Source: Acidobacteriota bacterium (GTDB lineage: Bacteria > Acidobacteriota > Vicinamibacteria > Vicinamibacterales > 2-12-FULL-66-21). From it: a stretch of DNA of 49,579 nt. The stretch is taken from positions 1 through 49,579 of the forward strand of contig QHWT01000046.1 in NCBI GenBank assembly GCA_003222675.1, given 5' to 3'. The position numbers and the translations under genes are program-made. Position 1 is the first letter of the stretch; every line of letters begins with the position of its first letter. Under the pieces are notes generated by a model. It saw only the letters and a list, made by a program, of their open reading frames with translations. It made no database searches and was not told the DNA's origin. This document shows, piece by piece, positions 1 to 49,579 of the stretch.

Positions 1-56
1 CCGCACCCCGCATCCCGGATCGCCAACGCGCACGTCGCGCCTCACGAGCCGGGCAT

Positions 57-77
57 CGATATAGACATCCAATATCG
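57..77. promoter_or_regulatory. Candidate operator upstream of the first padR gene
   Basis: A perfect inverted repeat, CGATAT, nine bases, ATATCG, lies 32 bases upstream of the padR start at 110. PadR proteins are dimers that usually bind dyads over their own promoter, so this is a reasonable autoregulatory site. It is an inference from position and symmetry only. Bases 1-56 show no gene I can support. Confidence 0.35.
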
Positions 78-109
78 AACCACGGAAACATGTGCTATGC
101 TGCCGCGCC

Positions 110-442
110 ATGGCGAAGCGGCAGGCGGAAATCATGAAGGGCACGCTCGATCTCCTCGTGCTGAAGACGCTGGAGCCCGAGCCGCGGCACGGTGTCGGCG
201 TGTCCGACCGCATCCGGCAAATCACCAACGGCACGTTCGTCGTGCGGCCCGGCTCGCTGTTTCCGGCGCTGCACCGGCTCGAGCAGGATGGGTTCATCAA
301 GGGGGAATGGAGCGAGACGCCCGAGGGGCGCCGCGCCAGGTATTACCGGATCACCACCGCAGGACAGCGGCAGCTCTCGACGGAAAAGAAGAACTGGGCC
401 CGTATCGTCCTGGCGATCGGGCAGATTCTCGAAGCGGAGTAG
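110..442 (+). CDS. PadR family transcriptional regulator
   Basis: A 110-residue winged-helix regulator of the PadR family, in the form that accompanies orphan permeases in acidobacteria. The N terminus (KGTLDLLVLKTL) is the typical first helix. The segment GSLFPALHRLEQDGFIKGEW is the recognition helix and start of the wing, and RRARYYRITTAG is the wing strand. I chose the ATG at 110 because the family starts with MAKRQ-like residues; a GTG at 92 would add six atypical residues (LCCRA). No strong Shine-Dalgarno sequence precedes it. The stop lies four bases before the start of the permease at 447, so the two are almost certainly co-transcribed. PadR proteins usually repress their neighbours and themselves; the ligand is not predictable. 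Confidence 0.9.
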   Translation: MAKRQAEIMKGTLDLLVLKTLEPEPRHGVGVSDRIRQITNGTFVVRPGSLFPALHRLEQDGFIKGEWSETPEGRRARYYRITTAGQRQLSTEKKNWARIVLAIGQILEAE

Positions 443-446
443 CGCC

Positions 447-3113
447 ATGCCGATCCTCACGCGGATCGCGAGCCTCGCGCGCACGCTGTTCGGACGGCGG
501 CGTCTCGATCGGGATCTGGACGAGGAACTGCGAGCCGCGGTCGATACACTTGCCGATCGCTACCGCACGCAGGGAATGACGCCGGGAGAGGCCGCGCGCG
601 CCGCGCGTCTCGCGATGGGCGGCGTCGAGCAGGTGAAGGAAGATGTGCGCGCCGGGCGCATCGGTGCGGGAATCGAGTCATCGCTGCACGACGTGCGCTA
701 CGCGTGGCGCGCCCTCTGGAAGGCTCCCGCGTTTGCCGCCACCGCTATCATCACGCTTGCGCTCGGCATCGGCGCCAACGCGGCGATCTACAGCGTCGTG
801 CACGCGATGCTGCTCGCACCGCTTCCGTATCGCGACGCCGATCGGCTCGTGTTCGTGTGGTCCGATATGACGGACGCCGGGTACCCGCGCGCGCCGCTCT
901 CCGGACCCGAGCTGAAGGATCTGCGGGAGCGCACCACGACCTGCTCTGGTTTCGGGGCGATCTGGTCCAACACCACGGCGTTGACAGGCGAAGGGGACCC
1001 GGAGCAGTTGCGCATCGGCCTCGTCACGGCCGAGTTTTTCCAGGTGCTCGGCGCGGAGCCGGCGCTCGGACGTACATTCCGTCCGGAGGACGCGGCACCG
1101 GGCGCCCGCCCGACGATCCTCCTCGCGTGGTCGGTGTTCCAGCGGCGCTACGCGGCGGATCCCGCACTGGTCGGCCGGGACATCCTCGTCAACGATCGTC
1201 CCGCCACGGTGATCGGCGTGTTGCCCCGAGCGTTCAGGCTGCTGCTGCCGGCCGATTCGGCGGTGCCGGACGACCTGCAGGCGTGGCAGCCATTCGGCGC
1301 AGATCTCGAGCGCGGTCCGCGAGGACAACAGTTCCTGCGCGTGATCGGACGCATGCGTCCGGGCGTCACCGTCGAGCAGGTGCGCGACGACATCTCGGCC
1401 CTCGCTCGTCGGATCAGCCGCGAGTTCAGCGAGTACGGCGCCGCCGGGCGCATCTTCAACACCGTCGCTTTGCACGACGATGGTGTGCGCGAGATCAGGT
1501 CGGCACTGCTCGCGTTATTTGCGGGCGTCGGCATCCTGCTCCTCATCGCGTGTGTCAATGTGGCGAGCCTGTTGATGGCGCGCGCGGCGGCGCGGCGGAA
1601 CGAAACCGCGCTGCGTCTCGCGCTCGGCGCCAGCCGACCGCGACTCGTACGGCAGTTTCTGATTGAGGGCATCGTGCTGGCGCTGCTCGGTGGTGGCGCG
1701 GGCCTGGTCACGGGTTATGGCCTGCTGCGCAGTCTCGTCGCCTTCCGGCCGGACGCGCTCAGTCGTATCGAGCTCTCGCGGTTCGATCTGCCCGTGCTCG
1801 CGTTTACGATTGCAACGGCGCTGCTCTGGGGACTCCTCTTCTCGCTCGCGCCACTGATCGAGGTGTGCAACGTTCACCTCGCGCCCGCGCTGCAGCGGCA
1901 GGGGCGGGCGGCGCCCGGCCCGATCCGGTACCGCACCCGGGCCGGGCTCGTCGTGATGCAGCTCGCGCTGAGCACGGTGCTGCTCGTCAGCGCGGGATTG
2001 CTCGTGCGCGGGTTCCTCCGCATTGAACAGGTCGATCCCGGGTTCCGCGTCGATGGCGTCCTGACGTTCCGGGTCGCGGTGCCATTTCAACGCTATCGCC
2101 CGCCAGCCGCATTCAATTCGTTCTCGCGCGAGCTGGAGCGCGCCCTCGTCGCCATTCCAGGCGTGACCGCCGCTGGTGCCATCAGCCACCTGCCCTACGA
2201 CGATCTGCCGAACTGGGGCGGCGGCTACGTATCAGAGACTGCCGTCGATCGCACGAACGCGCCGAATGCGGACTACCGCACTGTTACGCCCGGGTTGTTC
2301 GAGGCGCTTGGCGTCCGGCTCCTCGAAGGCCGTGGCTTGACCGAGGACGATCGCGATCCGGGAAGTCCTGTGGTGATCGTCGACGAGCGGCTCGCCGCGC
2401 GCATGTGGCCGGGGCGCAGCCCGCTCGGTCGGCATGTCATTGTCGATCCGGGATCGGACGGAGTGCCCGCGGTGAAGGTGACCGTCGTGGGTGTGATCCG
2501 CCACCTGCGGCTTCGCAGTCTGGTCGCCGACCTGACCGAGCAGATCTTTTTTCCCGAACGATTCGTGCTTCGCAATCCGATGGCGTTCGTGGTGCGCACG
2601 AATCGGGACCCCGCATCGCTGGCGCCCGACATCCGCGCGGCGATCGCGCGTCTCGATCCAAAGCTTCCGATTTACGACGTGCGGCCGCTCGACAGATATG
2701 TGGCATCCGCGCGCGCAACGCGGCGCTTCACGATGCTGCTCGCGGCAGCGTTTGCGATCGTGGCGCTGCTGCTGGCGTGTGTTGGCGTGTACGGCGTGCT
2801 CTCGTATGCGGTCGCCCGGCGCCGTCACGAGTTCGGGTTGCGCCTCGCGCTTGGCGCCGCGCCGACGAGAGTCGTAGGTGATGTGATGCGCGAAGGACTG
2901 GCGCTCGCGCTCGTCGGCTGCGCCGCGGGCCTCGGGATCGCGACGGGTTCGTCACGATTGCTCGACACGCAGCTGTACGCCATCGGTCCGCGCGATCCCG
3001 CAACATTCGTCGCCGGCGCCGCCGTGCTCGGCGCGGCGGCGGCGATAGCCTGCTGGATCCCCGCGCGTCGCGCCACGACGGTCAGTCCCATGGAAGCGCT
3101 TCGGACGGAATGA
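447..3113 (+). CDS. Orphan MacB/FtsX-type permease (ADOP family), copy 1
   Basis: An 888-residue membrane protein of the acidobacterial duplicated orphan permease type. Residues 1-80 are the cytosolic N-terminal domain typical of the family (LDRDLDEELRA). A transmembrane helix at about 96-118 (TLALGIGANAAIYSVV) leads into a MacB-like periplasmic domain. A first FtsX helix bundle follows (LLLIACVNVASLLMARAAA), then a second periplasmic domain and a second FtsX bundle ending in PARRATTVSPMEALR. MacB-type permeases need an ATPase for mechanotransmission, but none is encoded nearby, hence 'orphan'. The start at 447 gives the standard family N terminus and follows the padR stop by four bases. Substrate unknown; it probably acts in export or envelope function under PadR control. 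Confidence 0.9.
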   Translation: MPILTRIASLARTLFGRRRLDRDLDEELRAAVDTLADRYRTQGMTPGEAARAARLAMGGVEQVKEDVRAGRIGAGIESSLHDVRYAWRALWKAPAFAATAIITLALGIGANAAIYSVVHAMLLAPLPYRDADRLVFVWSDMTDAGYPRAPLSGPELKDLRERTTTCSGFGAIWSNTTALTGEGDPEQLRIGLVTAEFFQVLGAEPALGRTFRPEDAAPGARPTILLAWSVFQRRYAADPALVGRDILVNDRPATVIGVLPRAFRLLLPADSAVPDDLQAWQPFGADLERGPRGQQFLRVIGRMRPGVTVEQVRDDISALARRISREFSEYGAAGRIFNTVALHDDGVREIRSALLALFAGVGILLLIACVNVASLLMARAAARRNETALRLALGASRPRLVRQFLIEGIVLALLGGGAGLVTGYGLLRSLVAFRPDALSRIELSRFDLPVLAFTIATALLWGLLFSLAPLIEVCNVHLAPALQRQGRAAPGPIRYRTRAGLVVMQLALSTVLLVSAGLLVRGFLRIEQVDPGFRVDGVLTFRVAVPFQRYRPPAAFNSFSRELERALVAIPGVTAAGAISHLPYDDLPNWGGGYVSETAVDRTNAPNADYRTVTPGLFEALGVRLLEGRGLTEDDRDPGSPVVIVDERLAARMWPGRSPLGRHVIVDPGSDGVPAVKVTVVGVIRHLRLRSLVADLTEQIFFPERFVLRNPMAFVVRTNRDPASLAPDIRAAIARLDPKLPIYDVRPLDRYVASARATRRFTMLLAAAFAIVALLLACVGVYGVLSYAVARRRHEFGLRLALGAAPTRVVGDVMREGLALALVGCAAGLGIATGSSRLLDTQLYAIGPRDPATFVAGAAVLGAAAAIACWIPARRATTVSPMEALRTE

Positions 3114-3119
3114 GTCTCG

Positions 3120-5816
3120 ATGTCTGTCTTCTCCCGTCTCTCCAGCACTTGGCGCACATTGTTTCGCAAGTCGAGGCTCGAGCACGATCTGGACGAGGAG
3201 CTGCGCGCGGTGGTCGAAACGCTCGTCGATCGGCATACGGCGCAGGGCATGTCGGAGGAATCGGCGCGCCGTGCGGCGCGCGTCATGCTCGGGGGCGTAG
3301 AGCCGATCAAGGATGCCATCAGAGACGTGCGAGCAGGCGTGCAGATTGAGCTCATGCTGTCCGACATCCGCTACGGCCTTCGGACGCTGACGAAGTCGCC
3401 GGCATTCACCGCCGCGGCGATCCTGTCGCTCGCGCTCGGCATCGGCGCGAACACCGCGATTTTCACCTTCATCAATGCGCTGCTGCTCAGGCCCTTGCCC
3501 GTGCGCGACCCTTCGTCGCTCGTCGAGGTCACCGCCGAACGCCGGGATGGCCGCGGACTGCTGTCGTTTCCGATGTACCGTGCCATCGCCGAACGCCAGC
3601 ACGTGCTGACCGGGATCGCCGCGACGGCGGGGGAGACGCCCACTCGCGTCACGATTCCGACCGGCTCGGGCACGGGATCGGAAATCGACAACGTTCGCGT
3701 CAGTTTCGTCTCCGGCAATTACTTCTCGGTGCTCGGCGTGGACGCAGCGGTTGGCCGTCTGTTCTCTCCCGACGACGACAAGAACCTGGATAGTGCGAAC
3801 ACGGCGGGATCCGTAATCGTCCTCAGCGACGCGTTCTGGGAGCGGCAGTTCGGCCGCGATCCATCCATGGTCGGCCGCAGCATCTTCATTCGACGAGCGC
3901 GCTGTCAGGTGATCGGCGTCACACCGCGTGGTTTCGTCGGTGAAGTCATCGGGAATGCCGCGGACGGCTGGGTGCCGTTGACGGCGTTTTCGTCGCGACA
4001 GGATCTTCTGAAAGGCACGGCGTTTTTCGGACGCCTGATGCCGGGTGTCGCGTCGGCGCAAGCGCAGGCGAGCCTCACGCTGCTCTTTCAACAACTGCTT
4101 GCCGCCGAAGGGCTGACCGGGGTTCTGCGAGAGCAGCACTCGATTGCGCTCCAGTCTGCGGCCGCTGGCGTCGATTTCTCGATGCGCCGCACGTACCTCA
4201 AGCCTCTCTTCATTGCGATGGGCATGGTCGCGGTGGTTCTGCTGATCGCATGCGCGAATATCGCGAACCTGCTCCTCGCTCGCGCTGCGGCGCGGGCGGG
4301 CGAGATCAGCGTGCGGCTCGCGCTCGGCTGCAGCCGTTCGCGCCTGGTCCGTCAACTGCTGACGGAGAGCGTGCTGCTGTCGCTGATGGGTGCGGCCCTC
4401 GGCCTGCTCGTATCGCGGTGGGCGTCACAGAGCCTCGCGGAAATGGCGCTCGGCGGATCTGTGGGGCTCCGGCTGAATCTCTCGCCTGATATCCGCGTGT
4501 TTGCGTTCCTTGCAGCCCTTTCGATCGCGACGGCGATCGCGTTTGGTCTCGTGCCCGCCCTGCGATCGACCCGGGTGGATCTTGCCCCGGCGGTCAAAGG
4601 ACTCCGGCGCGGCGGAGGAAGCATGGCGAAGCAGCGTGCGAGCCGTCTGCTCGTCGTCTGCCAGGTGGCCCTGTCGATGCTCCTGTTGATTGGCGCCGGC
4701 CTTCTGGTGCGCAGCTTCCAGAAACTGCACCAGCAGGATCTCGGGTTCACGACTGCGCACGTATTGATTTTCAGTCTCGGCCACGGCGCCGCGGATCGCA
4801 CGCCGGCGGCAATGGCGGCCGTAGAGAGGGCCGCACGGCAGCGCGTGGCAGCGATTCCCGGCGTCGCCTCTGCGAGCTTCTCGGGGTTCATGATCTTCAG
4901 TCAGTCCGATATCGGATCGCCCTTTACGATTCCTGGCTACCCGCCGCTGACCAACGAGCCGCTGACAGCACGCTACGACAGCGTCAGTCCTGGTCACTTC
5001 GAGACCATCGGCATGACGATCGTTGCGGGACGACCCTTCGAGGACCGCGATGACGCGGTCGACGCGACGCCGGTCACGGTTGTCAACGAGAGCTTCGCGC
5101 GGCACTTTCTGTCCGAACACCCGGCGGAGGCGATCGGCCGTACGATCGTGCTCGGTGCGGGCGCGGGCAAGGTCAAGACGTTCGAGGTTGTCGGCGTCGT
5201 CCACGACGCGAAGTACAACAACCTACGCGAAGCGCCGAAGCCCCTGTTCTTCCTGCCCTACGCGCAGATGACGCGATCGCTCCGCTCGCTCGAGGTGCGG
5301 ACGACGCAGCCATTGAGCGCCGTGGCTGGTCCCATCCGCGACGCGCTGTCGAGCGTCACGAAGGACATCATGATCCGCGGTATCGTTCCGCTCGCGGAGC
5401 AGGTCGATCAATCGCTCGCGGCGGAGCAGCTCCTGCTCCGGTTGTGCGTGCTGTTCGGCGGGCTGGCACTGCTGCTCGCGTGCATAGGGCTGTATGGTGT
5501 GGTCGCGTACTCCATCGCCGAGCGTACGACCGAAATCGGCATCCGCGTCGCGCTGGGGGCCACGCCCGCGAGCGTGATGCGCGGAGTATTGCGCGACACG
5601 CTCGCGCTCGTCGTGGCCGGTATTGCCATCGGCATCCCCGCCGCGCTCGCCGCGGGCCGACTGCTCATCACCTTCTTGTATGGCCTCACCCCGCGCGATC
5701 CGGCCACCCTCGCGTTCGCGACGCTCACGCTGCTCGCGTCCGCCGCGCTCGCCGCCGCGCTGCCCGCGCTCCGCGCGGCGCGCATCGACCCCAACGTCGC
5801 GCTGAGATACGAGTGA
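3120..5816 (+). CDS. Orphan MacB/FtsX-type permease (ADOP family), copy 2
   Basis: An 898-residue paralogue of the preceding permease, six bases downstream and surely in the same transcript. It has the same plan: N-terminal domain with LEHDLDEELRAVVETL, first transmembrane helix with SLALGIGANTAIFTFI, periplasmic MacB-like domain, FtsX bundle (LLIACANIANLLLARAAARA), second periplasmic domain, second FtsX bundle (LLLACIGLYGVVAYSIAERT), and a C terminus ending in DPNVALRYE. Two permeases behind one PadR gene suggest either a heterodimer or parallel homodimers. No ATP-binding subunit is adjacent. The 94 bases after the stop, up to the convergent gene end at 5911, hold nothing I recognise. Confidence 0.9.
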   Translation: MSVFSRLSSTWRTLFRKSRLEHDLDEELRAVVETLVDRHTAQGMSEESARRAARVMLGGVEPIKDAIRDVRAGVQIELMLSDIRYGLRTLTKSPAFTAAAILSLALGIGANTAIFTFINALLLRPLPVRDPSSLVEVTAERRDGRGLLSFPMYRAIAERQHVLTGIAATAGETPTRVTIPTGSGTGSEIDNVRVSFVSGNYFSVLGVDAAVGRLFSPDDDKNLDSANTAGSVIVLSDAFWERQFGRDPSMVGRSIFIRRARCQVIGVTPRGFVGEVIGNAADGWVPLTAFSSRQDLLKGTAFFGRLMPGVASAQAQASLTLLFQQLLAAEGLTGVLREQHSIALQSAAAGVDFSMRRTYLKPLFIAMGMVAVVLLIACANIANLLLARAAARAGEISVRLALGCSRSRLVRQLLTESVLLSLMGAALGLLVSRWASQSLAEMALGGSVGLRLNLSPDIRVFAFLAALSIATAIAFGLVPALRSTRVDLAPAVKGLRRGGGSMAKQRASRLLVVCQVALSMLLLIGAGLLVRSFQKLHQQDLGFTTAHVLIFSLGHGAADRTPAAMAAVERAARQRVAAIPGVASASFSGFMIFSQSDIGSPFTIPGYPPLTNEPLTARYDSVSPGHFETIGMTIVAGRPFEDRDDAVDATPVTVVNESFARHFLSEHPAEAIGRTIVLGAGAGKVKTFEVVGVVHDAKYNNLREAPKPLFFLPYAQMTRSLRSLEVRTTQPLSAVAGPIRDALSSVTKDIMIRGIVPLAEQVDQSLAAEQLLLRLCVLFGGLALLLACIGLYGVVAYSIAERTTEIGIRVALGATPASVMRGVLRDTLALVVAGIAIGIPAALAAGRLLITFLYGLTPRDPATLAFATLTLLASAALAAALPALRAARIDPNVALRYE

Positions 5817-5910
5817 CGTCCGCGGCTTCCCGTACGTCCTGAAGCGTTGCTGACGACCGGGTGCGATCGGGAGCACGTCGATCGCACCGGCCACCTGGCG
5901 GATCCGACGT

Positions 5911-6564
5911 TTAGCCAGGGATAAGATAAATGAACGTCAGACCGAACTTGTGATAACCCGGCATAGCGAATCCACCGCTCGCGCGCACCTTGACGCCCCT
6001 AACGACGATTGCCGAAGCCGCGATCTCCAAGCTCGCCAGCGGCATGACGCTCTTGCTCGGCGGAAAGAATTCGCCTGCGGGAGCGCTGAAGGACTCGACG
6101 TCGCTCGCTTCGGTCATCGTCCGCTTATAGACCTGCCCGCGGAGCCAGCCCAGGCCAACCGCGCCGACCATTCCGACTTGCACGCGATTGCGCCACGTTT
6201 TGAACGGCTCGTACTGATGGAATTCGAAACCCGTCATGCGGGTTCGCCCGACCGTTCGCAAAAACGTTCCACAGCTGCCTCGGCCGCAGGATGAGACGTC
6301 GACATCGAGCGAGGAATTGTCGGCGATGCTGGTATTGACGAAAGATATTCCCCAGTCGCCGGAGAGCTCGAGTCCTCGTACGAACCCGACACGGACTTCG
6401 GAACCTTGCATGTCGACGCGATCCGCGCTGAACAGTTGCTTCACGCCGGGCCCTGACTCCCACGACGGTGTAAGAGCGACGTTGACGCCCCACTGATCCT
6501 GGGCGGCAGCCTGGCTCGCCACCGACAGCACTGCAACGATCACGACTGCGATTCTCCTGACCAT
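5911..6564 (-). CDS. Secreted outer-membrane beta-barrel-like protein
   Basis: A 217-residue protein with a clear Sec signal peptide (MVRRIAVVIVAVLSVASQAAAQ, cleaved after AAA or AQ). The mature part has alternating hydrophobic strands and ends in an aromatic-rich strand (FGLTFIYLIPG), as small outer-membrane beta-barrels do. Two cysteines lie close together (SSCGRGSCG) and could form a disulfide loop. The start at 6564 is fixed by a good Shine-Dalgarno sequence (AAGGAG, about seven bases upstream) and by the signal peptide. It is a single gene, convergent with permease 2. I cannot name a function. Confidence 0.75.
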   Translation of the reverse strand: MVRRIAVVIVAVLSVASQAAAQDQWGVNVALTPSWESGPGVKQLFSADRVDMQGSEVRVGFVRGLELSGDWGISFVNTSIADNSSLDVDVSSCGRGSCGTFLRTVGRTRMTGFEFHQYEPFKTWRNRVQVGMVGAVGLGWLRGQVYKRTMTEASDVESFSAPAGEFFPPSKSVMPLASLEIAASAIVVRGVKVRASGGFAMPGYHKFGLTFIYLIPG

Positions 6565-6905
6565 GGCGATCTCCTTATGCCGCCGGCTGGCACCGTCGGC
6601 CGCACGGATTGTTCGCACACTGGGGAAACGAAGCGCGTGCGGGGCAAGCCGCGTGCCATGGGCTAAAACATTGGCTCTGAAAGGCGCGGGTCGTCGCGCG
6701 CCAGCGGCGCACCCGCGGTATTTGCATGGGTGGACACAGAATTGAAGCGCCACCGGGTGAGTACCGGTGAGTAGTGATTCGTCGGCGCCGCTTTCTTCTT
6801 TAAAATTGTCGCCGGGATCGCAAACGCCTATGTCGAAGACGCGCCGGCAGCTCCGACCTACCCATGAAAGCGCGAATCACGGCGCGAGAATTCAGGAGCC
6901 AAGAC
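6565..6905. other. Intergenic region between divergent genes
   Basis: About 340 bases between the beta-barrel gene (leftward) and the YCII remnant (rightward). It should hold both promoters. A short imperfect direct repeat (CCGGGTGAGTA then CCGGTGAGTA) lies near 6750-6775, and an A+T-richer stretch near 6795-6810. No coding region or RNA gene is visible. Confidence 0.4.
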
Positions 6906-7303
6906 GTGAAGTACATGTTGATGATGAACGCGAAGCGGGGTAAGGGCGACTGGGAGGTCATCGCCTGGCCGCCCGAGGACCTCAAGGCGCACATCGGGTT
7001 CGTGAAGCGATTCAACAAGGAGCTCAGGGACGCCGGTGAGCTCGTGGCGGCCGAGGGGCTCGCCGCGCCAGGCCAGGCGAGGGTCGTCGGCGCACGGAAG
7101 GACGGCACGCCCGAGGTGACAGATGGCCCGTTCCAGAAGCCAAGGAATTTCTCGCGGGCCGTTCGCGCGCATCTGCTCGGGATGGTCGGCAACTACGAGG
7201 CCGCGATCGCTCACTGCCGGGTCGCGTCGCGCGCACGACGAGCATTCCCGAACGTGACTACCTCACGACCCAGGCGGCGCGGCTATCGGTTGAGCGGAAG
7301 TAA
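6906..7303 (+). pseudogene. Decayed fusion of a YCII/DGPF gene and an ECF sigma factor gene
   Basis: The 5' part, from a GTG at 6906 with an AGGAG site upstream, encodes a normal YCII-related start (MKYMLMMNAKRGKGDWEV), GLAAPGQARVV and VTDGPF. In the family this continues with EAKEFLAG; here AKEFLAG appears in another frame (7137-7160), so a base was lost near 7135. YCII sequence then stops, and the text becomes VRAHLLGMVGNYEAA, the C-terminal region of SigJ-like ECF sigma factors with a DUF6596-type end. A second frame change near 7230 leads to TTSIPERDYLTTQAARLS and a stop at 7303. YCII genes often lie just upstream of such sigma genes, so a deletion of the YCII end plus most of the sigma gene explains the join. 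An open frame does run through to 7346, but I judge it non-functional. Confidence 0.75.
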
Positions 7304-7338
7304 CCAACGTGACGCGTCCGCTTACCGTCTAATGGGCC

Positions 7339-9720
7339 ATGCGTGACGACCTGAGGAACGCCGTCCGCTCGCTGCGCACATCTCCTTCCTTTACCGCTGT
7401 TGCCCTCATCGTGCTCGCCCTCGGGATCGGTTCGGCTACCGCAATCTTTTCCGTGGTTGATGCTGTGGTGCTGCGAGGTCTGCCGTTGGACGAGTACGAC
7501 CGACTTGCGGTCGTATTCGAGAAGGACATCCGGCGCGAGGTGACGTTCGGCGCGGGCGTCGTGACGCCACAGACGTATCTGGACTGGCGTGCTCACCAGC
7601 AGCCGTTCGAGGCGCTCGCCGCATCGGGCGGCGCGAGCTTCCGCCTGAAGACCGAGAGCGGCGAGCCGGCGGATGCGCGGGCGCAGAAGGTTTCGTGGGA
7701 GTTCTTTCCCGTGCTCAGAGTGTCGCCGCTTCTCGGCCGCGCATTTACCGTGGACGACGAGATTGAAGGACGCCATCGCGTGACGCTCCTCACCTACGGC
7801 TTCTGGCAGCGCCGGTTCGGCGGGATCCAGGATGTCGTCGGCCGGACGATCGATCTCAATGAGGAGATATGGGAGATCGTCGGCGTGTTGCCCGCCACTT
7901 TCGTGTATCCCGTCGGGGGCGATCGCCCCGCAGACATCCTTGTGCCGCTCATGCTGGGCAAAGACGACAGGACCAAGGACAGAAGCCAAAACTACGACTA
8001 CACGATCATCGGGCGCCTGAAGCGGGGCGTCACGTTGCGCCAGGCGGCGGATCAAATGGAGCGGCTGTCGGTGCAGCTTCACGAGCAGTTCCCGGAGTGG
8101 GCGCCGGGACGCCACGCGCGCGTCGTCCCGCTGCACGAGCATCTGGTCGGCCGCGTGCGATCGCTGATGATGATGCTTCTCGGCTCGGTGGCGCTCGTGC
8201 TCCTCATCGCGTGCGCCAACGTCGCCAACGGGGCAAGCCCCTGGCGTCTCGTACGCGGACTGCTCATCGAGGGGCTCGTGCTCTCCGTCACGGGCGCCTG
8301 TGTCGGCGTTGCGCTCGCCTACGGCGGCGTGCACGTCTTGCGCGCGTGGCTGCCTTCAGGCCTGCCGCGCATCTCGGCGATCGCCATCGACCTGCGCGTG
8401 TTATCTACCGCGGCGACGGCCGCCATCATGACCGGCATCTTTTTCGGAATCGTCCCTGCCGTCCATGCCGCGAAACCCGACCTGACCAACGCGTTGAAGG
8501 ACGGCGGCCGTTCGGCGACGGCAGGCGTCATGGGCCAACGTCTTCGCAGTCTTCTGGTCGTCGCCGAAGTCGCGGTCGCCGTCGTGCTGCTCGTGGGCGC
8601 CGGCCTGTTCACCGGCAGCTTCGTCAAGCTGACGCGGATCGATCCGGGATTCGATTATCACGACGTCCTCGTACTGAACGTCGGCCTGCTTCTCGCGCCG
8701 GGACGCAAGTTCGACGATCGGTTCGCCGCCCGCGGCGCACAGTACGTGCGGCAGGTGCTCGACGCGGTGGACCGTGTTCCTGGCGTGCAGATGTCGGCAG
8801 CTGTCAACGGCGGCTTGCCACTGTCGGGGAACTGGAGTCGCGACGACGTCGAGCTGCCGGGCCGCGGAGAGCTGAAAGGGGACGACGACGAGATCGATCG
8901 GCGATCCGTGACGCCGAACTACCTGCAACTGCTGCACATCCCGCTTCGCAGGGGACGCTACCTGGCAGATTCTGATCGTGCCGGTTCCACGCCGGTCGTG
9001 GTCATCAACGAAGCCGCCACGCGAAAATACTGGCCGCGCCAGGACGCGCTCGGGCAGCACATCACGATCGACCACAAGGATCGCGTGGTCGTGGGGATCG
9101 TCGGTGACATCCGTCATCTCGGACCTGAAGCGCGAGTTCGCCAGGAGTGCTACATTCCGCTCGAGCAGGACCACCACGTCAACGCCGCGATCGTGATTCG
9201 CACGGCGGGCGAGCCGCTGGCGGTGCTGCCGGCCGTGAAGGCCGCGATCTGGTCGATCAACAGGGAACAGCGGCTCTCGGGCGACCTCGTGACGCTCGAC
9301 GGCTATATGGATCGCCTGATCTCGCAGCGGCGTTTCAATATGGCGGTCCTCGCGTTATTCGGCGTGCTCGGCCTCGTGATTGCAGCCGTCGGCATTTACG
9401 GCGTGATGGCGTATGTGGTCGCGCAGCGCATCAATGAAATCGGCGTGCGTATGGCGCTGGGCGCCACGCGAGGAAACGTCGTCTCCATGGTACTGCGCCG
9501 CGCGGGCACGCTGATGATCGTGGGGCTGGCGATAGGCGCCGTCGCGTCGTGGTACCTGGGCGCCGGTATAAGGACGTTTCTTTTCGAGGTGCAACCGAAC
9601 GACGGCGGCATCTTCGCCGCCGCACTCGCAACCCTCGGTCTCGCAGGATTAATCGCCAGCATCGTCCCCGCGCGCCGTGCCGCGACGGTCGATCCACTCG
9701 TCGCGTTACGACACCAATAG
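7339..9720 (+). CDS. Orphan MacB/FtsX-type permease (ADOP-like), copy 3, with internal gap
   Basis: A 793-residue permease that starts directly at the first membrane segment (MRDDLRNAVRSLR, then LALGIGSATAIFSVV) and lacks the N-terminal cytosolic domain of the other copies. It has two MacB-like periplasmic domains and two FtsX bundles, ending in PARRAATVDPLVALRHQ. In the first FtsX bundle the text jumps from LLIACANVAN to GASPWRLVRG at base 8229/8230. The other three permeases here have exactly 19 more residues at this point (LLLARAAAR...LAL pattern), so a 57-base in-frame deletion is likely. The second bundle keeps the equivalent segment (AQRINEIGVRMALGATRG). Whether the protein still works is open. 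Confidence 0.85.
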   Translation: MRDDLRNAVRSLRTSPSFTAVALIVLALGIGSATAIFSVVDAVVLRGLPLDEYDRLAVVFEKDIRREVTFGAGVVTPQTYLDWRAHQQPFEALAASGGASFRLKTESGEPADARAQKVSWEFFPVLRVSPLLGRAFTVDDEIEGRHRVTLLTYGFWQRRFGGIQDVVGRTIDLNEEIWEIVGVLPATFVYPVGGDRPADILVPLMLGKDDRTKDRSQNYDYTIIGRLKRGVTLRQAADQMERLSVQLHEQFPEWAPGRHARVVPLHEHLVGRVRSLMMMLLGSVALVLLIACANVANGASPWRLVRGLLIEGLVLSVTGACVGVALAYGGVHVLRAWLPSGLPRISAIAIDLRVLSTAATAAIMTGIFFGIVPAVHAAKPDLTNALKDGGRSATAGVMGQRLRSLLVVAEVAVAVVLLVGAGLFTGSFVKLTRIDPGFDYHDVLVLNVGLLLAPGRKFDDRFAARGAQYVRQVLDAVDRVPGVQMSAAVNGGLPLSGNWSRDDVELPGRGELKGDDDEIDRRSVTPNYLQLLHIPLRRGRYLADSDRAGSTPVVVINEAATRKYWPRQDALGQHITIDHKDRVVVGIVGDIRHLGPEARVRQECYIPLEQDHHVNAAIVIRTAGEPLAVLPAVKAAIWSINREQRLSGDLVTLDGYMDRLISQRRFNMAVLALFGVLGLVIAAVGIYGVMAYVVAQRINEIGVRMALGATRGNVVSMVLRRAGTLMIVGLAIGAVASWYLGAGIRTFLFEVQPNDGGIFAAALATLGLAGLIASIVPARRAATVDPLVALRHQ

Positions 9721-9770
9721 CACGGTTGATCGCGTTTCGGTTGTCCGTAATGCGCGATCCGGAATGCGTT

Positions 9771-9826
9771 GAACCGTGAACCATGAACCATGAACCATGA
9801 ACCGTGAACCGTGAACCGTGAACCCT
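9771..9826. repeat. Heptamer array GAACCNT, eight units
   Basis: Eight perfect-phase 7-base units, GAACCGT or GAACCAT with a last GAACCCT, fill most of the gap between convergent genes. See the related arrays at 22462, 23844 and 39484, all with units ending in ACC when rotated. Confidence 0.9.
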
Positions 9827-9827
9827 G

Positions 9828-11537
9828 TTACCCGGTAACCTTGAAGCTGACGCGCTGTTCGACGGGCTCCGCGTCGCTGGTGGCGGTGAACTGGAGGATG
9901 TAGTCCCCTGGCGCGAGGGGCGCCAGCGGAAGGTCGAACTGCGACACGCCGGTTCCGGCGTCCCCTGGCACCGGCGCCAAGTCCCACATCTTCTTACCGC
10001 TGCGGTTCAAGAGCTGCGCGGTGACGCGCGGGCGATCCCCCGAGCCGGAGAGCGCGGGGACGCGAATCAGCAGGCGCTCGGTGCGACGGAACTCGCGGGA
10101 CGGATCGGGCGACGCGTCCAGCTCACCACTCGCCACGCGGAACTCACGCGCGGACCGCGTCGGCAGGAAGACAGGCGGCAGCAGCTGCGTGCGGCGTGGC
10201 TGCAGATCGGGAACGTCGAAGTCGCGCGCATCGAAATCGAGCCGCTCCCCACGATCTCCGAGGATCGTCATGTCGAGCTGCACCGGCCCGGCCGGAGCGT
10301 CGAACTCCGCGCGATCGACGGAACTGGCCGTTTCTCCAATCCCTCGCACTGGTTCGAGCGTACCGTTGAACAATAGCGCGCCATCCTTGGTCGTCGCCTT
10401 CAGCATGACGCGCGCCGCATTCGATCGTGTCGTTCCTCCGAGGCTGGACGCCGGCTCCCATGTGACGACAACGCGCGCGCGAGCCTCCGACGCACGCGTC
10501 ACACCCGTCCACGCCTGGATCAAGGGGCTGCGCCGCAGCGGCCGCGCCGCGTCGAGCATCGGCACCGTCGAGCGCATCGCGCGCCGCGTTTCCGGTGATG
10601 GAGGAGAGATGTAGCCTGCGCGGGCGCGCACCTGGGCGCCGCGCCGCGATGTCCGCACCGTCACTTCGTGAAACCTGCCGTCGTCGCTTCCCGCGGGATC
10701 GTATGTGAGCAGATAGCCGGAATCCAGCTCGCGCGCCGCCTGGCGCAGCGCGGCATCGAGATCCGAGCCGGTGTTGAACGTGCCGCCCGTCTGCGCCGCA
10801 AGCGACGCGAGCACCCGTGACTCGCCAACAGCTCCCGCCGGCACCACGCGAGGATTGAAGGCGTAAACCGGCACGTCGTACCGATTTGCGAAGCGCTCGA
10901 CGATGCCGAGGTCGGGAAGCGTGCGAGCTTGCGCGGCGCCGGGTAATTGCGTGAATCCCTCGCTGACCACAATCATCGCGCTTCGTCCTGCCGCCGCGCC
11001 CAGCCGGGCGGCGAGCGCGCGGAGCGCCGAGAGCACGACCTGCGCCCGCGCGCGTTCAGCCAGCGCCGGCGCGCGGCCGATCGCTTCCTCTTCGAGCGGC
11101 GTGCGCGGTGTGTAGTTGCCCTTGCGGCCTTCGAATGCTGCGATGGCCTTCCTGATTGCATCGCGATCGTTCGAGAGCCGGATCGACGGCAGCGAATCGA
11201 GCGGCTTCAGGACGACGACCATGTCGTCGGCGCGAAGCTGCTGATCGGCAAATGCGGTCAGCGCGGCGCGCACGCGATCCGTGTCCTCGGGATCCACGTG
11301 GAACTCGTCGAGCAGGATGGCGACTCGGCGCGGTTCCGGCTTGCGGGCCTCAACCGATTGCAATGGCTGCGCGACGCCCTGATCGAGGAGAGAGAAGTCC
11401 TTCAGCGTGAGGCCGGACAGCGGCTTGCCCTGGTGATCGATCACTGTCGCCGTGATGCGCACGGGATGCGCGGGTGTGTCCTCGCGGCCGAGCGCGGGCG
11501 CCGTGACAAGGAGAGCGACGAGCAGCGCACGTTTCAT
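9828..11537 (-). CDS. Secreted VWA-domain protein, acidobacterial type
   Basis: A 569-residue protein with a signal peptide (MKRALLVALLVTAPALG). A short beta domain follows (VRITATVIDHQGKPLSGLTLKDFSLLDQG), then a von Willebrand A domain at about residues 70-290 and a C-terminal domain rich in beta structure. The pattern 'GLTxxDFxLxDxG ... ARAGYxSP' is the signature of the acidobacterial VWFA-related family. The first MIDAS strand reads VAILLDEFHVD, so the usual DxSxS metal motif is replaced by DEFHVD; metal binding is doubtful. The stop (near the heptamer array) faces permease 3. Partners and function are unknown; such proteins are thought to bind ligands at the cell surface. Confidence 0.85.
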   Translation of the reverse strand: MKRALLVALLVTAPALGREDTPAHPVRITATVIDHQGKPLSGLTLKDFSLLDQGVAQPLQSVEARKPEPRRVAILLDEFHVDPEDTDRVRAALTAFADQQLRADDMVVVLKPLDSLPSIRLSNDRDAIRKAIAAFEGRKGNYTPRTPLEEEAIGRAPALAERARAQVVLSALRALAARLGAAAGRSAMIVVSEGFTQLPGAAQARTLPDLGIVERFANRYDVPVYAFNPRVVPAGAVGESRVLASLAAQTGGTFNTGSDLDAALRQAARELDSGYLLTYDPAGSDDGRFHEVTVRTSRRGAQVRARAGYISPPSPETRRAMRSTVPMLDAARPLRRSPLIQAWTGVTRASEARARVVVTWEPASSLGGTTRSNAARVMLKATTKDGALLFNGTLEPVRGIGETASSVDRAEFDAPAGPVQLDMTILGDRGERLDFDARDFDVPDLQPRRTQLLPPVFLPTRSAREFRVASGELDASPDPSREFRRTERLLIRVPALSGSGDRPRVTAQLLNRSGKKMWDLAPVPGDAGTGVSQFDLPLAPLAPGDYILQFTATSDAEPVEQRVSFKVTG

Positions 11538-11644
11538 GGTCGGCCGGCCCTCTAGAGCATCTTGCTACAATCCCGCATTACCAACAAGATGTCGTCGCTT
11601 CCACCGTCAGGTGAAAGGAAGGACTGTTTTGGGGTCGCCGGGAT

Positions 11645-11664
11645 CTTCCGCCTGAAGGCGGAAG
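11645..11664. repeat. REP-like palindrome, family 1, copy A
   Basis: CTTCCGCCTGAAGGCGGAAG, a 20-base element with 8-base arms and TGAA between, followed by CCAC. It lies 33 bases before the DinB-like gene start. Copies B (13615) and C (35794, inverted) share the core and the CCAC tail. Confidence 0.8.
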
Positions 11665-11697
11665 CCACATCACTCTCGAAGATCGAGGAGGACACGC

Positions 11698-12243
11698 ATG
11701 ATCGCTTTCGCCGTCGCACTGTTGCTCGTCCCGCCGGCCACCATACAGGTGGCGGGCGCGAGCTCGCCACAGGCCTCGGAGGCCGTGAGCCTGCAGGCCG
11801 ATTTCCTGAAGGATTGGGAAGCGCAAAAGAACAAATTGATGAAGATTGCCGCGGCAATGCCGGACGACAAGTTCGGGTTCAAGCCGAAGCCCGAGCTCCG
11901 CACGTGGGCGGAGCAGCTCACGCACATCGCGGGAAATATCATCGGCACAATGCGGCGGCTGGACGCGTCCGTCACACCTCCGACGCCTCCTGAGAAGGCG
12001 GACACGAAAGCCGACGTGCTCAAAGTGCTTGGCGACGCGTTCGATTTCGGTATCGCGGTGTTGAAGAAGCAGACCGATGCAACGATCGTCCAGAGCGTGC
12101 AAGGGCCGACATATTACGGACCAGGCCTGTCGACGCGCGCGCGTCTCATCTATCGGACGATGGTGCACAGCGAAGACGAGTACGGCGTGATGACGGTGTA
12201 TTTGCGACTGAACGGCATTACGCCGCCAGCCAGCGAGCGGTAG
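11698..12243 (+). CDS. DinB-family protein with signal peptide
   Basis: A 181-residue protein with a signal peptide (MIAFAVALLLVPPATIQVAGA) followed by a DinB/YfiT-like four-helix bundle. The family's metal-site regions are recognisable as AEQLTHIAGNIIG and MVHSEDEYG, which supply conserved histidines and acids. DinB-like proteins include metal-dependent thiol transferases and hydrolases, often in stress responses; most exported members in acidobacteria have no known role. The start at 11698 has a strong GAGGAG site. The gene stands alone after a gap that holds the divergent start of the VWA gene, REP copy A and a 7-base inverted repeat (CATCTTG at 11558, CAAGATG at 11585) that could be an operator. 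Confidence 0.8.
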   Translation: MIAFAVALLLVPPATIQVAGASSPQASEAVSLQADFLKDWEAQKNKLMKIAAAMPDDKFGFKPKPELRTWAEQLTHIAGNIIGTMRRLDASVTPPTPPEKADTKADVLKVLGDAFDFGIAVLKKQTDATIVQSVQGPTYYGPGLSTRARLIYRTMVHSEDEYGVMTVYLRLNGITPPASER

Positions 12244-12677
12244 GGCTAGCGCACTGCGAGTGAAGCAAAGGGTGGCTTGACCAGGGCAACGAGGTGCGCC
12301 CGCCTTCGTGCTCCGGCGCGGCAGCTTTCAAATGATCGCGGGACAGCGAAAGTTGGCTTGCCAGCCGTAGCTCCCTCACGCTTCAGGGGGAGCGAAGGCT
12401 GGTGGGCCGTCGCTCGAGTCTGCGAACCACCGTCGGGAGGAGTCGCGGTCGAGGGCAGTTGGCGAGCGACGGGCCCGTCGCGCATCTTACAGGGGATTGG
12501 ACGGATGTGAAATGCCAATGGACTGGCAATTCGGAGAAAAATTTATGACGTCCTCTCGCCCATACAGCGGGTGTGCTCCGGGGAGGACGCGCATCGACGC
12601 CAGGGCCGGAATGTCCGCGCATGGGCTGGGCACCGTCGTTGCTTGTCAACCAGGCGCCTGCCGCCGGAGGTTTCGTC
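12244..12677. other. Intergenic region, no gene recognised
   Basis: About 430 bases with no convincing coding frame. One small dyad, TGCCA-6-TGGCA at 12513-12528, could be an operator for the PEGA gene. A stretch at 12395-12440 vaguely resembles the reverse complement of a tRNA 3' end but does not fold as one. Confidence 0.4.
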
Positions 12678-13550
12678 GTGATTCCCAAACGTTTCGTGAT
12701 TGCCGCGTGCGTCTGCCTCGCCACTGCGACGCTTTGGCCGTCTGAGGCGCTGGCCCAGCGGCGGGTCGGCCACGTCCGTCCCGTCCGCTCCGTGGTGGTG
12801 CTCGGGGGTGGCTTCTTCTACAACCCGTTTTTCTACTACTCCCCCTTTTATTGGGGCGGGTGGTATCCGGGTTTCGGCTACGGCGGCTATCCCTCCGCGC
12901 CTTACGGGTACGGGTATGGGTACGGACCAGCCATCTCAGAGGCGCGCCTTCAAATCAAGCCGCGCGACGCGGAAGTCTTCGTCGATGGCTATTACGTCGG
13001 CCGCGTCGACAATTTCGACGGCGTGTTCCAGCGCCTCGACCTTCCCCCTGGCGAACACGAGATAACTGTGTATCGCGACGGGTATCGGACGTATCGCCAG
13101 AAGAACCTCTTCCGTCCGGGAGAGGGATACAAATTCCAGGCAACGCTCGAGCCGCTCGCCGCGGGCGAAGCTCAGGAGCCGCGTCCGCGCGCCTCCGCGA
13201 CGCCGCCCGCTCAGCAGCCTCCCTACGGCCAGCCTGGCCCATATCCGTCCGGGCCGGAGCGCGGACGGACGATGCCGATACCCGAACGCCGCGCCGGCGA
13301 ACGCACAGAGACCGGCGGGTTCGGCACGCTGAACGTCCGCGTACAGCCTGCAGACGCGACCGTGACGATTGACGGCGAGCGGTGGGACAGCCCTGAAGGG
13401 GGCAGCCGCCTGCAGGTGCAGCTGGCCGTCGGCCGTCACCAGATCGAAGTGCGCAAGGACGGCTTCAAGCCATACTCGACCTCCGTCGACATCCGCGCAG
13501 GGGAGACGGAAACCGTCAACGTCAGCCTGCCGGCTGGCCGCGAACAATAG
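12678..13550 (+). CDS. Exported protein with two PEGA domains and a Gly/Tyr-rich segment
   Basis: A 290-residue protein starting at a GTG with a GGAGG site seven bases upstream. Residues 1-27 form a signal peptide (ending SEALAQ). Residues about 44-84 are rich in Tyr, Phe, Gly and Pro (FYNPFFYYSPFYWGGWYPGF and a GYGYGYG run). Two PEGA-type beta domains follow, at about 90-160 (LQIKPRDAEVFVDGYYVGRV) and 220-287 (LNVRVQPADATVTIDGERW). A proline-rich linker separates them. PEGA domains are small surface-layer-like folds found in exported or cell-wall proteins. The aromatic-glycine segment may promote self-association at the cell surface; that is inference. Confidence 0.85.
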   Translation: MIPKRFVIAACVCLATATLWPSEALAQRRVGHVRPVRSVVVLGGGFFYNPFFYYSPFYWGGWYPGFGYGGYPSAPYGYGYGYGPAISEARLQIKPRDAEVFVDGYYVGRVDNFDGVFQRLDLPPGEHEITVYRDGYRTYRQKNLFRPGEGYKFQATLEPLAAGEAQEPRPRASATPPAQQPPYGQPGPYPSGPERGRTMPIPERRAGERTETGGFGTLNVRVQPADATVTIDGERWDSPEGGSRLQVQLAVGRHQIEVRKDGFKPYSTSVDIRAGETETVNVSLPAGREQ

Positions 13551-13567
13551 AAGCGGTTTCAGAAGCG

Positions 13568-13641
13568 CTCTCGTGGCCGGCTTGAGCTGGAAGATCCGTT
13601 CGCTGCGAAAAGACTCCGCCTGAAGGCGGAAACCACGAGAG
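13568..13641. repeat. Nested inverted repeat containing REP-like family 1, copy B
   Basis: A perfect 9-base inverted repeat, CTCTCGTGG at 13568 and CCACGAGAG at 13633, brackets the palindrome TCCGCCTGAAGGCGGA at 13615-13630. The CCAC tail of the REP-like element is itself part of the outer arm. No T-tract follows, so a simple intrinsic terminator is unlikely, although the position just after the PEGA gene would fit one. Confidence 0.7.
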
Positions 13642-13724
13642 TCTGAAAAAACCGTAGCGTCATCGTTTCTTCACAACGGCGCCACGCGATCGTCACGTGG
13701 CGCCGGTCTATCCGTTCGAATCGG

Positions 13725-14240
13725 ATGCGCATGCCTGCCTTGCATCCGTCGGAGGCGATCGTGCTGCGTGAAATGGCCATCCTCGTTGCGAACGGAACCG
13801 CTATCTACATCTGGTTGTCGGCGCTGTGCGCGCCGCTGCTTTCGATCGTCCCGACTATCGCCCGAGATCCTCTTCACGCGCGCGCGTGGCGCGCTGCAGG
13901 CCTTGCATCGGCGATCGTTGTGCTGTGGACGACGATCATGGCGGCGTCAATGTTGTTGCTCGCGACGCTTGCGCCGCGGACGGCCCTGGCGATGTTGGAG
14001 AGCCCGGTACGCGATGTGGCGTTGCTCGCCGGCGGCGCACTCTGGCTCGCACGCACCGCGTGGATTGGCCTGCCTCGCCTGGGAACCGACACAGAGATTG
14101 CGTCGGCGCTTGCCGTCGTCTCGCTCTTCCGCGACGATCTGGAGACGCTGCGGTCGGCCGAAGCGCTCTATCGCGAACGCGTACTCTCGGCGCCCGCTGT
14201 GTCCGGGCGCAATGTGCGGGTCAGGGTTGCGCCGGTCTAG
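13725..14240 (+). CDS. Predicted small inner-membrane protein
   Basis: A 171-residue hypothetical protein with three likely membrane segments: AIYIWLSALCAPLLSIVP, ASAIVVLWTTIMAASMLLLA and VALLAGGALWLARTAWIGLP. A soluble tail of about 50 residues follows (LFRDDLETLRSAEALYRERV). I do not recognise a family. Several starts are possible (ATG at 13725 or 13731, GTG at 13761) and none has a good Shine-Dalgarno sequence. It is convergent with the histidine kinase gene; only 29 bases separate the stops. The hydrophobic pattern is the main reason to believe it. Confidence 0.5.
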   Translation: MRMPALHPSEAIVLREMAILVANGTAIYIWLSALCAPLLSIVPTIARDPLHARAWRAAGLASAIVVLWTTIMAASMLLLATLAPRTALAMLESPVRDVALLAGGALWLARTAWIGLPRLGTDTEIASALAVVSLFRDDLETLRSAEALYRERVLSAPAVSGRNVRVRVAPV

Positions 14241-14269
14241 CGGTTGCCAGCATCACAGGTGGACAGAGA

Positions 14270-15760
14270 TCAGGAGACTCTGGTTTCAGGCTCTCCTGAA
14301 CTCTCGATCTCCTGTTCCCATTTCGGGATCCACAGCTCGAACATCGCGCCGCCGCCCGGCGCGTTCGATGCGCGCACCTCGCCGCCGTGACGGTTCACGA
14401 TGGCCTGCACGATGGAGAGACCGAGGCCGCTGCCGGACGGGATTCGCGTGCCGGCGCGAGACGCATCCACTTTATAGAAGCGATCGAAGACGTGCGGCAG
14501 ATGCTCCGGCGGAATGCCGGGCCCCGTGTCTATGACTCTGATCCTGACGCGCGCGTTGTCTGGGGCTGCATGCAACGTGATGCGGCCGTCATCGGGCGTG
14601 TGACGGATCGCGTTGGCGGCCAGGTTTTGCAGCGCCTGCTCGAGGCGTGCGCGATCGCCGGAGATGAGCGGCGTCGGGTCTTCAATGCGGACGTCGAGCG
14701 TCAGACGCCGCTCGCACAGCACGGGCCGATGTCGATCGGCGACACGTCCGAAGAGCTCGCGGACGTCGATCGCTTCGGTCTTCAGCCGCTCGCCGCTCCC
14801 TTCCACTCGCGCGACGTCCAGCAAATCGCCGATGATCGCCTCGAGCTTGTGCGTTTCTTCTTCGATGATGTCGAGGTAGCGGCGGCGCGTGGACTCGTCG
14901 ATCGAGAGCTCGGCCATTGCAAGCGTCTCGACGTAGCCACGGATTGCGGAAAGAGGCGTCATGAGCTCGTGCGAGACGTCGGCGAGCAGCTGGCGCCGCG
15001 CCCGGTCGGACGCGGCGAGCGCGGTCGCCCGCGCCTGGAGATCCTCAGCCATCCGGTTGAACGCGCGCGAGAGCGCGCTGACCTCGTCGCCCCCCGCCTC
15101 GTTCGCGCGCACGTCGGTGCGCCCTTCGCGCAACGCCACCGTTGCGCCTTCGAGCTCACGCAGCCGCTTGTGCGCAGGGCGGAAGATGAGCAGCGCCGAC
15201 ACCGCGGCGCCCGCGGCGAGCAGCGCCAGTCCTGCGAGCGTCAACGTCGGCGCGAGCTCTCGGAGGCCGATGAACGCTGGCGGCGGATTTCTGGGCACCG
15301 CCGCGACGCCAACCTCGATCTCGCCTTCCATGATAGAGGCGTATTCGGCTCGACGCGGGTGACGCATATCGTGGCTGCGCTCCCACTCCAACTCACCGCC
15401 CGCGCCGCGCGCGAGTCGTTGTTTCGCCTCTTCGAGAAATTCGCGCGGCAGCAGGTTCGCGCCCCGATTCGATCCGACACGGCCGTCGCGCAACACGACC
15501 GCGAACGGCTGCACCGGGCGCCGATAGCGCCGCGCGAGATAGCCGTCGAGCGATACTTCGGGATCCTGTGCGAGCTCGGTCTGCACGTCCTGCGCCGCGG
15601 CCGCGGCCAGCTGTGACGGCGTGCGATAGGCGGAACCCCAGATGCCGCTCGTCAGCCAGAGGAACAGCGCGCCCTGCGCGACGAGCAGCACCGCGAGCAG
15701 CGCGACGAAGCCGACGCCGATGCGCCAATACAGGCTGCTGTACCAGTTGCGATCAGACAT
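14270..15760 (-). CDS. Membrane sensor histidine kinase
   Basis: A 496-residue kinase. Membrane helices at about 14-38 and 170-193 enclose a periplasmic sensor domain. A HAMP domain follows, with RELEGATVALREGRTDVRA. The dimerisation domain has phospho-acceptor His264 in DVSHELMTPLSAIRG. The ATPase domain has the N box (QNLAANAIRH), G1 (DTGPGIPP) and G2 (GSGLGLS). The start overlaps the response-regulator stop by eight bases, so the pair is translationally coupled. The signal sensed is unknown; the neighbouring permease may be a target, but nothing in the sequence proves that. Confidence 0.92.
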   Translation of the reverse strand: MSDRNWYSSLYWRIGVGFVALLAVLLVAQGALFLWLTSGIWGSAYRTPSQLAAAAAQDVQTELAQDPEVSLDGYLARRYRRPVQPFAVVLRDGRVGSNRGANLLPREFLEEAKQRLARGAGGELEWERSHDMRHPRRAEYASIMEGEIEVGVAAVPRNPPPAFIGLRELAPTLTLAGLALLAAGAAVSALLIFRPAHKRLRELEGATVALREGRTDVRANEAGGDEVSALSRAFNRMAEDLQARATALAASDRARRQLLADVSHELMTPLSAIRGYVETLAMAELSIDESTRRRYLDIIEEETHKLEAIIGDLLDVARVEGSGERLKTEAIDVRELFGRVADRHRPVLCERRLTLDVRIEDPTPLISGDRARLEQALQNLAANAIRHTPDDGRITLHAAPDNARVRIRVIDTGPGIPPEHLPHVFDRFYKVDASRAGTRIPSGSGLGLSIVQAIVNRHGGEVRASNAPGGGAMFELWIPKWEQEIESSGEPETRVS

Positions 15761-16469
15761 CGGCGAATTTGTATCCCGTGCCCCACACGGTAAGGATCAA
15801 TCGGGGCTCGGCCGCTTCGTCCTCGAGCTTCTTGCGGAGACGCTTCACCAGGGTGTCGACGCTGCGCACGGTGATGTGCGTGTCGTTGCCCCAGACGCGC
15901 TGCACGAGCGCTTCGCGGCTGAACACGATTCCCCGATTGCTCGCCAGCAGGTACAGCAGATCGAATTCGTGCGCGGTGAGATCGATATCGCGTCCGTCGA
16001 TGCGCGCCATGCGACGGGCTGGGTCGACGGTCACCCCGGCAACCGTGACGCTCGGGCTCGTCGCCGCGACCGGTGACGCCGTGCGCCTGCGCCGCAGCAG
16101 CGCGCGCACGCGCGCGACGAGCTCCCGCACGCCGAACGGTTTCGCCAGGTAATCGTCTGCGCCGCTTTCGAGGCCGAGGACCTTGTCGGATTCCTCGCGC
16201 CGCGCGGTGAGCATCAGAATCGGCACGTCGCCATTGCTCGACTCGCGCCTGATCGCGCGACACACCGTCATCCCGTCCAGTCCCGGCAGCATCAGGTCGA
16301 GCACGACGAGGTCGAACCGCTCGCTGCGCGCGAGTCGCAGCCCTTCGGTTCCATCGGCCGCCGCGATTCCCTCGAGCCCTTCCAGCCGGAGATGCAGCAG
16401 GACGAGATCCCGGATGTTCTGTTCGTCTTCGACGACGAGCACACGCGCGGCTGGCGCAGCGGGCATCAT
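15753..16469 (-). CDS. OmpR/PhoB-family response regulator
   Basis: A 238-residue two-domain regulator. The receiver has the acidic pocket E14-D15, phospho-acceptor D58 (VVLDLMLPGLDG), T88 and K110 (DYLAKPFG). A winged-helix DNA-binding domain of the OmpR type follows, with FDLLYLLASNRGIVFSREAL and VDTLVKRLRKKLE. I chose the first of two consecutive ATG codons (16469); 16466 is equally possible. The gene precedes and overlaps the kinase gene that should phosphorylate it. Confidence 0.93.
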   Translation of the reverse strand: MMPAAPAARVLVVEDEQNIRDLVLLHLRLEGLEGIAAADGTEGLRLARSERFDLVVLDLMLPGLDGMTVCRAIRRESSNGDVPILMLTARREESDKVLGLESGADDYLAKPFGVRELVARVRALLRRRRTASPVAATSPSVTVAGVTVDPARRMARIDGRDIDLTAHEFDLLYLLASNRGIVFSREALVQRVWGNDTHITVRSVDTLVKRLRKKLEDEAAEPRLILTVWGTGYKFADV

Positions 16470-16574
16470 GTGACGAGTGTAAACTCCGCCGCCCTGATCG
16501 CAAGGCATGCCACCATTTTTTCATCAGCCCGCCACCGGGCCGACACGATCCGGCCCATCTCACGCGGATCTTCA

Positions 16575-16674
16575 GACCCGCCGGATCATCCCCGTAACGC
16601 TGGCAATCCGAGGCGCCTCTCAAGAGGCGCCCTGCATCCGACGTGTAGGGCGCCTCTTCTGACCCGCCGGATCA
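16575..16674. repeat. Inverted repeat flanked by 14-base direct repeats
   Basis: A perfect 12-base inverted repeat (AAGAGGCGCCCT at 16622, AGGGCGCCTCTT at 16647, 13-base loop) is flanked by exact direct repeats of GACCCGCCGGATCA at 16575 and 16661. The right copy overlaps the last codons of the permease gene. It lies downstream of that gene and could end its transcript, but no T-tract is present on the - strand. The layout also fits a small insertion with duplicated flanks. Confidence 0.7.
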
Positions 16675-19359
16675 GCCGCGCAGCACCCGGACCGGATCCA
16701 CACTCGCCGCGCGGCGAGCGGGGACGAACGCGGCAAGCGCAGCAACTGAGAGGAGCACCGCCGCCACAATCGTGAAGGTCGTGACATCGTGCGGTGTAAT
16801 GCCGTACAGCAGCGTCGCGACGGAACGCGACAGCCACGCGGACGCGATGAGCCCCGTCAAGATGCCTGCTCCGGCAATCCGCACGCATTGTCCGACGACG
16901 AGCGCGACGAGGTCATGTGGCGCCGCTCCGAGCGCCGCGCGTACGCCAATCTCGCGAGCGCGCTGCGCAACCGAGTAGGACAGCACGCCGAACAGTCCGA
17001 CCGCTGCGATCGCAACCGCGAAGACGGCGAATGTCCCGAGCAGCACCGCGTACAACCGCGGCTGCGCGAGGCTGCCGGTGACGAGATCCTCCATCGTCTG
17101 GATCGACTCAATCGACGCACCCGGCGCTGCTTCGCGCACGATCGATCGCACCAGCGAGACGAGTGCACGTGGATCTGTCGTCGTACGGACGATGACGTTC
17201 TCGTCCGAATCCCACAGCGGTTGCTGCGTGGCGGGGAAAAAGATCTCCGGTGCCGGTGTGTCGATGACATTCTGACGCACTGTGTCTTCGACGACGCCGA
17301 TGATGCGCCGCGGCGCACGTTCCGTCTGACCGGGGATCGTCCAGTCGAGCGCTCTGCCATCGAGATACTTCCGCGAGAACTCGCGATTGACGATGATCAC
17401 CGGCTGCGCCGTCGCGCTGTCCTCGCTCGTGAATTCTCGTCCATCGGCCAGTCGCTGACCGAGCGCGGCGAAATAGCCCGCGCTGATTGCCCGCGTGCCG
17501 GTCTGAATCTGGAGCGTGCTGCCGTCGCGTTTTCTGAGAGGGAAGGAAGACAGAACGGTGCCGGGCGTGAACGGAAGGAGCGTTGCATATGCCACGGCAG
17601 CCACACCCGCTGTTCCGCGAAGCCGCGCCGCAGTCTGCTCGAGAATCGGCAGCCGCTGTTCCGGCGTGAAGTCCGAGTCGGGCAGGATGATACGGGCGGT
17701 GAGTAGATTCGCCGGTTGATAGCCGAGTGGTGCATTCATCAAGCCCGTGAAGCTACGCAACAGGAGCAGCCCACCCACGAGCAGCACGCACGCGATTGCC
17801 ACTTGTCCCGCCATAATCAGCGCGCGCGCACGCGCGAGAGGGGAGCGCAAACTTCCGCCGACCGGCGCGAGCGAATCTTCGACGAGCGCCGGAACGACGT
17901 TCCGGCGCGTTGCATTCAGCGCCGGCAGCAGGCCGAATGCGAGACCGGCGCCCACCGAAAGCAGGACTGCGAGCGCCTGCATCCGGAGGTCGAACGAGAG
18001 GTCGTCGAGTCGCGGGAAGTTCGCAGGCAACACCGACGGCAGAACACGGTGCATCCAGGTCGCGAGCACGAGCGCGACCAGGCCGCCGAGCAATCCGAGC
18101 ACCGCATTCTCAATCAGACTCTGGCGGAACAGGCGTCCGCGAGCCGCGCCGAGCGCCGCGCGAATCGCGTACTCGCGGCGCCGCGTCGTTGCCCGCGCGA
18201 GTTGCAGACTCGCCACGTTTGCCGTGGCGGTGACGAGGAGAAGAATGACCGCGCCGAGCATGATCAGGATCGCGTCACGAACCTTGCCGGTGAGCGCCTC
18301 CAGCATCGGGAGGGCACTGACTTCAACAGGCCCGTTGCTGCCGAACACCGCCACTCCGACCGGTCCGAGCGTGGGACCGGATCGGCCGCGCGCCGTTCCT
18401 TCCGCCGCCGCCTGGGCCGGCGTCACGCCCTCGCGCAGGCGCCCGACTGCCTGGAACATCGAAATGTAGGTGCCAGGCTTCCCTGATTGCGTGACTGGAC
18501 GGATGTACAGCGGCTGCCATGCACGCGTCTCGCGATCGGGAAATGCGAACGATGACGGCATCACGCCGACAATCGTGCAGGACGTCCCGTCGAGCCGCAC
18601 ACGCTGGCCGAGGATATCGGCGCGGCCACCGAACTGTTCCTGCCAGAAGCCGCGCGAGATGATGACCGCGCTCGGCTGGCCGGGATCTTCCTCACCCGTG
18701 GCGAATGTTCTGCCGATCGCCGGCGCGGTTCCGAGCATCTCGAACAATCCCGGCGTCACGCCCGCCACCTTCAGCTGCCGCGGTTCGCCCAGACCGGTCA
18801 CCGTGGCGTTCCGGCCGGACCACGCGCCGATGGCATCGAGCGTCGTCGGCGCCGGCTGCCGCCATGCGAGATAGCTGGCGTTGGTCATCATGGGTTGGAA
18901 ACGACCGGTCGCTCCCTGTCGTGTCTCATACAGCCGCACCAGGCGTGGTGCGTCCGCCCACGGCAATGGCTTGAGCAGCACGCCATAGGCGACGCTCCCG
19001 AGCACCGTCGTGGCCGCGATCCCGAGCGCCATCGTGACGATGACGACCGCCGCATATGCGGGTTGGCGGCGGAGGAGCCTCGCCGCGTACTTCACGTCCT
19101 GGACGAGACCGATCGCGCGCGACGCGGGACCCGGCGGAACGACGGCCGCGGGGCGCCGCGGACGCCGGTGAAAGACCGACGGATCGGTGGTCCATTCGGC
19201 AATCTGCTCATCCACGCGCGCGATCGCCTCTGCCTCGCTGGCGCCGTCCGCGCGCCGCGCCGCATACGTTGCTCCGGCGTGCTGCGCCAGTTCCTCGATG
19301 ATGTCGGCGTCCGGTGTCATCGGTCCGAACGCCACGCGGATCCTCGCGTGCCAGTGCAT
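16672..19359 (-). CDS. Orphan MacB/FtsX-type permease (ADOP family), copy 4
   Basis: An 895-residue permease of the same family. The N-terminal domain is divergent (MTPDADIIEELAQHAGATYA), followed by the first membrane helix (VTMALGIAATTVLGSVAYGV). The first FtsX bundle has the full segment ANVASLQLARATTRRREYA that copy 3 lacks. A second periplasmic domain and second FtsX bundle follow (VGLFGVLSYSVAQRAREIGV), ending in PARRAASVDPVRVLRG. The start at 19359 is supported by a GAGGAGG site. It lies ten bases after the padR stop, so the two form an operon. No ATPase gene is adjacent. Confidence 0.9.
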   Translation of the reverse strand: MHWHARIRVAFGPMTPDADIIEELAQHAGATYAARRADGASEAEAIARVDEQIAEWTTDPSVFHRRPRRPAAVVPPGPASRAIGLVQDVKYAARLLRRQPAYAAVVIVTMALGIAATTVLGSVAYGVLLKPLPWADAPRLVRLYETRQGATGRFQPMMTNASYLAWRQPAPTTLDAIGAWSGRNATVTGLGEPRQLKVAGVTPGLFEMLGTAPAIGRTFATGEEDPGQPSAVIISRGFWQEQFGGRADILGQRVRLDGTSCTIVGVMPSSFAFPDRETRAWQPLYIRPVTQSGKPGTYISMFQAVGRLREGVTPAQAAAEGTARGRSGPTLGPVGVAVFGSNGPVEVSALPMLEALTGKVRDAILIMLGAVILLLVTATANVASLQLARATTRRREYAIRAALGAARGRLFRQSLIENAVLGLLGGLVALVLATWMHRVLPSVLPANFPRLDDLSFDLRMQALAVLLSVGAGLAFGLLPALNATRRNVVPALVEDSLAPVGGSLRSPLARARALIMAGQVAIACVLLVGGLLLLRSFTGLMNAPLGYQPANLLTARIILPDSDFTPEQRLPILEQTAARLRGTAGVAAVAYATLLPFTPGTVLSSFPLRKRDGSTLQIQTGTRAISAGYFAALGQRLADGREFTSEDSATAQPVIIVNREFSRKYLDGRALDWTIPGQTERAPRRIIGVVEDTVRQNVIDTPAPEIFFPATQQPLWDSDENVIVRTTTDPRALVSLVRSIVREAAPGASIESIQTMEDLVTGSLAQPRLYAVLLGTFAVFAVAIAAVGLFGVLSYSVAQRAREIGVRAALGAAPHDLVALVVGQCVRIAGAGILTGLIASAWLSRSVATLLYGITPHDVTTFTIVAAVLLSVAALAAFVPARRAASVDPVRVLRG

Positions 19360-19369
19360 GGGCGCCTCC

Positions 19370-19714
19370 TCAGGCGTGACGGATACGCGCGACGCGATCC
19401 AGCGCGATGAAGAACTTGTCCCAGATGCTGCGCTGCCGCGCGAGCACCTCACGTCCCTTGCGCGTGACGCGGTAGTAGCGGCGCCGTCGCTGGCCGCTCT
19501 TCTCGACCCATCGTCCTTCGATCAATCCGCGATCCTCCAGCCGATAGAGCGTCGGGTAGAGCGACGCCACGTGAAAATTGATGGCCCCTTCGGACCGGTC
19601 GGCGATCAGGCGTCCGATCTCGTAGCCATGGCGCTGCCGGTCCTCGAGCAGCGCCAGGATGAGGAGTTCGGCACTGCCGCGCTTGAGCTCGCGTTCGAGT
19701 GCATGTGTGACCAT
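19370..19714 (-). CDS. PadR family transcriptional regulator
   Basis: A 114-residue PadR winged-helix protein (RGSAELLILALLEDRQRHGY, then NFHVASLYPTLYRLEDRGL, then RRRRYYRVTRKGREVLA). It is closer to the classic PadR-s1 form than the copy at 110. I chose the ATG at 19714; an upstream ATG at 19738 would add the odd residues LYLLCPH. The candidate operator at 19706-19725 covers this start, which suits autorepression. It is the first gene of the padR-permease operon. Confidence 0.9.
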   Translation of the reverse strand: MVTHALERELKRGSAELLILALLEDRQRHGYEIGRLIADRSEGAINFHVASLYPTLYRLEDRGLIEGRWVEKSGQRRRRYYRVTRKGREVLARQRSIWDKFFIALDRVARIRHA

Positions 19715-19725
19715 ATGTGGGCACA
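19706..19725. promoter_or_regulatory. Candidate PadR operator over the padR start
   Basis: TGTGACCATATGTGGGCACA is an imperfect 20-base dyad in which 16 of 20 positions are symmetric, centred just upstream of the padR ATG. A TATATT -10-like box reads on the - strand at 19734-19729, so the dyad would cover the transcription start region. It differs in sequence from the dyad at 57-77. Confidence 0.45.
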
Positions 19726-19739
19726 ACAAATATAGCATT

Positions 19740-20058
19740 TCTCAATCGAGGGGCTTCGCCCCTCGAACTCCCCTACACGGCTCGCTCGCGGGGCCCCTGG
19801 CCCCACTCCGCTCGCGTGGCTCACTCGCTCTCGCTCGTTCGCTCGTACGAATCGCAAGTGCGCACTGCTTCCTCCTCCCCGGCCTTGATTTCATGCGCCC
19901 GGCCCACCTACACTCGCGCGTATACGCGCCTGCGGGCCGCAAGCGAGCGTCGGAGGGAAGTCGCAAGGGAATCCCAACGCGGAGCGTTGGGGCCTGAGCG
20001 ACCGCGAGCGCGCAGCGAGGTGGGGAACCTAAAGGGGCCTCACCGAGCGGAGTGAATA
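19740..20058. other. Long divergent intergenic region with hairpins
   Basis: About 320 bases between divergent padR and pntA2. It holds a perfect hairpin CGAGGGGC-TTC-GCCCCTCG (19747-19765), a run of CTCGC/GCTCG words (19780-19855), and a second perfect hairpin CCCAACGC-GGA-GCGTTGGG (19973-19991). No coding frame resembles the transhydrogenase alpha-1 subunit expected before pntA2. Promoters for both directions must lie here. Function of the hairpins is unknown. Confidence 0.5.
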
Positions 20059-20400
20059 ATGGAAACCCTCGACCTCTGGTCCATGCTTTTCGTCTTCATG
20101 CTGGCGACGTTTGTCGGGTTCCAGGTCATTCAGAACGTCTCCCGGCTGCTCCACACGCCGCTCATGTCGCTCACCAACGCGATCTCGGCTATCGCGGTGG
20201 TCGGCTCGATTCTCATCGCAGGGGAACGCGAGTCGGACTTCACCACGATTCTCGGCACGATTGCGGTCGCCGCCTCCATGACGAACATCGTCAGCGGCTT
20301 TCTCATCACCGATCGCATGCTGAAGATGTTCCGTGAGAAAGGGCGCGGGCCGAATGCGAGCGGAGCCCTTTCGACAGGCTCAGGGCAGGCCGCGCGATGA
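20059..20400 (+). CDS. pntA2: NAD(P) transhydrogenase, membrane subunit alpha-2
   Basis: A 113-residue three-helix membrane subunit of proton-translocating transhydrogenase, which passes hydride from NADH to NADP+ at the cost of the proton gradient. Helices: LWSMLFVFMLATFVGFQVI, then SAIAVVGSILIAG and TILGTIAVAASMTNIVSGFLIT. A GGAG site precedes the ATG, and the stop overlaps pntB by four bases (ATGA). The last 15 or so residues (SGALSTGSGQAAR) come from a dispersed repeat and are not part of the normal family end. The expected upstream gene for the NAD-binding alpha-1 subunit is absent from this locus. Confidence 0.9.
   Translation: METLDLWSMLFVFMLATFVGFQVIQNVSRLLHTPLMSLTNAISAIAVVGSILIAGERESDFTTILGTIAVAASMTNIVSGFLITDRMLKMFREKGRGPNASGALSTGSGQAAR
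20366..20385. repeat. Dispersed repeat inside the 3' end of pntA2
   Basis: CCCTTTCGACAGGCTCAGGG, with outer CCCT/AGGG pairing. From memory, near-identical words (CCTTCGACAGGCTCAGG) are scattered through many unrelated bacterial genomes. Here it is translated as part of the C-terminal tail. Confidence 0.5.
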
Positions 20401-21788
20401 ACGAGCATGTCATCCAGCTCAGTTACCTCGCTGCCGCCATCCTCTTCATTCTGTCCCTCCGCTGGCTGAACCATCCGCGCACGGCGCGGCGCGGGGTCGC
20501 GGCAGGCATCGCGGGCATGGCCGCGGCGATCGTCGGCACGCTCATGGCCCCGGAGATCGTCGACTACAAATGGATTGTCGCGGCGCTGGTCGTGGGCACC
20601 GCCGCCGGCGTACCGTTGTCGTGGGTGCCGCTGACCGCCGTTCCACAACGGACGGCGCTCTCGCATGCGTTCGGCGGTCTCGCAGCGGGCCTCGTCGGCT
20701 GCGCGAAGTATGCGATGTGGCTGGACCAGGGGCAGCTCACCAGCTTCCGTACTGGCGCGATCGCGCTCGAGGTGATCCTCGGGTTTCTGACGTTCACGGG
20801 CAGTCTGATGGCCGCGGGCAAGTTGCAGGAAATCGTGCCGACCCGCCCGATCACCTACCGCAACCAGAATCTCGTGAACCTGTCGCTGCTCGCGCTCGCG
20901 ATCGTCGCGGGCGTGTATCTGTCGATCAATCCGCAGTTCTGGCCGGCGTTCGTCGCGATCATCGTGCTGTCGCTTGTCTTCGGCGTCCTTCTGATCATTC
21001 CGATCGGGGGGGCCGACATGCCGACGGTGATCTCGCTCCTGAACTCGTATGCGGGTCTCTCGGCCGTTGCCATGGGCTTCGTCCTCGGCAACAAGCTGCT
21101 CATCACCGCGGGCGCGCTCGACGGATCGTCGGGTCTCATTTTGTCGATCATCATGTGCCGGGCGATGAACCGCTCGTTCACGAACGTGCTGTTCGGCGCG
21201 TTCGGGCAGGTGCAGGCGAGCGCGCAGCTCGGAGAAGCGAAGACCGTCAAGAGCGCCACGTCGCAGGACGTCGCCGACATCCTCACGAACGCCGACCGCG
21301 TCGTCATCATCCCGGGCTACGGCATGGCGGTCGCGCAGGCGCAGCACCGGGTTCACGAGCTGTACGATCAGTTGACCAAGCGCGGCGTGGACGTGAAGTT
21401 CGCGATCCACCCCGTCGCCGGGCGCATGCCCGGTCACATGAACGTGCTGCTTGCCGAGGCGGAAATTCCATATGAGTCGCTCGTCGAAATGGACGACATC
21501 AATCCCGAGCTGCCACAGACCGACGTCTGCCTCGTCGTCGGCGCCAACGATGTCGTCAATCCTGCCGCGCGCCACGACAAGGGCAGTCCAATCTACGGCA
21601 TGCCCATTATCGACGCCGACAAGGCAAAGGCGGTGATCGCGATCAAGCGATCCATGAATCCCGGATTCGCGGGGATCGAGAACGAGTTGTATTACGACGA
21701 CAAGACCCTGATGGCCTTCGGAGACGCGAAGCAGGTGCTCGGCGACGTCGTGAAGGCCGTCGCCGGCGAGACCGCCTCCGTACAGTGA
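20397..21788 (+). CDS. pntB: NAD(P) transhydrogenase subunit beta
   Basis: A 463-residue subunit with about nine membrane helices in residues 1-260 (proton channel, domain II) and a C-terminal NADP(H)-binding Rossmann domain III. The domain III fingerprint is clear: VVIIPGYGMAVAQAQHRV, then AIHPVAGRMPGHMNVLLAEA, then DVCLVVGANDVVNPAA and AIKRSMNPGFAGIEN. Length is normal for the family. Its start overlaps the pntA2 stop. Together they form the membrane and NADP-binding parts of the enzyme; domain I (alpha-1) must come from elsewhere for activity. Confidence 0.95.
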   Translation: MNEHVIQLSYLAAAILFILSLRWLNHPRTARRGVAAGIAGMAAAIVGTLMAPEIVDYKWIVAALVVGTAAGVPLSWVPLTAVPQRTALSHAFGGLAAGLVGCAKYAMWLDQGQLTSFRTGAIALEVILGFLTFTGSLMAAGKLQEIVPTRPITYRNQNLVNLSLLALAIVAGVYLSINPQFWPAFVAIIVLSLVFGVLLIIPIGGADMPTVISLLNSYAGLSAVAMGFVLGNKLLITAGALDGSSGLILSIIMCRAMNRSFTNVLFGAFGQVQASAQLGEAKTVKSATSQDVADILTNADRVVIIPGYGMAVAQAQHRVHELYDQLTKRGVDVKFAIHPVAGRMPGHMNVLLAEAEIPYESLVEMDDINPELPQTDVCLVVGANDVVNPAARHDKGSPIYGMPIIDADKAKAVIAIKRSMNPGFAGIENELYYDDKTLMAFGDAKQVLGDVVKAVAGETASVQ

Positions 21789-21965
21789 AAAGGGAAGGCG
21801 TCGGTCCTTCGACTCCTTCGGCCTCCTTCGAGTCCTTGCTCTCCAGATCTGCAATCCCACCCACAAAAGTGGGGCTTCAGAACGCCGGCGTATCCTCCTA
21901 ATCTATTGGTAACTCTAGGATTTGCGCGCTTCCGCGGCTGGCACGGGGGCAGCATTTACCGTTGC

Positions 21966-22394
21966 ATGAGCGGCGTCTCTGCTGCCCGACCGCATCCGGG
22001 AGGGCCACCCGCCACGGTGTTGATCGTCGACGATGCGGCCGACGCGCGGTCGTTGTACGGCGAGTATCTCGAGTTCTGTGGATTCCGCGTGATCTCCGCG
22101 ATCGACACTCTGCAGGGTACGTCGATGGCGCAGCTTCACATGCCCGACATCATCCTCATGGATCTTGCGCTGCCGCTGATGAACGGCTGGGAGGCGATTC
22201 GACAGCTGCGGGCGAATCCGCGCACGCGCGGCATTCCTGTTGTCGCCGTCAGCGCGCATGCCGGCAGCGATGAACCTGCGCGCGCGCGCGAAGCAGGGGC
22301 CGACGTCTGTCTGACCAAACCCTGCGTTCCCTCGCAGGTGGCGCGCGCGATTTCGGCGCTTCTCACCTGGCATCGCCTCAGAATTGCACAATAA
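21966..22394 (+). CDS. Stand-alone receiver-domain response regulator
   Basis: A 142-residue single-domain CheY-like regulator. Pocket residues are D22-D23 (VLIVDDAADARSL), phospho-acceptor D66 (IILMDLALPLMNG), S96 and K118 (VCLTKPC). No output domain follows, so it must act by binding a partner. I chose the ATG at 21966 because a TTG at 21906 would add 20 residues of no family likeness. No kinase gene is adjacent. The upstream 180 bases contain a small hairpin (CCCAC/GTGGG near 21857-21876). Confidence 0.85.
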   Translation: MSGVSAARPHPGGPPATVLIVDDAADARSLYGEYLEFCGFRVISAIDTLQGTSMAQLHMPDIILMDLALPLMNGWEAIRQLRANPRTRGIPVVAVSAHAGSDEPARAREAGADVCLTKPCVPSQVARAISALLTWHRLRIAQ

Positions 22395-22411
22395 GGGCGG
22401 AGGACGGAGGA

Positions 22412-22443
22412 CCCGCCTTCGCCGCTCCGCGGCTTCGGCGCGG
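22412..22443. repeat. REP-like palindrome, family 2, copy A
   Basis: CCCGCC-TTC-GCCGC-TCC-GCGGC-TTC-GGCGCGG: two paired stem blocks separated by a symmetric three-base mismatch, with a three-base loop. It lies between convergent gene ends and could stop transcription from both sides. Copy B is at 39518. Confidence 0.65.
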
Positions 22444-22461
22444 CAGGCTGGCGCTTGGACA

Positions 22462-22517
22462 TCGAAGCGAGAACCGCGAACTTCGAACCTCGGACCTCGG
22501 ACCTCGGACCTCGGACC
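22462..22517. repeat. Heptamer array TCGGACC, eight units
   Basis: Eight units in perfect 7-base phase; the last five are TCGAACC then four TCGGACC, the first three are degenerate. It ends four bases before the stop of the lipo-cytochrome gene. The same unit recurs at 23844-23920. Confidence 0.9.
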
Positions 22518-22520
22518 TCG

Positions 22521-22901
22521 TCAGCGCAGAGTATAGAGGTAGGCTGCGATATCCCTGGCGTCCTCGTCCGTGACGCCCATATTCGGCATCACGTTCTTCG
22601 GGTCGACCTCCTGCGGATGCTGAATCCACTTCATCATGTTGCCAGGCGAGTTCGTCAGGTGTCCGGCGAGATAGCTCCGCACGGCGATGCGATCCAGCGG
22701 CGGACCGACAGTGGCATTCGCGCCGTGGATGCCCGGGATCGTATGGCATGCGGCGCATCCGTACTTCCCGATCGCTGACCGGCCGCGTTCGATATCGCCG
22801 CCGGTGATCATCGACGCTTCGCTCGTCGCCGATGGACGGCACCCGCCAAGGAGCGCGGCCGCAACGACGACGACGACGAACGGAGGGAGTTCACCGCGCA
22901 T
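22521..22901 (-). CDS. Small membrane-anchored c-type cytochrome
   Basis: A 126-residue monohaem cytochrome. The N terminus is a lipoprotein signal (VVVVVAAALLGGC, lipid Cys21). The haem motif is C49-A-A-C52-H53, and VMPNMGV supplies the distal Met (M105 or M108). The end (DEDARDIAAYLYTLR) is the usual last helix. It is the last gene of the alcohol dehydrogenase/oxidase operon and overlaps ctaG by 11 bases. It could carry electrons to the CuA or cytochrome domain of the oxidase. Confidence 0.9.
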   Translation of the reverse strand: MRGELPPFVVVVVAAALLGGCRPSATSEASMITGGDIERGRSAIGKYGCAACHTIPGIHGANATVGPPLDRIAVRSYLAGHLTNSPGNMMKWIQHPQEVDPKNVMPNMGVTDEDARDIAAYLYTLR

Positions 22902-23928
22902 GGGGCCTCGGCTTCAGCAGCCGGTGCGCCGACGTATCGGCCGACCCGAATGCGACACGTTTCTCGGACTCTCCCAGCCATGCCGCGAACAACGCCAGGC
23001 CGAACACGATGAAGATCATGCCCGCAGGGATCCACATGAGCAATCCCGCGAGCTGCTGATCGGCGAGCGCATCCACAGTCCACACCTGCGCCTGCTGCCC
23101 GTAATCGCCGTACCAGACCTCCGGCGAGACCGCGAGCAGCGCACCGAGCGCGCTGCTGTGGATCGCCGTCAGGAACACGTACAGGACGCCAAGGCCGTAG
23201 CCCGCGCGTCCATATCGTCCATTCACCATCGCCCACCAGAACAGCGACGCAGACAGCACGAAGCAGAGATGCTCCAGCGCATGGACTGCGTCGTTGCGGA
23301 GGGCTGCCTGATACCAGGACGGAATGTGCCACAGCCAGAGCGCTACCGCCTGCAGGATGAACACCGTCAGCGGCGCGGTGAGGTGATGCCACGCGCCGAC
23401 GACCTGTCGGCGTCGCGCACGACGCGCGATCGAGTCGCGTCCGCGATCGCCAAACGCCCAGAGCCACGCGAAGATTGGATGTCCGAACGTCAGCAGCGGC
23501 GCTGCCACGAGCATCAGCAGCGTGTGCTGCGTCATGTGCACCGAGAACAGGATCTGCGAGATCCAGGCGACGGGGGAGAGCAGCGCAACCACGATGGTCA
23601 TCGTGCCCGCGGCAAAGGACGCGAGCTGCCAGTAGGTCACCCCGCGTCCGCGCCCGGCACGTCGCCACAACCGCGCCACGCCGATCGCATACAGCACAAT
23701 AGAAATCGCAAGCGGGACGAGCACGTAGGGTTCCCACGTCCACTGCCATCTTCCCGCCTCGAGAACTCCACGCGCACCTTCGTGCGCCTCGACACCGCGT
23801 GAGCCGAGTAGTGCGATCACGAGCAGTGCGAGAGCAGTGGTTTGCGGACCTCGGACCTCGAACCTCGGACCTGGGCTCTCCGCCGTCGCGCCTCGCACCT
23901 CGCGCCTCGCACCTCGGATCACTGGCAT
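22891..23928 (-). CDS. ctaG: CtaG-type cytochrome caa3 oxidase assembly factor
   Basis: A polytopic membrane protein of the Caa3_CtaG family, which helps assemble the copper centre of caa3 oxidases. Recognisable parts are AISIVLYAIGVARLWRR, ILFSVHMTQHTLLMLVAAP, VALWLWHIPSWYQAALR and AGLLMWIPAGMIFIVFG, with His-rich loops expected for copper handling. The ATG at 23928 gives 345 residues and overlaps the preceding stop by ten bases. Its first 30 or so residues (IRGARREVRGATAESPGPRF) are encoded by a heptamer array, so the family-like sequence begins only at about residue 30, at a signal or first helix (ALALLVIALLG). A later GTG start is possible. Confidence 0.88.
   Translation of the reverse strand: MPVIRGARREVRGATAESPGPRFEVRGPQTTALALLVIALLGSRGVEAHEGARGVLEAGRWQWTWEPYVLVPLAISIVLYAIGVARLWRRAGRGRGVTYWQLASFAAGTMTIVVALLSPVAWISQILFSVHMTQHTLLMLVAAPLLTFGHPIFAWLWAFGDRGRDSIARRARRRQVVGAWHHLTAPLTVFILQAVALWLWHIPSWYQAALRNDAVHALEHLCFVLSASLFWWAMVNGRYGRAGYGLGVLYVFLTAIHSSALGALLAVSPEVWYGDYGQQAQVWTVDALADQQLAGLLMWIPAGMIFIVFGLALFAAWLGESEKRVAFGSADTSAHRLLKPRPHAR
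23844..23920. repeat. Heptamer array, 11 phase-locked units, inside the ctaG 5' end
   Basis: Eleven 7-base units in one phase: GCGGACC, TCGGACC, TCGAACC, TCGGACC, two divergent units (23872-23885), then TCGCGCC/TCGCACC alternating and TCGGATC. The two divergent units keep the phase, which argues for decay of an older array. Translated as the N terminus of CtaG. Confidence 0.85.
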
Positions 23929-24302
23929 GGCTGGTAGACAATCACTGGAATCTCGGTTGCAATGATCACGATGATGAACCACGCGCACATCAGCGCGCCG
24001 CCGTAGGCGAGGAACCGCGCGCGGAGCTCGGACGTTTCGTCCTGGTTCGCCGTCGGCGCCTCTGTCGGTCCACTGGTGCGCGCGCGCCACGCGCCGAGAC
24101 CCGCCAGCCCGACCAGCGCCAGCGCGACGGCCGACGCGACGTGCAGCATCCAGTCGTGCCGCTGTTCGCACGCGACATACGTCATGACGTAGTTCACCTC
24201 CAGCAGCGTCAGCCACACGAGAGGTCCGGCGAGGACGCCGGCCGCGAGCGCGGCCACCCGCCGCGGCTCATGCAATGCGCGGCGCAAAGTAGATGAGGGC
24301 AT
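23919..24302 (-). CDS. Small membrane protein of the oxidase operon, function unknown
   Basis: A 127-residue protein with three likely membrane helices: AALAAGVLAGPLVWLTLLEV, HVASAVALALVGLAGLGAW and GGALMCAWFIIVIIATEIPV. It ends in VYQPCQ. Two cysteines (YVACEQRH and the C-terminal one) and several His residues might matter for metals or haem. The ATG at 24302 overlaps coxC by 35 bases; TTG codons at about 24287 and 24275 are alternatives with less overlap. I do not recognise a named family. Its position between coxC and ctaG suggests a subunit or assembly role, perhaps in place of the short subunit IV that is missing here. Confidence 0.75.
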   Translation of the reverse strand: MPSSTLRRALHEPRRVAALAAGVLAGPLVWLTLLEVNYVMTYVACEQRHDWMLHVASAVALALVGLAGLGAWRARTSGPTEAPTANQDETSELRARFLAYGGALMCAWFIIVIIATEIPVIVYQPCQ

Positions 24303-24870
24303 AGATCGGCAGCCACGACAGCACGACGAAGTACCAATACATCGCGTTCTCGCTGACGTCGACGAAGCGGTGTTCGTCGATCGGCCCGGTGAACATCAGC
24401 ACCGTGAGCACGCCCGTGTCGACCCAGTCAGTCAGAATGTGGACGGTGTGAAATCCGAGCAGCGCCCACGTGATCGATCCGTATGCGTTCGAATCGAACG
24501 ACACATTGAGCGACATGAACTCGAAGACGCGGACGACGTTGAAGGCGAGACCAAACAACATGCACACGATCAGCCAGAGCTGCACCGTGCGGAGGTGGAA
24601 CTTCTCGGCCGCGCGCTTGGTCAGCTCGTTCGGAATCGTCGAGACGAGGAGGATGATCGTGTTGACCGTTCCCCACAGCAGGCCGGGCGGCAGAATGTTG
24701 CCGGGCGGCCAGTGCTCGTTGCGTCCCTTGAGATACAGGTCGGTCATGATCAGCAGCGCGAAGACCGTGCCTTCGATCGCCACCATGCCCATCGTCGCCC
24801 ACCACAGGATGCTGCGATGGCCGAAGGCGTGTTCAGGCAGCGGCGAGACATCGATCGCGGTCTGGGTCAC
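24268..24870 (-). CDS. coxC: Cytochrome c oxidase subunit III
   Basis: A 200-residue subunit III with five membrane helices, the short form seen in caa3-type oxidases. Features include ILWWATMGMVAIEGTVFALL, LRTVQLWLIVCMLFGLAFNV, the conserved acid in VRVFEFMSLN, and ALLGFHTVHILTDWVDTGVL. The start overlaps the coxA stop by four bases (ATGA). Subunit III stabilises the catalytic core and its proton uptake. Confidence 0.93.
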   Translation of the reverse strand: MTQTAIDVSPLPEHAFGHRSILWWATMGMVAIEGTVFALLIMTDLYLKGRNEHWPPGNILPPGLLWGTVNTIILLVSTIPNELTKRAAEKFHLRTVQLWLIVCMLFGLAFNVVRVFEFMSLNVSFDSNAYGSITWALLGFHTVHILTDWVDTGVLTVLMFTGPIDEHRFVDVSENAMYWYFVVLSWLPIYALIYFAPRIA

Positions 24871-26858
24871 GATGTCGCTTCCCTGGGCTCGAGCCGCGCC
24901 AGCTCCCGCTCCATCTCACGCGGCGGTACGCCCCGGTGCGGCCAGAACCAGCCGACCAGCGTGATGAACAACGGAATCGATCCCCACACGACGCCCCACG
25001 GGCTGAAGATCGACCAGATGAAGAGAATCGTCGTCGCGATCGCTGCGAGCAGCGGCCAGATCGATGGCCCCGGCGTCGGGTATCGATGATCCGGCTCCGC
25101 ATCGAGCAGGTGCGTGACGAGCACTTCGCACTTCTCCGGGTTCAGTCCGATGACGAATGGCGGCGTCAGTTCCGTGTGCCACAGCGGGTCCCTGCTGCCG
25201 ACGGTAGGCTGCGGCGAGAAGTTGTACACGGGGGGCGGCGATGAGGTGGACCATTCGAGATCCGCGGCGTCCCACGGATTGTCGGTCGCGGCCGCGCCCA
25301 CGCGCAGGCTGACGATCACGTTGATCAAATAGACGGTCAGCGCCACCGCGATAATCCCGGCGCCGATGCTTGCCAGCAGGTTCAGCGATCCCCAGCCCAT
25401 CGCAGCCGGATAGGTGTAAACACGTCGCGGCATGCCCTGCAGCCCGAGGATGTGCATCGGGAAGAACGTCAGGTTGAAACCGGTGAAGAACAGCCAGAAG
25501 GCGACCTTGCCCAGCCGTTCGTTCAGCATGCGTCCGGTGATTTTGGGAAACCAGAAGTGAATTCCCGCGAGCAACGGGAACACTGAGCCGCCGATGAGCA
25601 CGTAATGCAGATGCGCGACGATGAAGAACGTGTCGTGCAGCTGCAGGTCGAGGGGCACCGAGGCGACCATCACGCCCGTCAGCCCGCCAATCAGGAAGAC
25701 GAAAAACCACGCCAGCACGTAAAGCATCGGTGTCGTGAAGCGCACGCCGCGTCCCGTCCAGATGGTCGCAATCCAGCAGAAGATCTGCGTCGCGGTCGGA
25801 ACGACAATCATCATGCTGGCGGCCGTGAAGAAGCTCTGGCCGAACTGCGGCAGCCCCGTCGCGAACATGTGGTGCACCCACACGCCGAACCCGATGAAGG
25901 CTGTCGCGATGTTCGACAGCACGAGCGCCAGATAGCCGAACACCGGCCGCCGCGAGAAGGTGGAGACGATCGGCGAGATCATGCCGAGCGCCGGCAGGAA
26001 GATGATGTAGACCTCGGGGTGACCGAAGAACCAGAACAGGTGCTGCCACAGCAGCACGTCGCCACCTTCCGCGTAGTTGTAGAAGTGCGTCCCGACGAGG
26101 CGATCGAGGATCAGGCACGTGCTCGACAGCATCACCGCCGGCATCGCGAAAATCACCATGAAGGACACAACGAGCATCGCCCAGACGAAGAGCGGCATGC
26201 GGTTCAGCGCCATGCCCGGCGTGCGCAGCTTGAAGATCGTGACGATGAGGCTGATGGCCGTGACGAGCGCGGAGACCTCGGAGAACGTGATGAGCTGCGC
26301 CCAGACGTCAGGACGCTTGCCGATCCCGTACTCCGGTCCGGACAACGGCACGTACGAGAACCATCCAACGTCCGGTCCGACATTGGCGAAGAACATTGCG
26401 AAGAGGAAGATCCCTCCGAAGAGGAGCATCCAATAGCCGTACGCGACGAGGCGCGGCACCGCGATGGCGCGCGCCCCCACCTGCAGCGGCACCAGGTACA
26501 CGCCCATCCCGAGCATGACCGGCACGGCGAAGAGGAACATCATCGCGGTACCGTGGGTCGTGAAGATCTGATTGTAGAGATCGGGGCCGAGAATGGTGTT
26601 CTCGGGACGTGACAACTGCAGACGCATCAGCGCGGCGAGCACGCCGGCCATCGCAAACCACACGAACGCCGTCACGATGGTCCGCAGGCCGATCGACTTG
26701 TGATCGGTACTCCTCAGCCATCCGAGAAAGCCGCGAGGATCCGGCCAGGACGCCTCGTGGTGCCGCCGCTCCCGCTCCAGCGCCGCGGGCTCGAGCCGCG
26801 GATCATCGTAAACGAGCCGCGGATCCGCTTTCTGCTGCTCGAGCGGATGCGCGTTCAC
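24867..26858 (-). CDS. coxA: Cytochrome c oxidase subunit I (caa3 type, A family)
   Basis: A 663-residue catalytic subunit that reduces O2 to water and pumps protons. Haem a ligands are H102 (FTTHGTAMM) and H418; haem a3 ligand is H416 (VAHLHYV). CuB ligands are H280, H329 and H330, with the cross-link Tyr284 in GHPEVY. Glu282 in the same motif is the D-channel acid, so this is an A-family enzyme. Beyond the usual 12 helices, a C-terminal extension with two more helices (WPLLAAIATTILFIWSIFSP and GSIPLFITLVGWFW) is typical of caa3 oxidases. The start is a GTG overlapping the coxB stop (GTGA). Confidence 0.95.
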   Translation of the reverse strand: MNAHPLEQQKADPRLVYDDPRLEPAALERERRHHEASWPDPRGFLGWLRSTDHKSIGLRTIVTAFVWFAMAGVLAALMRLQLSRPENTILGPDLYNQIFTTHGTAMMFLFAVPVMLGMGVYLVPLQVGARAIAVPRLVAYGYWMLLFGGIFLFAMFFANVGPDVGWFSYVPLSGPEYGIGKRPDVWAQLITFSEVSALVTAISLIVTIFKLRTPGMALNRMPLFVWAMLVVSFMVIFAMPAVMLSSTCLILDRLVGTHFYNYAEGGDVLLWQHLFWFFGHPEVYIIFLPALGMISPIVSTFSRRPVFGYLALVLSNIATAFIGFGVWVHHMFATGLPQFGQSFFTAASMMIVVPTATQIFCWIATIWTGRGVRFTTPMLYVLAWFFVFLIGGLTGVMVASVPLDLQLHDTFFIVAHLHYVLIGGSVFPLLAGIHFWFPKITGRMLNERLGKVAFWLFFTGFNLTFFPMHILGLQGMPRRVYTYPAAMGWGSLNLLASIGAGIIAVALTVYLINVIVSLRVGAAATDNPWDAADLEWSTSSPPPVYNFSPQPTVGSRDPLWHTELTPPFVIGLNPEKCEVLVTHLLDAEPDHRYPTPGPSIWPLLAAIATTILFIWSIFSPWGVVWGSIPLFITLVGWFWPHRGVPPREMERELARLEPREATS

Positions 26859-27796
26859 TTCAGGGTCTCCAGGTAATCGAGAAGCGCCTGCAGCTCCTCC
26901 GAGGCAAGACCGGTCGCGGGCATCTTGTTGCCCGGCTTGATGTGTTGTGGGTCGGCAATCCAGCCCGCGAGATTGCCGCGTGTATTCGGGATGCTGCCAG
27001 CGCCAATCGCGCTGCGCGACGCGAGGTGCGTCAAGTCGGGCGCCGTGCGACCGCCCGCCAGTGTGCCGGCGATGCTGTGGCACATCGCGCAGGGACCGCG
27101 TTCGATGACGTCACGTCCGCGCATCTGCGACTCGGTGGCCGGCGGCGGCGCCGGACCGCGCATATGCGACAGCCACCGCTCGAAGTCGTCCGGCAGATCC
27201 GCGACGACGGTCAGTGCCATCTTCGCGTGCTGCGCGCCGCAGTACTCGGCGCACTGCCCGCGGTAGACGCCCGCGCGGTCAGCCTGGAGCCAGATCTCGG
27301 ACTGTCGGCCCGGCAGCAGATCGCGCTTGCCGTGCAGCGCGGGAATCCAGAGGCTGTGAATGACGTCGTTCGACTTCGCAACGATCCCGACCGGACGGCC
27401 GACCGGCACGTGAATCTCGTTCGCGGTCACCACGGTCAGCGATGGATCGGGGTTCAGATACTGAACGTCCCACCACCACTGGTTGCCGGTGATCTGGATG
27501 CGCAGCGCATTCTGCGCCTTCAATGCATCGAGATCTCGCCCGGTAATCTCGCTCGCGGTCAGCAGGACGAGCAGCGCGGCGACGCTGATGCCGACAGCCG
27601 CCCCGACCGATCCGGTGAGCGTGGCATCGCTTGCGTTCGACGCGCTCCGACGTCCGCGGGCGATCGCCATGGCCAGCGCGGTGAGCACCGAGATGAAGAC
27701 GACCGTGCACACCCAGAACATCACCCACCAGAGCTGATTGAGGCGCGCGGCCTGCACTCCGGCCGGGTGCAGCACGGACTGGATGAGCGGCGCCAT
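26855..27796 (-). CDS. coxB: Cytochrome c oxidase subunit II with fused cytochrome c domain
   Basis: A 313-residue subunit II. Two membrane helices (about 21-45 and 62-80) precede the cupredoxin domain. CuA ligands are H147, C182, E184, C186, H190 and M193 (QCAEYCGAQHAKM). A C-terminal cytochrome c domain carries C236-A-M-C239-H240 and distal M292 (NKMPATG). The fused cytochrome defines the caa3 type: electrons enter through this haem and pass to CuA. The ATG at 27796 shares one base with the preceding stop (TGATG). Confidence 0.95.
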   Translation of the reverse strand: MAPLIQSVLHPAGVQAARLNQLWWVMFWVCTVVFISVLTALAMAIARGRRSASNASDATLTGSVGAAVGISVAALLVLLTASEITGRDLDALKAQNALRIQITGNQWWWDVQYLNPDPSLTVVTANEIHVPVGRPVGIVAKSNDVIHSLWIPALHGKRDLLPGRQSEIWLQADRAGVYRGQCAEYCGAQHAKMALTVVADLPDDFERWLSHMRGPAPPPATESQMRGRDVIERGPCAMCHSIAGTLAGGRTAPDLTHLASRSAIGAGSIPNTRGNLAGWIADPQHIKPGNKMPATGLASEELQALLDYLETLK

Positions 27797-28329
27797 CAGC
27801 GATGACCCGTCTGTATCTGTTTCGTACCCTCGATCCGGTTCTCCGGCTTGCCCACGATCTGGTCGTCGTTCCGGCTCGTGGCGGCGTCCTGCGAGACGAG
27901 GCCCGCGAGCGACTGCACGTAGCCGACGAGCTGCCAGATCTGTTGATCGGGGATGTGACCGCCGAACGACGGCATGCCGTCGGGGCGTCCCTGCGAAATC
28001 GACGAGAAGATCTGATCGGCATGGCTGCCGTAAATCCACTTGTCGTCCATCAATGCCGGACCGATCGCGCCGCCGCCCGCGACACCGTGGCACCCGGCGC
28101 AGTTGTAGGCCGCGTAGAGACGCTTCCCTTCCGCGAGACCGTAGGCGTTGTATTGGTAGGGGCTCTGGACGTTGGAGATGGGCTGCGGCGAACCCGGTTG
28201 CAGCGTCGTCAACCGCACGGCGGTGCTCCGGTTCGCCGCCGCGGGAAGTTCCGTGTATCGACGTGTCTCACGCTCGCACCCGAGTGTCGCGGCCATCGTG
28301 CAAACGAGGGCGAAGGTGAAGCGTCCCAT
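27796..28329 (-). CDS. c-type lipo-cytochrome, likely electron acceptor of the alcohol dehydrogenase
   Basis: A 177-residue monohaem cytochrome with a lipoprotein-like signal (VCTMAATLGC, Cys18). The haem site is C77-A-G-C80-H81, and GMPSFGG supplies distal Met119. The C-terminal tail (about 30 polar residues) is longer than needed for the fold. It lies between the dehydrogenase/binding-protein pair and the oxidase genes, where XoxG-type cytochromes or cytochrome cL usually stand. I infer that it takes electrons from the PQQ enzyme and hands them to coxB. Confidence 0.88.
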   Translation of the reverse strand: MGRFTFALVCTMAATLGCERETRRYTELPAAANRSTAVRLTTLQPGSPQPISNVQSPYQYNAYGLAEGKRLYAAYNCAGCHGVAGGGAIGPALMDDKWIYGSHADQIFSSISQGRPDGMPSFGGHIPDQQIWQLVGYVQSLAGLVSQDAATSRNDDQIVGKPENRIEGTKQIQTGHR

Positions 28330-28331
28330 GG

Positions 28332-29174
28332 TCAGCTCCGTGGCGCTTCGACGCGAGGGATGCCGAACGCCGACAGAATCGAATCGATCTCTCCGCCGCG
28401 CCGGTCGAGGAAGTCGTTCAACTCGTCGCGCAAACGGATGTCGCGCTTTCGCACTCCCATCGAAATGTCGAACGCAAACGGCAGCGTGCGATCCATCGGC
28501 GGCGTCACCGGGGCGATGGTCATCGGCACCGGCGCATCTCTGGCGAAGTATCCGGCTTCGGGTCCCCACACGACAGCCGCGTCGATTGCGCCATGGGCGA
28601 CCGCGTCGATGATGCCGGACAGTGGATGCGGCTGACTGTAATCGCCGTAAACGGAATATCCGACGATGTTCTGCACCATTCCGCGGGCGGCCAGCGCGTG
28701 CGCGGGCGGCGTGTTGGCAAAATCGTCGCCGATCATCTGCACGCCGATGCGCAGGCGGCGCAGCCGTGAGTCGTCAAAAGATCCGAGCGCGAGGCCCCGA
28801 TCCGCGCGCGAGACGAACACATACGTGGATCGATAATACGGGCGCGTCGTGAGTGCGATGTCCGCGCCCGACGGGACGCCGATCATGAGGTCGCACGCTC
28901 CGGCCGAGAGCGTGTTGCGCACGAACCCGCGGCGCTGCGCCCACCACGTGTACTCGACGCGCGCGTGGCGGTCCGCCGCCAGCAACTCCGCAATCCTGTT
29001 CTCGAACCCTTCGCCGCGATCGTTCGAGAAGGGCAGGTTGTTGGGATCGGCGCACACGCGGAGCGGCGGCACACGACGGACACAGGCAGCGAACGCGCAG
29101 AGCACCGCGATCGCAACGACCCAGTGACTGGCATGTCGCGACCGAGGCCTCGCGGCTCGGGATTCGCCACTCAT
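28332..29174 (-). CDS. xoxJ: XoxJ/MoxJ-like periplasmic binding protein
   Basis: A 280-residue protein with a membrane or lipoprotein signal (VVAIAVLCAFAAC). A bilobal solute-binding fold follows, starting LRVCADPNNLPFSNDRGEGF. The pattern VCADPNNLPFSN...GFENRIAELLA...YTWWAQRRGFVRNTL is characteristic of the binding proteins linked to quinoprotein dehydrogenases. In methylotrophs the partner protein is thought to help maturation or activation of the dehydrogenase, perhaps PQQ or metal loading. The start overlaps the dehydrogenase stop by four bases (ATGA), supporting that partnership. Confidence 0.9.
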   Translation of the reverse strand: MSGESRAARPRSRHASHWVVAIAVLCAFAACVRRVPPLRVCADPNNLPFSNDRGEGFENRIAELLAADRHARVEYTWWAQRRGFVRNTLSAGACDLMIGVPSGADIALTTRPYYRSTYVFVSRADRGLALGSFDDSRLRRLRIGVQMIGDDFANTPPAHALAARGMVQNIVGYSVYGDYSQPHPLSGIIDAVAHGAIDAAVVWGPEAGYFARDAPVPMTIAPVTPPMDRTLPFAFDISMGVRKRDIRLRDELNDFLDRRGGEIDSILSAFGIPRVEAPRS

Positions 29175-31027
29175 GTCCCTCCTCCGACCGTGAACACGTA
29201 CAGCATCCCGCCCTTCGTCGTCGTCTTCTTGAGATCCGCGAGCATGCCCCCCCACCCGTTGCCCGCCGTGGCGTCCCGCGGATCGAGGTCCGCGCTCACG
29301 ATCGCGCCGGGCCATCCACCGATGCCTGCCGTCACCGCGATGTACTCGTGACCATCAGGACCTTTGAATGCCATCGGATGGCCGATGATGCCCGAGCCGC
29401 ACTTGAACTGCCAGAGCAACTGCCCGGTGTTCGCATCGACTGCCTTGAACCAGCCTTCCATCGTTCCGTAAAAGACGACGTCGTTTGCGACGAGTGCGCC
29501 GCTCCAGACGGGGAAACTCTCCTTGATCTGCCATTTCGGTTTCCCCGCCAGTGGATCCCAGGCCGTAAAGAATCCGCGGTTGCCGCCGGGGCCCGCCTTG
29601 TAAACGACGCTGGCGCCGACGTACGGCGTGCCCGCGATGTAGCTCACCGCCGTGCCCTCGAAATCCATGCACACGTTGTTATGAGGGATGTAAAGAAGAC
29701 CGGTCTTCGGCGAGAACGCCATCGGCTGCTCGTCCTTCGCGCCCGGCGCCGCCGGACAGATGTCGCGCACGACCATCCCCTGTTTCGATTCCTTTTCCTT
29801 GACGGGAATCAGGCGGCCGCTCTTGAGATCGACGCCCTTATTGGAGTTGACGGGCACGAACGGCGTCGCCGACAGCACTTCGCCCGTCAGCCGATCGATG
29901 ACGTACAGCAGTCCGTTGCGATCAGCACGCATGAGTACTTTGCGCGTGCCGCCGTTCATCTGAAGATCCGCAAGGACCATCTCGTTCACGCCGTCGTGGT
30001 CGTACAAATCATGCGGGCTGGTTTGATAAAACCATCGCGCCTCGCCCGTGTCGGGCGAACGGGCGAACATGCCGGCCGTCCATTTGTTGTCGCCTGGACG
30101 CTGCTCGGGATTCCATGGACCGGGATTCGCCGTGCCGTAATAGAGGAGGTCCGCTTCCGGATCGTAAGAGAGCCATCCCCACACGGTTCCGCCGCCGATG
30201 CGCCACGCTTCGCCCGGCCATGTCGTGATGCCCAGATCCTTGCCGCGGTCGCTGTCGTAGTGCGGCTTGAACGTCGGCCCGATCAGCACGTCCTTATCGG
30301 GGCCGGTGCTGTAGGCGCGCCACGCGGTTTTTCCGCTATCTGCGTCGAGCGCCGTCAGCCAGCCGCGCACGCCGAACTCTCCGCCGCTGTTGCCTACGAA
30401 TACCTTTCCCTTCACCACCAGCGGCGCCATGGTCATTGTCTCGCCGCGGTTGATGTCGGTGAGCTGAGTGACCCAGCGTTCCTTGCCCGTGGCGGCATCA
30501 ATCGACATCGTCCGGCCGTCGAGCGCATTGAAGAAGATCGCGCCGTTCGCGTAAGCCGCGCCGCGATTCACGATGTCGCAGCACGCCACGCCTTTCGCTG
30601 CGCCAAGCGGCTTCGGATCGTACTGCCACTTGATCGGCGCGCCGGGCTTCGTCAGATCGAACGCATAGAGAATGTTGGGCCACGGCGTGACCAGATACAT
30701 CGTGTCGCCGACCACGAGCGGCGGACCCTCGTGTCCGGCGGTCACGCCGGTGGAAAACGTCCAGGCCACTCCCATCTGCTTGACGTTCGCCGGCGTGATT
30801 TCACCCAGCGAGCTGAAGCGTGTCGCGGCATAGTTTTTCGCCGACATCACCCATTGGCCGTCGTCTTGTTGAAGACGCGCGGGATCCGCAAGGCTTCCGC
30901 TCAAGGCGCGTGCTGATGCGGGACTCTGTTGCACTGTGTCTGAGGTTGGCTTCTGGCAGGCGCTAATCATGAACGCGATGCCGGCGACGGTCAGGAATAG
31001 ACCGCGCCGCTGAGCTCGTATGCCCAT
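29171..31027 (-). CDS. xoxF: PQQ-dependent alcohol dehydrogenase, lanthanide (XoxF-like) type
   Basis: A 618-residue eight-bladed propeller quinoprotein that oxidises methanol or another primary alcohol in the periplasm. Metal and cofactor residues visible are the vicinal C149-C150 (GVACCDIVNRG), E217 (NSGGEFG), N301 (GTANPGPWNPE) and catalytic base D343. The extra acid D345, two residues on (LYDHDGVNE), is the mark of lanthanide-using enzymes; calcium enzymes have a small residue there. The start at 31027 gives a lipoprotein signal (LFLTVAGIAFMISAC, Cys24); an ATG at 31108 would add 27 residues. No Shine-Dalgarno is strong. First gene of the operon running to 22521. Substrate not provable from sequence. 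Confidence 0.92.
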   Translation of the reverse strand: MGIRAQRRGLFLTVAGIAFMISACQKPTSDTVQQSPASARALSGSLADPARLQQDDGQWVMSAKNYAATRFSSLGEITPANVKQMGVAWTFSTGVTAGHEGPPLVVGDTMYLVTPWPNILYAFDLTKPGAPIKWQYDPKPLGAAKGVACCDIVNRGAAYANGAIFFNALDGRTMSIDAATGKERWVTQLTDINRGETMTMAPLVVKGKVFVGNSGGEFGVRGWLTALDADSGKTAWRAYSTGPDKDVLIGPTFKPHYDSDRGKDLGITTWPGEAWRIGGGTVWGWLSYDPEADLLYYGTANPGPWNPEQRPGDNKWTAGMFARSPDTGEARWFYQTSPHDLYDHDGVNEMVLADLQMNGGTRKVLMRADRNGLLYVIDRLTGEVLSATPFVPVNSNKGVDLKSGRLIPVKEKESKQGMVVRDICPAAPGAKDEQPMAFSPKTGLLYIPHNNVCMDFEGTAVSYIAGTPYVGASVVYKAGPGGNRGFFTAWDPLAGKPKWQIKESFPVWSGALVANDVVFYGTMEGWFKAVDANTGQLLWQFKCGSGIIGHPMAFKGPDGHEYIAVTAGIGGWPGAIVSADLDPRDATAGNGWGGMLADLKKTTTKGGMLYVFTVGGGT

Positions 31028-31157
31028 CAAAGCCGTGCTAATGCAAGCGTACGACCACCAGTGAAGCGCGTGTCTTCGCAGGCGAAATCGCGATGAGCTC
31101 ACCCGCATCGCGTACGGTTCTCTTCGCCCGCGTGTCCGTCCGGGCTCCGCGATCCGT

Positions 31158-31769
31158 TCACTGATGGGCCAACCGACCAGGAACGTCGTTGACCGCAAGC
31201 AGTCTCGGGTTGCCGTCGTCGTACGCGATCGTCGTGATCGAGGCCGGACTGATTTCGAAACGATGCCAGAGGTTGAGCGGCGTCGCCGTCACGTGCAGGA
31301 CGGCCGCGCGAATCACGTCGCCGTGACTCACGGCGGCGATCACTTCCCCGGCATGACGCCGCTCGAGATCGCTGAGCGCTGTGATGATGCGGTGTTGCAC
31401 GTCCGCGGCACGCTCGCCGCCCGGCACGTTGGCGCCGGCGCGGAAGTCATTGAATGCTCGCCAGTCAGGAAGCGTGGAGAGTTGCGCGAAGGTGAGCCCC
31501 GTCCATTCGCCGAAATCAACTTCGTTCAGCCCGTCGAGTGTACGCACCTCGAGGGCGTGTGTTGCCGCAATCGGTGCGGCCGTAGCGAGTGTGCGCTCGA
31601 GCGGGCCCGAGTAGACCGCGGCGAGTGGTACGTCGCGCAAGTGATGGCACATCTCGTCCACTTGCCCTAAACCGCTGACGTTCAGGAGCACGCCCGGCTG
31701 ACGCGATGTGAGCCGCACGCCGACCGCATCCGTCATCGCGTGGCGAATCAGGAGGATAACCGAGCGCAC
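31158..31769 (-). CDS. Histidine phosphatase superfamily protein
   Basis: A 203-residue phosphatase of the phosphoglycerate-mutase-like superfamily. The catalytic motif is LLIRHAMTDAVG near the N terminus. YSGPLERTLATAAPIA holds the second conserved Arg, NEVDFGEWTG the catalytic acid region, and AAVSHGDVIRAAV the second His. The start is a GTG at 31769 with an AGGTGA site upstream. It lies between the ArsR regulator and the dehydrogenase gene on one strand; the 130-base gap to the latter may hold a promoter. Substrate unknown (sugar phosphate, nucleotide or alpha-ribazole phosphate are all possible). Confidence 0.85.
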   Translation of the reverse strand: MRSVILLIRHAMTDAVGVRLTSRQPGVLLNVSGLGQVDEMCHHLRDVPLAAVYSGPLERTLATAAPIAATHALEVRTLDGLNEVDFGEWTGLTFAQLSTLPDWRAFNDFRAGANVPGGERAADVQHRIITALSDLERRHAGEVIAAVSHGDVIRAAVLHVTATPLNLWHRFEISPASITTIAYDDGNPRLLAVNDVPGRLAHQ

Positions 31770-31841
31770 GCATTCACCTATTCGGCGGCCGTGGTGTACC
31801 TGCCGCGCGCGCAGGCCGGAAAGAATTCATACGCGAGGCGG

Positions 31842-32150
31842 TCAGCGCACCTTCATTCGCGGTTCGAACCGCTTCGAGCGCAGCAGTCGGCACAACCGCA
31901 GCACCTCGGACGAACTCACCGAGTAAAAGACCGCGCTGGCGTCGCGGCGTCGCTGCACCAATCCCGCGTGAAACAACACCTGCAGATGTTTCGACGCCGT
32001 GGACTGCCGCGTGTCGGAAGCTTCGGCAATTTGTCCGACAGCATGTTCGCCGCGCGCCAGCACCGAGAGGATTCGTACGCGCGTCGGATCGCCAAGCGCG
32101 CGCGCGCGGTTCGCAATTATCTGCTCATTGGCATCGGGCAAAGTCTTCAT
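31842..32150 (-). CDS. ArsR/SmtB-type transcriptional regulator
   Basis: A 102-residue winged-helix repressor (RARALGDPTRVRILSVLARG, then ASDTRQSTASKHLQVLFHAGL, then RRRDASAVFYSVSS). It has no cysteine in the recognition-helix region and no CVC metal motif, so it is not an obvious metal sensor. The ATG at 32150 is preferred; 32174 is an alternative. It is divergent from the epimerase gene and upstream of the phosphatase and dehydrogenase genes. A 10-base palindrome GCGCATGCGC at 32163-32172 lies just before its start and might be an operator. Confidence 0.85.
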   Translation of the reverse strand: MKTLPDANEQIIANRARALGDPTRVRILSVLARGEHAVGQIAEASDTRQSTASKHLQVLFHAGLVQRRRDASAVFYSVSSSEVLRLCRLLRSKRFEPRMKVR

Positions 32151-32277
32151 ATCGCGATGCGCGCGCATGCGCATATGGGCACGTTGGATCTTGCTTTGCT
32201 ACTTACCTTCGTGCTGACGGTTCGGTCGTAAGCAAGCTCGGCTCCATCCTTCGTCAGGGAAAAGGACCGCGTTCTCC

Positions 32278-33387
32278 ATGCAGATCCTTATTACAGGTGG
32301 CGCAGGCTTCATCGGCTCACACGTGGCGGATGAGCTCCTCCGCCACGGCCATCGCGTGCGCGCGCTCGATAATCTTTCCCCACAAGTACATGGGCCCGGT
32401 TCGGGGCGTCCTCACTACCTCAACGAAGACGTCGAGCTCGTTGAAGGAGACGTGCGCGATCGTCTTGCCGTACGGCTGGCCCTTGCCGGCGTGGATGCGG
32501 TGTATCACTTCGCATCGGCCGTTGGCGTCGGCCAGAGCATGTATGAGATCGATCACTACACCTCGGTGAACAACGGCGGCACCGCCGTGCTGCTGCAGGA
32601 ACTGATCGAGCGGCCCGTCGAACGGCTGATTGTCGCGTCGAGCATGAGCCTGTATGGCGAAGGGCTCTATCGCACGGCCGGCGGCGCGATTCGCGAAGGC
32701 CGTGAGCGATCGCTGGAGGAGTTGAAGCGCGGCGAGTGGGAACTCCGCGACGAAGACCACGAGGCGCTGGTGCCGCTGCCCACACCGGAGTGGAAGTCTC
32801 CGTCGTTGTCATCCATCTATGCGCTCTCGAAATTCGACCAGGAGCGGATGTGCCTGATGATCGGTCGCGCATACGGCATCGCGACGATTGCGCTGCGTTT
32901 CTTCAACGTGTTCGGCACGCGCCAGGCGCTGTCGAATCCGTACACCGGCGTGCTCGCGATTTTCGCATCGCGCCTGTTGAATAACAACGCCCCGCTCATC
33001 TTCGAAGACGGCCTGCAGCGCCGCGATTTCGTGAGCGTCCATGACGTCGCGCGCGCCTGCCGTCTCGCGCTCGACGTCCCCGGCGCCGCAGGCCAGGCGT
33101 TCAACATCGGGAGCGGCCACGCCTACACGATTCGGGAGGTTGCCGGCCTGCTCGGCGCCATTCTCGGGCGGCCGACCGAGCCTGACGTCTGCGGCAAGTA
33201 CCGCGTGGGCGACACCCGCCACTGCTTCGCGGACATCACGCGCGCGGTGGAGGTGCTCGGCTACGAGCCCAGCATCGCGCTCGAAGACGGCCTGGTCGAG
33301 CTCGCCGCATGGCTGCAGGATCAGGCGGCCGTCGATCGCGTCGCGCAGGCGAGCCGGGAGCTCGCTTCAAGGGGGTTGACGGTATGA
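32278..33387 (+). CDS. NAD-dependent sugar-nucleotide epimerase/dehydratase (extended SDR)
   Basis: A 369-residue extended short-chain dehydrogenase. The NAD site is ITGGAGFIGSHVADELL. Catalytic residues lie in ASSMSLYGEG and SIYALSKFDQE (Tyr-x3-Lys). The sequence most resembles NDP-hexose 4-epimerases such as UDP-glucose or dTDP-sugar 4-epimerase. It opens a long + strand operon; the next start overlaps its stop (ATGA). It should supply an activated sugar for the glycosyltransferases downstream. An AAGGA site lies 11 bases before the ATG. Confidence 0.92.
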   Translation: MQILITGGAGFIGSHVADELLRHGHRVRALDNLSPQVHGPGSGRPHYLNEDVELVEGDVRDRLAVRLALAGVDAVYHFASAVGVGQSMYEIDHYTSVNNGGTAVLLQELIERPVERLIVASSMSLYGEGLYRTAGGAIREGRERSLEELKRGEWELRDEDHEALVPLPTPEWKSPSLSSIYALSKFDQERMCLMIGRAYGIATIALRFFNVFGTRQALSNPYTGVLAIFASRLLNNNAPLIFEDGLQRRDFVSVHDVARACRLALDVPGAAGQAFNIGSGHAYTIREVAGLLGAILGRPTEPDVCGKYRVGDTRHCFADITRAVEVLGYEPSIALEDGLVELAAWLQDQAAVDRVAQASRELASRGLTV

Positions 33388-34472
33388 CGCAGCCGATCCG
33401 GACACCAGGCCGCACCGGCCTGTCTCTCATCACGGGTGGCGCCGGGTTCGTCGCGACGAACGTGGCGGAGCGCCTGCTCGCGTCCGGCCGCCGGGTGCGC
33501 CTGTTCGACAATCTGTCGCGGGCCGGCGTCGAGGAAAACCTTCGCTGGATCCTGCAGCGGTTTGGCGATCGCGTCGAGTTCGTGCGCGGCGATATCCGAG
33601 ATGAGTCCGCCGTCCGCCGAGCGGTGCGCGGCGCCGACCAGGTGTTCCACTTCGCGGCGCAGGTCGCCGTCACGACGAGCCTGAGCGAGCCATTCGTTGA
33701 CTTCGACGTGAATGCGCGCGGCACGCTGAATCTTCTCGAGGCCATTCGAGCCTGCGAACATCCGCCCAGCCTGCTGTTCACGTCGACCAACAAGGTCTAC
33801 GGCGATCTCGACGACGTGCTGCTGCGGCGACGTCGATCGCGATACGAGCCAGCCGACGAATGGCTGCTCGAACGCGGTATCAGCGAGGCGCGCCCGCTGG
33901 ACTTTCACAGTCCGTACGGCTGCTCGAAGGGGGCCGCCGAACAGTACGTCCTCGACTACGCCCGCACGTTCGGGCTGCCGGCCAGTGTCTTTCGAATGAG
34001 CTGCATCTACGGCCCTCACCAGTTCGGCACCGAGGACCAGGGCTGGGTCGCGCATTTCCTGATTCAAACGCTGCGGCGCCGCCCGCTGACGCTGTACGGT
34101 GACGGCCTGCAGGTGCGCGACATTCTGTTTGTCGACGATCTCGTCGATGCGATGCTGCTCGCGCACGATCAGATCGACGACACCGCGGGAGAAGCGTTCA
34201 ACATCGGCGGCGGACCCGCGAGCACGGTCAGTCTGCTGGAGCTGATGGATCTGATTGCCGACATCAGCGGCGAACGGCCGGGCTTCGCGATCGAGCCATG
34301 GCGCCCCGCCGATCAGCGCTATTACGTGTCGAGCACCGCGAAATTCGAACGGCTGACCGGGTGGCGGCCGCGCGTCGGCGTGCGGCAGGGTGTCGAGCGG
34401 CTGTTGTCGTGGCTCGCGGGCGCGCGAACGCCGCAACTAGGCGCCGCTGCGGCGAGCAAGGTCGCTTCATGA
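33384..34472 (+). CDS. NAD-dependent epimerase, CDP-paratose 2-epimerase-like
   Basis: A 362-residue extended SDR. The NAD site is ITGGAGFVATNVAERLL; the active site has TSTNKVYGD and FHSPYGCSKGAAEQYVLDYA. The last segment and the STNKVYGD motif point to the RfbE (CDP-paratose/CDP-tyvelose 2-epimerase) group. This suggests a deoxyhexose or otherwise unusual sugar. The start overlaps the previous stop (ATGA) and its own stop overlaps the radical SAM start (ATGA). The exact nucleotide sugar is inference. Confidence 0.9.
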   Translation: MTQPIRTPGRTGLSLITGGAGFVATNVAERLLASGRRVRLFDNLSRAGVEENLRWILQRFGDRVEFVRGDIRDESAVRRAVRGADQVFHFAAQVAVTTSLSEPFVDFDVNARGTLNLLEAIRACEHPPSLLFTSTNKVYGDLDDVLLRRRRSRYEPADEWLLERGISEARPLDFHSPYGCSKGAAEQYVLDYARTFGLPASVFRMSCIYGPHQFGTEDQGWVAHFLIQTLRRRPLTLYGDGLQVRDILFVDDLVDAMLLAHDQIDDTAGEAFNIGGGPASTVSLLELMDLIADISGERPGFAIEPWRPADQRYYVSSTAKFERLTGWRPRVGVRQGVERLLSWLAGARTPQLGAAAASKVAS

Positions 34473-35776
34473 GATTCGCGCTCGTCAATCCGGATTGGCG
34501 CTTCGATGGCAGCATCTACTTCGGCTGCCGCGAGCCGCATCTGCCGCTCGAGTTCGGCTACTCGCGCGCGTTGCTCGAACGGGAGGGCCACGAGGTCCTG
34601 ATTGCTGACGGGCAGTTACACGAGATCAATGACGAGGATCTCGCCGGCCGCGTGCGGGCGTTCGAGCCGGATTGCGTCGTGATCACCACGGCGCCGAGTT
34701 ACCTGTTCTGGCGCTGCGCGCCGCCCGAACTTCGCGTCCCGCAGCAGACGCTCCGCGCCTTGCGGGGAGCGTTGCACGATCGCCAGCCGCCCGTCGTCGC
34801 CGTGGTAGGGCCACACGCCTCGACAACCCCCGGCGCCGCACTGCGAAAGCTGCAGGCAGACGTGGCCGTCCTTGGCGAGTGCGAAGAGATCCTCCCGCGG
34901 CTCGCGGCAGGGCGCGCGGCGTGGCAGGACATCCCGTCCATTGTCTATCTCGCCGGCAGCGAACTGCGCGTGAACGGCACCCCCCACGCATCCGATATGG
35001 CGGCGCTGCCCGCGTTGACGTGGTCCGCCGAAGATGTGCATCGCCATCGTCATCATCACCACCGGTTCGATCGCGAGCCGTCGTCGGCCGGCGCCGAGAT
35101 GGAAGTCTCGCGGGGCTGCCCGTACCACTGCACGTTCTGTGCGAAGGACAACTTCCGCGACGACTATCGCAGGCGCCCGATGGCAACGATTCTCGAGGAG
35201 CTCGACGCGCTCATCGCGCACGGCGTCGAGTACGTGTATTTCATCGACGAGATTTTCCTGCCGAATCGCGAGCTCCTCGAGACCTTCGTGAATCGGCCGT
35301 TTTCGTTCGGCATCCAGACGCGCATCGATCTCTGGAATCACGGCATGCTGGATTTGCTCGGCCATGCGGGTTGTGTGTCGATCGAAGCGGGCGTCGAGAG
35401 CATCACGGTCGAGGGGCGGAATCTTCTCGACAAGGGGAGCCGCCTGACGACCGAGCAGCTCGCCGGGCGCTTGATTTATGCACGCGGACGCGTGCCGTTC
35501 GTGCAGGGCAATCTGCTCGAGGCCGGCACGGACGATCCGCGTGCTGTCGAGGCATGGCGTCAGCGCCTGCAGCAGTTCGGGGTGTGGGCGAACAAGCCGG
35601 TCCCGATGTTTCCATATCCCGGGTCGCCGGACTACACCCGCCGGTGGGGGACACCGGACGATCGCGCATGGGAGCGCGCGATGGAGCACTACCTCGCGCA
35701 ATTCGAAGAGTTCAGCGACATCCAGGATGCACGTCCGCGTCCGCTCTCGGAGCTGGAGCTGTCGGATGCGCATTGA
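34469..35776 (+). CDS. B12-binding radical SAM enzyme
   Basis: A 435-residue enzyme. Residues about 1-150 form a cobalamin-binding-like Rossmann domain (ALVNPDWRFDGSIYFGCREP, then AVVGPHASTTPGAAL). The radical SAM core has the iron-sulfur motif C217-x3-C221-x2-C224 (GCPYHCTFCAKDN) and an SAM-binding GVESI segment. From memory it matches the family curated as TIGR04295. A natural histidine run (HRHRHHHH, residues 191-198) lies between the domains. Such enzymes methylate or rearrange unactivated carbons; here a sugar or lipid intermediate is the likely substrate. Overlaps both neighbours in the operon. Confidence 0.9.
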   Translation: MRFALVNPDWRFDGSIYFGCREPHLPLEFGYSRALLEREGHEVLIADGQLHEINDEDLAGRVRAFEPDCVVITTAPSYLFWRCAPPELRVPQQTLRALRGALHDRQPPVVAVVGPHASTTPGAALRKLQADVAVLGECEEILPRLAAGRAAWQDIPSIVYLAGSELRVNGTPHASDMAALPALTWSAEDVHRHRHHHHRFDREPSSAGAEMEVSRGCPYHCTFCAKDNFRDDYRRRPMATILEELDALIAHGVEYVYFIDEIFLPNRELLETFVNRPFSFGIQTRIDLWNHGMLDLLGHAGCVSIEAGVESITVEGRNLLDKGSRLTTEQLAGRLIYARGRVPFVQGNLLEAGTDDPRAVEAWRQRLQQFGVWANKPVPMFPYPGSPDYTRRWGTPDDRAWERAMEHYLAQFEEFSDIQDARPRPLSELELSDAH

Positions 35777-36956
35777 TACTCCCAATCCTGTGGCTTCCGC
35801 CTTTAGGCGGAAGGGACCAGAAGCAGAAACGGAGCGGAAGATCCAGCGCGTCCTCATGACCGCCGACGCCGTCGGCGGCGTGTGGACCTATGCGCTCGAT
35901 CTCTCCCGCGAGCTGGTGCGGCGCGGCGTCAGCGTCGATCTTGCGGTAATGGGGCCGCCTCCCTCTGATGCGCAGCGGACGGATGCGGCGCACGCCGGCG
36001 TCGGTCTCGTCGAGCGCCCTGGCCGGCTCGAATGGATGGACGAGCCATGGTGCGACGTCGATGCGGCGGGAGAGTGGTTGATCGACCTCGATCGTACGTG
36101 GCGTCCGGACGTCATTCACCTGAACGGGTTCTGTCACGGATCGCTGCCCTGGAGCGCGCCGGTGGTGATGGTCGCGCACTCGTGCGTCCGTTCCTGGTGG
36201 CGCGCGGTGCGTGGAGAAGAGGCGCCGGATCGGTTCAATGCGTATCGCGCAAGGGTCGAGGCCGGCCTTCGCGCCGCTGCGCTCGTGGTCGCACCAACCG
36301 CAGCGATGCTGAGCGAGCTGGAGTCTGACTACGGGCCGGCAGCCGTCGCGCGCGTGGTCCCGAACGGACGGGCCTTTCCACCCGCAACGGGCGTCGCGCG
36401 CGAGCCGATCGTGCTGGCCGCCGGAAGACTCTGGGACGAGGCCAAGAATATGGACGCCTTGTGCGCCGCCACGCGGGCAATTACCTGGCCGGTGTGCATC
36501 GCCGGCAACGCGCGTCAGGCGGGCTCGACGTGCGCGGTGCCGTTGCACGTTCGTCATCTCGGCTGTCTCGATGGCGACACGCTGCGCGAGTGGTTCGCCC
36601 GCGCCTCCATTTATGCGCTGCCCGCACGCTACGAACCGTTCGGACTCTCTGTACTCGAAGCCGCGCTCTCGGGCTGCGCGCTGGTGCTCGGCGACATTCG
36701 ATCTCTGCGCGAGAACTGGAACGGCGCCGCACTGTTCGTAGCGCCGGACAACCGGCGCGCCATTGCCGCGGCCATCCAGGCTTTGATAGACGAGGAGCCG
36801 TTGCGGGACCGAATGGCGGCGCGCGCACGTGCGCGGGCCGCGCGATTCACCGTCGAAGGGATGGCCGACGCCTACCTGTCGGCGTATTCGGAGTGCATTT
36901 TCAGTGCTCGCGGGGGCCCCACCCCCGACGCGCGCGCCGTCGGGCTGACCGCATGA
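35766..36956 (+). CDS. Glycosyltransferase family 4 protein with repeat-derived N terminus
   Basis: A retaining GT-B glycosyltransferase of the GT4 group. The family-like part begins QRVLMTADAVGGVWTYALDL and includes AAGRLWDEAKN and the EX7E donor motif in YEPFGLSVLEAALSG. The ATG at 35766 overlaps the preceding stop by 11 bases and gives 396 residues. Its first 25 or so residues (VASAFRRKGPEAETERK) come from REP-like copy C. The only other close start, ATG 35856, would cut off the first beta strand. So the repeat has probably been built into the reading frame. Donor and acceptor unknown. Confidence 0.88.
   Translation: MRIDTPNPVASAFRRKGPEAETERKIQRVLMTADAVGGVWTYALDLSRELVRRGVSVDLAVMGPPPSDAQRTDAAHAGVGLVERPGRLEWMDEPWCDVDAAGEWLIDLDRTWRPDVIHLNGFCHGSLPWSAPVVMVAHSCVRSWWRAVRGEEAPDRFNAYRARVEAGLRAAALVVAPTAAMLSELESDYGPAAVARVVPNGRAFPPATGVAREPIVLAAGRLWDEAKNMDALCAATRAITWPVCIAGNARQAGSTCAVPLHVRHLGCLDGDTLREWFARASIYALPARYEPFGLSVLEAALSGCALVLGDIRSLRENWNGAALFVAPDNRRAIAAAIQALIDEEPLRDRMAARARARAARFTVEGMADAYLSAYSECIFSARGGPTPDARAVGLTA
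35794..35813. repeat. REP-like palindrome, family 1, copy C (inverted)
   Basis: CTTCCGCCTTTAGGCGGAAG, preceded by GTGG, that is, the reverse orientation of copies A and B, which end in CCAC. It lies inside the 5' end of the GT4 gene and is translated. Confidence 0.8.
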
Positions 36957-38038
36957 CCCGTCCGCGCATCGCCTTCTTCGGATCGAGCCTGGTGTCGGCG
37001 TATTGGAACGGTGCCGCCACCTACTATCGCGGCATCGTCCGCGCCTTGGACGCGCGCGGCTTCGACGTGACGTTCTACGAGCCGGACGCGTACGAACGGC
37101 AGGCGCATCGTGACATCCCGGATCCCTCGTGGGCCCGTGTGGTGGTGTACGACGCGGGAGACGAGACGGAAGTGCGTCGCGCGCTGGCCGAGGCTTGCGG
37201 TGCGGATGTGGTCGTGAAGACGAGCGGCGTCGGCGTGTTCGACGAACTGCTCGAGGAGGCGGTGCTCGATGCGCGGGCGCCGCATGCGCTGACGATCTTC
37301 TGGGACGTGGATGCGCCGGCGACGCTCGATCGCCTGCAGCAGAATCCCGCGGATCCGCTGCGTGCGCTGATCCCGCAGTACGACATGGTGCTGACTTACG
37401 GGGGCGGCGAGCCCGTCGTGCGGGCATACGAAGCCATTGGCGCGAGGCTGTGCGTCCCTATTTACAACGCGGTCGATCCGTCAACGCATCACCCCGTCAC
37501 GCGCGATCGCCGATTCGACGCAAGCCTGGGTTTCCTCGGCAACCGGCTGCCCGATCGCGAGCAGCGGGTCGACGCGTTCTTTCTCGACGCGGCGCGCCTG
37601 TTACCTGCGGAAACATTCCTGCTCGGTGGCAACGGCTGGCACGACAAGGGTCTGCCGTCGAACGTCAGGTACGTGGGGCACGTATACACCCGCGATCACA
37701 ACGCGTTCAACTGCACCCCGCGTGCGGTGCTCAACATCAGCCGCGACAGCATGGCGCGGTATGGATTTTCCCCCGCCACGCGCGTCTTCGAAGCCGCGGG
37801 CGCGGGCGCGTGCCTGATTACAGACCGTTGGGAAGGCATCGAGCTCTTTCTCGAGCCAGGACGCGAAGTGCTCGTTGCGGATTCCGGTGATGAGGTCGCT
37901 GCCCACGTCCGGCGTCTCGCGGAGCCGGAGGCGCGCGCGATCGGCGATGCCGCACGTCGAAGAGTGTGCGCGCAGCACACGTATGCGCACCGCGCAATGC
38001 AGCTTGAATCGCTGCTTGGAGCGCGGGCCGTGGCGTAG
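36953..38038 (+). CDS. CgeB-like glycosyltransferase, paralogue 1
   Basis: A 361-residue GT-B-like protein of the CgeB/DUF3880 group. N-terminal part: IAFFGSSLVSAYWNGAATYY, with FYEPDAYERQAHRDIPDP. C-terminal part: SRDSMARYGFSPATRVFEAA and ITDRWEGIELFLEPGREVL, the donor-binding region common to this group. The start overlaps the GT4 stop (ATGA). CgeB was first noted in spore maturation of Bacillus; the group is generally assigned to glycosyl transfer. Three paralogues lie downstream (38421, 42139, 43260). Confidence 0.85.
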   Translation: MTRPRIAFFGSSLVSAYWNGAATYYRGIVRALDARGFDVTFYEPDAYERQAHRDIPDPSWARVVVYDAGDETEVRRALAEACGADVVVKTSGVGVFDELLEEAVLDARAPHALTIFWDVDAPATLDRLQQNPADPLRALIPQYDMVLTYGGGEPVVRAYEAIGARLCVPIYNAVDPSTHHPVTRDRRFDASLGFLGNRLPDREQRVDAFFLDAARLLPAETFLLGGNGWHDKGLPSNVRYVGHVYTRDHNAFNCTPRAVLNISRDSMARYGFSPATRVFEAAGAGACLITDRWEGIELFLEPGREVLVADSGDEVAAHVRRLAEPEARAIGDAARRRVCAQHTYAHRAMQLESLLGARAVA

Positions 38039-38041
38039 ACG

Positions 38042-38424
38042 ATGATCGAGGGTCAGCCGCCGCTCGCGCTCGTCATCGAGTCAGGCAGCGCGGCGGGTGT
38101 ACGCGGACACGCTGACGTCCAGCGGCTTCCGCATCGCGGAAGCCCATAACGGCCTGCGGGCGCTCGAGAAGGCGCGAGACCTGCTGCCCCGGCGTGATCG
38201 TGACGGATCTCGGCCTGCCGGGCATCGACGGCTTTGAGATGTGCCGCCGGCTGCAGAACGACGAACGGAGGCGCGAGGTGCCGATCGTCGCGATCACCGG
38301 ACGGTATTTTTCGCCCGCGGACGTTGCGCGCGCACGGCGGGAAGGCTGCCGCGCGGTATTGATCAAACCGTTCGTCGGCGACGACCTCGTCGCCGAGGTC
38401 GAACGGATTCGGAAGCGGGGATGA
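38042..38424 (+). pseudogene. Decayed CheY-like receiver gene
   Basis: From an ATG at 38042 the frame gives PPLALVIE, the first strand of a receiver domain, where Ser-Gly replaces the usual acidic pair. The text then continues in a second frame as VYADTLTSSGFRIAEAHNGL and ALEKARDLLP. It returns to a third segment, GVIVTDLGLPGIDGFEMCRR, REVPIVAITG and VLIKPFVGDD, ending at 38424. So two frame changes (near 38090-38100 and at the CCCC run near 38187) break an otherwise standard receiver. Its stop overlaps the next start (ATGA), showing it was once an operon member. A sequencing or assembly error could mimic this. Confidence 0.75.
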
Positions 38425-39695
38425 ATTTCGTCGTTTTTGGATTGACGATTAGTTCGGCGTGGGGCAACGGTCACGCGACCCCCTGGCGCGGGCTGTGCCG
38501 CGCGCTGGCGGCGCGCGGGCACTGCGTCACGTTCTTCGAGCGGGACGTGCCGTACTATGCGGCGCATCGCGACGCTCCCGAGCCGGCTGGGTGCGAGCTG
38601 CGGCTCTACGGCGGGTGGAGCGACACCTACGAAGAGGCGCGCGCCGCTGTTTCCGGGGCGGACGTGGCGATCGTGACGTCGTATTGTCCCGACGCGCAGG
38701 AGGCGTCGGATCTCGTGCTCGCGTCGCGAGGGCCGCTCAGGGTCTTCTACGACCTGGACACCCCCGTCACGCTCGCGCGGCTCGCGCGCGGTCTGCACGT
38801 CGACTATCTACCGGCGGACGGTCTGGCACCGTTCGACCTGGTCCTCAGTTTCACCGGCGGCCGTGCGCTCGACGCGCTCAAAACGGATCTTGGCGCACGC
38901 CTCGTCGCGCCGCTCTACGGCAGCGTGGATCCGGCGGCGCATCATCCGGTGCCGACGGATCCCGACCATCATTTTGATTTCACCTATCTCGGCACGTATT
39001 CCGCGGATCGCCAGCCGGCACTCGAAGAGTTGTTCATCAATCCCGCTCGCCGCAGAGCGGACCGACGTTTTGCGCTCGCCGGGTCGATGTATCCGGCCGA
39101 CGGCTTCCCGTGGCAGCCGAACATCTTTTATCTCGCGCACATGCCGCCAACGGACCATCCATCGTTCTATTGCTCGTCGGCGTTGACGCTCAACATCACG
39201 CGGGGGCCGATGGCGGAAATGGGGTTCTGTCCTTCAGGTCGGCTCTTCGAAGCGGCCGCATGCGGCACCCCCATCCTGAGCGACTGGTGGGAAGGGCTCG
39301 ACACGTTTTTTACTCCACGGGCCGAGATCCTGATTGCATGCACGACGGAAGATGTCCTCGACGCGCTGGACCTCGATCCCGCGGAGCGGCGGCGAATTGG
39401 TCAGGCCGGCCGGGCGCGTGCGCTCGCCGAGCACACCGCCGCAGCACGCGTCGTGGAACTCGAGCGGCTGTTGACCGGTCTCCGGCAGCCGATAACCGAG
39501 CGACAACCGTCAACCGACCCGCCTGCGCCGCAAAGCGGCTACGGCGGGCAAGCCGACCACCGGCAACCGACAACCGACAACCGACAACCGATGCGAGACA
39601 CCAATGTGGGGAATCATTCCGGCGGCGGGGCAGGGCAGCCGCATGCAGCCGCTGGCGTTCTCGAAGGAACTCCTGCCGGTCGGCAGCCGGCGTGA
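38421..39695 (+). CDS. CgeB-like glycosyltransferase, paralogue 2, with repeat-derived C-terminal tail
   Basis: A 424-residue protein. Residues 1-353 match the family and are close to the paralogue at 43260: GLTISSAWGNGHATPWRGL, YDLDTPVTLARL, LSFTGGRALD, YLGTYSADRQPAL, SGRLFEAAACGTPILSDWWE. From about residue 354 the frame runs through a heptamer array and REP-like family 2 copy B (tail RQPITERQPSTDPP and QPTTDNRQP). It then enters the next gene in a different frame, ending 92 bases inside it. The natural stop was probably lost when the repeats arrived. The receptor sugar is unknown. Confidence 0.85.
   Translation: MNFVVFGLTISSAWGNGHATPWRGLCRALAARGHCVTFFERDVPYYAAHRDAPEPAGCELRLYGGWSDTYEEARAAVSGADVAIVTSYCPDAQEASDLVLASRGPLRVFYDLDTPVTLARLARGLHVDYLPADGLAPFDLVLSFTGGRALDALKTDLGARLVAPLYGSVDPAAHHPVPTDPDHHFDFTYLGTYSADRQPALEELFINPARRRADRRFALAGSMYPADGFPWQPNIFYLAHMPPTDHPSFYCSSALTLNITRGPMAEMGFCPSGRLFEAAACGTPILSDWWEGLDTFFTPRAEILIACTTEDVLDALDLDPAERRRIGQAGRARALAEHTAAARVVELERLLTGLRQPITERQPSTDPPAPQSGYGGQADHRQPTTDNRQPMRDTNVGNHSGGGAGQPHAAAGVLEGTPAGRQPA
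39484..39589. repeat. Heptamer array GACAACC interrupted by REP-like family 2, copy B
   Basis: Upstream heptamers (GGCAGCC, GATAACC, a four-base slip, GACAACC, GTCAACC) lead into the palindrome at 39518-39548: CCCGCC-TGC-GCCGC-AAA-GCGGC-TAC-GGCGGG. Six more heptamers follow, the last three being exact GACAACC. The palindrome has the same stem and the same three-base internal mismatch as copy A at 22412. The whole block is translated. Confidence 0.85.
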
Positions 39696-40350
39696 AGGCG
39701 ATCACGAACGGCCGCGCGCCGTCAGCGAGTACCTCGTCGAGCGGCTCGTGCTCGGCGGCGCCGACAAGCTGTGCTTCGTCATCTCGCCCGGCAAGTCCGA
39801 CATCCTCGAGTACTACGGTGGCGGCGTATTTTCGGCGAGTGTCTTCTACAGCGTGCAGCCGCAGGCGGCGGGACTGTGCGATGCAATCTTCCGCGCGCTG
39901 CCGCTCATCGGCGGCGAGGAGCAGGTGCTCATCGGCCTGCCCGACACGATCTGGTTCCCGGAAGATGCGCTCGCACGGCTGCCAGACCAGACGCTTTCGT
40001 TCCTGCTGTTTCCCGTGGAGCGCCCCGAGCTCTTCGATGCGGTCGTCTGCGATGCGGCGTGGAACGTGCGCGAAATCCAGGTGAAGCGCCCTGCCGCGGC
40101 GTCGCACTGGATCTGGGGCGCCTTCAAGATGCGCGGCTCGATCCTGCGCGAGCTCTTCAGCCTGTGGCACGCACGGCAGCGGCAGGACGAATACGTCGGC
40201 ACGCTGGTCAACGCATGGCTCGCGTCGGGAGGGCGGGCCACGGGTGTGCCCGCAGGTGAGTCGTACGTCGACGTGGGGACGGTGCGCGGCTATCGCGAGG
40301 CCGTGTCGCTGCTGTCCGACGAGCGATTCGCGAACGAAGCGCATTTATGA
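39604..40350 (+). CDS. Sugar-phosphate nucleotidyltransferase
   Basis: A 248-residue nucleotidyltransferase of the RfbA/GlmU-like group. The N-terminal signature IPAAGQGSRMQPLAFSKELL has the G-x-G-x-R loop and the catalytic Lys. IGLPDTIWF holds the metal-binding Asp, and VDVGTVRGYREAV is the standard end. It makes an NDP-sugar from a sugar 1-phosphate and NTP, supplying the epimerases and transferases of this operon. The start at 39604 lies within the tail of the preceding gene (92-base overlap). Nucleotide preference is not predictable. Confidence 0.9.
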   Translation: MWGIIPAAGQGSRMQPLAFSKELLPVGSRREGDHERPRAVSEYLVERLVLGGADKLCFVISPGKSDILEYYGGGVFSASVFYSVQPQAAGLCDAIFRALPLIGGEEQVLIGLPDTIWFPEDALARLPDQTLSFLLFPVERPELFDAVVCDAAWNVREIQVKRPAAASHWIWGAFKMRGSILRELFSLWHARQRQDEYVGTLVNAWLASGGRATGVPAGESYVDVGTVRGYREAVSLLSDERFANEAHL

Positions 40351-40360
40351 TCGGAGACGG

Positions 40361-42130
40361 ATGCTTCGTTGGGCGGCCGGCCATCTCGGGATTTATCGCG
40401 CGCGTGTCGCGCTGCTGGCGGTGCTGTCGGTGTCCGAAGTCGGACTGCGTGTGCTGTTGCCCTGGCCGATGAAGGCGATTGTCGACCAGGCGCTCGGGTC
40501 TGTTCCGCCGGTGGCGTGGCTGCTCACGTTGCCGGGCGTGAGGGCCGGCAACCGTGCGTCACTGCTCATCGCCATTGCGGTCATCGGGATCATGATCCAG
40601 TTCCTGCACCAGGGTGTGCTCATGGCGCACACGCGGCTGTTCACCGAAACGGGGCACATGCTGACGAGAGATCTCCGCGAGCGGCTCTTCAATCACCTTC
40701 AGCGGCTCGCGCTGCTGCATCACTCACGCATGCCGATCGGCGAATCGGTCTATCGCCTGGAAGCGGACGCGGGTTGCCTCGAGCAGCTGCTGCTCCGCGG
40801 CGCGTTCCCGATGACGTTTTCGGCGATCACGTTGATCGTGATGTTCGGCATCCTGGTGAAGATCAACGTCTCGCTCGCGCTGGTGTCGCTCTCGGTCGTG
40901 CCGTTCATGTTCGTGTGGATTAGGTGGGCAGGCCGGCGGCTCAGGCCGGGCGCCGAACGGACGAAGCAGCTCGAGTCGCGGCTGACTGCGCGGCTGCACG
41001 AGAGCTTCGCGGCGATCCGGCTGATCAAGAGCTTCGCGCGCGAGCCGTACGAGAGCGCGCGTTTTTCCGGCGCCGCGAACGAGGCGATGCGCGCGCGCGT
41101 CGTGCTCAGCACGAAGGAATCCATCTTCTCTGTCGTGGTCGGCGCGCTCACCGTCATCGGCAGCACGCTCGTCGTCATCGACGGAGGGCTGCTCGTGCTG
41201 CGCGGCAGTCTCACCGTCGGCGCCATGCTGGTGGCGCTGGCGTACCTCGGTTTCGTCTACGGCCCGTTGTCGGGGATTGCGAACACCGCCGGGACGATCC
41301 AGCAGGCACTCGCGGGTGCCGCGCGCGTGCGGGAGACGCTGGCGCTCACGCCCGAACATCACGAGGGCGGGCAGCGCGCGCCGGATCGATTCAGGGGGGA
41401 GGTCACGTTCGACCGCGTCTCGTTTGCCTACGATGGCCGTCCGGTCTTGAGCGACGTGTCGTTCAGCGTCTCCTCTGGCGAGCTCGTCGCGGTCGTCGGG
41501 CCTTCCGGCGCCGGCAAGACTACGCTCGTCAGTCTGATTCCGCGGTTTTACGAGCCCTCGTCCGGCACCGTGCTGATTGACGGCATCGACGCGGCGCGGA
41601 TTCGACTGGCGGATCTGCGACAGCAGATCGCGATCGTCCTGCAGGACACCGTTGTCATGGCTGGTACCGTCACGGACAACCTCTTGTACGGCCGTCTGGA
41701 AGCGACCCCGTCCGAGATCCAGCAGGCGGCGATTGCCGCGCACGCGCACGAGTTCATCATGGACATGCCCAACGGGTACGCGACCGAGATCGGGACCGCC
41801 GGCGCGGGACTGTCGGGCGGCCAGAAGCAACGCATCAGCATGGCCCGGGCGTTTCTCAAGGATGCGCCGATCCTGATCCTCGACGAGCCGACCGCCGCGC
41901 TCGATACGATCAGCGAGCGCGAAGTGTTCGCCGGGCTCGCGGCACTGCGGGCGGGGCGGACCACGTTCGTCATTGCGCACCGGCTGTCCACCGTGTGCAA
42001 TGCCGATCGCATTGTCGTCATGGACGGCGGCCGCATCGTCGCGACCGGTACTCACGACGAGCTGCTGCGGACGAGCGCGCTCTATCGCGAGCTGGCGTCC
42101 CAGCTCGATCGTGCCACGCAGAAGTTGTGA
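40361..42130 (+). CDS. ABC exporter, fused membrane and ATPase domains
   Basis: A 589-residue type IV (MsbA-like) half-transporter. Six membrane helices in residues 1-310 (WPMKAIVDQAL, then LIAIAVIGIMIQFLHQGVL, then MTFSAITLIVMFGILVKI, and others) precede the nucleotide-binding domain. Walker A is GPSGAGKTT, the Q-loop ALQ-like segment VLQDTV, the signature LSGGQKQR, Walker B ILILDEPTAALD, and the H-loop AHRLS. A GGAG site lies five bases before the ATG. It would work as a homodimer to move a lipid-linked or free glycoconjugate across the inner membrane. Confidence 0.94.
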   Translation: MLRWAAGHLGIYRARVALLAVLSVSEVGLRVLLPWPMKAIVDQALGSVPPVAWLLTLPGVRAGNRASLLIAIAVIGIMIQFLHQGVLMAHTRLFTETGHMLTRDLRERLFNHLQRLALLHHSRMPIGESVYRLEADAGCLEQLLLRGAFPMTFSAITLIVMFGILVKINVSLALVSLSVVPFMFVWIRWAGRRLRPGAERTKQLESRLTARLHESFAAIRLIKSFAREPYESARFSGAANEAMRARVVLSTKESIFSVVVGALTVIGSTLVVIDGGLLVLRGSLTVGAMLVALAYLGFVYGPLSGIANTAGTIQQALAGAARVRETLALTPEHHEGGQRAPDRFRGEVTFDRVSFAYDGRPVLSDVSFSVSSGELVAVVGPSGAGKTTLVSLIPRFYEPSSGTVLIDGIDAARIRLADLRQQIAIVLQDTVVMAGTVTDNLLYGRLEATPSEIQQAAIAAHAHEFIMDMPNGYATEIGTAGAGLSGGQKQRISMARAFLKDAPILILDEPTAALDTISEREVFAGLAALRAGRTTFVIAHRLSTVCNADRIVVMDGGRIVATGTHDELLRTSALYRELASQLDRATQKL

Positions 42131-42138
42131 CCATCGCC

Positions 42139-43263
42139 ATGCGCATCGTCATCTTCTGCCATTCGCTTGCGTCCGACTGGAATCACGGCAACGCGCACTT
42201 TCTGCGTGGCGTGTGCTCGGAGCTCGTCGCGCGCGGGCACGACGTCCGCGTGTACGAGCCGCGTGACGCGTGGAGCGCGCAGAACCTGGTTGCAGAGGCG
42301 GGAGAACCGGCGCTTGGCGATTACCGCGTTGCGTATCCGCACCTTCAGTCCGTTCGCTACGATCCGCGCCGCCTCGATCTCGATCGCGCGCTGGACCATG
42401 CGGATCTCGTTCTGGTTCACGAGTGGAACCCTCATGATCTCGTTCGCCGCATTGGCGCGCGGCGGGCGTCTGGCGGACGTTTCACGCTTCTCTTCCACGT
42501 CACGCACCACCGATCCGTCAGCGAGCCGCACGCAATGGCCGCCTATGACCTCCAGTATTTCGATGGCGTCCTCGCGTTTGGCGAGGTGATTCGCGCGCGC
42601 TACGAGGCGCAGGGGTGGGCGCGGCGTGCGTGGAGGTGGCACGAGGCCGCGGACACGCGCGTATTCCGGCCGCTCTGGTCGGCGCCGACGGGCGATCTCG
42701 TCTGGATCGGCAACTGGGGAGACGATGAGCGATCGGAGGAGCTGCGCCAGTATCTGATTGGACCGATCGCGGATCTCCGGCTCCGCGCGCGCGTACACGG
42801 CGTGCGGTATCCCGCGCTCGCGCGGGCCGAACTGACGGCCGCCGGCATCGACTACGCGGGCTGGCTGCCGAATTATCGGGCGCCGGGCGTCTTCGCCGAG
42901 TTCCGCGTCACCGTGCATGTGCCGAGGCGCCCGTACGTGGAGAGGCTGCCGGGCATTCCGACCATTCGCGTGTTCGAGGCGCTCGCGTGCGGCATCCCGC
43001 TCGTCTCGTGCTGGTGGGACGACTGCGAAGGGCTGTTCACGCCGGGCAGTGATTTCCTGATGGTCCGCACGCCAGCCGAGATGAGGCGCGCGCTGCGCGA
43101 CGTCCTCTGTGATTGCGATCGCGCAACCGCGCTCGCCGACCACGGCCGTCGCACCGTGCTGGCGCGGCACACGTGCGCCCATCGAGTGGACGAGTTGTTG
43201 TCGATCGCGGACGGGCTCGGTCGTGATGGACGTCTCCCGGCGAGTGACATGGTCTCTGTATGA
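42139..43263 (+). CDS. CgeB-like glycosyltransferase, paralogue 3
   Basis: A 374-residue GT-B-like protein: IVIFCHSLASDWNHGNAHFL, ADLVLVHEWNPHDL, VTHHRSVSEPHAM, LVWIGNWGDDERSEELRQYL, IRVFEALACGIPLVSCWWDD. It is more divergent from paralogues 2 and 4 than they are from each other. A GTG at 42127 overlapping the ABC stop (GTGA) is an alternative start that would add four residues. Its stop overlaps the next start (ATGA). Confidence 0.86.
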   Translation: MRIVIFCHSLASDWNHGNAHFLRGVCSELVARGHDVRVYEPRDAWSAQNLVAEAGEPALGDYRVAYPHLQSVRYDPRRLDLDRALDHADLVLVHEWNPHDLVRRIGARRASGGRFTLLFHVTHHRSVSEPHAMAAYDLQYFDGVLAFGEVIRARYEAQGWARRAWRWHEAADTRVFRPLWSAPTGDLVWIGNWGDDERSEELRQYLIGPIADLRLRARVHGVRYPALARAELTAAGIDYAGWLPNYRAPGVFAEFRVTVHVPRRPYVERLPGIPTIRVFEALACGIPLVSCWWDDCEGLFTPGSDFLMVRTPAEMRRALRDVLCDCDRATALADHGRRTVLARHTCAHRVDELLSIADGLGRDGRLPASDMVSV

Positions 43264-44345
43264 ACATCGTCGTCCTGGGCCTCTCGATCACCTCCTCGTG
43301 GGGCAATGGTCATGCAACGACCTATCGCGCGCTGGTGCGGGCGCTGGCATCGCGCGGACACGACGTCTTGTTTCTCGAGCGCGACGCATCCTGGTACGCG
43401 GAAAATCGCGATCTGCCCGAGCCCCCCTACTGCCGCGCGCGGCTGTATCGCAGCATCGCCGAGCTGGCCGATCGCGCGACCGCGGACCTCAGAACGGCCG
43501 ACCTGGTGATGGTGGGCTCGTACGTGCCGGAGGGGATCGCCATCGGCGATCTCGTGCAGCGGGAGGCGGGAGGATTGACCGCGTTCTACGACATCGACAC
43601 GCCCGTGACGCTCGCGCGGCTTCCCTCGGGCGACGTCGATTACATAGCGCCGCGCCAGATTCCACGCTACGACATCTACCTCTCGTTCACCGGCGGCCCG
43701 ACGCTCGACCTCCTGCAGCAGTCGTACGGATCGCCGCTCGCGCGCCCGCTGTATTGCTCGGTCGATCCCGAGCTCTATTACCCCGAGCCCATCGAACCGC
43801 AATGGGATCTCGGGTATCTCGGGACCTACAGCGGCGATCGCCAGCCGGTGCTCGCCCGGCTGATGCTGAACGCGGCGGCGAAGGCGCCCGACGCGCGGTT
43901 CGTGGTTGCGGGTCCGCAGTATCCGGACGCCATCGCCTGGCCGGTCAACGTCGAGCGCGTTGTGCACCTCGCGCCGAGCCAGCACCGCTGCTTCTACAAC
44001 GCGCTGCGTTACACGTTGAACGTGACGCGCGCGGACATGGTGAAAGCGGGCTACTCGCCGAGCGTGCGGCTGTTCGAGGCGGCGGCGTGCGGCACCCCGA
44101 TCATCAGCGACACGTGGGAAGGACTGGATCGCTTCCTGACCCCCGGCGCGGAAATCCTGCTGTCGCGCAACGCGCGTCAGACGCTGACGTATCTCCACGA
44201 GATTTCGGAAGGCAATCGCCGCGAGATTGGCGCGCGGGCGCGGCAGCGCGTGTTGACGGCGCACACCGCGCTTCACCGCGCGATGGAGCTCGAGTCCTAC
44301 GTCGCGGAAGCCGGCCTGCGGACGGCGGAGAAGGCGGCGTCATGA
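43260..44345 (+). CDS. CgeB-like glycosyltransferase, paralogue 4
   Basis: A 361-residue close paralogue of the protein at 38421, with almost the same signposts: GLSITSSWGNGHATTYRALV, FYDIDTPVTLARL, YLSFTGGPTLDLL, YLGTYSGDRQPVL, VRLFEAAACGTPIISDTWEG. It has a normal C terminus (AMELESYVAEAGLRTAEKAAS), which shows where paralogue 2 should end. ATGA overlaps on both sides place it firmly in the operon. Confidence 0.88.
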   Translation: MNIVVLGLSITSSWGNGHATTYRALVRALASRGHDVLFLERDASWYAENRDLPEPPYCRARLYRSIAELADRATADLRTADLVMVGSYVPEGIAIGDLVQREAGGLTAFYDIDTPVTLARLPSGDVDYIAPRQIPRYDIYLSFTGGPTLDLLQQSYGSPLARPLYCSVDPELYYPEPIEPQWDLGYLGTYSGDRQPVLARLMLNAAAKAPDARFVVAGPQYPDAIAWPVNVERVVHLAPSQHRCFYNALRYTLNVTRADMVKAGYSPSVRLFEAAACGTPIISDTWEGLDRFLTPGAEILLSRNARQTLTYLHEISEGNRREIGARARQRVLTAHTALHRAMELESYVAEAGLRTAEKAAS

Positions 44346-45124
44346 GCGCGACCGAGCTCACGAAAGAGGCCATCCGCGACCGCGTGCGCGCGCTCGGCGA
44401 CTGGTTCCACAACATCAACCTCCGCGGCGTGCAGACGGCGCCGGCGCATTTTCTCGGCGATTATCCATCGGTCAAATGGCGCACGTTCGCGCATGCGCTG
44501 CCTGCGGACCTCGCCGGCAAGAGCGTGCTCGATGTCGGCTGCAATGCCGGCTTCTATGCGATCGAGATGAAGAAGCGCGGCGCCGCGCGCGTCGTTGGCG
44601 TGGACTCCGATGAACGGTATCTCGCACAGGCGCGCTTTGCGGCTGAAGTCGCCGGCACCCCTATCGAATTTCGCAAGATGTCGGTCTACGAGCTGCCCGC
44701 GCTCGGCGAGCGGTTCGATCTCGTGCTGTTCATGGGAGTGCTCTATCACCTCCGCCACCCATTGCTCGCCCTCGACATCCTCCACGAGCACGTCGTCGGC
44801 GAGACGCTCGTCTTCCAGTCGATGCTGCGCGGCAGCCCCGAAACGCGGCAGGTCGCACGCGACTGCGAGTTCTGGGAAGAGGAACAGTTCGCGGCGCCCG
44901 GTTATCCGCTGATGTACTTCGTCGAGCATAAATACGCCCACGATCCGACCAACTGGTGGATCCCCAATCGCGCGTGCGCGGAAGCCATGCTGCGCAGCGC
45001 CGGCTTCGAGATTGTCAATCATCCGGAGGCGGAGGTGTTCATCTGCCGCCGTCGCGACGGCGACGGCGACGGCGACGGCGAGCGGAGCGGCGCGAGCGAC
45101 GGTCGCGCGAGCGTCGCGAAGTGA
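44342..45124 (+). CDS. SAM-dependent methyltransferase, CmoB-like group
   Basis: A 260-residue class I methyltransferase: GKSVLDVGCNAGFYAIEMKK (SAM motif I), VVGVDSDERYLAQA (motif II), FDLVLFMGVLYHLRHPLLAL (CmoB-like). ALGDWFHNINLRGVQTAP at the N terminus and HDPTNWWIPNRACAEAML fit, from memory, the family curated as TIGR04290, which occurs beside the B12-radical SAM family seen at 34469. A tail of Asp-Gly pairs (DGDGDGDGE) comes from a hexanucleotide repeat. It probably methylates a sugar hydroxyl or carboxyl in this pathway. Confidence 0.9.
   Translation: MSATELTKEAIRDRVRALGDWFHNINLRGVQTAPAHFLGDYPSVKWRTFAHALPADLAGKSVLDVGCNAGFYAIEMKKRGAARVVGVDSDERYLAQARFAAEVAGTPIEFRKMSVYELPALGERFDLVLFMGVLYHLRHPLLALDILHEHVVGETLVFQSMLRGSPETRQVARDCEFWEEEQFAAPGYPLMYFVEHKYAHDPTNWWIPNRACAEAMLRSAGFEIVNHPEAEVFICRRRDGDGDGDGERSGASDGRASVAK
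45056..45079. repeat. Hexanucleotide repeat GACGGC, four units
   Basis: Four exact GACGGC units encode the Asp-Gly run in the methyltransferase tail. Copy number may vary between strains without breaking the frame. Confidence 0.85.
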
Positions 45125-45128
45125 GCTT

Positions 45129-45151
45129 GGCGGGGTGCAGGGGTCCCCGCC
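45129..45151. other. Hairpin between methyltransferase and glycosidase genes
   Basis: GGCGGGG, nine bases, CCCCGCC, located five bases after the methyltransferase stop and 27 before the next start. No T-tract follows, so it may attenuate or protect the transcript rather than end it. Confidence 0.45.
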
Positions 45152-45177
45152 ATTCAAGCCAATGAGGAGTTGCCCGC

Positions 45178-46062
45178 GTGGTCGAAGCGGTGATGCTCTG
45201 GAACGAGCCGAACAATCTCTCGCACTGGGATTTTCAGATCGACGAGGGATGGAAGACCTTTGGCGATCTCGTCAAGACCGCGTCGAGTGCGATCGCTGCT
45301 GAACGCCCGGGCCTCACGCGCGTGCTCGGCGGGATGTCGCCCATCGATCCGGCTTTCCTCAAGACGCTCGACGCGACCGGCGCGGTCGACGCCGTCGACG
45401 TCGTTGCCATTCACGGATTCCCCCTCGACTGGAACCACTGGCAGATCGACGAATGGCCGTGCAAGCTCGCGGAGATCCAGGCCGTCACCGCGAAGCCGGT
45501 CTGGATATCCGAGGTCGGCGTGTCAACGTTTGGCGCGGAGGAGGTCCAGCAGTTCGGCCTGAACCGGACGGCGGAACTCCTCACGGGGCGCACCGATCGA
45601 ATTCACTGGTACAGCCTGTACGATCTGCCGCGCGCGTGGCCGGCGACCACGCGCCACAGGGAAGCGGAAGGCTCATCGTATTACCGGCATTTCTACATGG
45701 GCCTTCTCCGCGAAGACGGCACGCCCAAGCTGGCGCTGAAGGATTTCGCCCGACACACGCCCGCGCTCGGCATCTGCCAGTGGTTTCATTTCGAGGATCC
45801 GAGGCTGGAAGATGCCGTGCGCCACATGAAAGACTTGGGTGTAAGCTACATCCGGACGGGCTTGAGCTGGGCGGACAGCCGAAGGCCCGACGCGCAGGCA
45901 TGGTTCGATCGTCAGATGGAGGCGCTGGAGCCTTTCGATGTGACGGTCACGTTCTGCTTCACGCCGGACTGTGAGGGCGTGCGCCCCCACCATACGAGCC
46001 CGCCAAGAGACGTTCTTCCGTTCGCGGAATTCTGCGCGACGCAGGTCCGCCGGTACACCTGA
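45178..46062 (+). CDS. Glycosidase-like (beta/alpha)8 protein with permuted barrel order
   Basis: A 294-residue protein starting at GTG 45178 with a GAGGAG site. The acid/base Asn-Glu-Pro motif is at residues 9-11 (LWNEPNNLSHWD), far earlier than in normal clan A glycosidases. The likely nucleophile Glu is in PVWISEVGVSTFG. The C-terminal 100 residues (ICQWFHFEDPRLEDA, LGVSYIRTGLSWAD, VTVTFCFTPDCEG, HHTSPP) look like the first three strands of such a barrel. In ordinary family members those strands precede the NEP motif. So the order is half 2 then half 1. No signal peptide. It may trim or transfer sugars in this pathway. Confidence 0.75.
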   Translation: MVEAVMLWNEPNNLSHWDFQIDEGWKTFGDLVKTASSAIAAERPGLTRVLGGMSPIDPAFLKTLDATGAVDAVDVVAIHGFPLDWNHWQIDEWPCKLAEIQAVTAKPVWISEVGVSTFGAEEVQQFGLNRTAELLTGRTDRIHWYSLYDLPRAWPATTRHREAEGSSYYRHFYMGLLREDGTPKLALKDFARHTPALGICQWFHFEDPRLEDAVRHMKDLGVSYIRTGLSWADSRRPDAQAWFDRQMEALEPFDVTVTFCFTPDCEGVRPHHTSPPRDVLPFAEFCATQVRRYT

Positions 46063-46079
46063 GCCAACGTCTGGAACAA

Positions 46080-47186
46080 ATGATGAACGCACCTCTGCCT
46101 GAGAGGCATCGTGTGGCCAAGCACGACATCATCGTCATTGGCGCCTCCGCAGGCGGCGTGGAAGCAATCAGCCGCGTTATCGCGGACCTGCCGAGAGATA
46201 TCCGCGCCGCCGTACTGGTCGTCCTGCACATTTCTCGCGGTCGGAGTCTGTTGCCGGAGATCCTCACGCGCGCCGGGCGTCTGGCCGCGGCGCATCCAAC
46301 CGACGGGGAGCCGTTGCAATATGGGCGCATCTACGTCGCGCCACCCGATCATCACATGGTCATCGATAGGGGCAACGTCCGCGTCGTGCACACAGCCTCC
46401 GAGAACGGTCTGCGCCCTGCGGTGGATCCGCTGTTCCGATCCGCGGCGCGTACGTACCGGTCCCGCGTGATTGCCGTGATCCTGACCGGCACGCTCGACG
46501 ACGGGACGGCCGGCATGCTTGCGGTGAAACAGGGTGGAGGAATTACGATCGCGCAGGACCCAAACGAAGCCTTCTCTCCGGGCATGCCGCGCAGCGCGGT
46601 GAACGCCGGCGCGATCGATCACATCCTGCCGCTGCGCGATATTCCCGTGCTGCTCACGGCGCTGGTCGAGGAAGACGCGCCGGAGCTCGAACCTATGGAG
46701 GATGACGCCTATCTTGCGCCGCTCGAGGCGGACCTCGGACAGATGCCGCTCGCCATCAAGGCGAACGATCGCCCTGGGTACCCGTCAGTATTCACATGCC
46801 CGGAATGCCACGGTACTCTCTGGGAAGTGGATGACGGAGGAGTGCTTCGCTTCCGCTGTCGCGTCGGCCACGTGTACTCGACGGACAGTATGCTCGCGGC
46901 GCAGACCGACGAAGTCGATCGTGCCCTCTGGGTGGCGCTCCGCACGCTCGAGGAACGCGCAGCGCTCTCTCACAAGCTGGCAGAGCGTGGACGCGAACGC
47001 GGGCAGCACTGGGTGGACCAGGCCTTCACGGCGCGCGCGCAGGAAACGCAACTGGAGGCCTCGCAGATTCGCGAACTGCTCCGCCTCCGTGCGGGCACGT
47101 CCCACACAATTCCTGAAGGGACGGGCGTGGGATCAGGTCCCGGTGTGCCGGTGACCGAACCGGCACCGGAACCCCGCGATCGCTAA
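46080..47186 (+). CDS. CheB-like protein-glutamate methylesterase with C-terminal zinc-ribbon
   Basis: A 368-residue protein with the CheB catalytic domain at residues 15-205. The triad is S23 (GASAGGVEAI), H50 (VVLHIS) and D141 (TLDDGTAGM). It has no receiver domain. A C-terminal domain has CPECHG...RFRCRVGHVYS, a likely zinc-ribbon, and a helical tail. Such CheB forms accompany CheR-PAS proteins in non-flagellar signalling. The stop TAA overlaps the convergent CheR gene by four bases. It starts 17 bases after the glycosidase gene and may be its co-transcript. Confidence 0.9.
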   Translation: MMNAPLPERHRVAKHDIIVIGASAGGVEAISRVIADLPRDIRAAVLVVLHISRGRSLLPEILTRAGRLAAAHPTDGEPLQYGRIYVAPPDHHMVIDRGNVRVVHTASENGLRPAVDPLFRSAARTYRSRVIAVILTGTLDDGTAGMLAVKQGGGITIAQDPNEAFSPGMPRSAVNAGAIDHILPLRDIPVLLTALVEEDAPELEPMEDDAYLAPLEADLGQMPLAIKANDRPGYPSVFTCPECHGTLWEVDDGGVLRFRCRVGHVYSTDSMLAAQTDEVDRALWVALRTLEERAALSHKLAERGRERGQHWVDQAFTARAQETQLEASQIRELLRLRAGTSHTIPEGTGVGSGPGVPVTEPAPEPRDR

Positions 47187-49033
47187 CTCGGGCGGACCTG
47201 TTCTTCCATCAGCAGGATGACGCCCGTAATAGCAGCATCCAGGGCCGTCAGCGCTGAGGCGCTGACGCGGCACTGAAACGGCTTTCCCGTGCGGCTGGTC
47301 GCCGCGACGCTCGTCTCGCGATACGCGTGGCCGTTCAGCACATCCTTGATCGATTGCTGCAGTTGATTCACAGGCAATCCGATATCGAGCCCGAAGAAAT
47401 ACGCGCGCCGCACTTCATCCGGACGCAGACCCCACAGATTCGTCGCCCCCGCGTTCCAGACCTGTACGCGCATCTCGCAATCCAGCACGACGACAGCCGA
47501 GCGCAAACTCGTGAATACCGCCTCCAGAAAGGCGTTCGTGGAGTTCAGCTCGGTGCTGCGGTTCCGCAGCTCCTCATTCATCGTCTGCAGCTCTTCGTTC
47601 GTGGACTGGAGCTCCTCGTTCATCGTCTCCAGCTCCTCGTTCGTCGATTGCAGCTCCTCGTTCGTCGTTTCCAGCTCTTCGACCGTCGACTGCAGCTCCT
47701 CGTTGGTCGTTTCCAGTTCTTCGTTGGTCGACTGCAGCTCCTCGTAAGCGGTCTCGACTTCCTGTTTGGAGTGCCGCAGCTCGTCCTGTAGGCTCCTCAC
47801 CGACGTGACGTCGACGAATCTGATTCGTGTGCCGAGCAGCTGCCGATCGTCGTCGTACAACGGCGAGACAATCACGTCGACGAACCGTACGGTGTTGCCG
47901 TGTTCCCACCGCACGCTCGTCAAGCTGACCTCTCGACGTTCTTCGCGCGCGCGATCGATCGCGGGCCGCAGCTCCGCGGGGCGGTACGAAAGCTCGAGAT
48001 CCTGTATCCGAGTGCCGATGTCGGCGCTGCTTAAATCGAACCGACGCCGCGCGGCGGCGTTGATGGCCATCACGTGGCCCGTCGCATCGAGGACGATCTG
48101 CTCGTCTGCCGCGCTATCGAACGCCAGGTCGCGCAACTTGCCATAATCAGGGTATTGCGGCACATGGTCCTCCCGGTGCGACTGTGCAAGCAGCATGAGC
48201 CTGTCGCGGGCGCTGAGTTTCGGCACGGTTTTGAAGATCCTGCGCTTCAAATCCGCGGGCTGGAACATCGACGCATAGCTGACCAGCATCTCCGCTCGGC
48301 CGAGCGCAAGGAAGCCGCCGGGATTCACGGAATAATAAAACCGGGCAATGATGCGCGCCTGAGCCTCCGAGTTGAAGTACATCAGCGTGTTGCGGCAGAG
48401 CAGCAGGTCGACGTGAGAAATCGGCGCGTCCTGAATGAGATCGTGTCGGCCGAAGATGACGGATCGCCGCAGGTCGCGATTGAACGTGTACACGTCGCCG
48501 TTACGATCGAAGTACTTCTCGAGCAAAGCCGGCGGGACATCCGCGACGTGTTTCGAAGAGTAGGTTGCGCGGCGCGCCTCCGCGAGCGCCTCCTCGTCGA
48601 CATCTGTCGCGTAAATCTTCACACGCGTGCGAAAGGCGTCCATCCCGAGCTCCTCGGCGAGCATCATCGCGACGGAGTACGCTTCCTGCCCTGACGCGCA
48701 ACCGGCGCTCCAGACGCGGATCCGGTCGCTGCGTGAAGGCCCGCCGTTCATGCTGGGGAGCACCGTCGCGCGCAACGAGTCCCACACTTCCGCGTCGCGG
48801 AAGAAGGACGTGACGTTAATGAGGATGGTATTGAAGAGCAGCAGAAACTCGTCGGGACGCACCTCCAGGTGATCGAGGTACTCCTCGAACGTCTTCACGT
48901 CGAGCGTATGCATCCGCTTGAGCACACGCCGCATCAGGCTGGCCCGCTTGTACGCGTTGAAATCAAACCCCCGCGACCGCTGCAGGTGCTCGAGAATGCG
49001 ATCGAAGCCGGCCTGTTCGGCGGGGTTGGCCAT
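47183..49033 (-). CDS. CheR-type methyltransferase with PAS domains and a heptad coiled coil
   Basis: A 616-residue signalling protein. Residues 1-275 are the CheR domain: N-terminal helices (YKRASLMRRVLKRM), SAM site VWSAGCASGQEAYS, and DLLLCRNTLMYF. A PAS domain follows at about 310-410 (IVLDATGHVMAINAAARRRF). Residues 414-489 are an almost perfect coiled coil of NEEL heptads, encoded at 47567-47794. A second PAS domain ends the protein (VVVLDCEMRVQVWNAGATNL). The start at 49033 fits the family. In related acidobacterial proteins CheB, CheR, PAS and kinase parts are often fused; here they are separate genes. It probably methylates glutamates in a receptor or in a partner kinase. Confidence 0.92.
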   Translation of the reverse strand: MANPAEQAGFDRILEHLQRSRGFDFNAYKRASLMRRVLKRMHTLDVKTFEEYLDHLEVRPDEFLLLFNTILINVTSFFRDAEVWDSLRATVLPSMNGGPSRSDRIRVWSAGCASGQEAYSVAMMLAEELGMDAFRTRVKIYATDVDEEALAEARRATYSSKHVADVPPALLEKYFDRNGDVYTFNRDLRRSVIFGRHDLIQDAPISHVDLLLCRNTLMYFNSEAQARIIARFYYSVNPGGFLALGRAEMLVSYASMFQPADLKRRIFKTVPKLSARDRLMLLAQSHREDHVPQYPDYGKLRDLAFDSAADEQIVLDATGHVMAINAAARRRFDLSSADIGTRIQDLELSYRPAELRPAIDRAREERREVSLTSVRWEHGNTVRFVDVIVSPLYDDDRQLLGTRIRFVDVTSVRSLQDELRHSKQEVETAYEELQSTNEELETTNEELQSTVEELETTNEELQSTNEELETMNEELQSTNEELQTMNEELRNRSTELNSTNAFLEAVFTSLRSAVVVLDCEMRVQVWNAGATNLWGLRPDEVRRAYFFGLDIGLPVNQLQQSIKDVLNGHAYRETSVAATSRTGKPFQCRVSASALTALDAAITGVILLMEEQVRPS

Positions 49034-49147
49034 GCGTGTACCACAGCAGTCCGTGGGCCGATTGCGGGGCTCTACGTCAGGCGGGCGGCGCCAGCGGGAG
49101 CCGCACGGAAAATACACTGCCGCTTTGCCTCCAGGTCCCGGCCAGGG

Positions 49148-49579
49148 TCAGCGTTCGCATCCACGGCTGGATCGCCCGACTTCATTATCTGTCTGTTCCA
49201 CATCTGTCTGTTCCACGACGCGCGTGAGTGGCAGTCGCACCGTGAAAGTACTACCGCGGTCGGCCCCGTTGGTTCGCGCGGTGATCGTACCGTCGTGCAA
49301 CTGCACCAGCCGGCGTGCGAGCGACAGACCGATGCCCAGTCCCGGTCCTTCTGCCGATCGCCGCGTAAACGGCTCGAAGATCTCGGCGAGCTGGGACGGA
49401 TCGATCCCGTGGCCATCGTCACGCACTTCCACTCGCGCCCAGCCGGATTCGACCGACGACGCGATGTTGATATGCCCGCCGGGCGGCGTGTAACGCGACG
49501 CGTTATGGAGAAGATTGGAAAAGACCTGCTGCAGGCGAGTTGGATCGCCGCTCACTATCGGCGACACCGCCGAGGGCTT
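49148..49579 (-). CDS. Histidine kinase, C-terminal ATPase domain (partial)
   Basis: The 5' part lies beyond the window edge at 49579; about 143 residues are visible. They form the HATPase domain: RLQQVFSNLLHNASRYTPPG (N box), VEVRDDGHGIDP (G1), FTRRSAEGPGLGIGLSLARR (F and G2 boxes), GSTFTVRLPL. A GTG at 49567 is in frame but is not the true start. The tail contains VEQTDVEQTD, from a 15-base duplication. The gene ends 114 bases upstream of cheR on the same strand, so the two are probably linked in function. Confidence 0.88.
   Translation of the reverse strand, partial: KPSAVSPIVSGDPTRLQQVFSNLLHNASRYTPPGGHINIASSVESGWARVEVRDDGHGIDPSQLAEIFEPFTRRSAEGPGLGIGLSLARRLVQLHDGTITARTNGADRGSTFTVRLPLTRVVEQTDVEQTDNEVGRSSRGCER
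49187..49216. repeat. 15-base tandem duplication in the kinase 3' end
   Basis: Two exact copies of ATCTGTCTGTTCCAC, in frame, encode the repeated VEQTD of the kinase tail. Confidence 0.9.

Follow-up and report, generated by a model that had tools for sequence, protein, structure and literature searches.

Altered proton-channel residues in a caa3-like oxidase encoded beside a lanthanide-type alcohol dehydrogenase in an Acidobacteriota genome

In the genome of a soil bacterium of the Acidobacteriota (GCA_003222675.1, contig QHWT01000046.1), the caa3-like oxidase encoded downstream of a lanthanide-type alcohol dehydrogenase carries Gln at the K-channel lysine, lacks the D-channel entry aspartate, and has a new Glu in helix IV. 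The nine genes concerned occupy positions 22521-31027 of the window, by which we mean the whole 49,579-nucleotide stretch that was analysed, and all of them lie on the minus strand. We lean towards the reading, made from sequence, that these genes together encode a chain from alcohol to O2 whose last member, an A-type oxidase, has a rewired and perhaps non-pumping proton uptake.

The nine-gene locus and its dehydrogenase

The row starts with xoxF (29171-31027), encoding a PQQ alcohol/methanol dehydrogenase of the lanthanide type (TIGR03075, E 1.2e-187; 624.7 bits against a cut-off of 480.05), followed by xoxJ (28332-29174; TIGR03871, E 1.5e-90) for a periplasmic binding-protein-like accessory, and by the gene for a lipoprotein-like cytochrome c in the XoxG position (cytochrome c 1, 27796-28329; PF13442, E 1.1e-16). 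Oxidase subunit II is encoded by coxB (26855-27796; TIGR02866, E 5.3e-48; PF00034), in which the CuA motif and CxxCH were read directly, subunit I by coxA (24867-26858; TIGR02891, E 1.3e-205), whose A-type fold is supported by PDB alignments, and subunit III by coxC (24268-24870; PF00510, E 4.8e-09). The row is completed by a small three-helix membrane protein of 127 aa (23919-24302), the caa3-type CuB assembly factor gene ctaG (22891-23928; PF09678, E 6e-58), and a second lipoprotein-like cytochrome c (cytochrome c 2, 22521-22901; PF00034, E 2.2e-08). Adjacent genes overlap by 4 bases at xoxF/xoxJ, coxB/coxA and coxA/coxC, 1 at cytochrome 1/coxB, 35 at coxC/small protein, 10 at small protein/ctaG and 11 at ctaG/cytochrome 2, and the sole gap, between xoxJ and cytochrome 1, is 2 bases. 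Coordinates, spacing and gene families thus agree with the initial annotation, and the spacing suggests that the nine genes form one transcript. Between 22300 and 32300, sigma-70-like promoters numbered 0 where shuffled sequence would give 1.7, and terminator-like sites 6 where it would give 5.4, which makes the scan uninformative. A 7-bp repeat array (23845-23918) sits within the first codons of ctaG, and the start codon of this gene is therefore uncertain. Rfam gave zero matches in the window at gathering scores.

The dehydrogenase had been annotated as lanthanide-type, and this was supported by the TIGR03075 score, the closest structures and the metal site. Its best PDB match was 4mae (E 9.8e-202), followed by the XoxF structure 6oc5, and when aligned to the lanthanide enzyme 4mae it has the CC pair, E172, N256, D299 and D301, given here in what we take to be the 4mae numbering of the lanthanide-site residues. 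Asp301 was found in all 80 XoxF rows that cover the position (81 rows with the window; the L059 piece falls short). The window XoxF is 63-90% identical to the proteins of the 80 loci compared, the best 80 of 551, which include Methylobacterium oxalidis and Microvirga, and 90% identical to that of L024. PMC8561711, in the part that we used, assigns the XoxF proteins of Methylobacterium oxalidis and Microvirga to XoxF3 and gives Trp300 for Methylobacterium XoxF3, whereas the window has His at position 300. In a quick FastTree tree of 88 XoxF rows, built with no XoxF1-5 reference set, the window fell near the seven rows set as outgroup. The enzyme is best, though tentatively, placed as a XoxF3, and its substrate would be a short alcohol, possibly methanol.

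Lipobox-like signals were seen by eye in four proteins, XoxF (MISAC), XoxJ (AFAAC), cytochrome 1 (TLGC) and cytochrome 2 (LGGC, read directly); the initial annotation had named the dehydrogenase and both cytochromes, correctly, and had missed XoxJ. A rough heuristic that errs both ways (L028 is a likely false hit, and L072 and L100 were likely missed) detected such signals among the homologues in 56/78 for cytochrome 1, 16/76 for XoxJ and 10/50 for cytochrome 2, and in only 27/80 for XoxF, mainly in Acidobacteriota and Gemmatimonadota, which leaves lipidation as a general trait of XoxF unsupported. The small protein gave zero Pfam or NCBIfam matches at E 0.001 and has homologues at 59 of the 80 loci, with C45 and C126 each at least 90% conserved among 43 aligned proteins (the window and 42 of the 59). 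Its AlphaFold2 model (pLDDT 89.3) has three helices, and a PDB fold search returned 0 matches at E 0.001 or better (best E 0.39). It is probably a candidate accessory subunit of the oxidase.

Linkage of xoxF to the oxidase genes

The annotation had offered confinement of the linkage to this genome as grounds for rejecting its reading. We found instead that coxA lies beside xoxF in 61 of the 64 loci that extend at least 5 kb further downstream, taken from the best 80 of 551, in four phyla (Acidobacteriota 13/13, Pseudomonadota 45/48, Gemmatimonadota 2/2, Verrucomicrobiota 1/1), and that the exact nine-gene order recurs in 32 of the 64. Strains of Mesorhizobium, Sphingomonas and Methylobacterium are among the carriers of the module. 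The xoxF-cox operon is conserved, and chance or an assembly artefact is out as its explanation. Three of these 64 loci (L029, L099 and L102), and one with 4.1 kb downstream (L090), have xoxF without cox. Among 199 Acidobacteriota genomes, XoxF of at least 57% identity, a cut-off chosen after the list was known, occurred in 5, each of which also encodes a CoxA of at least 59% identity, located in G192 on a different contig from XoxF; 6 of the 199 genomes have such a CoxA. G011, G039 and G052, also Acidobacteriota, have XoxF of 55-56%, just below this cut-off, and no CoxA above 42%, the cluster of G011 being xoxF-xoxJ-cytochrome. Conversely, G167 has the oxidase type and a single XoxF hit at E 1e-100, which is 42% identical, so that it lacks XoxF3, and in the basal relative L186 (G298) xoxF was absent from the 18 kb examined around the oxidase.

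The proteins also vary together. Distances of XoxF correlated with those of CoxB (r 0.80), the small protein (0.72), cytochrome 1 (0.70), CoxA (0.68), CtaG (0.67), XoxJ (0.62) and CoxC (0.42) over 42-46 loci, with 0 of 999 permutations as high, and shared ancestry alone can contribute to these correlations. The set comprised 46 of the 80 loci, after omission of 15 close relatives and 19 without a CoxA hit above 900 bits.

Proton-channel residues of the linked CoxA

That the oxidase is caa3-like, as annotated, is supported by the CoxA and CoxB families and by a subunit II that has CuA and a C-terminal cytochrome c domain; with Glu278 and Tyr280 of CoxA, these are features of the A1 type. At codon 358 of coxA (CAG, 25785-25787, minus strand), however, Gln stands in place of the K-channel Lys (Lys354 of P. 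denitrificans), codon 131 (GCC, 26466-26468, minus strand) encodes Ala where the D-channel normally begins with Asp124, and codon 194 (GAG, 26277-26279, minus strand) introduces a Glu into helix IV at a position that is Gly in other CoxA proteins. The D-channel residues listed in the relevant part of PMC3084760 (Asp124, Asn113, Asn131, Asn199, Tyr35, Ser134 and Ser193) are A, V, V, S, T, G and A in the window, and in the K-channel set Thr351 and Ser291 are kept alongside the Lys354-to-Gln change. The initial annotation did not mention these residues.

Position 354 is covered by 64 CoxA rows, namely the window and 63 copies belonging to 62 loci, and is Gln in every one; Asp124 was found in 2 of them and Asn113 in 0. 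Since controls picked by their letters (13 'NDEK' rows, 19 rows) prove nothing on those same letters, the counts were redone on 20 CoxA outside the clade, picked by tree position, and these have Asn113 and Asp124 in 20/20 and, at position 354, Lys in 19 and Ile in 1. The helix IV Glu is present in 55/55 linked-type and 8/8 sister rows, against Gly in 18 and Ile in 2 of the 20 controls, and the PDB alignment is gap-free there. Among the 55 linked-type rows, Glu278 and Tyr280 are invariant, and Ser291 (53), Asn131 (47), Tyr35 (36) and a Thr, Ser or Asn at position 351 (51) are largely retained, whereas Lys354 and Asn113 are found in none, Asp124 in 2 and Asn199 in 3. The loss of Asp124 is nearly confined to the XoxF3 type, although the residue is kept in L055, L059 and L146. 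Asn113 and Asp124 are both present in the two additional CoxA of the host. The changes recur in the linked copies of five more genomes, where the 15 other CoxA that cover the K site, the badly aligned L178 being excluded, have Lys in 13 and Gln in 2 (L171 and the fragment L160).

After removal of 14 trait columns, the XoxF3-type CoxA (56 rows, 53 of them linked) fell on one side of a branch with SH-aLRT 99, nested in a 64-row all-Gln group with SH-aLRT 85; the values with these columns kept were 96 and 97. Eight unlinked sister CoxA keep Asp124 and share Gln354 (8/8), which indicates that the replacement of Lys by Gln predates the association with XoxF. A GMC-type flavoprotein beside one of the sister oxidases (L184) hints that further dedicated pairs may exist. 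Gln354 does not serve as a specific marker of linkage to XoxF, since these sisters share it and since L181, an oxidase that is linked to XoxF but is not among the 80 loci, lacks it, having Gly at 354 and at the helix IV site, Trp at 278, and both Asn113 and Asp124. The tree and the 55-row tables omit 14 close loci (13 Mesorhizobium and 1 Microvirga, all with Gln354), pieces shorter than 480 or 450 aa (hence L055 and the second CoxA of L028), second copies of one protein, L178, and L167, dropped as a presumed duplicate, whose CoxA has Asn113, Asp124, Glu278 and Lys354. The 55 rows counted as linked include L139 (without XoxF3) and L140 (on another contig), and L093 and L187 are identical. Of 14 further CoxA matches, 9 were examined.

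Proposed electron chain and relation to known systems

In the proposed chain, XoxF, assisted by XoxJ and using PQQ and a lanthanide, would oxidize a short alcohol in the periplasm and pass electrons to the lipid-anchored cytochrome c 1 as its proposed acceptor, from which they would flow through the cytochrome c domain of CoxB and CuA to CoxA, its CuB loaded by CtaG, and to O2. With the K-channel Lys replaced by Gln, the D-channel largely dismantled and a Glu new in helix IV, protons would have to enter by another route, and probably few or none would be pumped. The residues, from which everything said here on proton movement is deduced, suggest that alcohol is burnt through this oxidase with energy captured in an unusual way or to a small extent. 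A broader proposal, which we make tentatively and with rather less confidence, is that the XoxF3-linked oxidases form a distinct A-type branch, accompanying the dehydrogenase in four phyla, in which the classical D- and K-channels are gone, little or no pumping occurs, and the oxidase would act as a built-in, weakly coupled outlet for the electrons of lanthanide-dependent alcohol oxidation.

The conserved residues could instead belong to an ordinary proton-pumping caa3 oxidase with normal energy capture, in which Gln354, the helix IV Glu and a polar residue at 351 replace the usual motifs. The invariance of Glu278 and Tyr280, the frequent retention of Ser291, Asn131 and Tyr35, and the invariant new Glu, which could belong to a substitute path, would fit, but Asn113, Asp124, Asn199 and Lys354 are absent or nearly so from the linked type, the window also lacks Tyr35, Asn131, Ser134 and Ser193, and model oxidases mutated at Asp124, Asn131, Asn199 or Lys354 lose pumping or activity; we consider normal pumping rather unlikely. 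About as doubtful to us is a module that does not support growth but disposes of alcohols or aldehydes, as detoxification or as an overflow, with O2 reduction deliberately poorly coupled. The lost channel residues would suit it, as would the finding of no match for the formaldehyde-activating enzyme Fae in the window genome and of PqqC matches in only 2 (Methylobacterium and Mesorhizobium) of ten XoxF-bearing genomes, the window genome being among the other 8. Yet formaldehyde can be handled by several routes besides that of Fae, and PQQ, which may come from outside in a host without a PqqC match, could be scavenged by a growing cell; the PqqC count covers ten genomes, nine of them without a completeness figure, and all PqqE hits were below the cut-off.

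The oxidase might also serve respiration as a whole, receiving electrons from, for instance, a bc1 complex or alternative complex III, and adjoin xoxF only through a common need for the lipo-cytochrome. The occurrence of the type without XoxF3 in G167 and without a nearby xoxF in G298, together with the three xoxF loci that lack cox, speaks for such a role; the linkage in 61 of 64 loci across four phyla, the parallel divergence, and the fact that the host and five more genomes each have additional CoxA genes make it improbable. The annotation had predicted a dedicated alcohol-to-O2 chain, perhaps as a membrane supercomplex. The dedicated chain remains plausible, given the two additional host CoxA and the co-variation with XoxF, but the dedication is not absolute because of G167, and the three loci without cox and G011, G039 and G052, which lack this CoxA type, also count against it. 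Many soil bacteria have XoxF3 genes, and if the chain with a private oxidase and unusual energy conservation is real, XoxF gene counts would overstate the energy gained from methanol. It would also offer a naturally occurring A-type enzyme in which both textbook proton channels are missing, and thus a direct test of the need for Lys354 and Asp124 in turnover and pumping.

The operon itself is not new. The initial annotation took the xox clusters of methylotrophs to end, as a rule, with the cytochrome; the XoxF3 group departs from this, since the cox linkage is described in PMC10875860, where, in the parts compared, the XoxF3 clusters of Acidobacteria and Gemmatimonadetes resemble the window and most have a protein of ~110-130 aa between CoxIII and CtaG. 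The window matches the published Acidobacteria cluster in gene set and in this small protein, which the same parts liken to vesicle-transport proteins; the window protein has no PDB fold match at E 0.001, and that role is unsupported. They also report NRAMP genes with XoxF3 clusters and cite Keltjens et al. 2014 for a few xoxF3 operons that include cox and ctaG, and they do not mention the channel residues of the oxidase. In the openly licensed PMC literature searched we recognized no treatment of the channel residues of XoxF-linked oxidases, and these altered residues are the part that we did not find in print.

Compared with the A1-type aa3/caa3 oxidases as described in the relevant part of PMC3084760, the window is alike in TIGR02891, Glu278, Tyr280, the HH pair, a CuA subunit II with a cytochrome c domain, and CtaG, whereas the XoxF3-linked CoxA differ in the Lys354-to-Gln change, the loss of most Asp124, Asn113 and Asn199, and the new helix IV Glu. 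The same part describes B- and C-type oxidases with altered K-channels and no D-channel, and polar residues persist along the K path of the linked type, so that the absence of the motifs does not by itself demonstrate that pumping is gone. In PMC8239418, K- and D-channel variants are reported for family A oxidases of archaea, with repeated K-channel loss as one hypothesis; those variants belong to archaeal lineages, in a text that does not refer to XoxF or methanol, whereas the oxidases described here form a bacterial clade tied to XoxF.

The nine-gene operon and its relatives

Nine genes, all on the minus strand and spanning 22521-31027, overlap or nearly touch their neighbours and encode, in order from 31027, XoxF, XoxJ, a cytochrome c, CoxB with a cytochrome c domain, CoxA, CoxC, an unnamed 127-aa protein, CtaG and a second cytochrome c. 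The initial annotation had described this tight one-strand arrangement, and both the coordinates and the Pfam and NCBIfam families agree with it. The nearest PDB structure to XoxF was 4mae, a methanol dehydrogenase from Methylacidiphilum fumariolicum, and alignment with it revealed an additional Asp (301), the hallmark of lanthanide enzymes. The enzyme likely belongs to the XoxF3 group on the basis of its relatives, since the species of some of them are named as XoxF3 carriers in an excerpt of PMC8561711; this label is short of proven, because a quick tree placed the window XoxF near the rows set as outgroup. In Methylosinus trichosporium, XoxF3 rises strongly with cerium, according to the part of PMC12482762 consulted. 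The window also holds 7-bp tandem repeat arrays at 22471-22520, stopping at the stop codon of the second cytochrome c, at 23845-23918, within the first ctaG codons, and at 9770-9824 and 39553-39591, as well as 7 matches to a 17-base unit versus 0.04 expected.

One genome per species was scanned with an alignment of five XoxF, and profiles of the nine window proteins were run over the best 80 of at least 551 confirmed stretches, a sample skewed towards close relatives, with many Mesorhizobium. The sequence downstream of xoxF was 5 kb or longer in 64 of these best 80 loci, of which 61 had coxA nearby on the same strand (Pseudomonadota 45/48, Gemmatimonadota 2/2, Verrucomicrobiota 1/1); the linkage that the initial annotation proposed to seek in other acidobacterial genomes was present in 13/13 Acidobacteriota loci. 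Three of the 64 (L029, L099 and L102) had no coxA near xoxF despite this length, and in the sixteen loci with less than 5 kb, coxA was seen in 4 and not in 12, including L090 (4.1 kb).

Homologues of the 127-aa protein were found in 59 of the best 80 loci, with Cys 45 and Cys 126 at least 90% conserved in 43 aligned sequences. AlphaFold2 predicted three helices (pLDDT 89.3), and the model had no PDB fold match at E 0.001. By the positive-inside rule both cysteines should face the periplasm, and a candidate role as accessory subunit or assembly helper fits the gene position.

Proton-channel residues of CoxA

Alignment with solved oxidases revealed Ala at the D-channel Asp (Asp124) and Gln at the K-channel Lys (Lys354) of the window CoxA. 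With positions named after a list in the part of PMC3084760 consulted, and mapped by motifs and alignment, the window has T, V, A, V, G, A and S at Tyr35, Asn113, Asp124, Asn131, Ser134, Ser193 and Asn199. The K site was covered by 64 rows, namely the window and 63 copies from 62 loci among the best 80 of at least 551; all 64 have Gln there, while Asp124 is kept in 2 and Asn113 in none. In a reduced set of 55 linked-type rows, Glu278 and Tyr280 are invariant, Lys354 and Asn113 absent, Asp124 present in 2, and position 199 is Asn in 3 and Glu in 26. The 20 control CoxA, chosen by tree from outside the clade, all have Asn113 and Asp124, with Lys354 in 19 (Ile in 1) and Glu278 in 14 (Ala in 6). 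A helix IV Glu (window residue 194) replaces Gly in 55/55 linked-type rows and in 8/8 rows of the sister oxidases, which lack xoxF linkage; the controls have Gly in 18 and Ile in 2. Arg at window residue 59 occurs in 55/55 linked-type rows and 0/20 controls.

Linked copies were likewise all altered in five further genomes (Mesorhizobium, Sphingomonas horti, Massilia, a Gemmatimonad and Opitutus), where 13 of the 15 other CoxA copies covering the K site have Lys and two, L171 and the fragment L160, have Gln. In an Opitutus MAG (L067:7219-11781), xoxF is followed by coxA (and coxC) in two tandem copies, with Gln354 in both. The third host CoxA (G000:C22:133692-135119, L106/L108) keeps Asn113, Asp124 and Glu278 and has Ile at the Lys354 position. 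The XoxF-linked oxidase at L181:6893-13814, where xoxF lies downstream of ctaG, is altered differently: Glu278 is replaced by Trp and Lys354 by Gly, with Gly retained in helix IV and both Asn113 and Asp124 intact.

In a tree of 85 CoxA, with SH-aLRT as the only branch support, 53 XoxF-linked rows grouped with L139, L140 and L186 (96), adjoining the eight unlinked sister CoxA that have Gln354 but keep Asp124 (100), and together these formed a 64-row Gln354 group (97). After removal of 14 trait columns the three groups persisted, with support of 99 (XoxF3-type), 100 (sister) and 85 (64-row). On the tree the K site requires at least 3 changes and the D site at least 2. With the other CoxA taken as outgroup, the Lys-to-Gln change would be earlier and not XoxF-specific, and Asp124 would have been lost within the XoxF3 branch.

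A proposed alcohol-to-oxygen chain

The initial annotation interpreted the operon as a dedicated alcohol-to-oxygen chain, a reading that the data support in part. In its favour, XoxF distances follow those of the other operon products (r 0.42-0.80 over 42-46 loci; 0/999 permutations as high), and XoxF of at least 57% identity, a line set after the list had been seen, occurs in 5 of 199 Acidobacteriota genomes (the host G000, G042, G197, G179 and G192), all of which have CoxA of at least 59% identity, with the two halves on different contigs in G192; the host also has two further CoxA genes. Against it, the sixth of the 199 genomes with such a CoxA, G167, whose copy is the nearest row to the window CoxA in the tree, has no XoxF above 42% identity, the basal CoxA relative L186 of genome G298 has no xoxF within the 18 kb examined, and G011, G039 and G052 (XoxF 55-56% identity) have no CoxA of this type. 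The best explanation is a predicted chain from XoxF through the first cytochrome c and CoxB to CoxA, with proton uptake that is probably altered; confidence in it is moderate, and was lowered slightly on account of L181 and of the XoxF identity line having been chosen afterwards.

The host genome has no match to Fae. A profile search of ten XoxF-bearing genomes gave no PqqC match in the host (99.9% complete) or in seven of the nine others (L087, L046, L061, L079, L078, L068 and L025; some are MAGs with completeness not given); Methylobacterium and Mesorhizobium have it. PQQ may be scavenged, perhaps from neighbours, or made by enzymes that the models missed. The host genome also holds 64 PQQ_2 repeat matches, which suggests many quinoprotein-like beta-propellers.

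Comparison with known systems

The altered proton-channel residues, as read from the alignments, appear to be the new, testable part of the finding. At L184:6548-14742, a sister CoxA (Gln354, Asp124 kept) with CtaG has two kinds of neighbour, a GMC flavoprotein and a cytochrome c in which two stretches matched cytochrome profiles, a putative parallel pairing of the sister oxidase with another enzyme. The operon of this kind is itself already known: according to the part of PMC10875860 consulted, each of the 12 Acidobacteria genomes found there to carry XoxF systems has this gene set, and in most of them a protein of 110-130 aa is encoded between CoxIII and CtaG; the paper attributes cox and ctaG in xoxF3 operons to Keltjens 2014.
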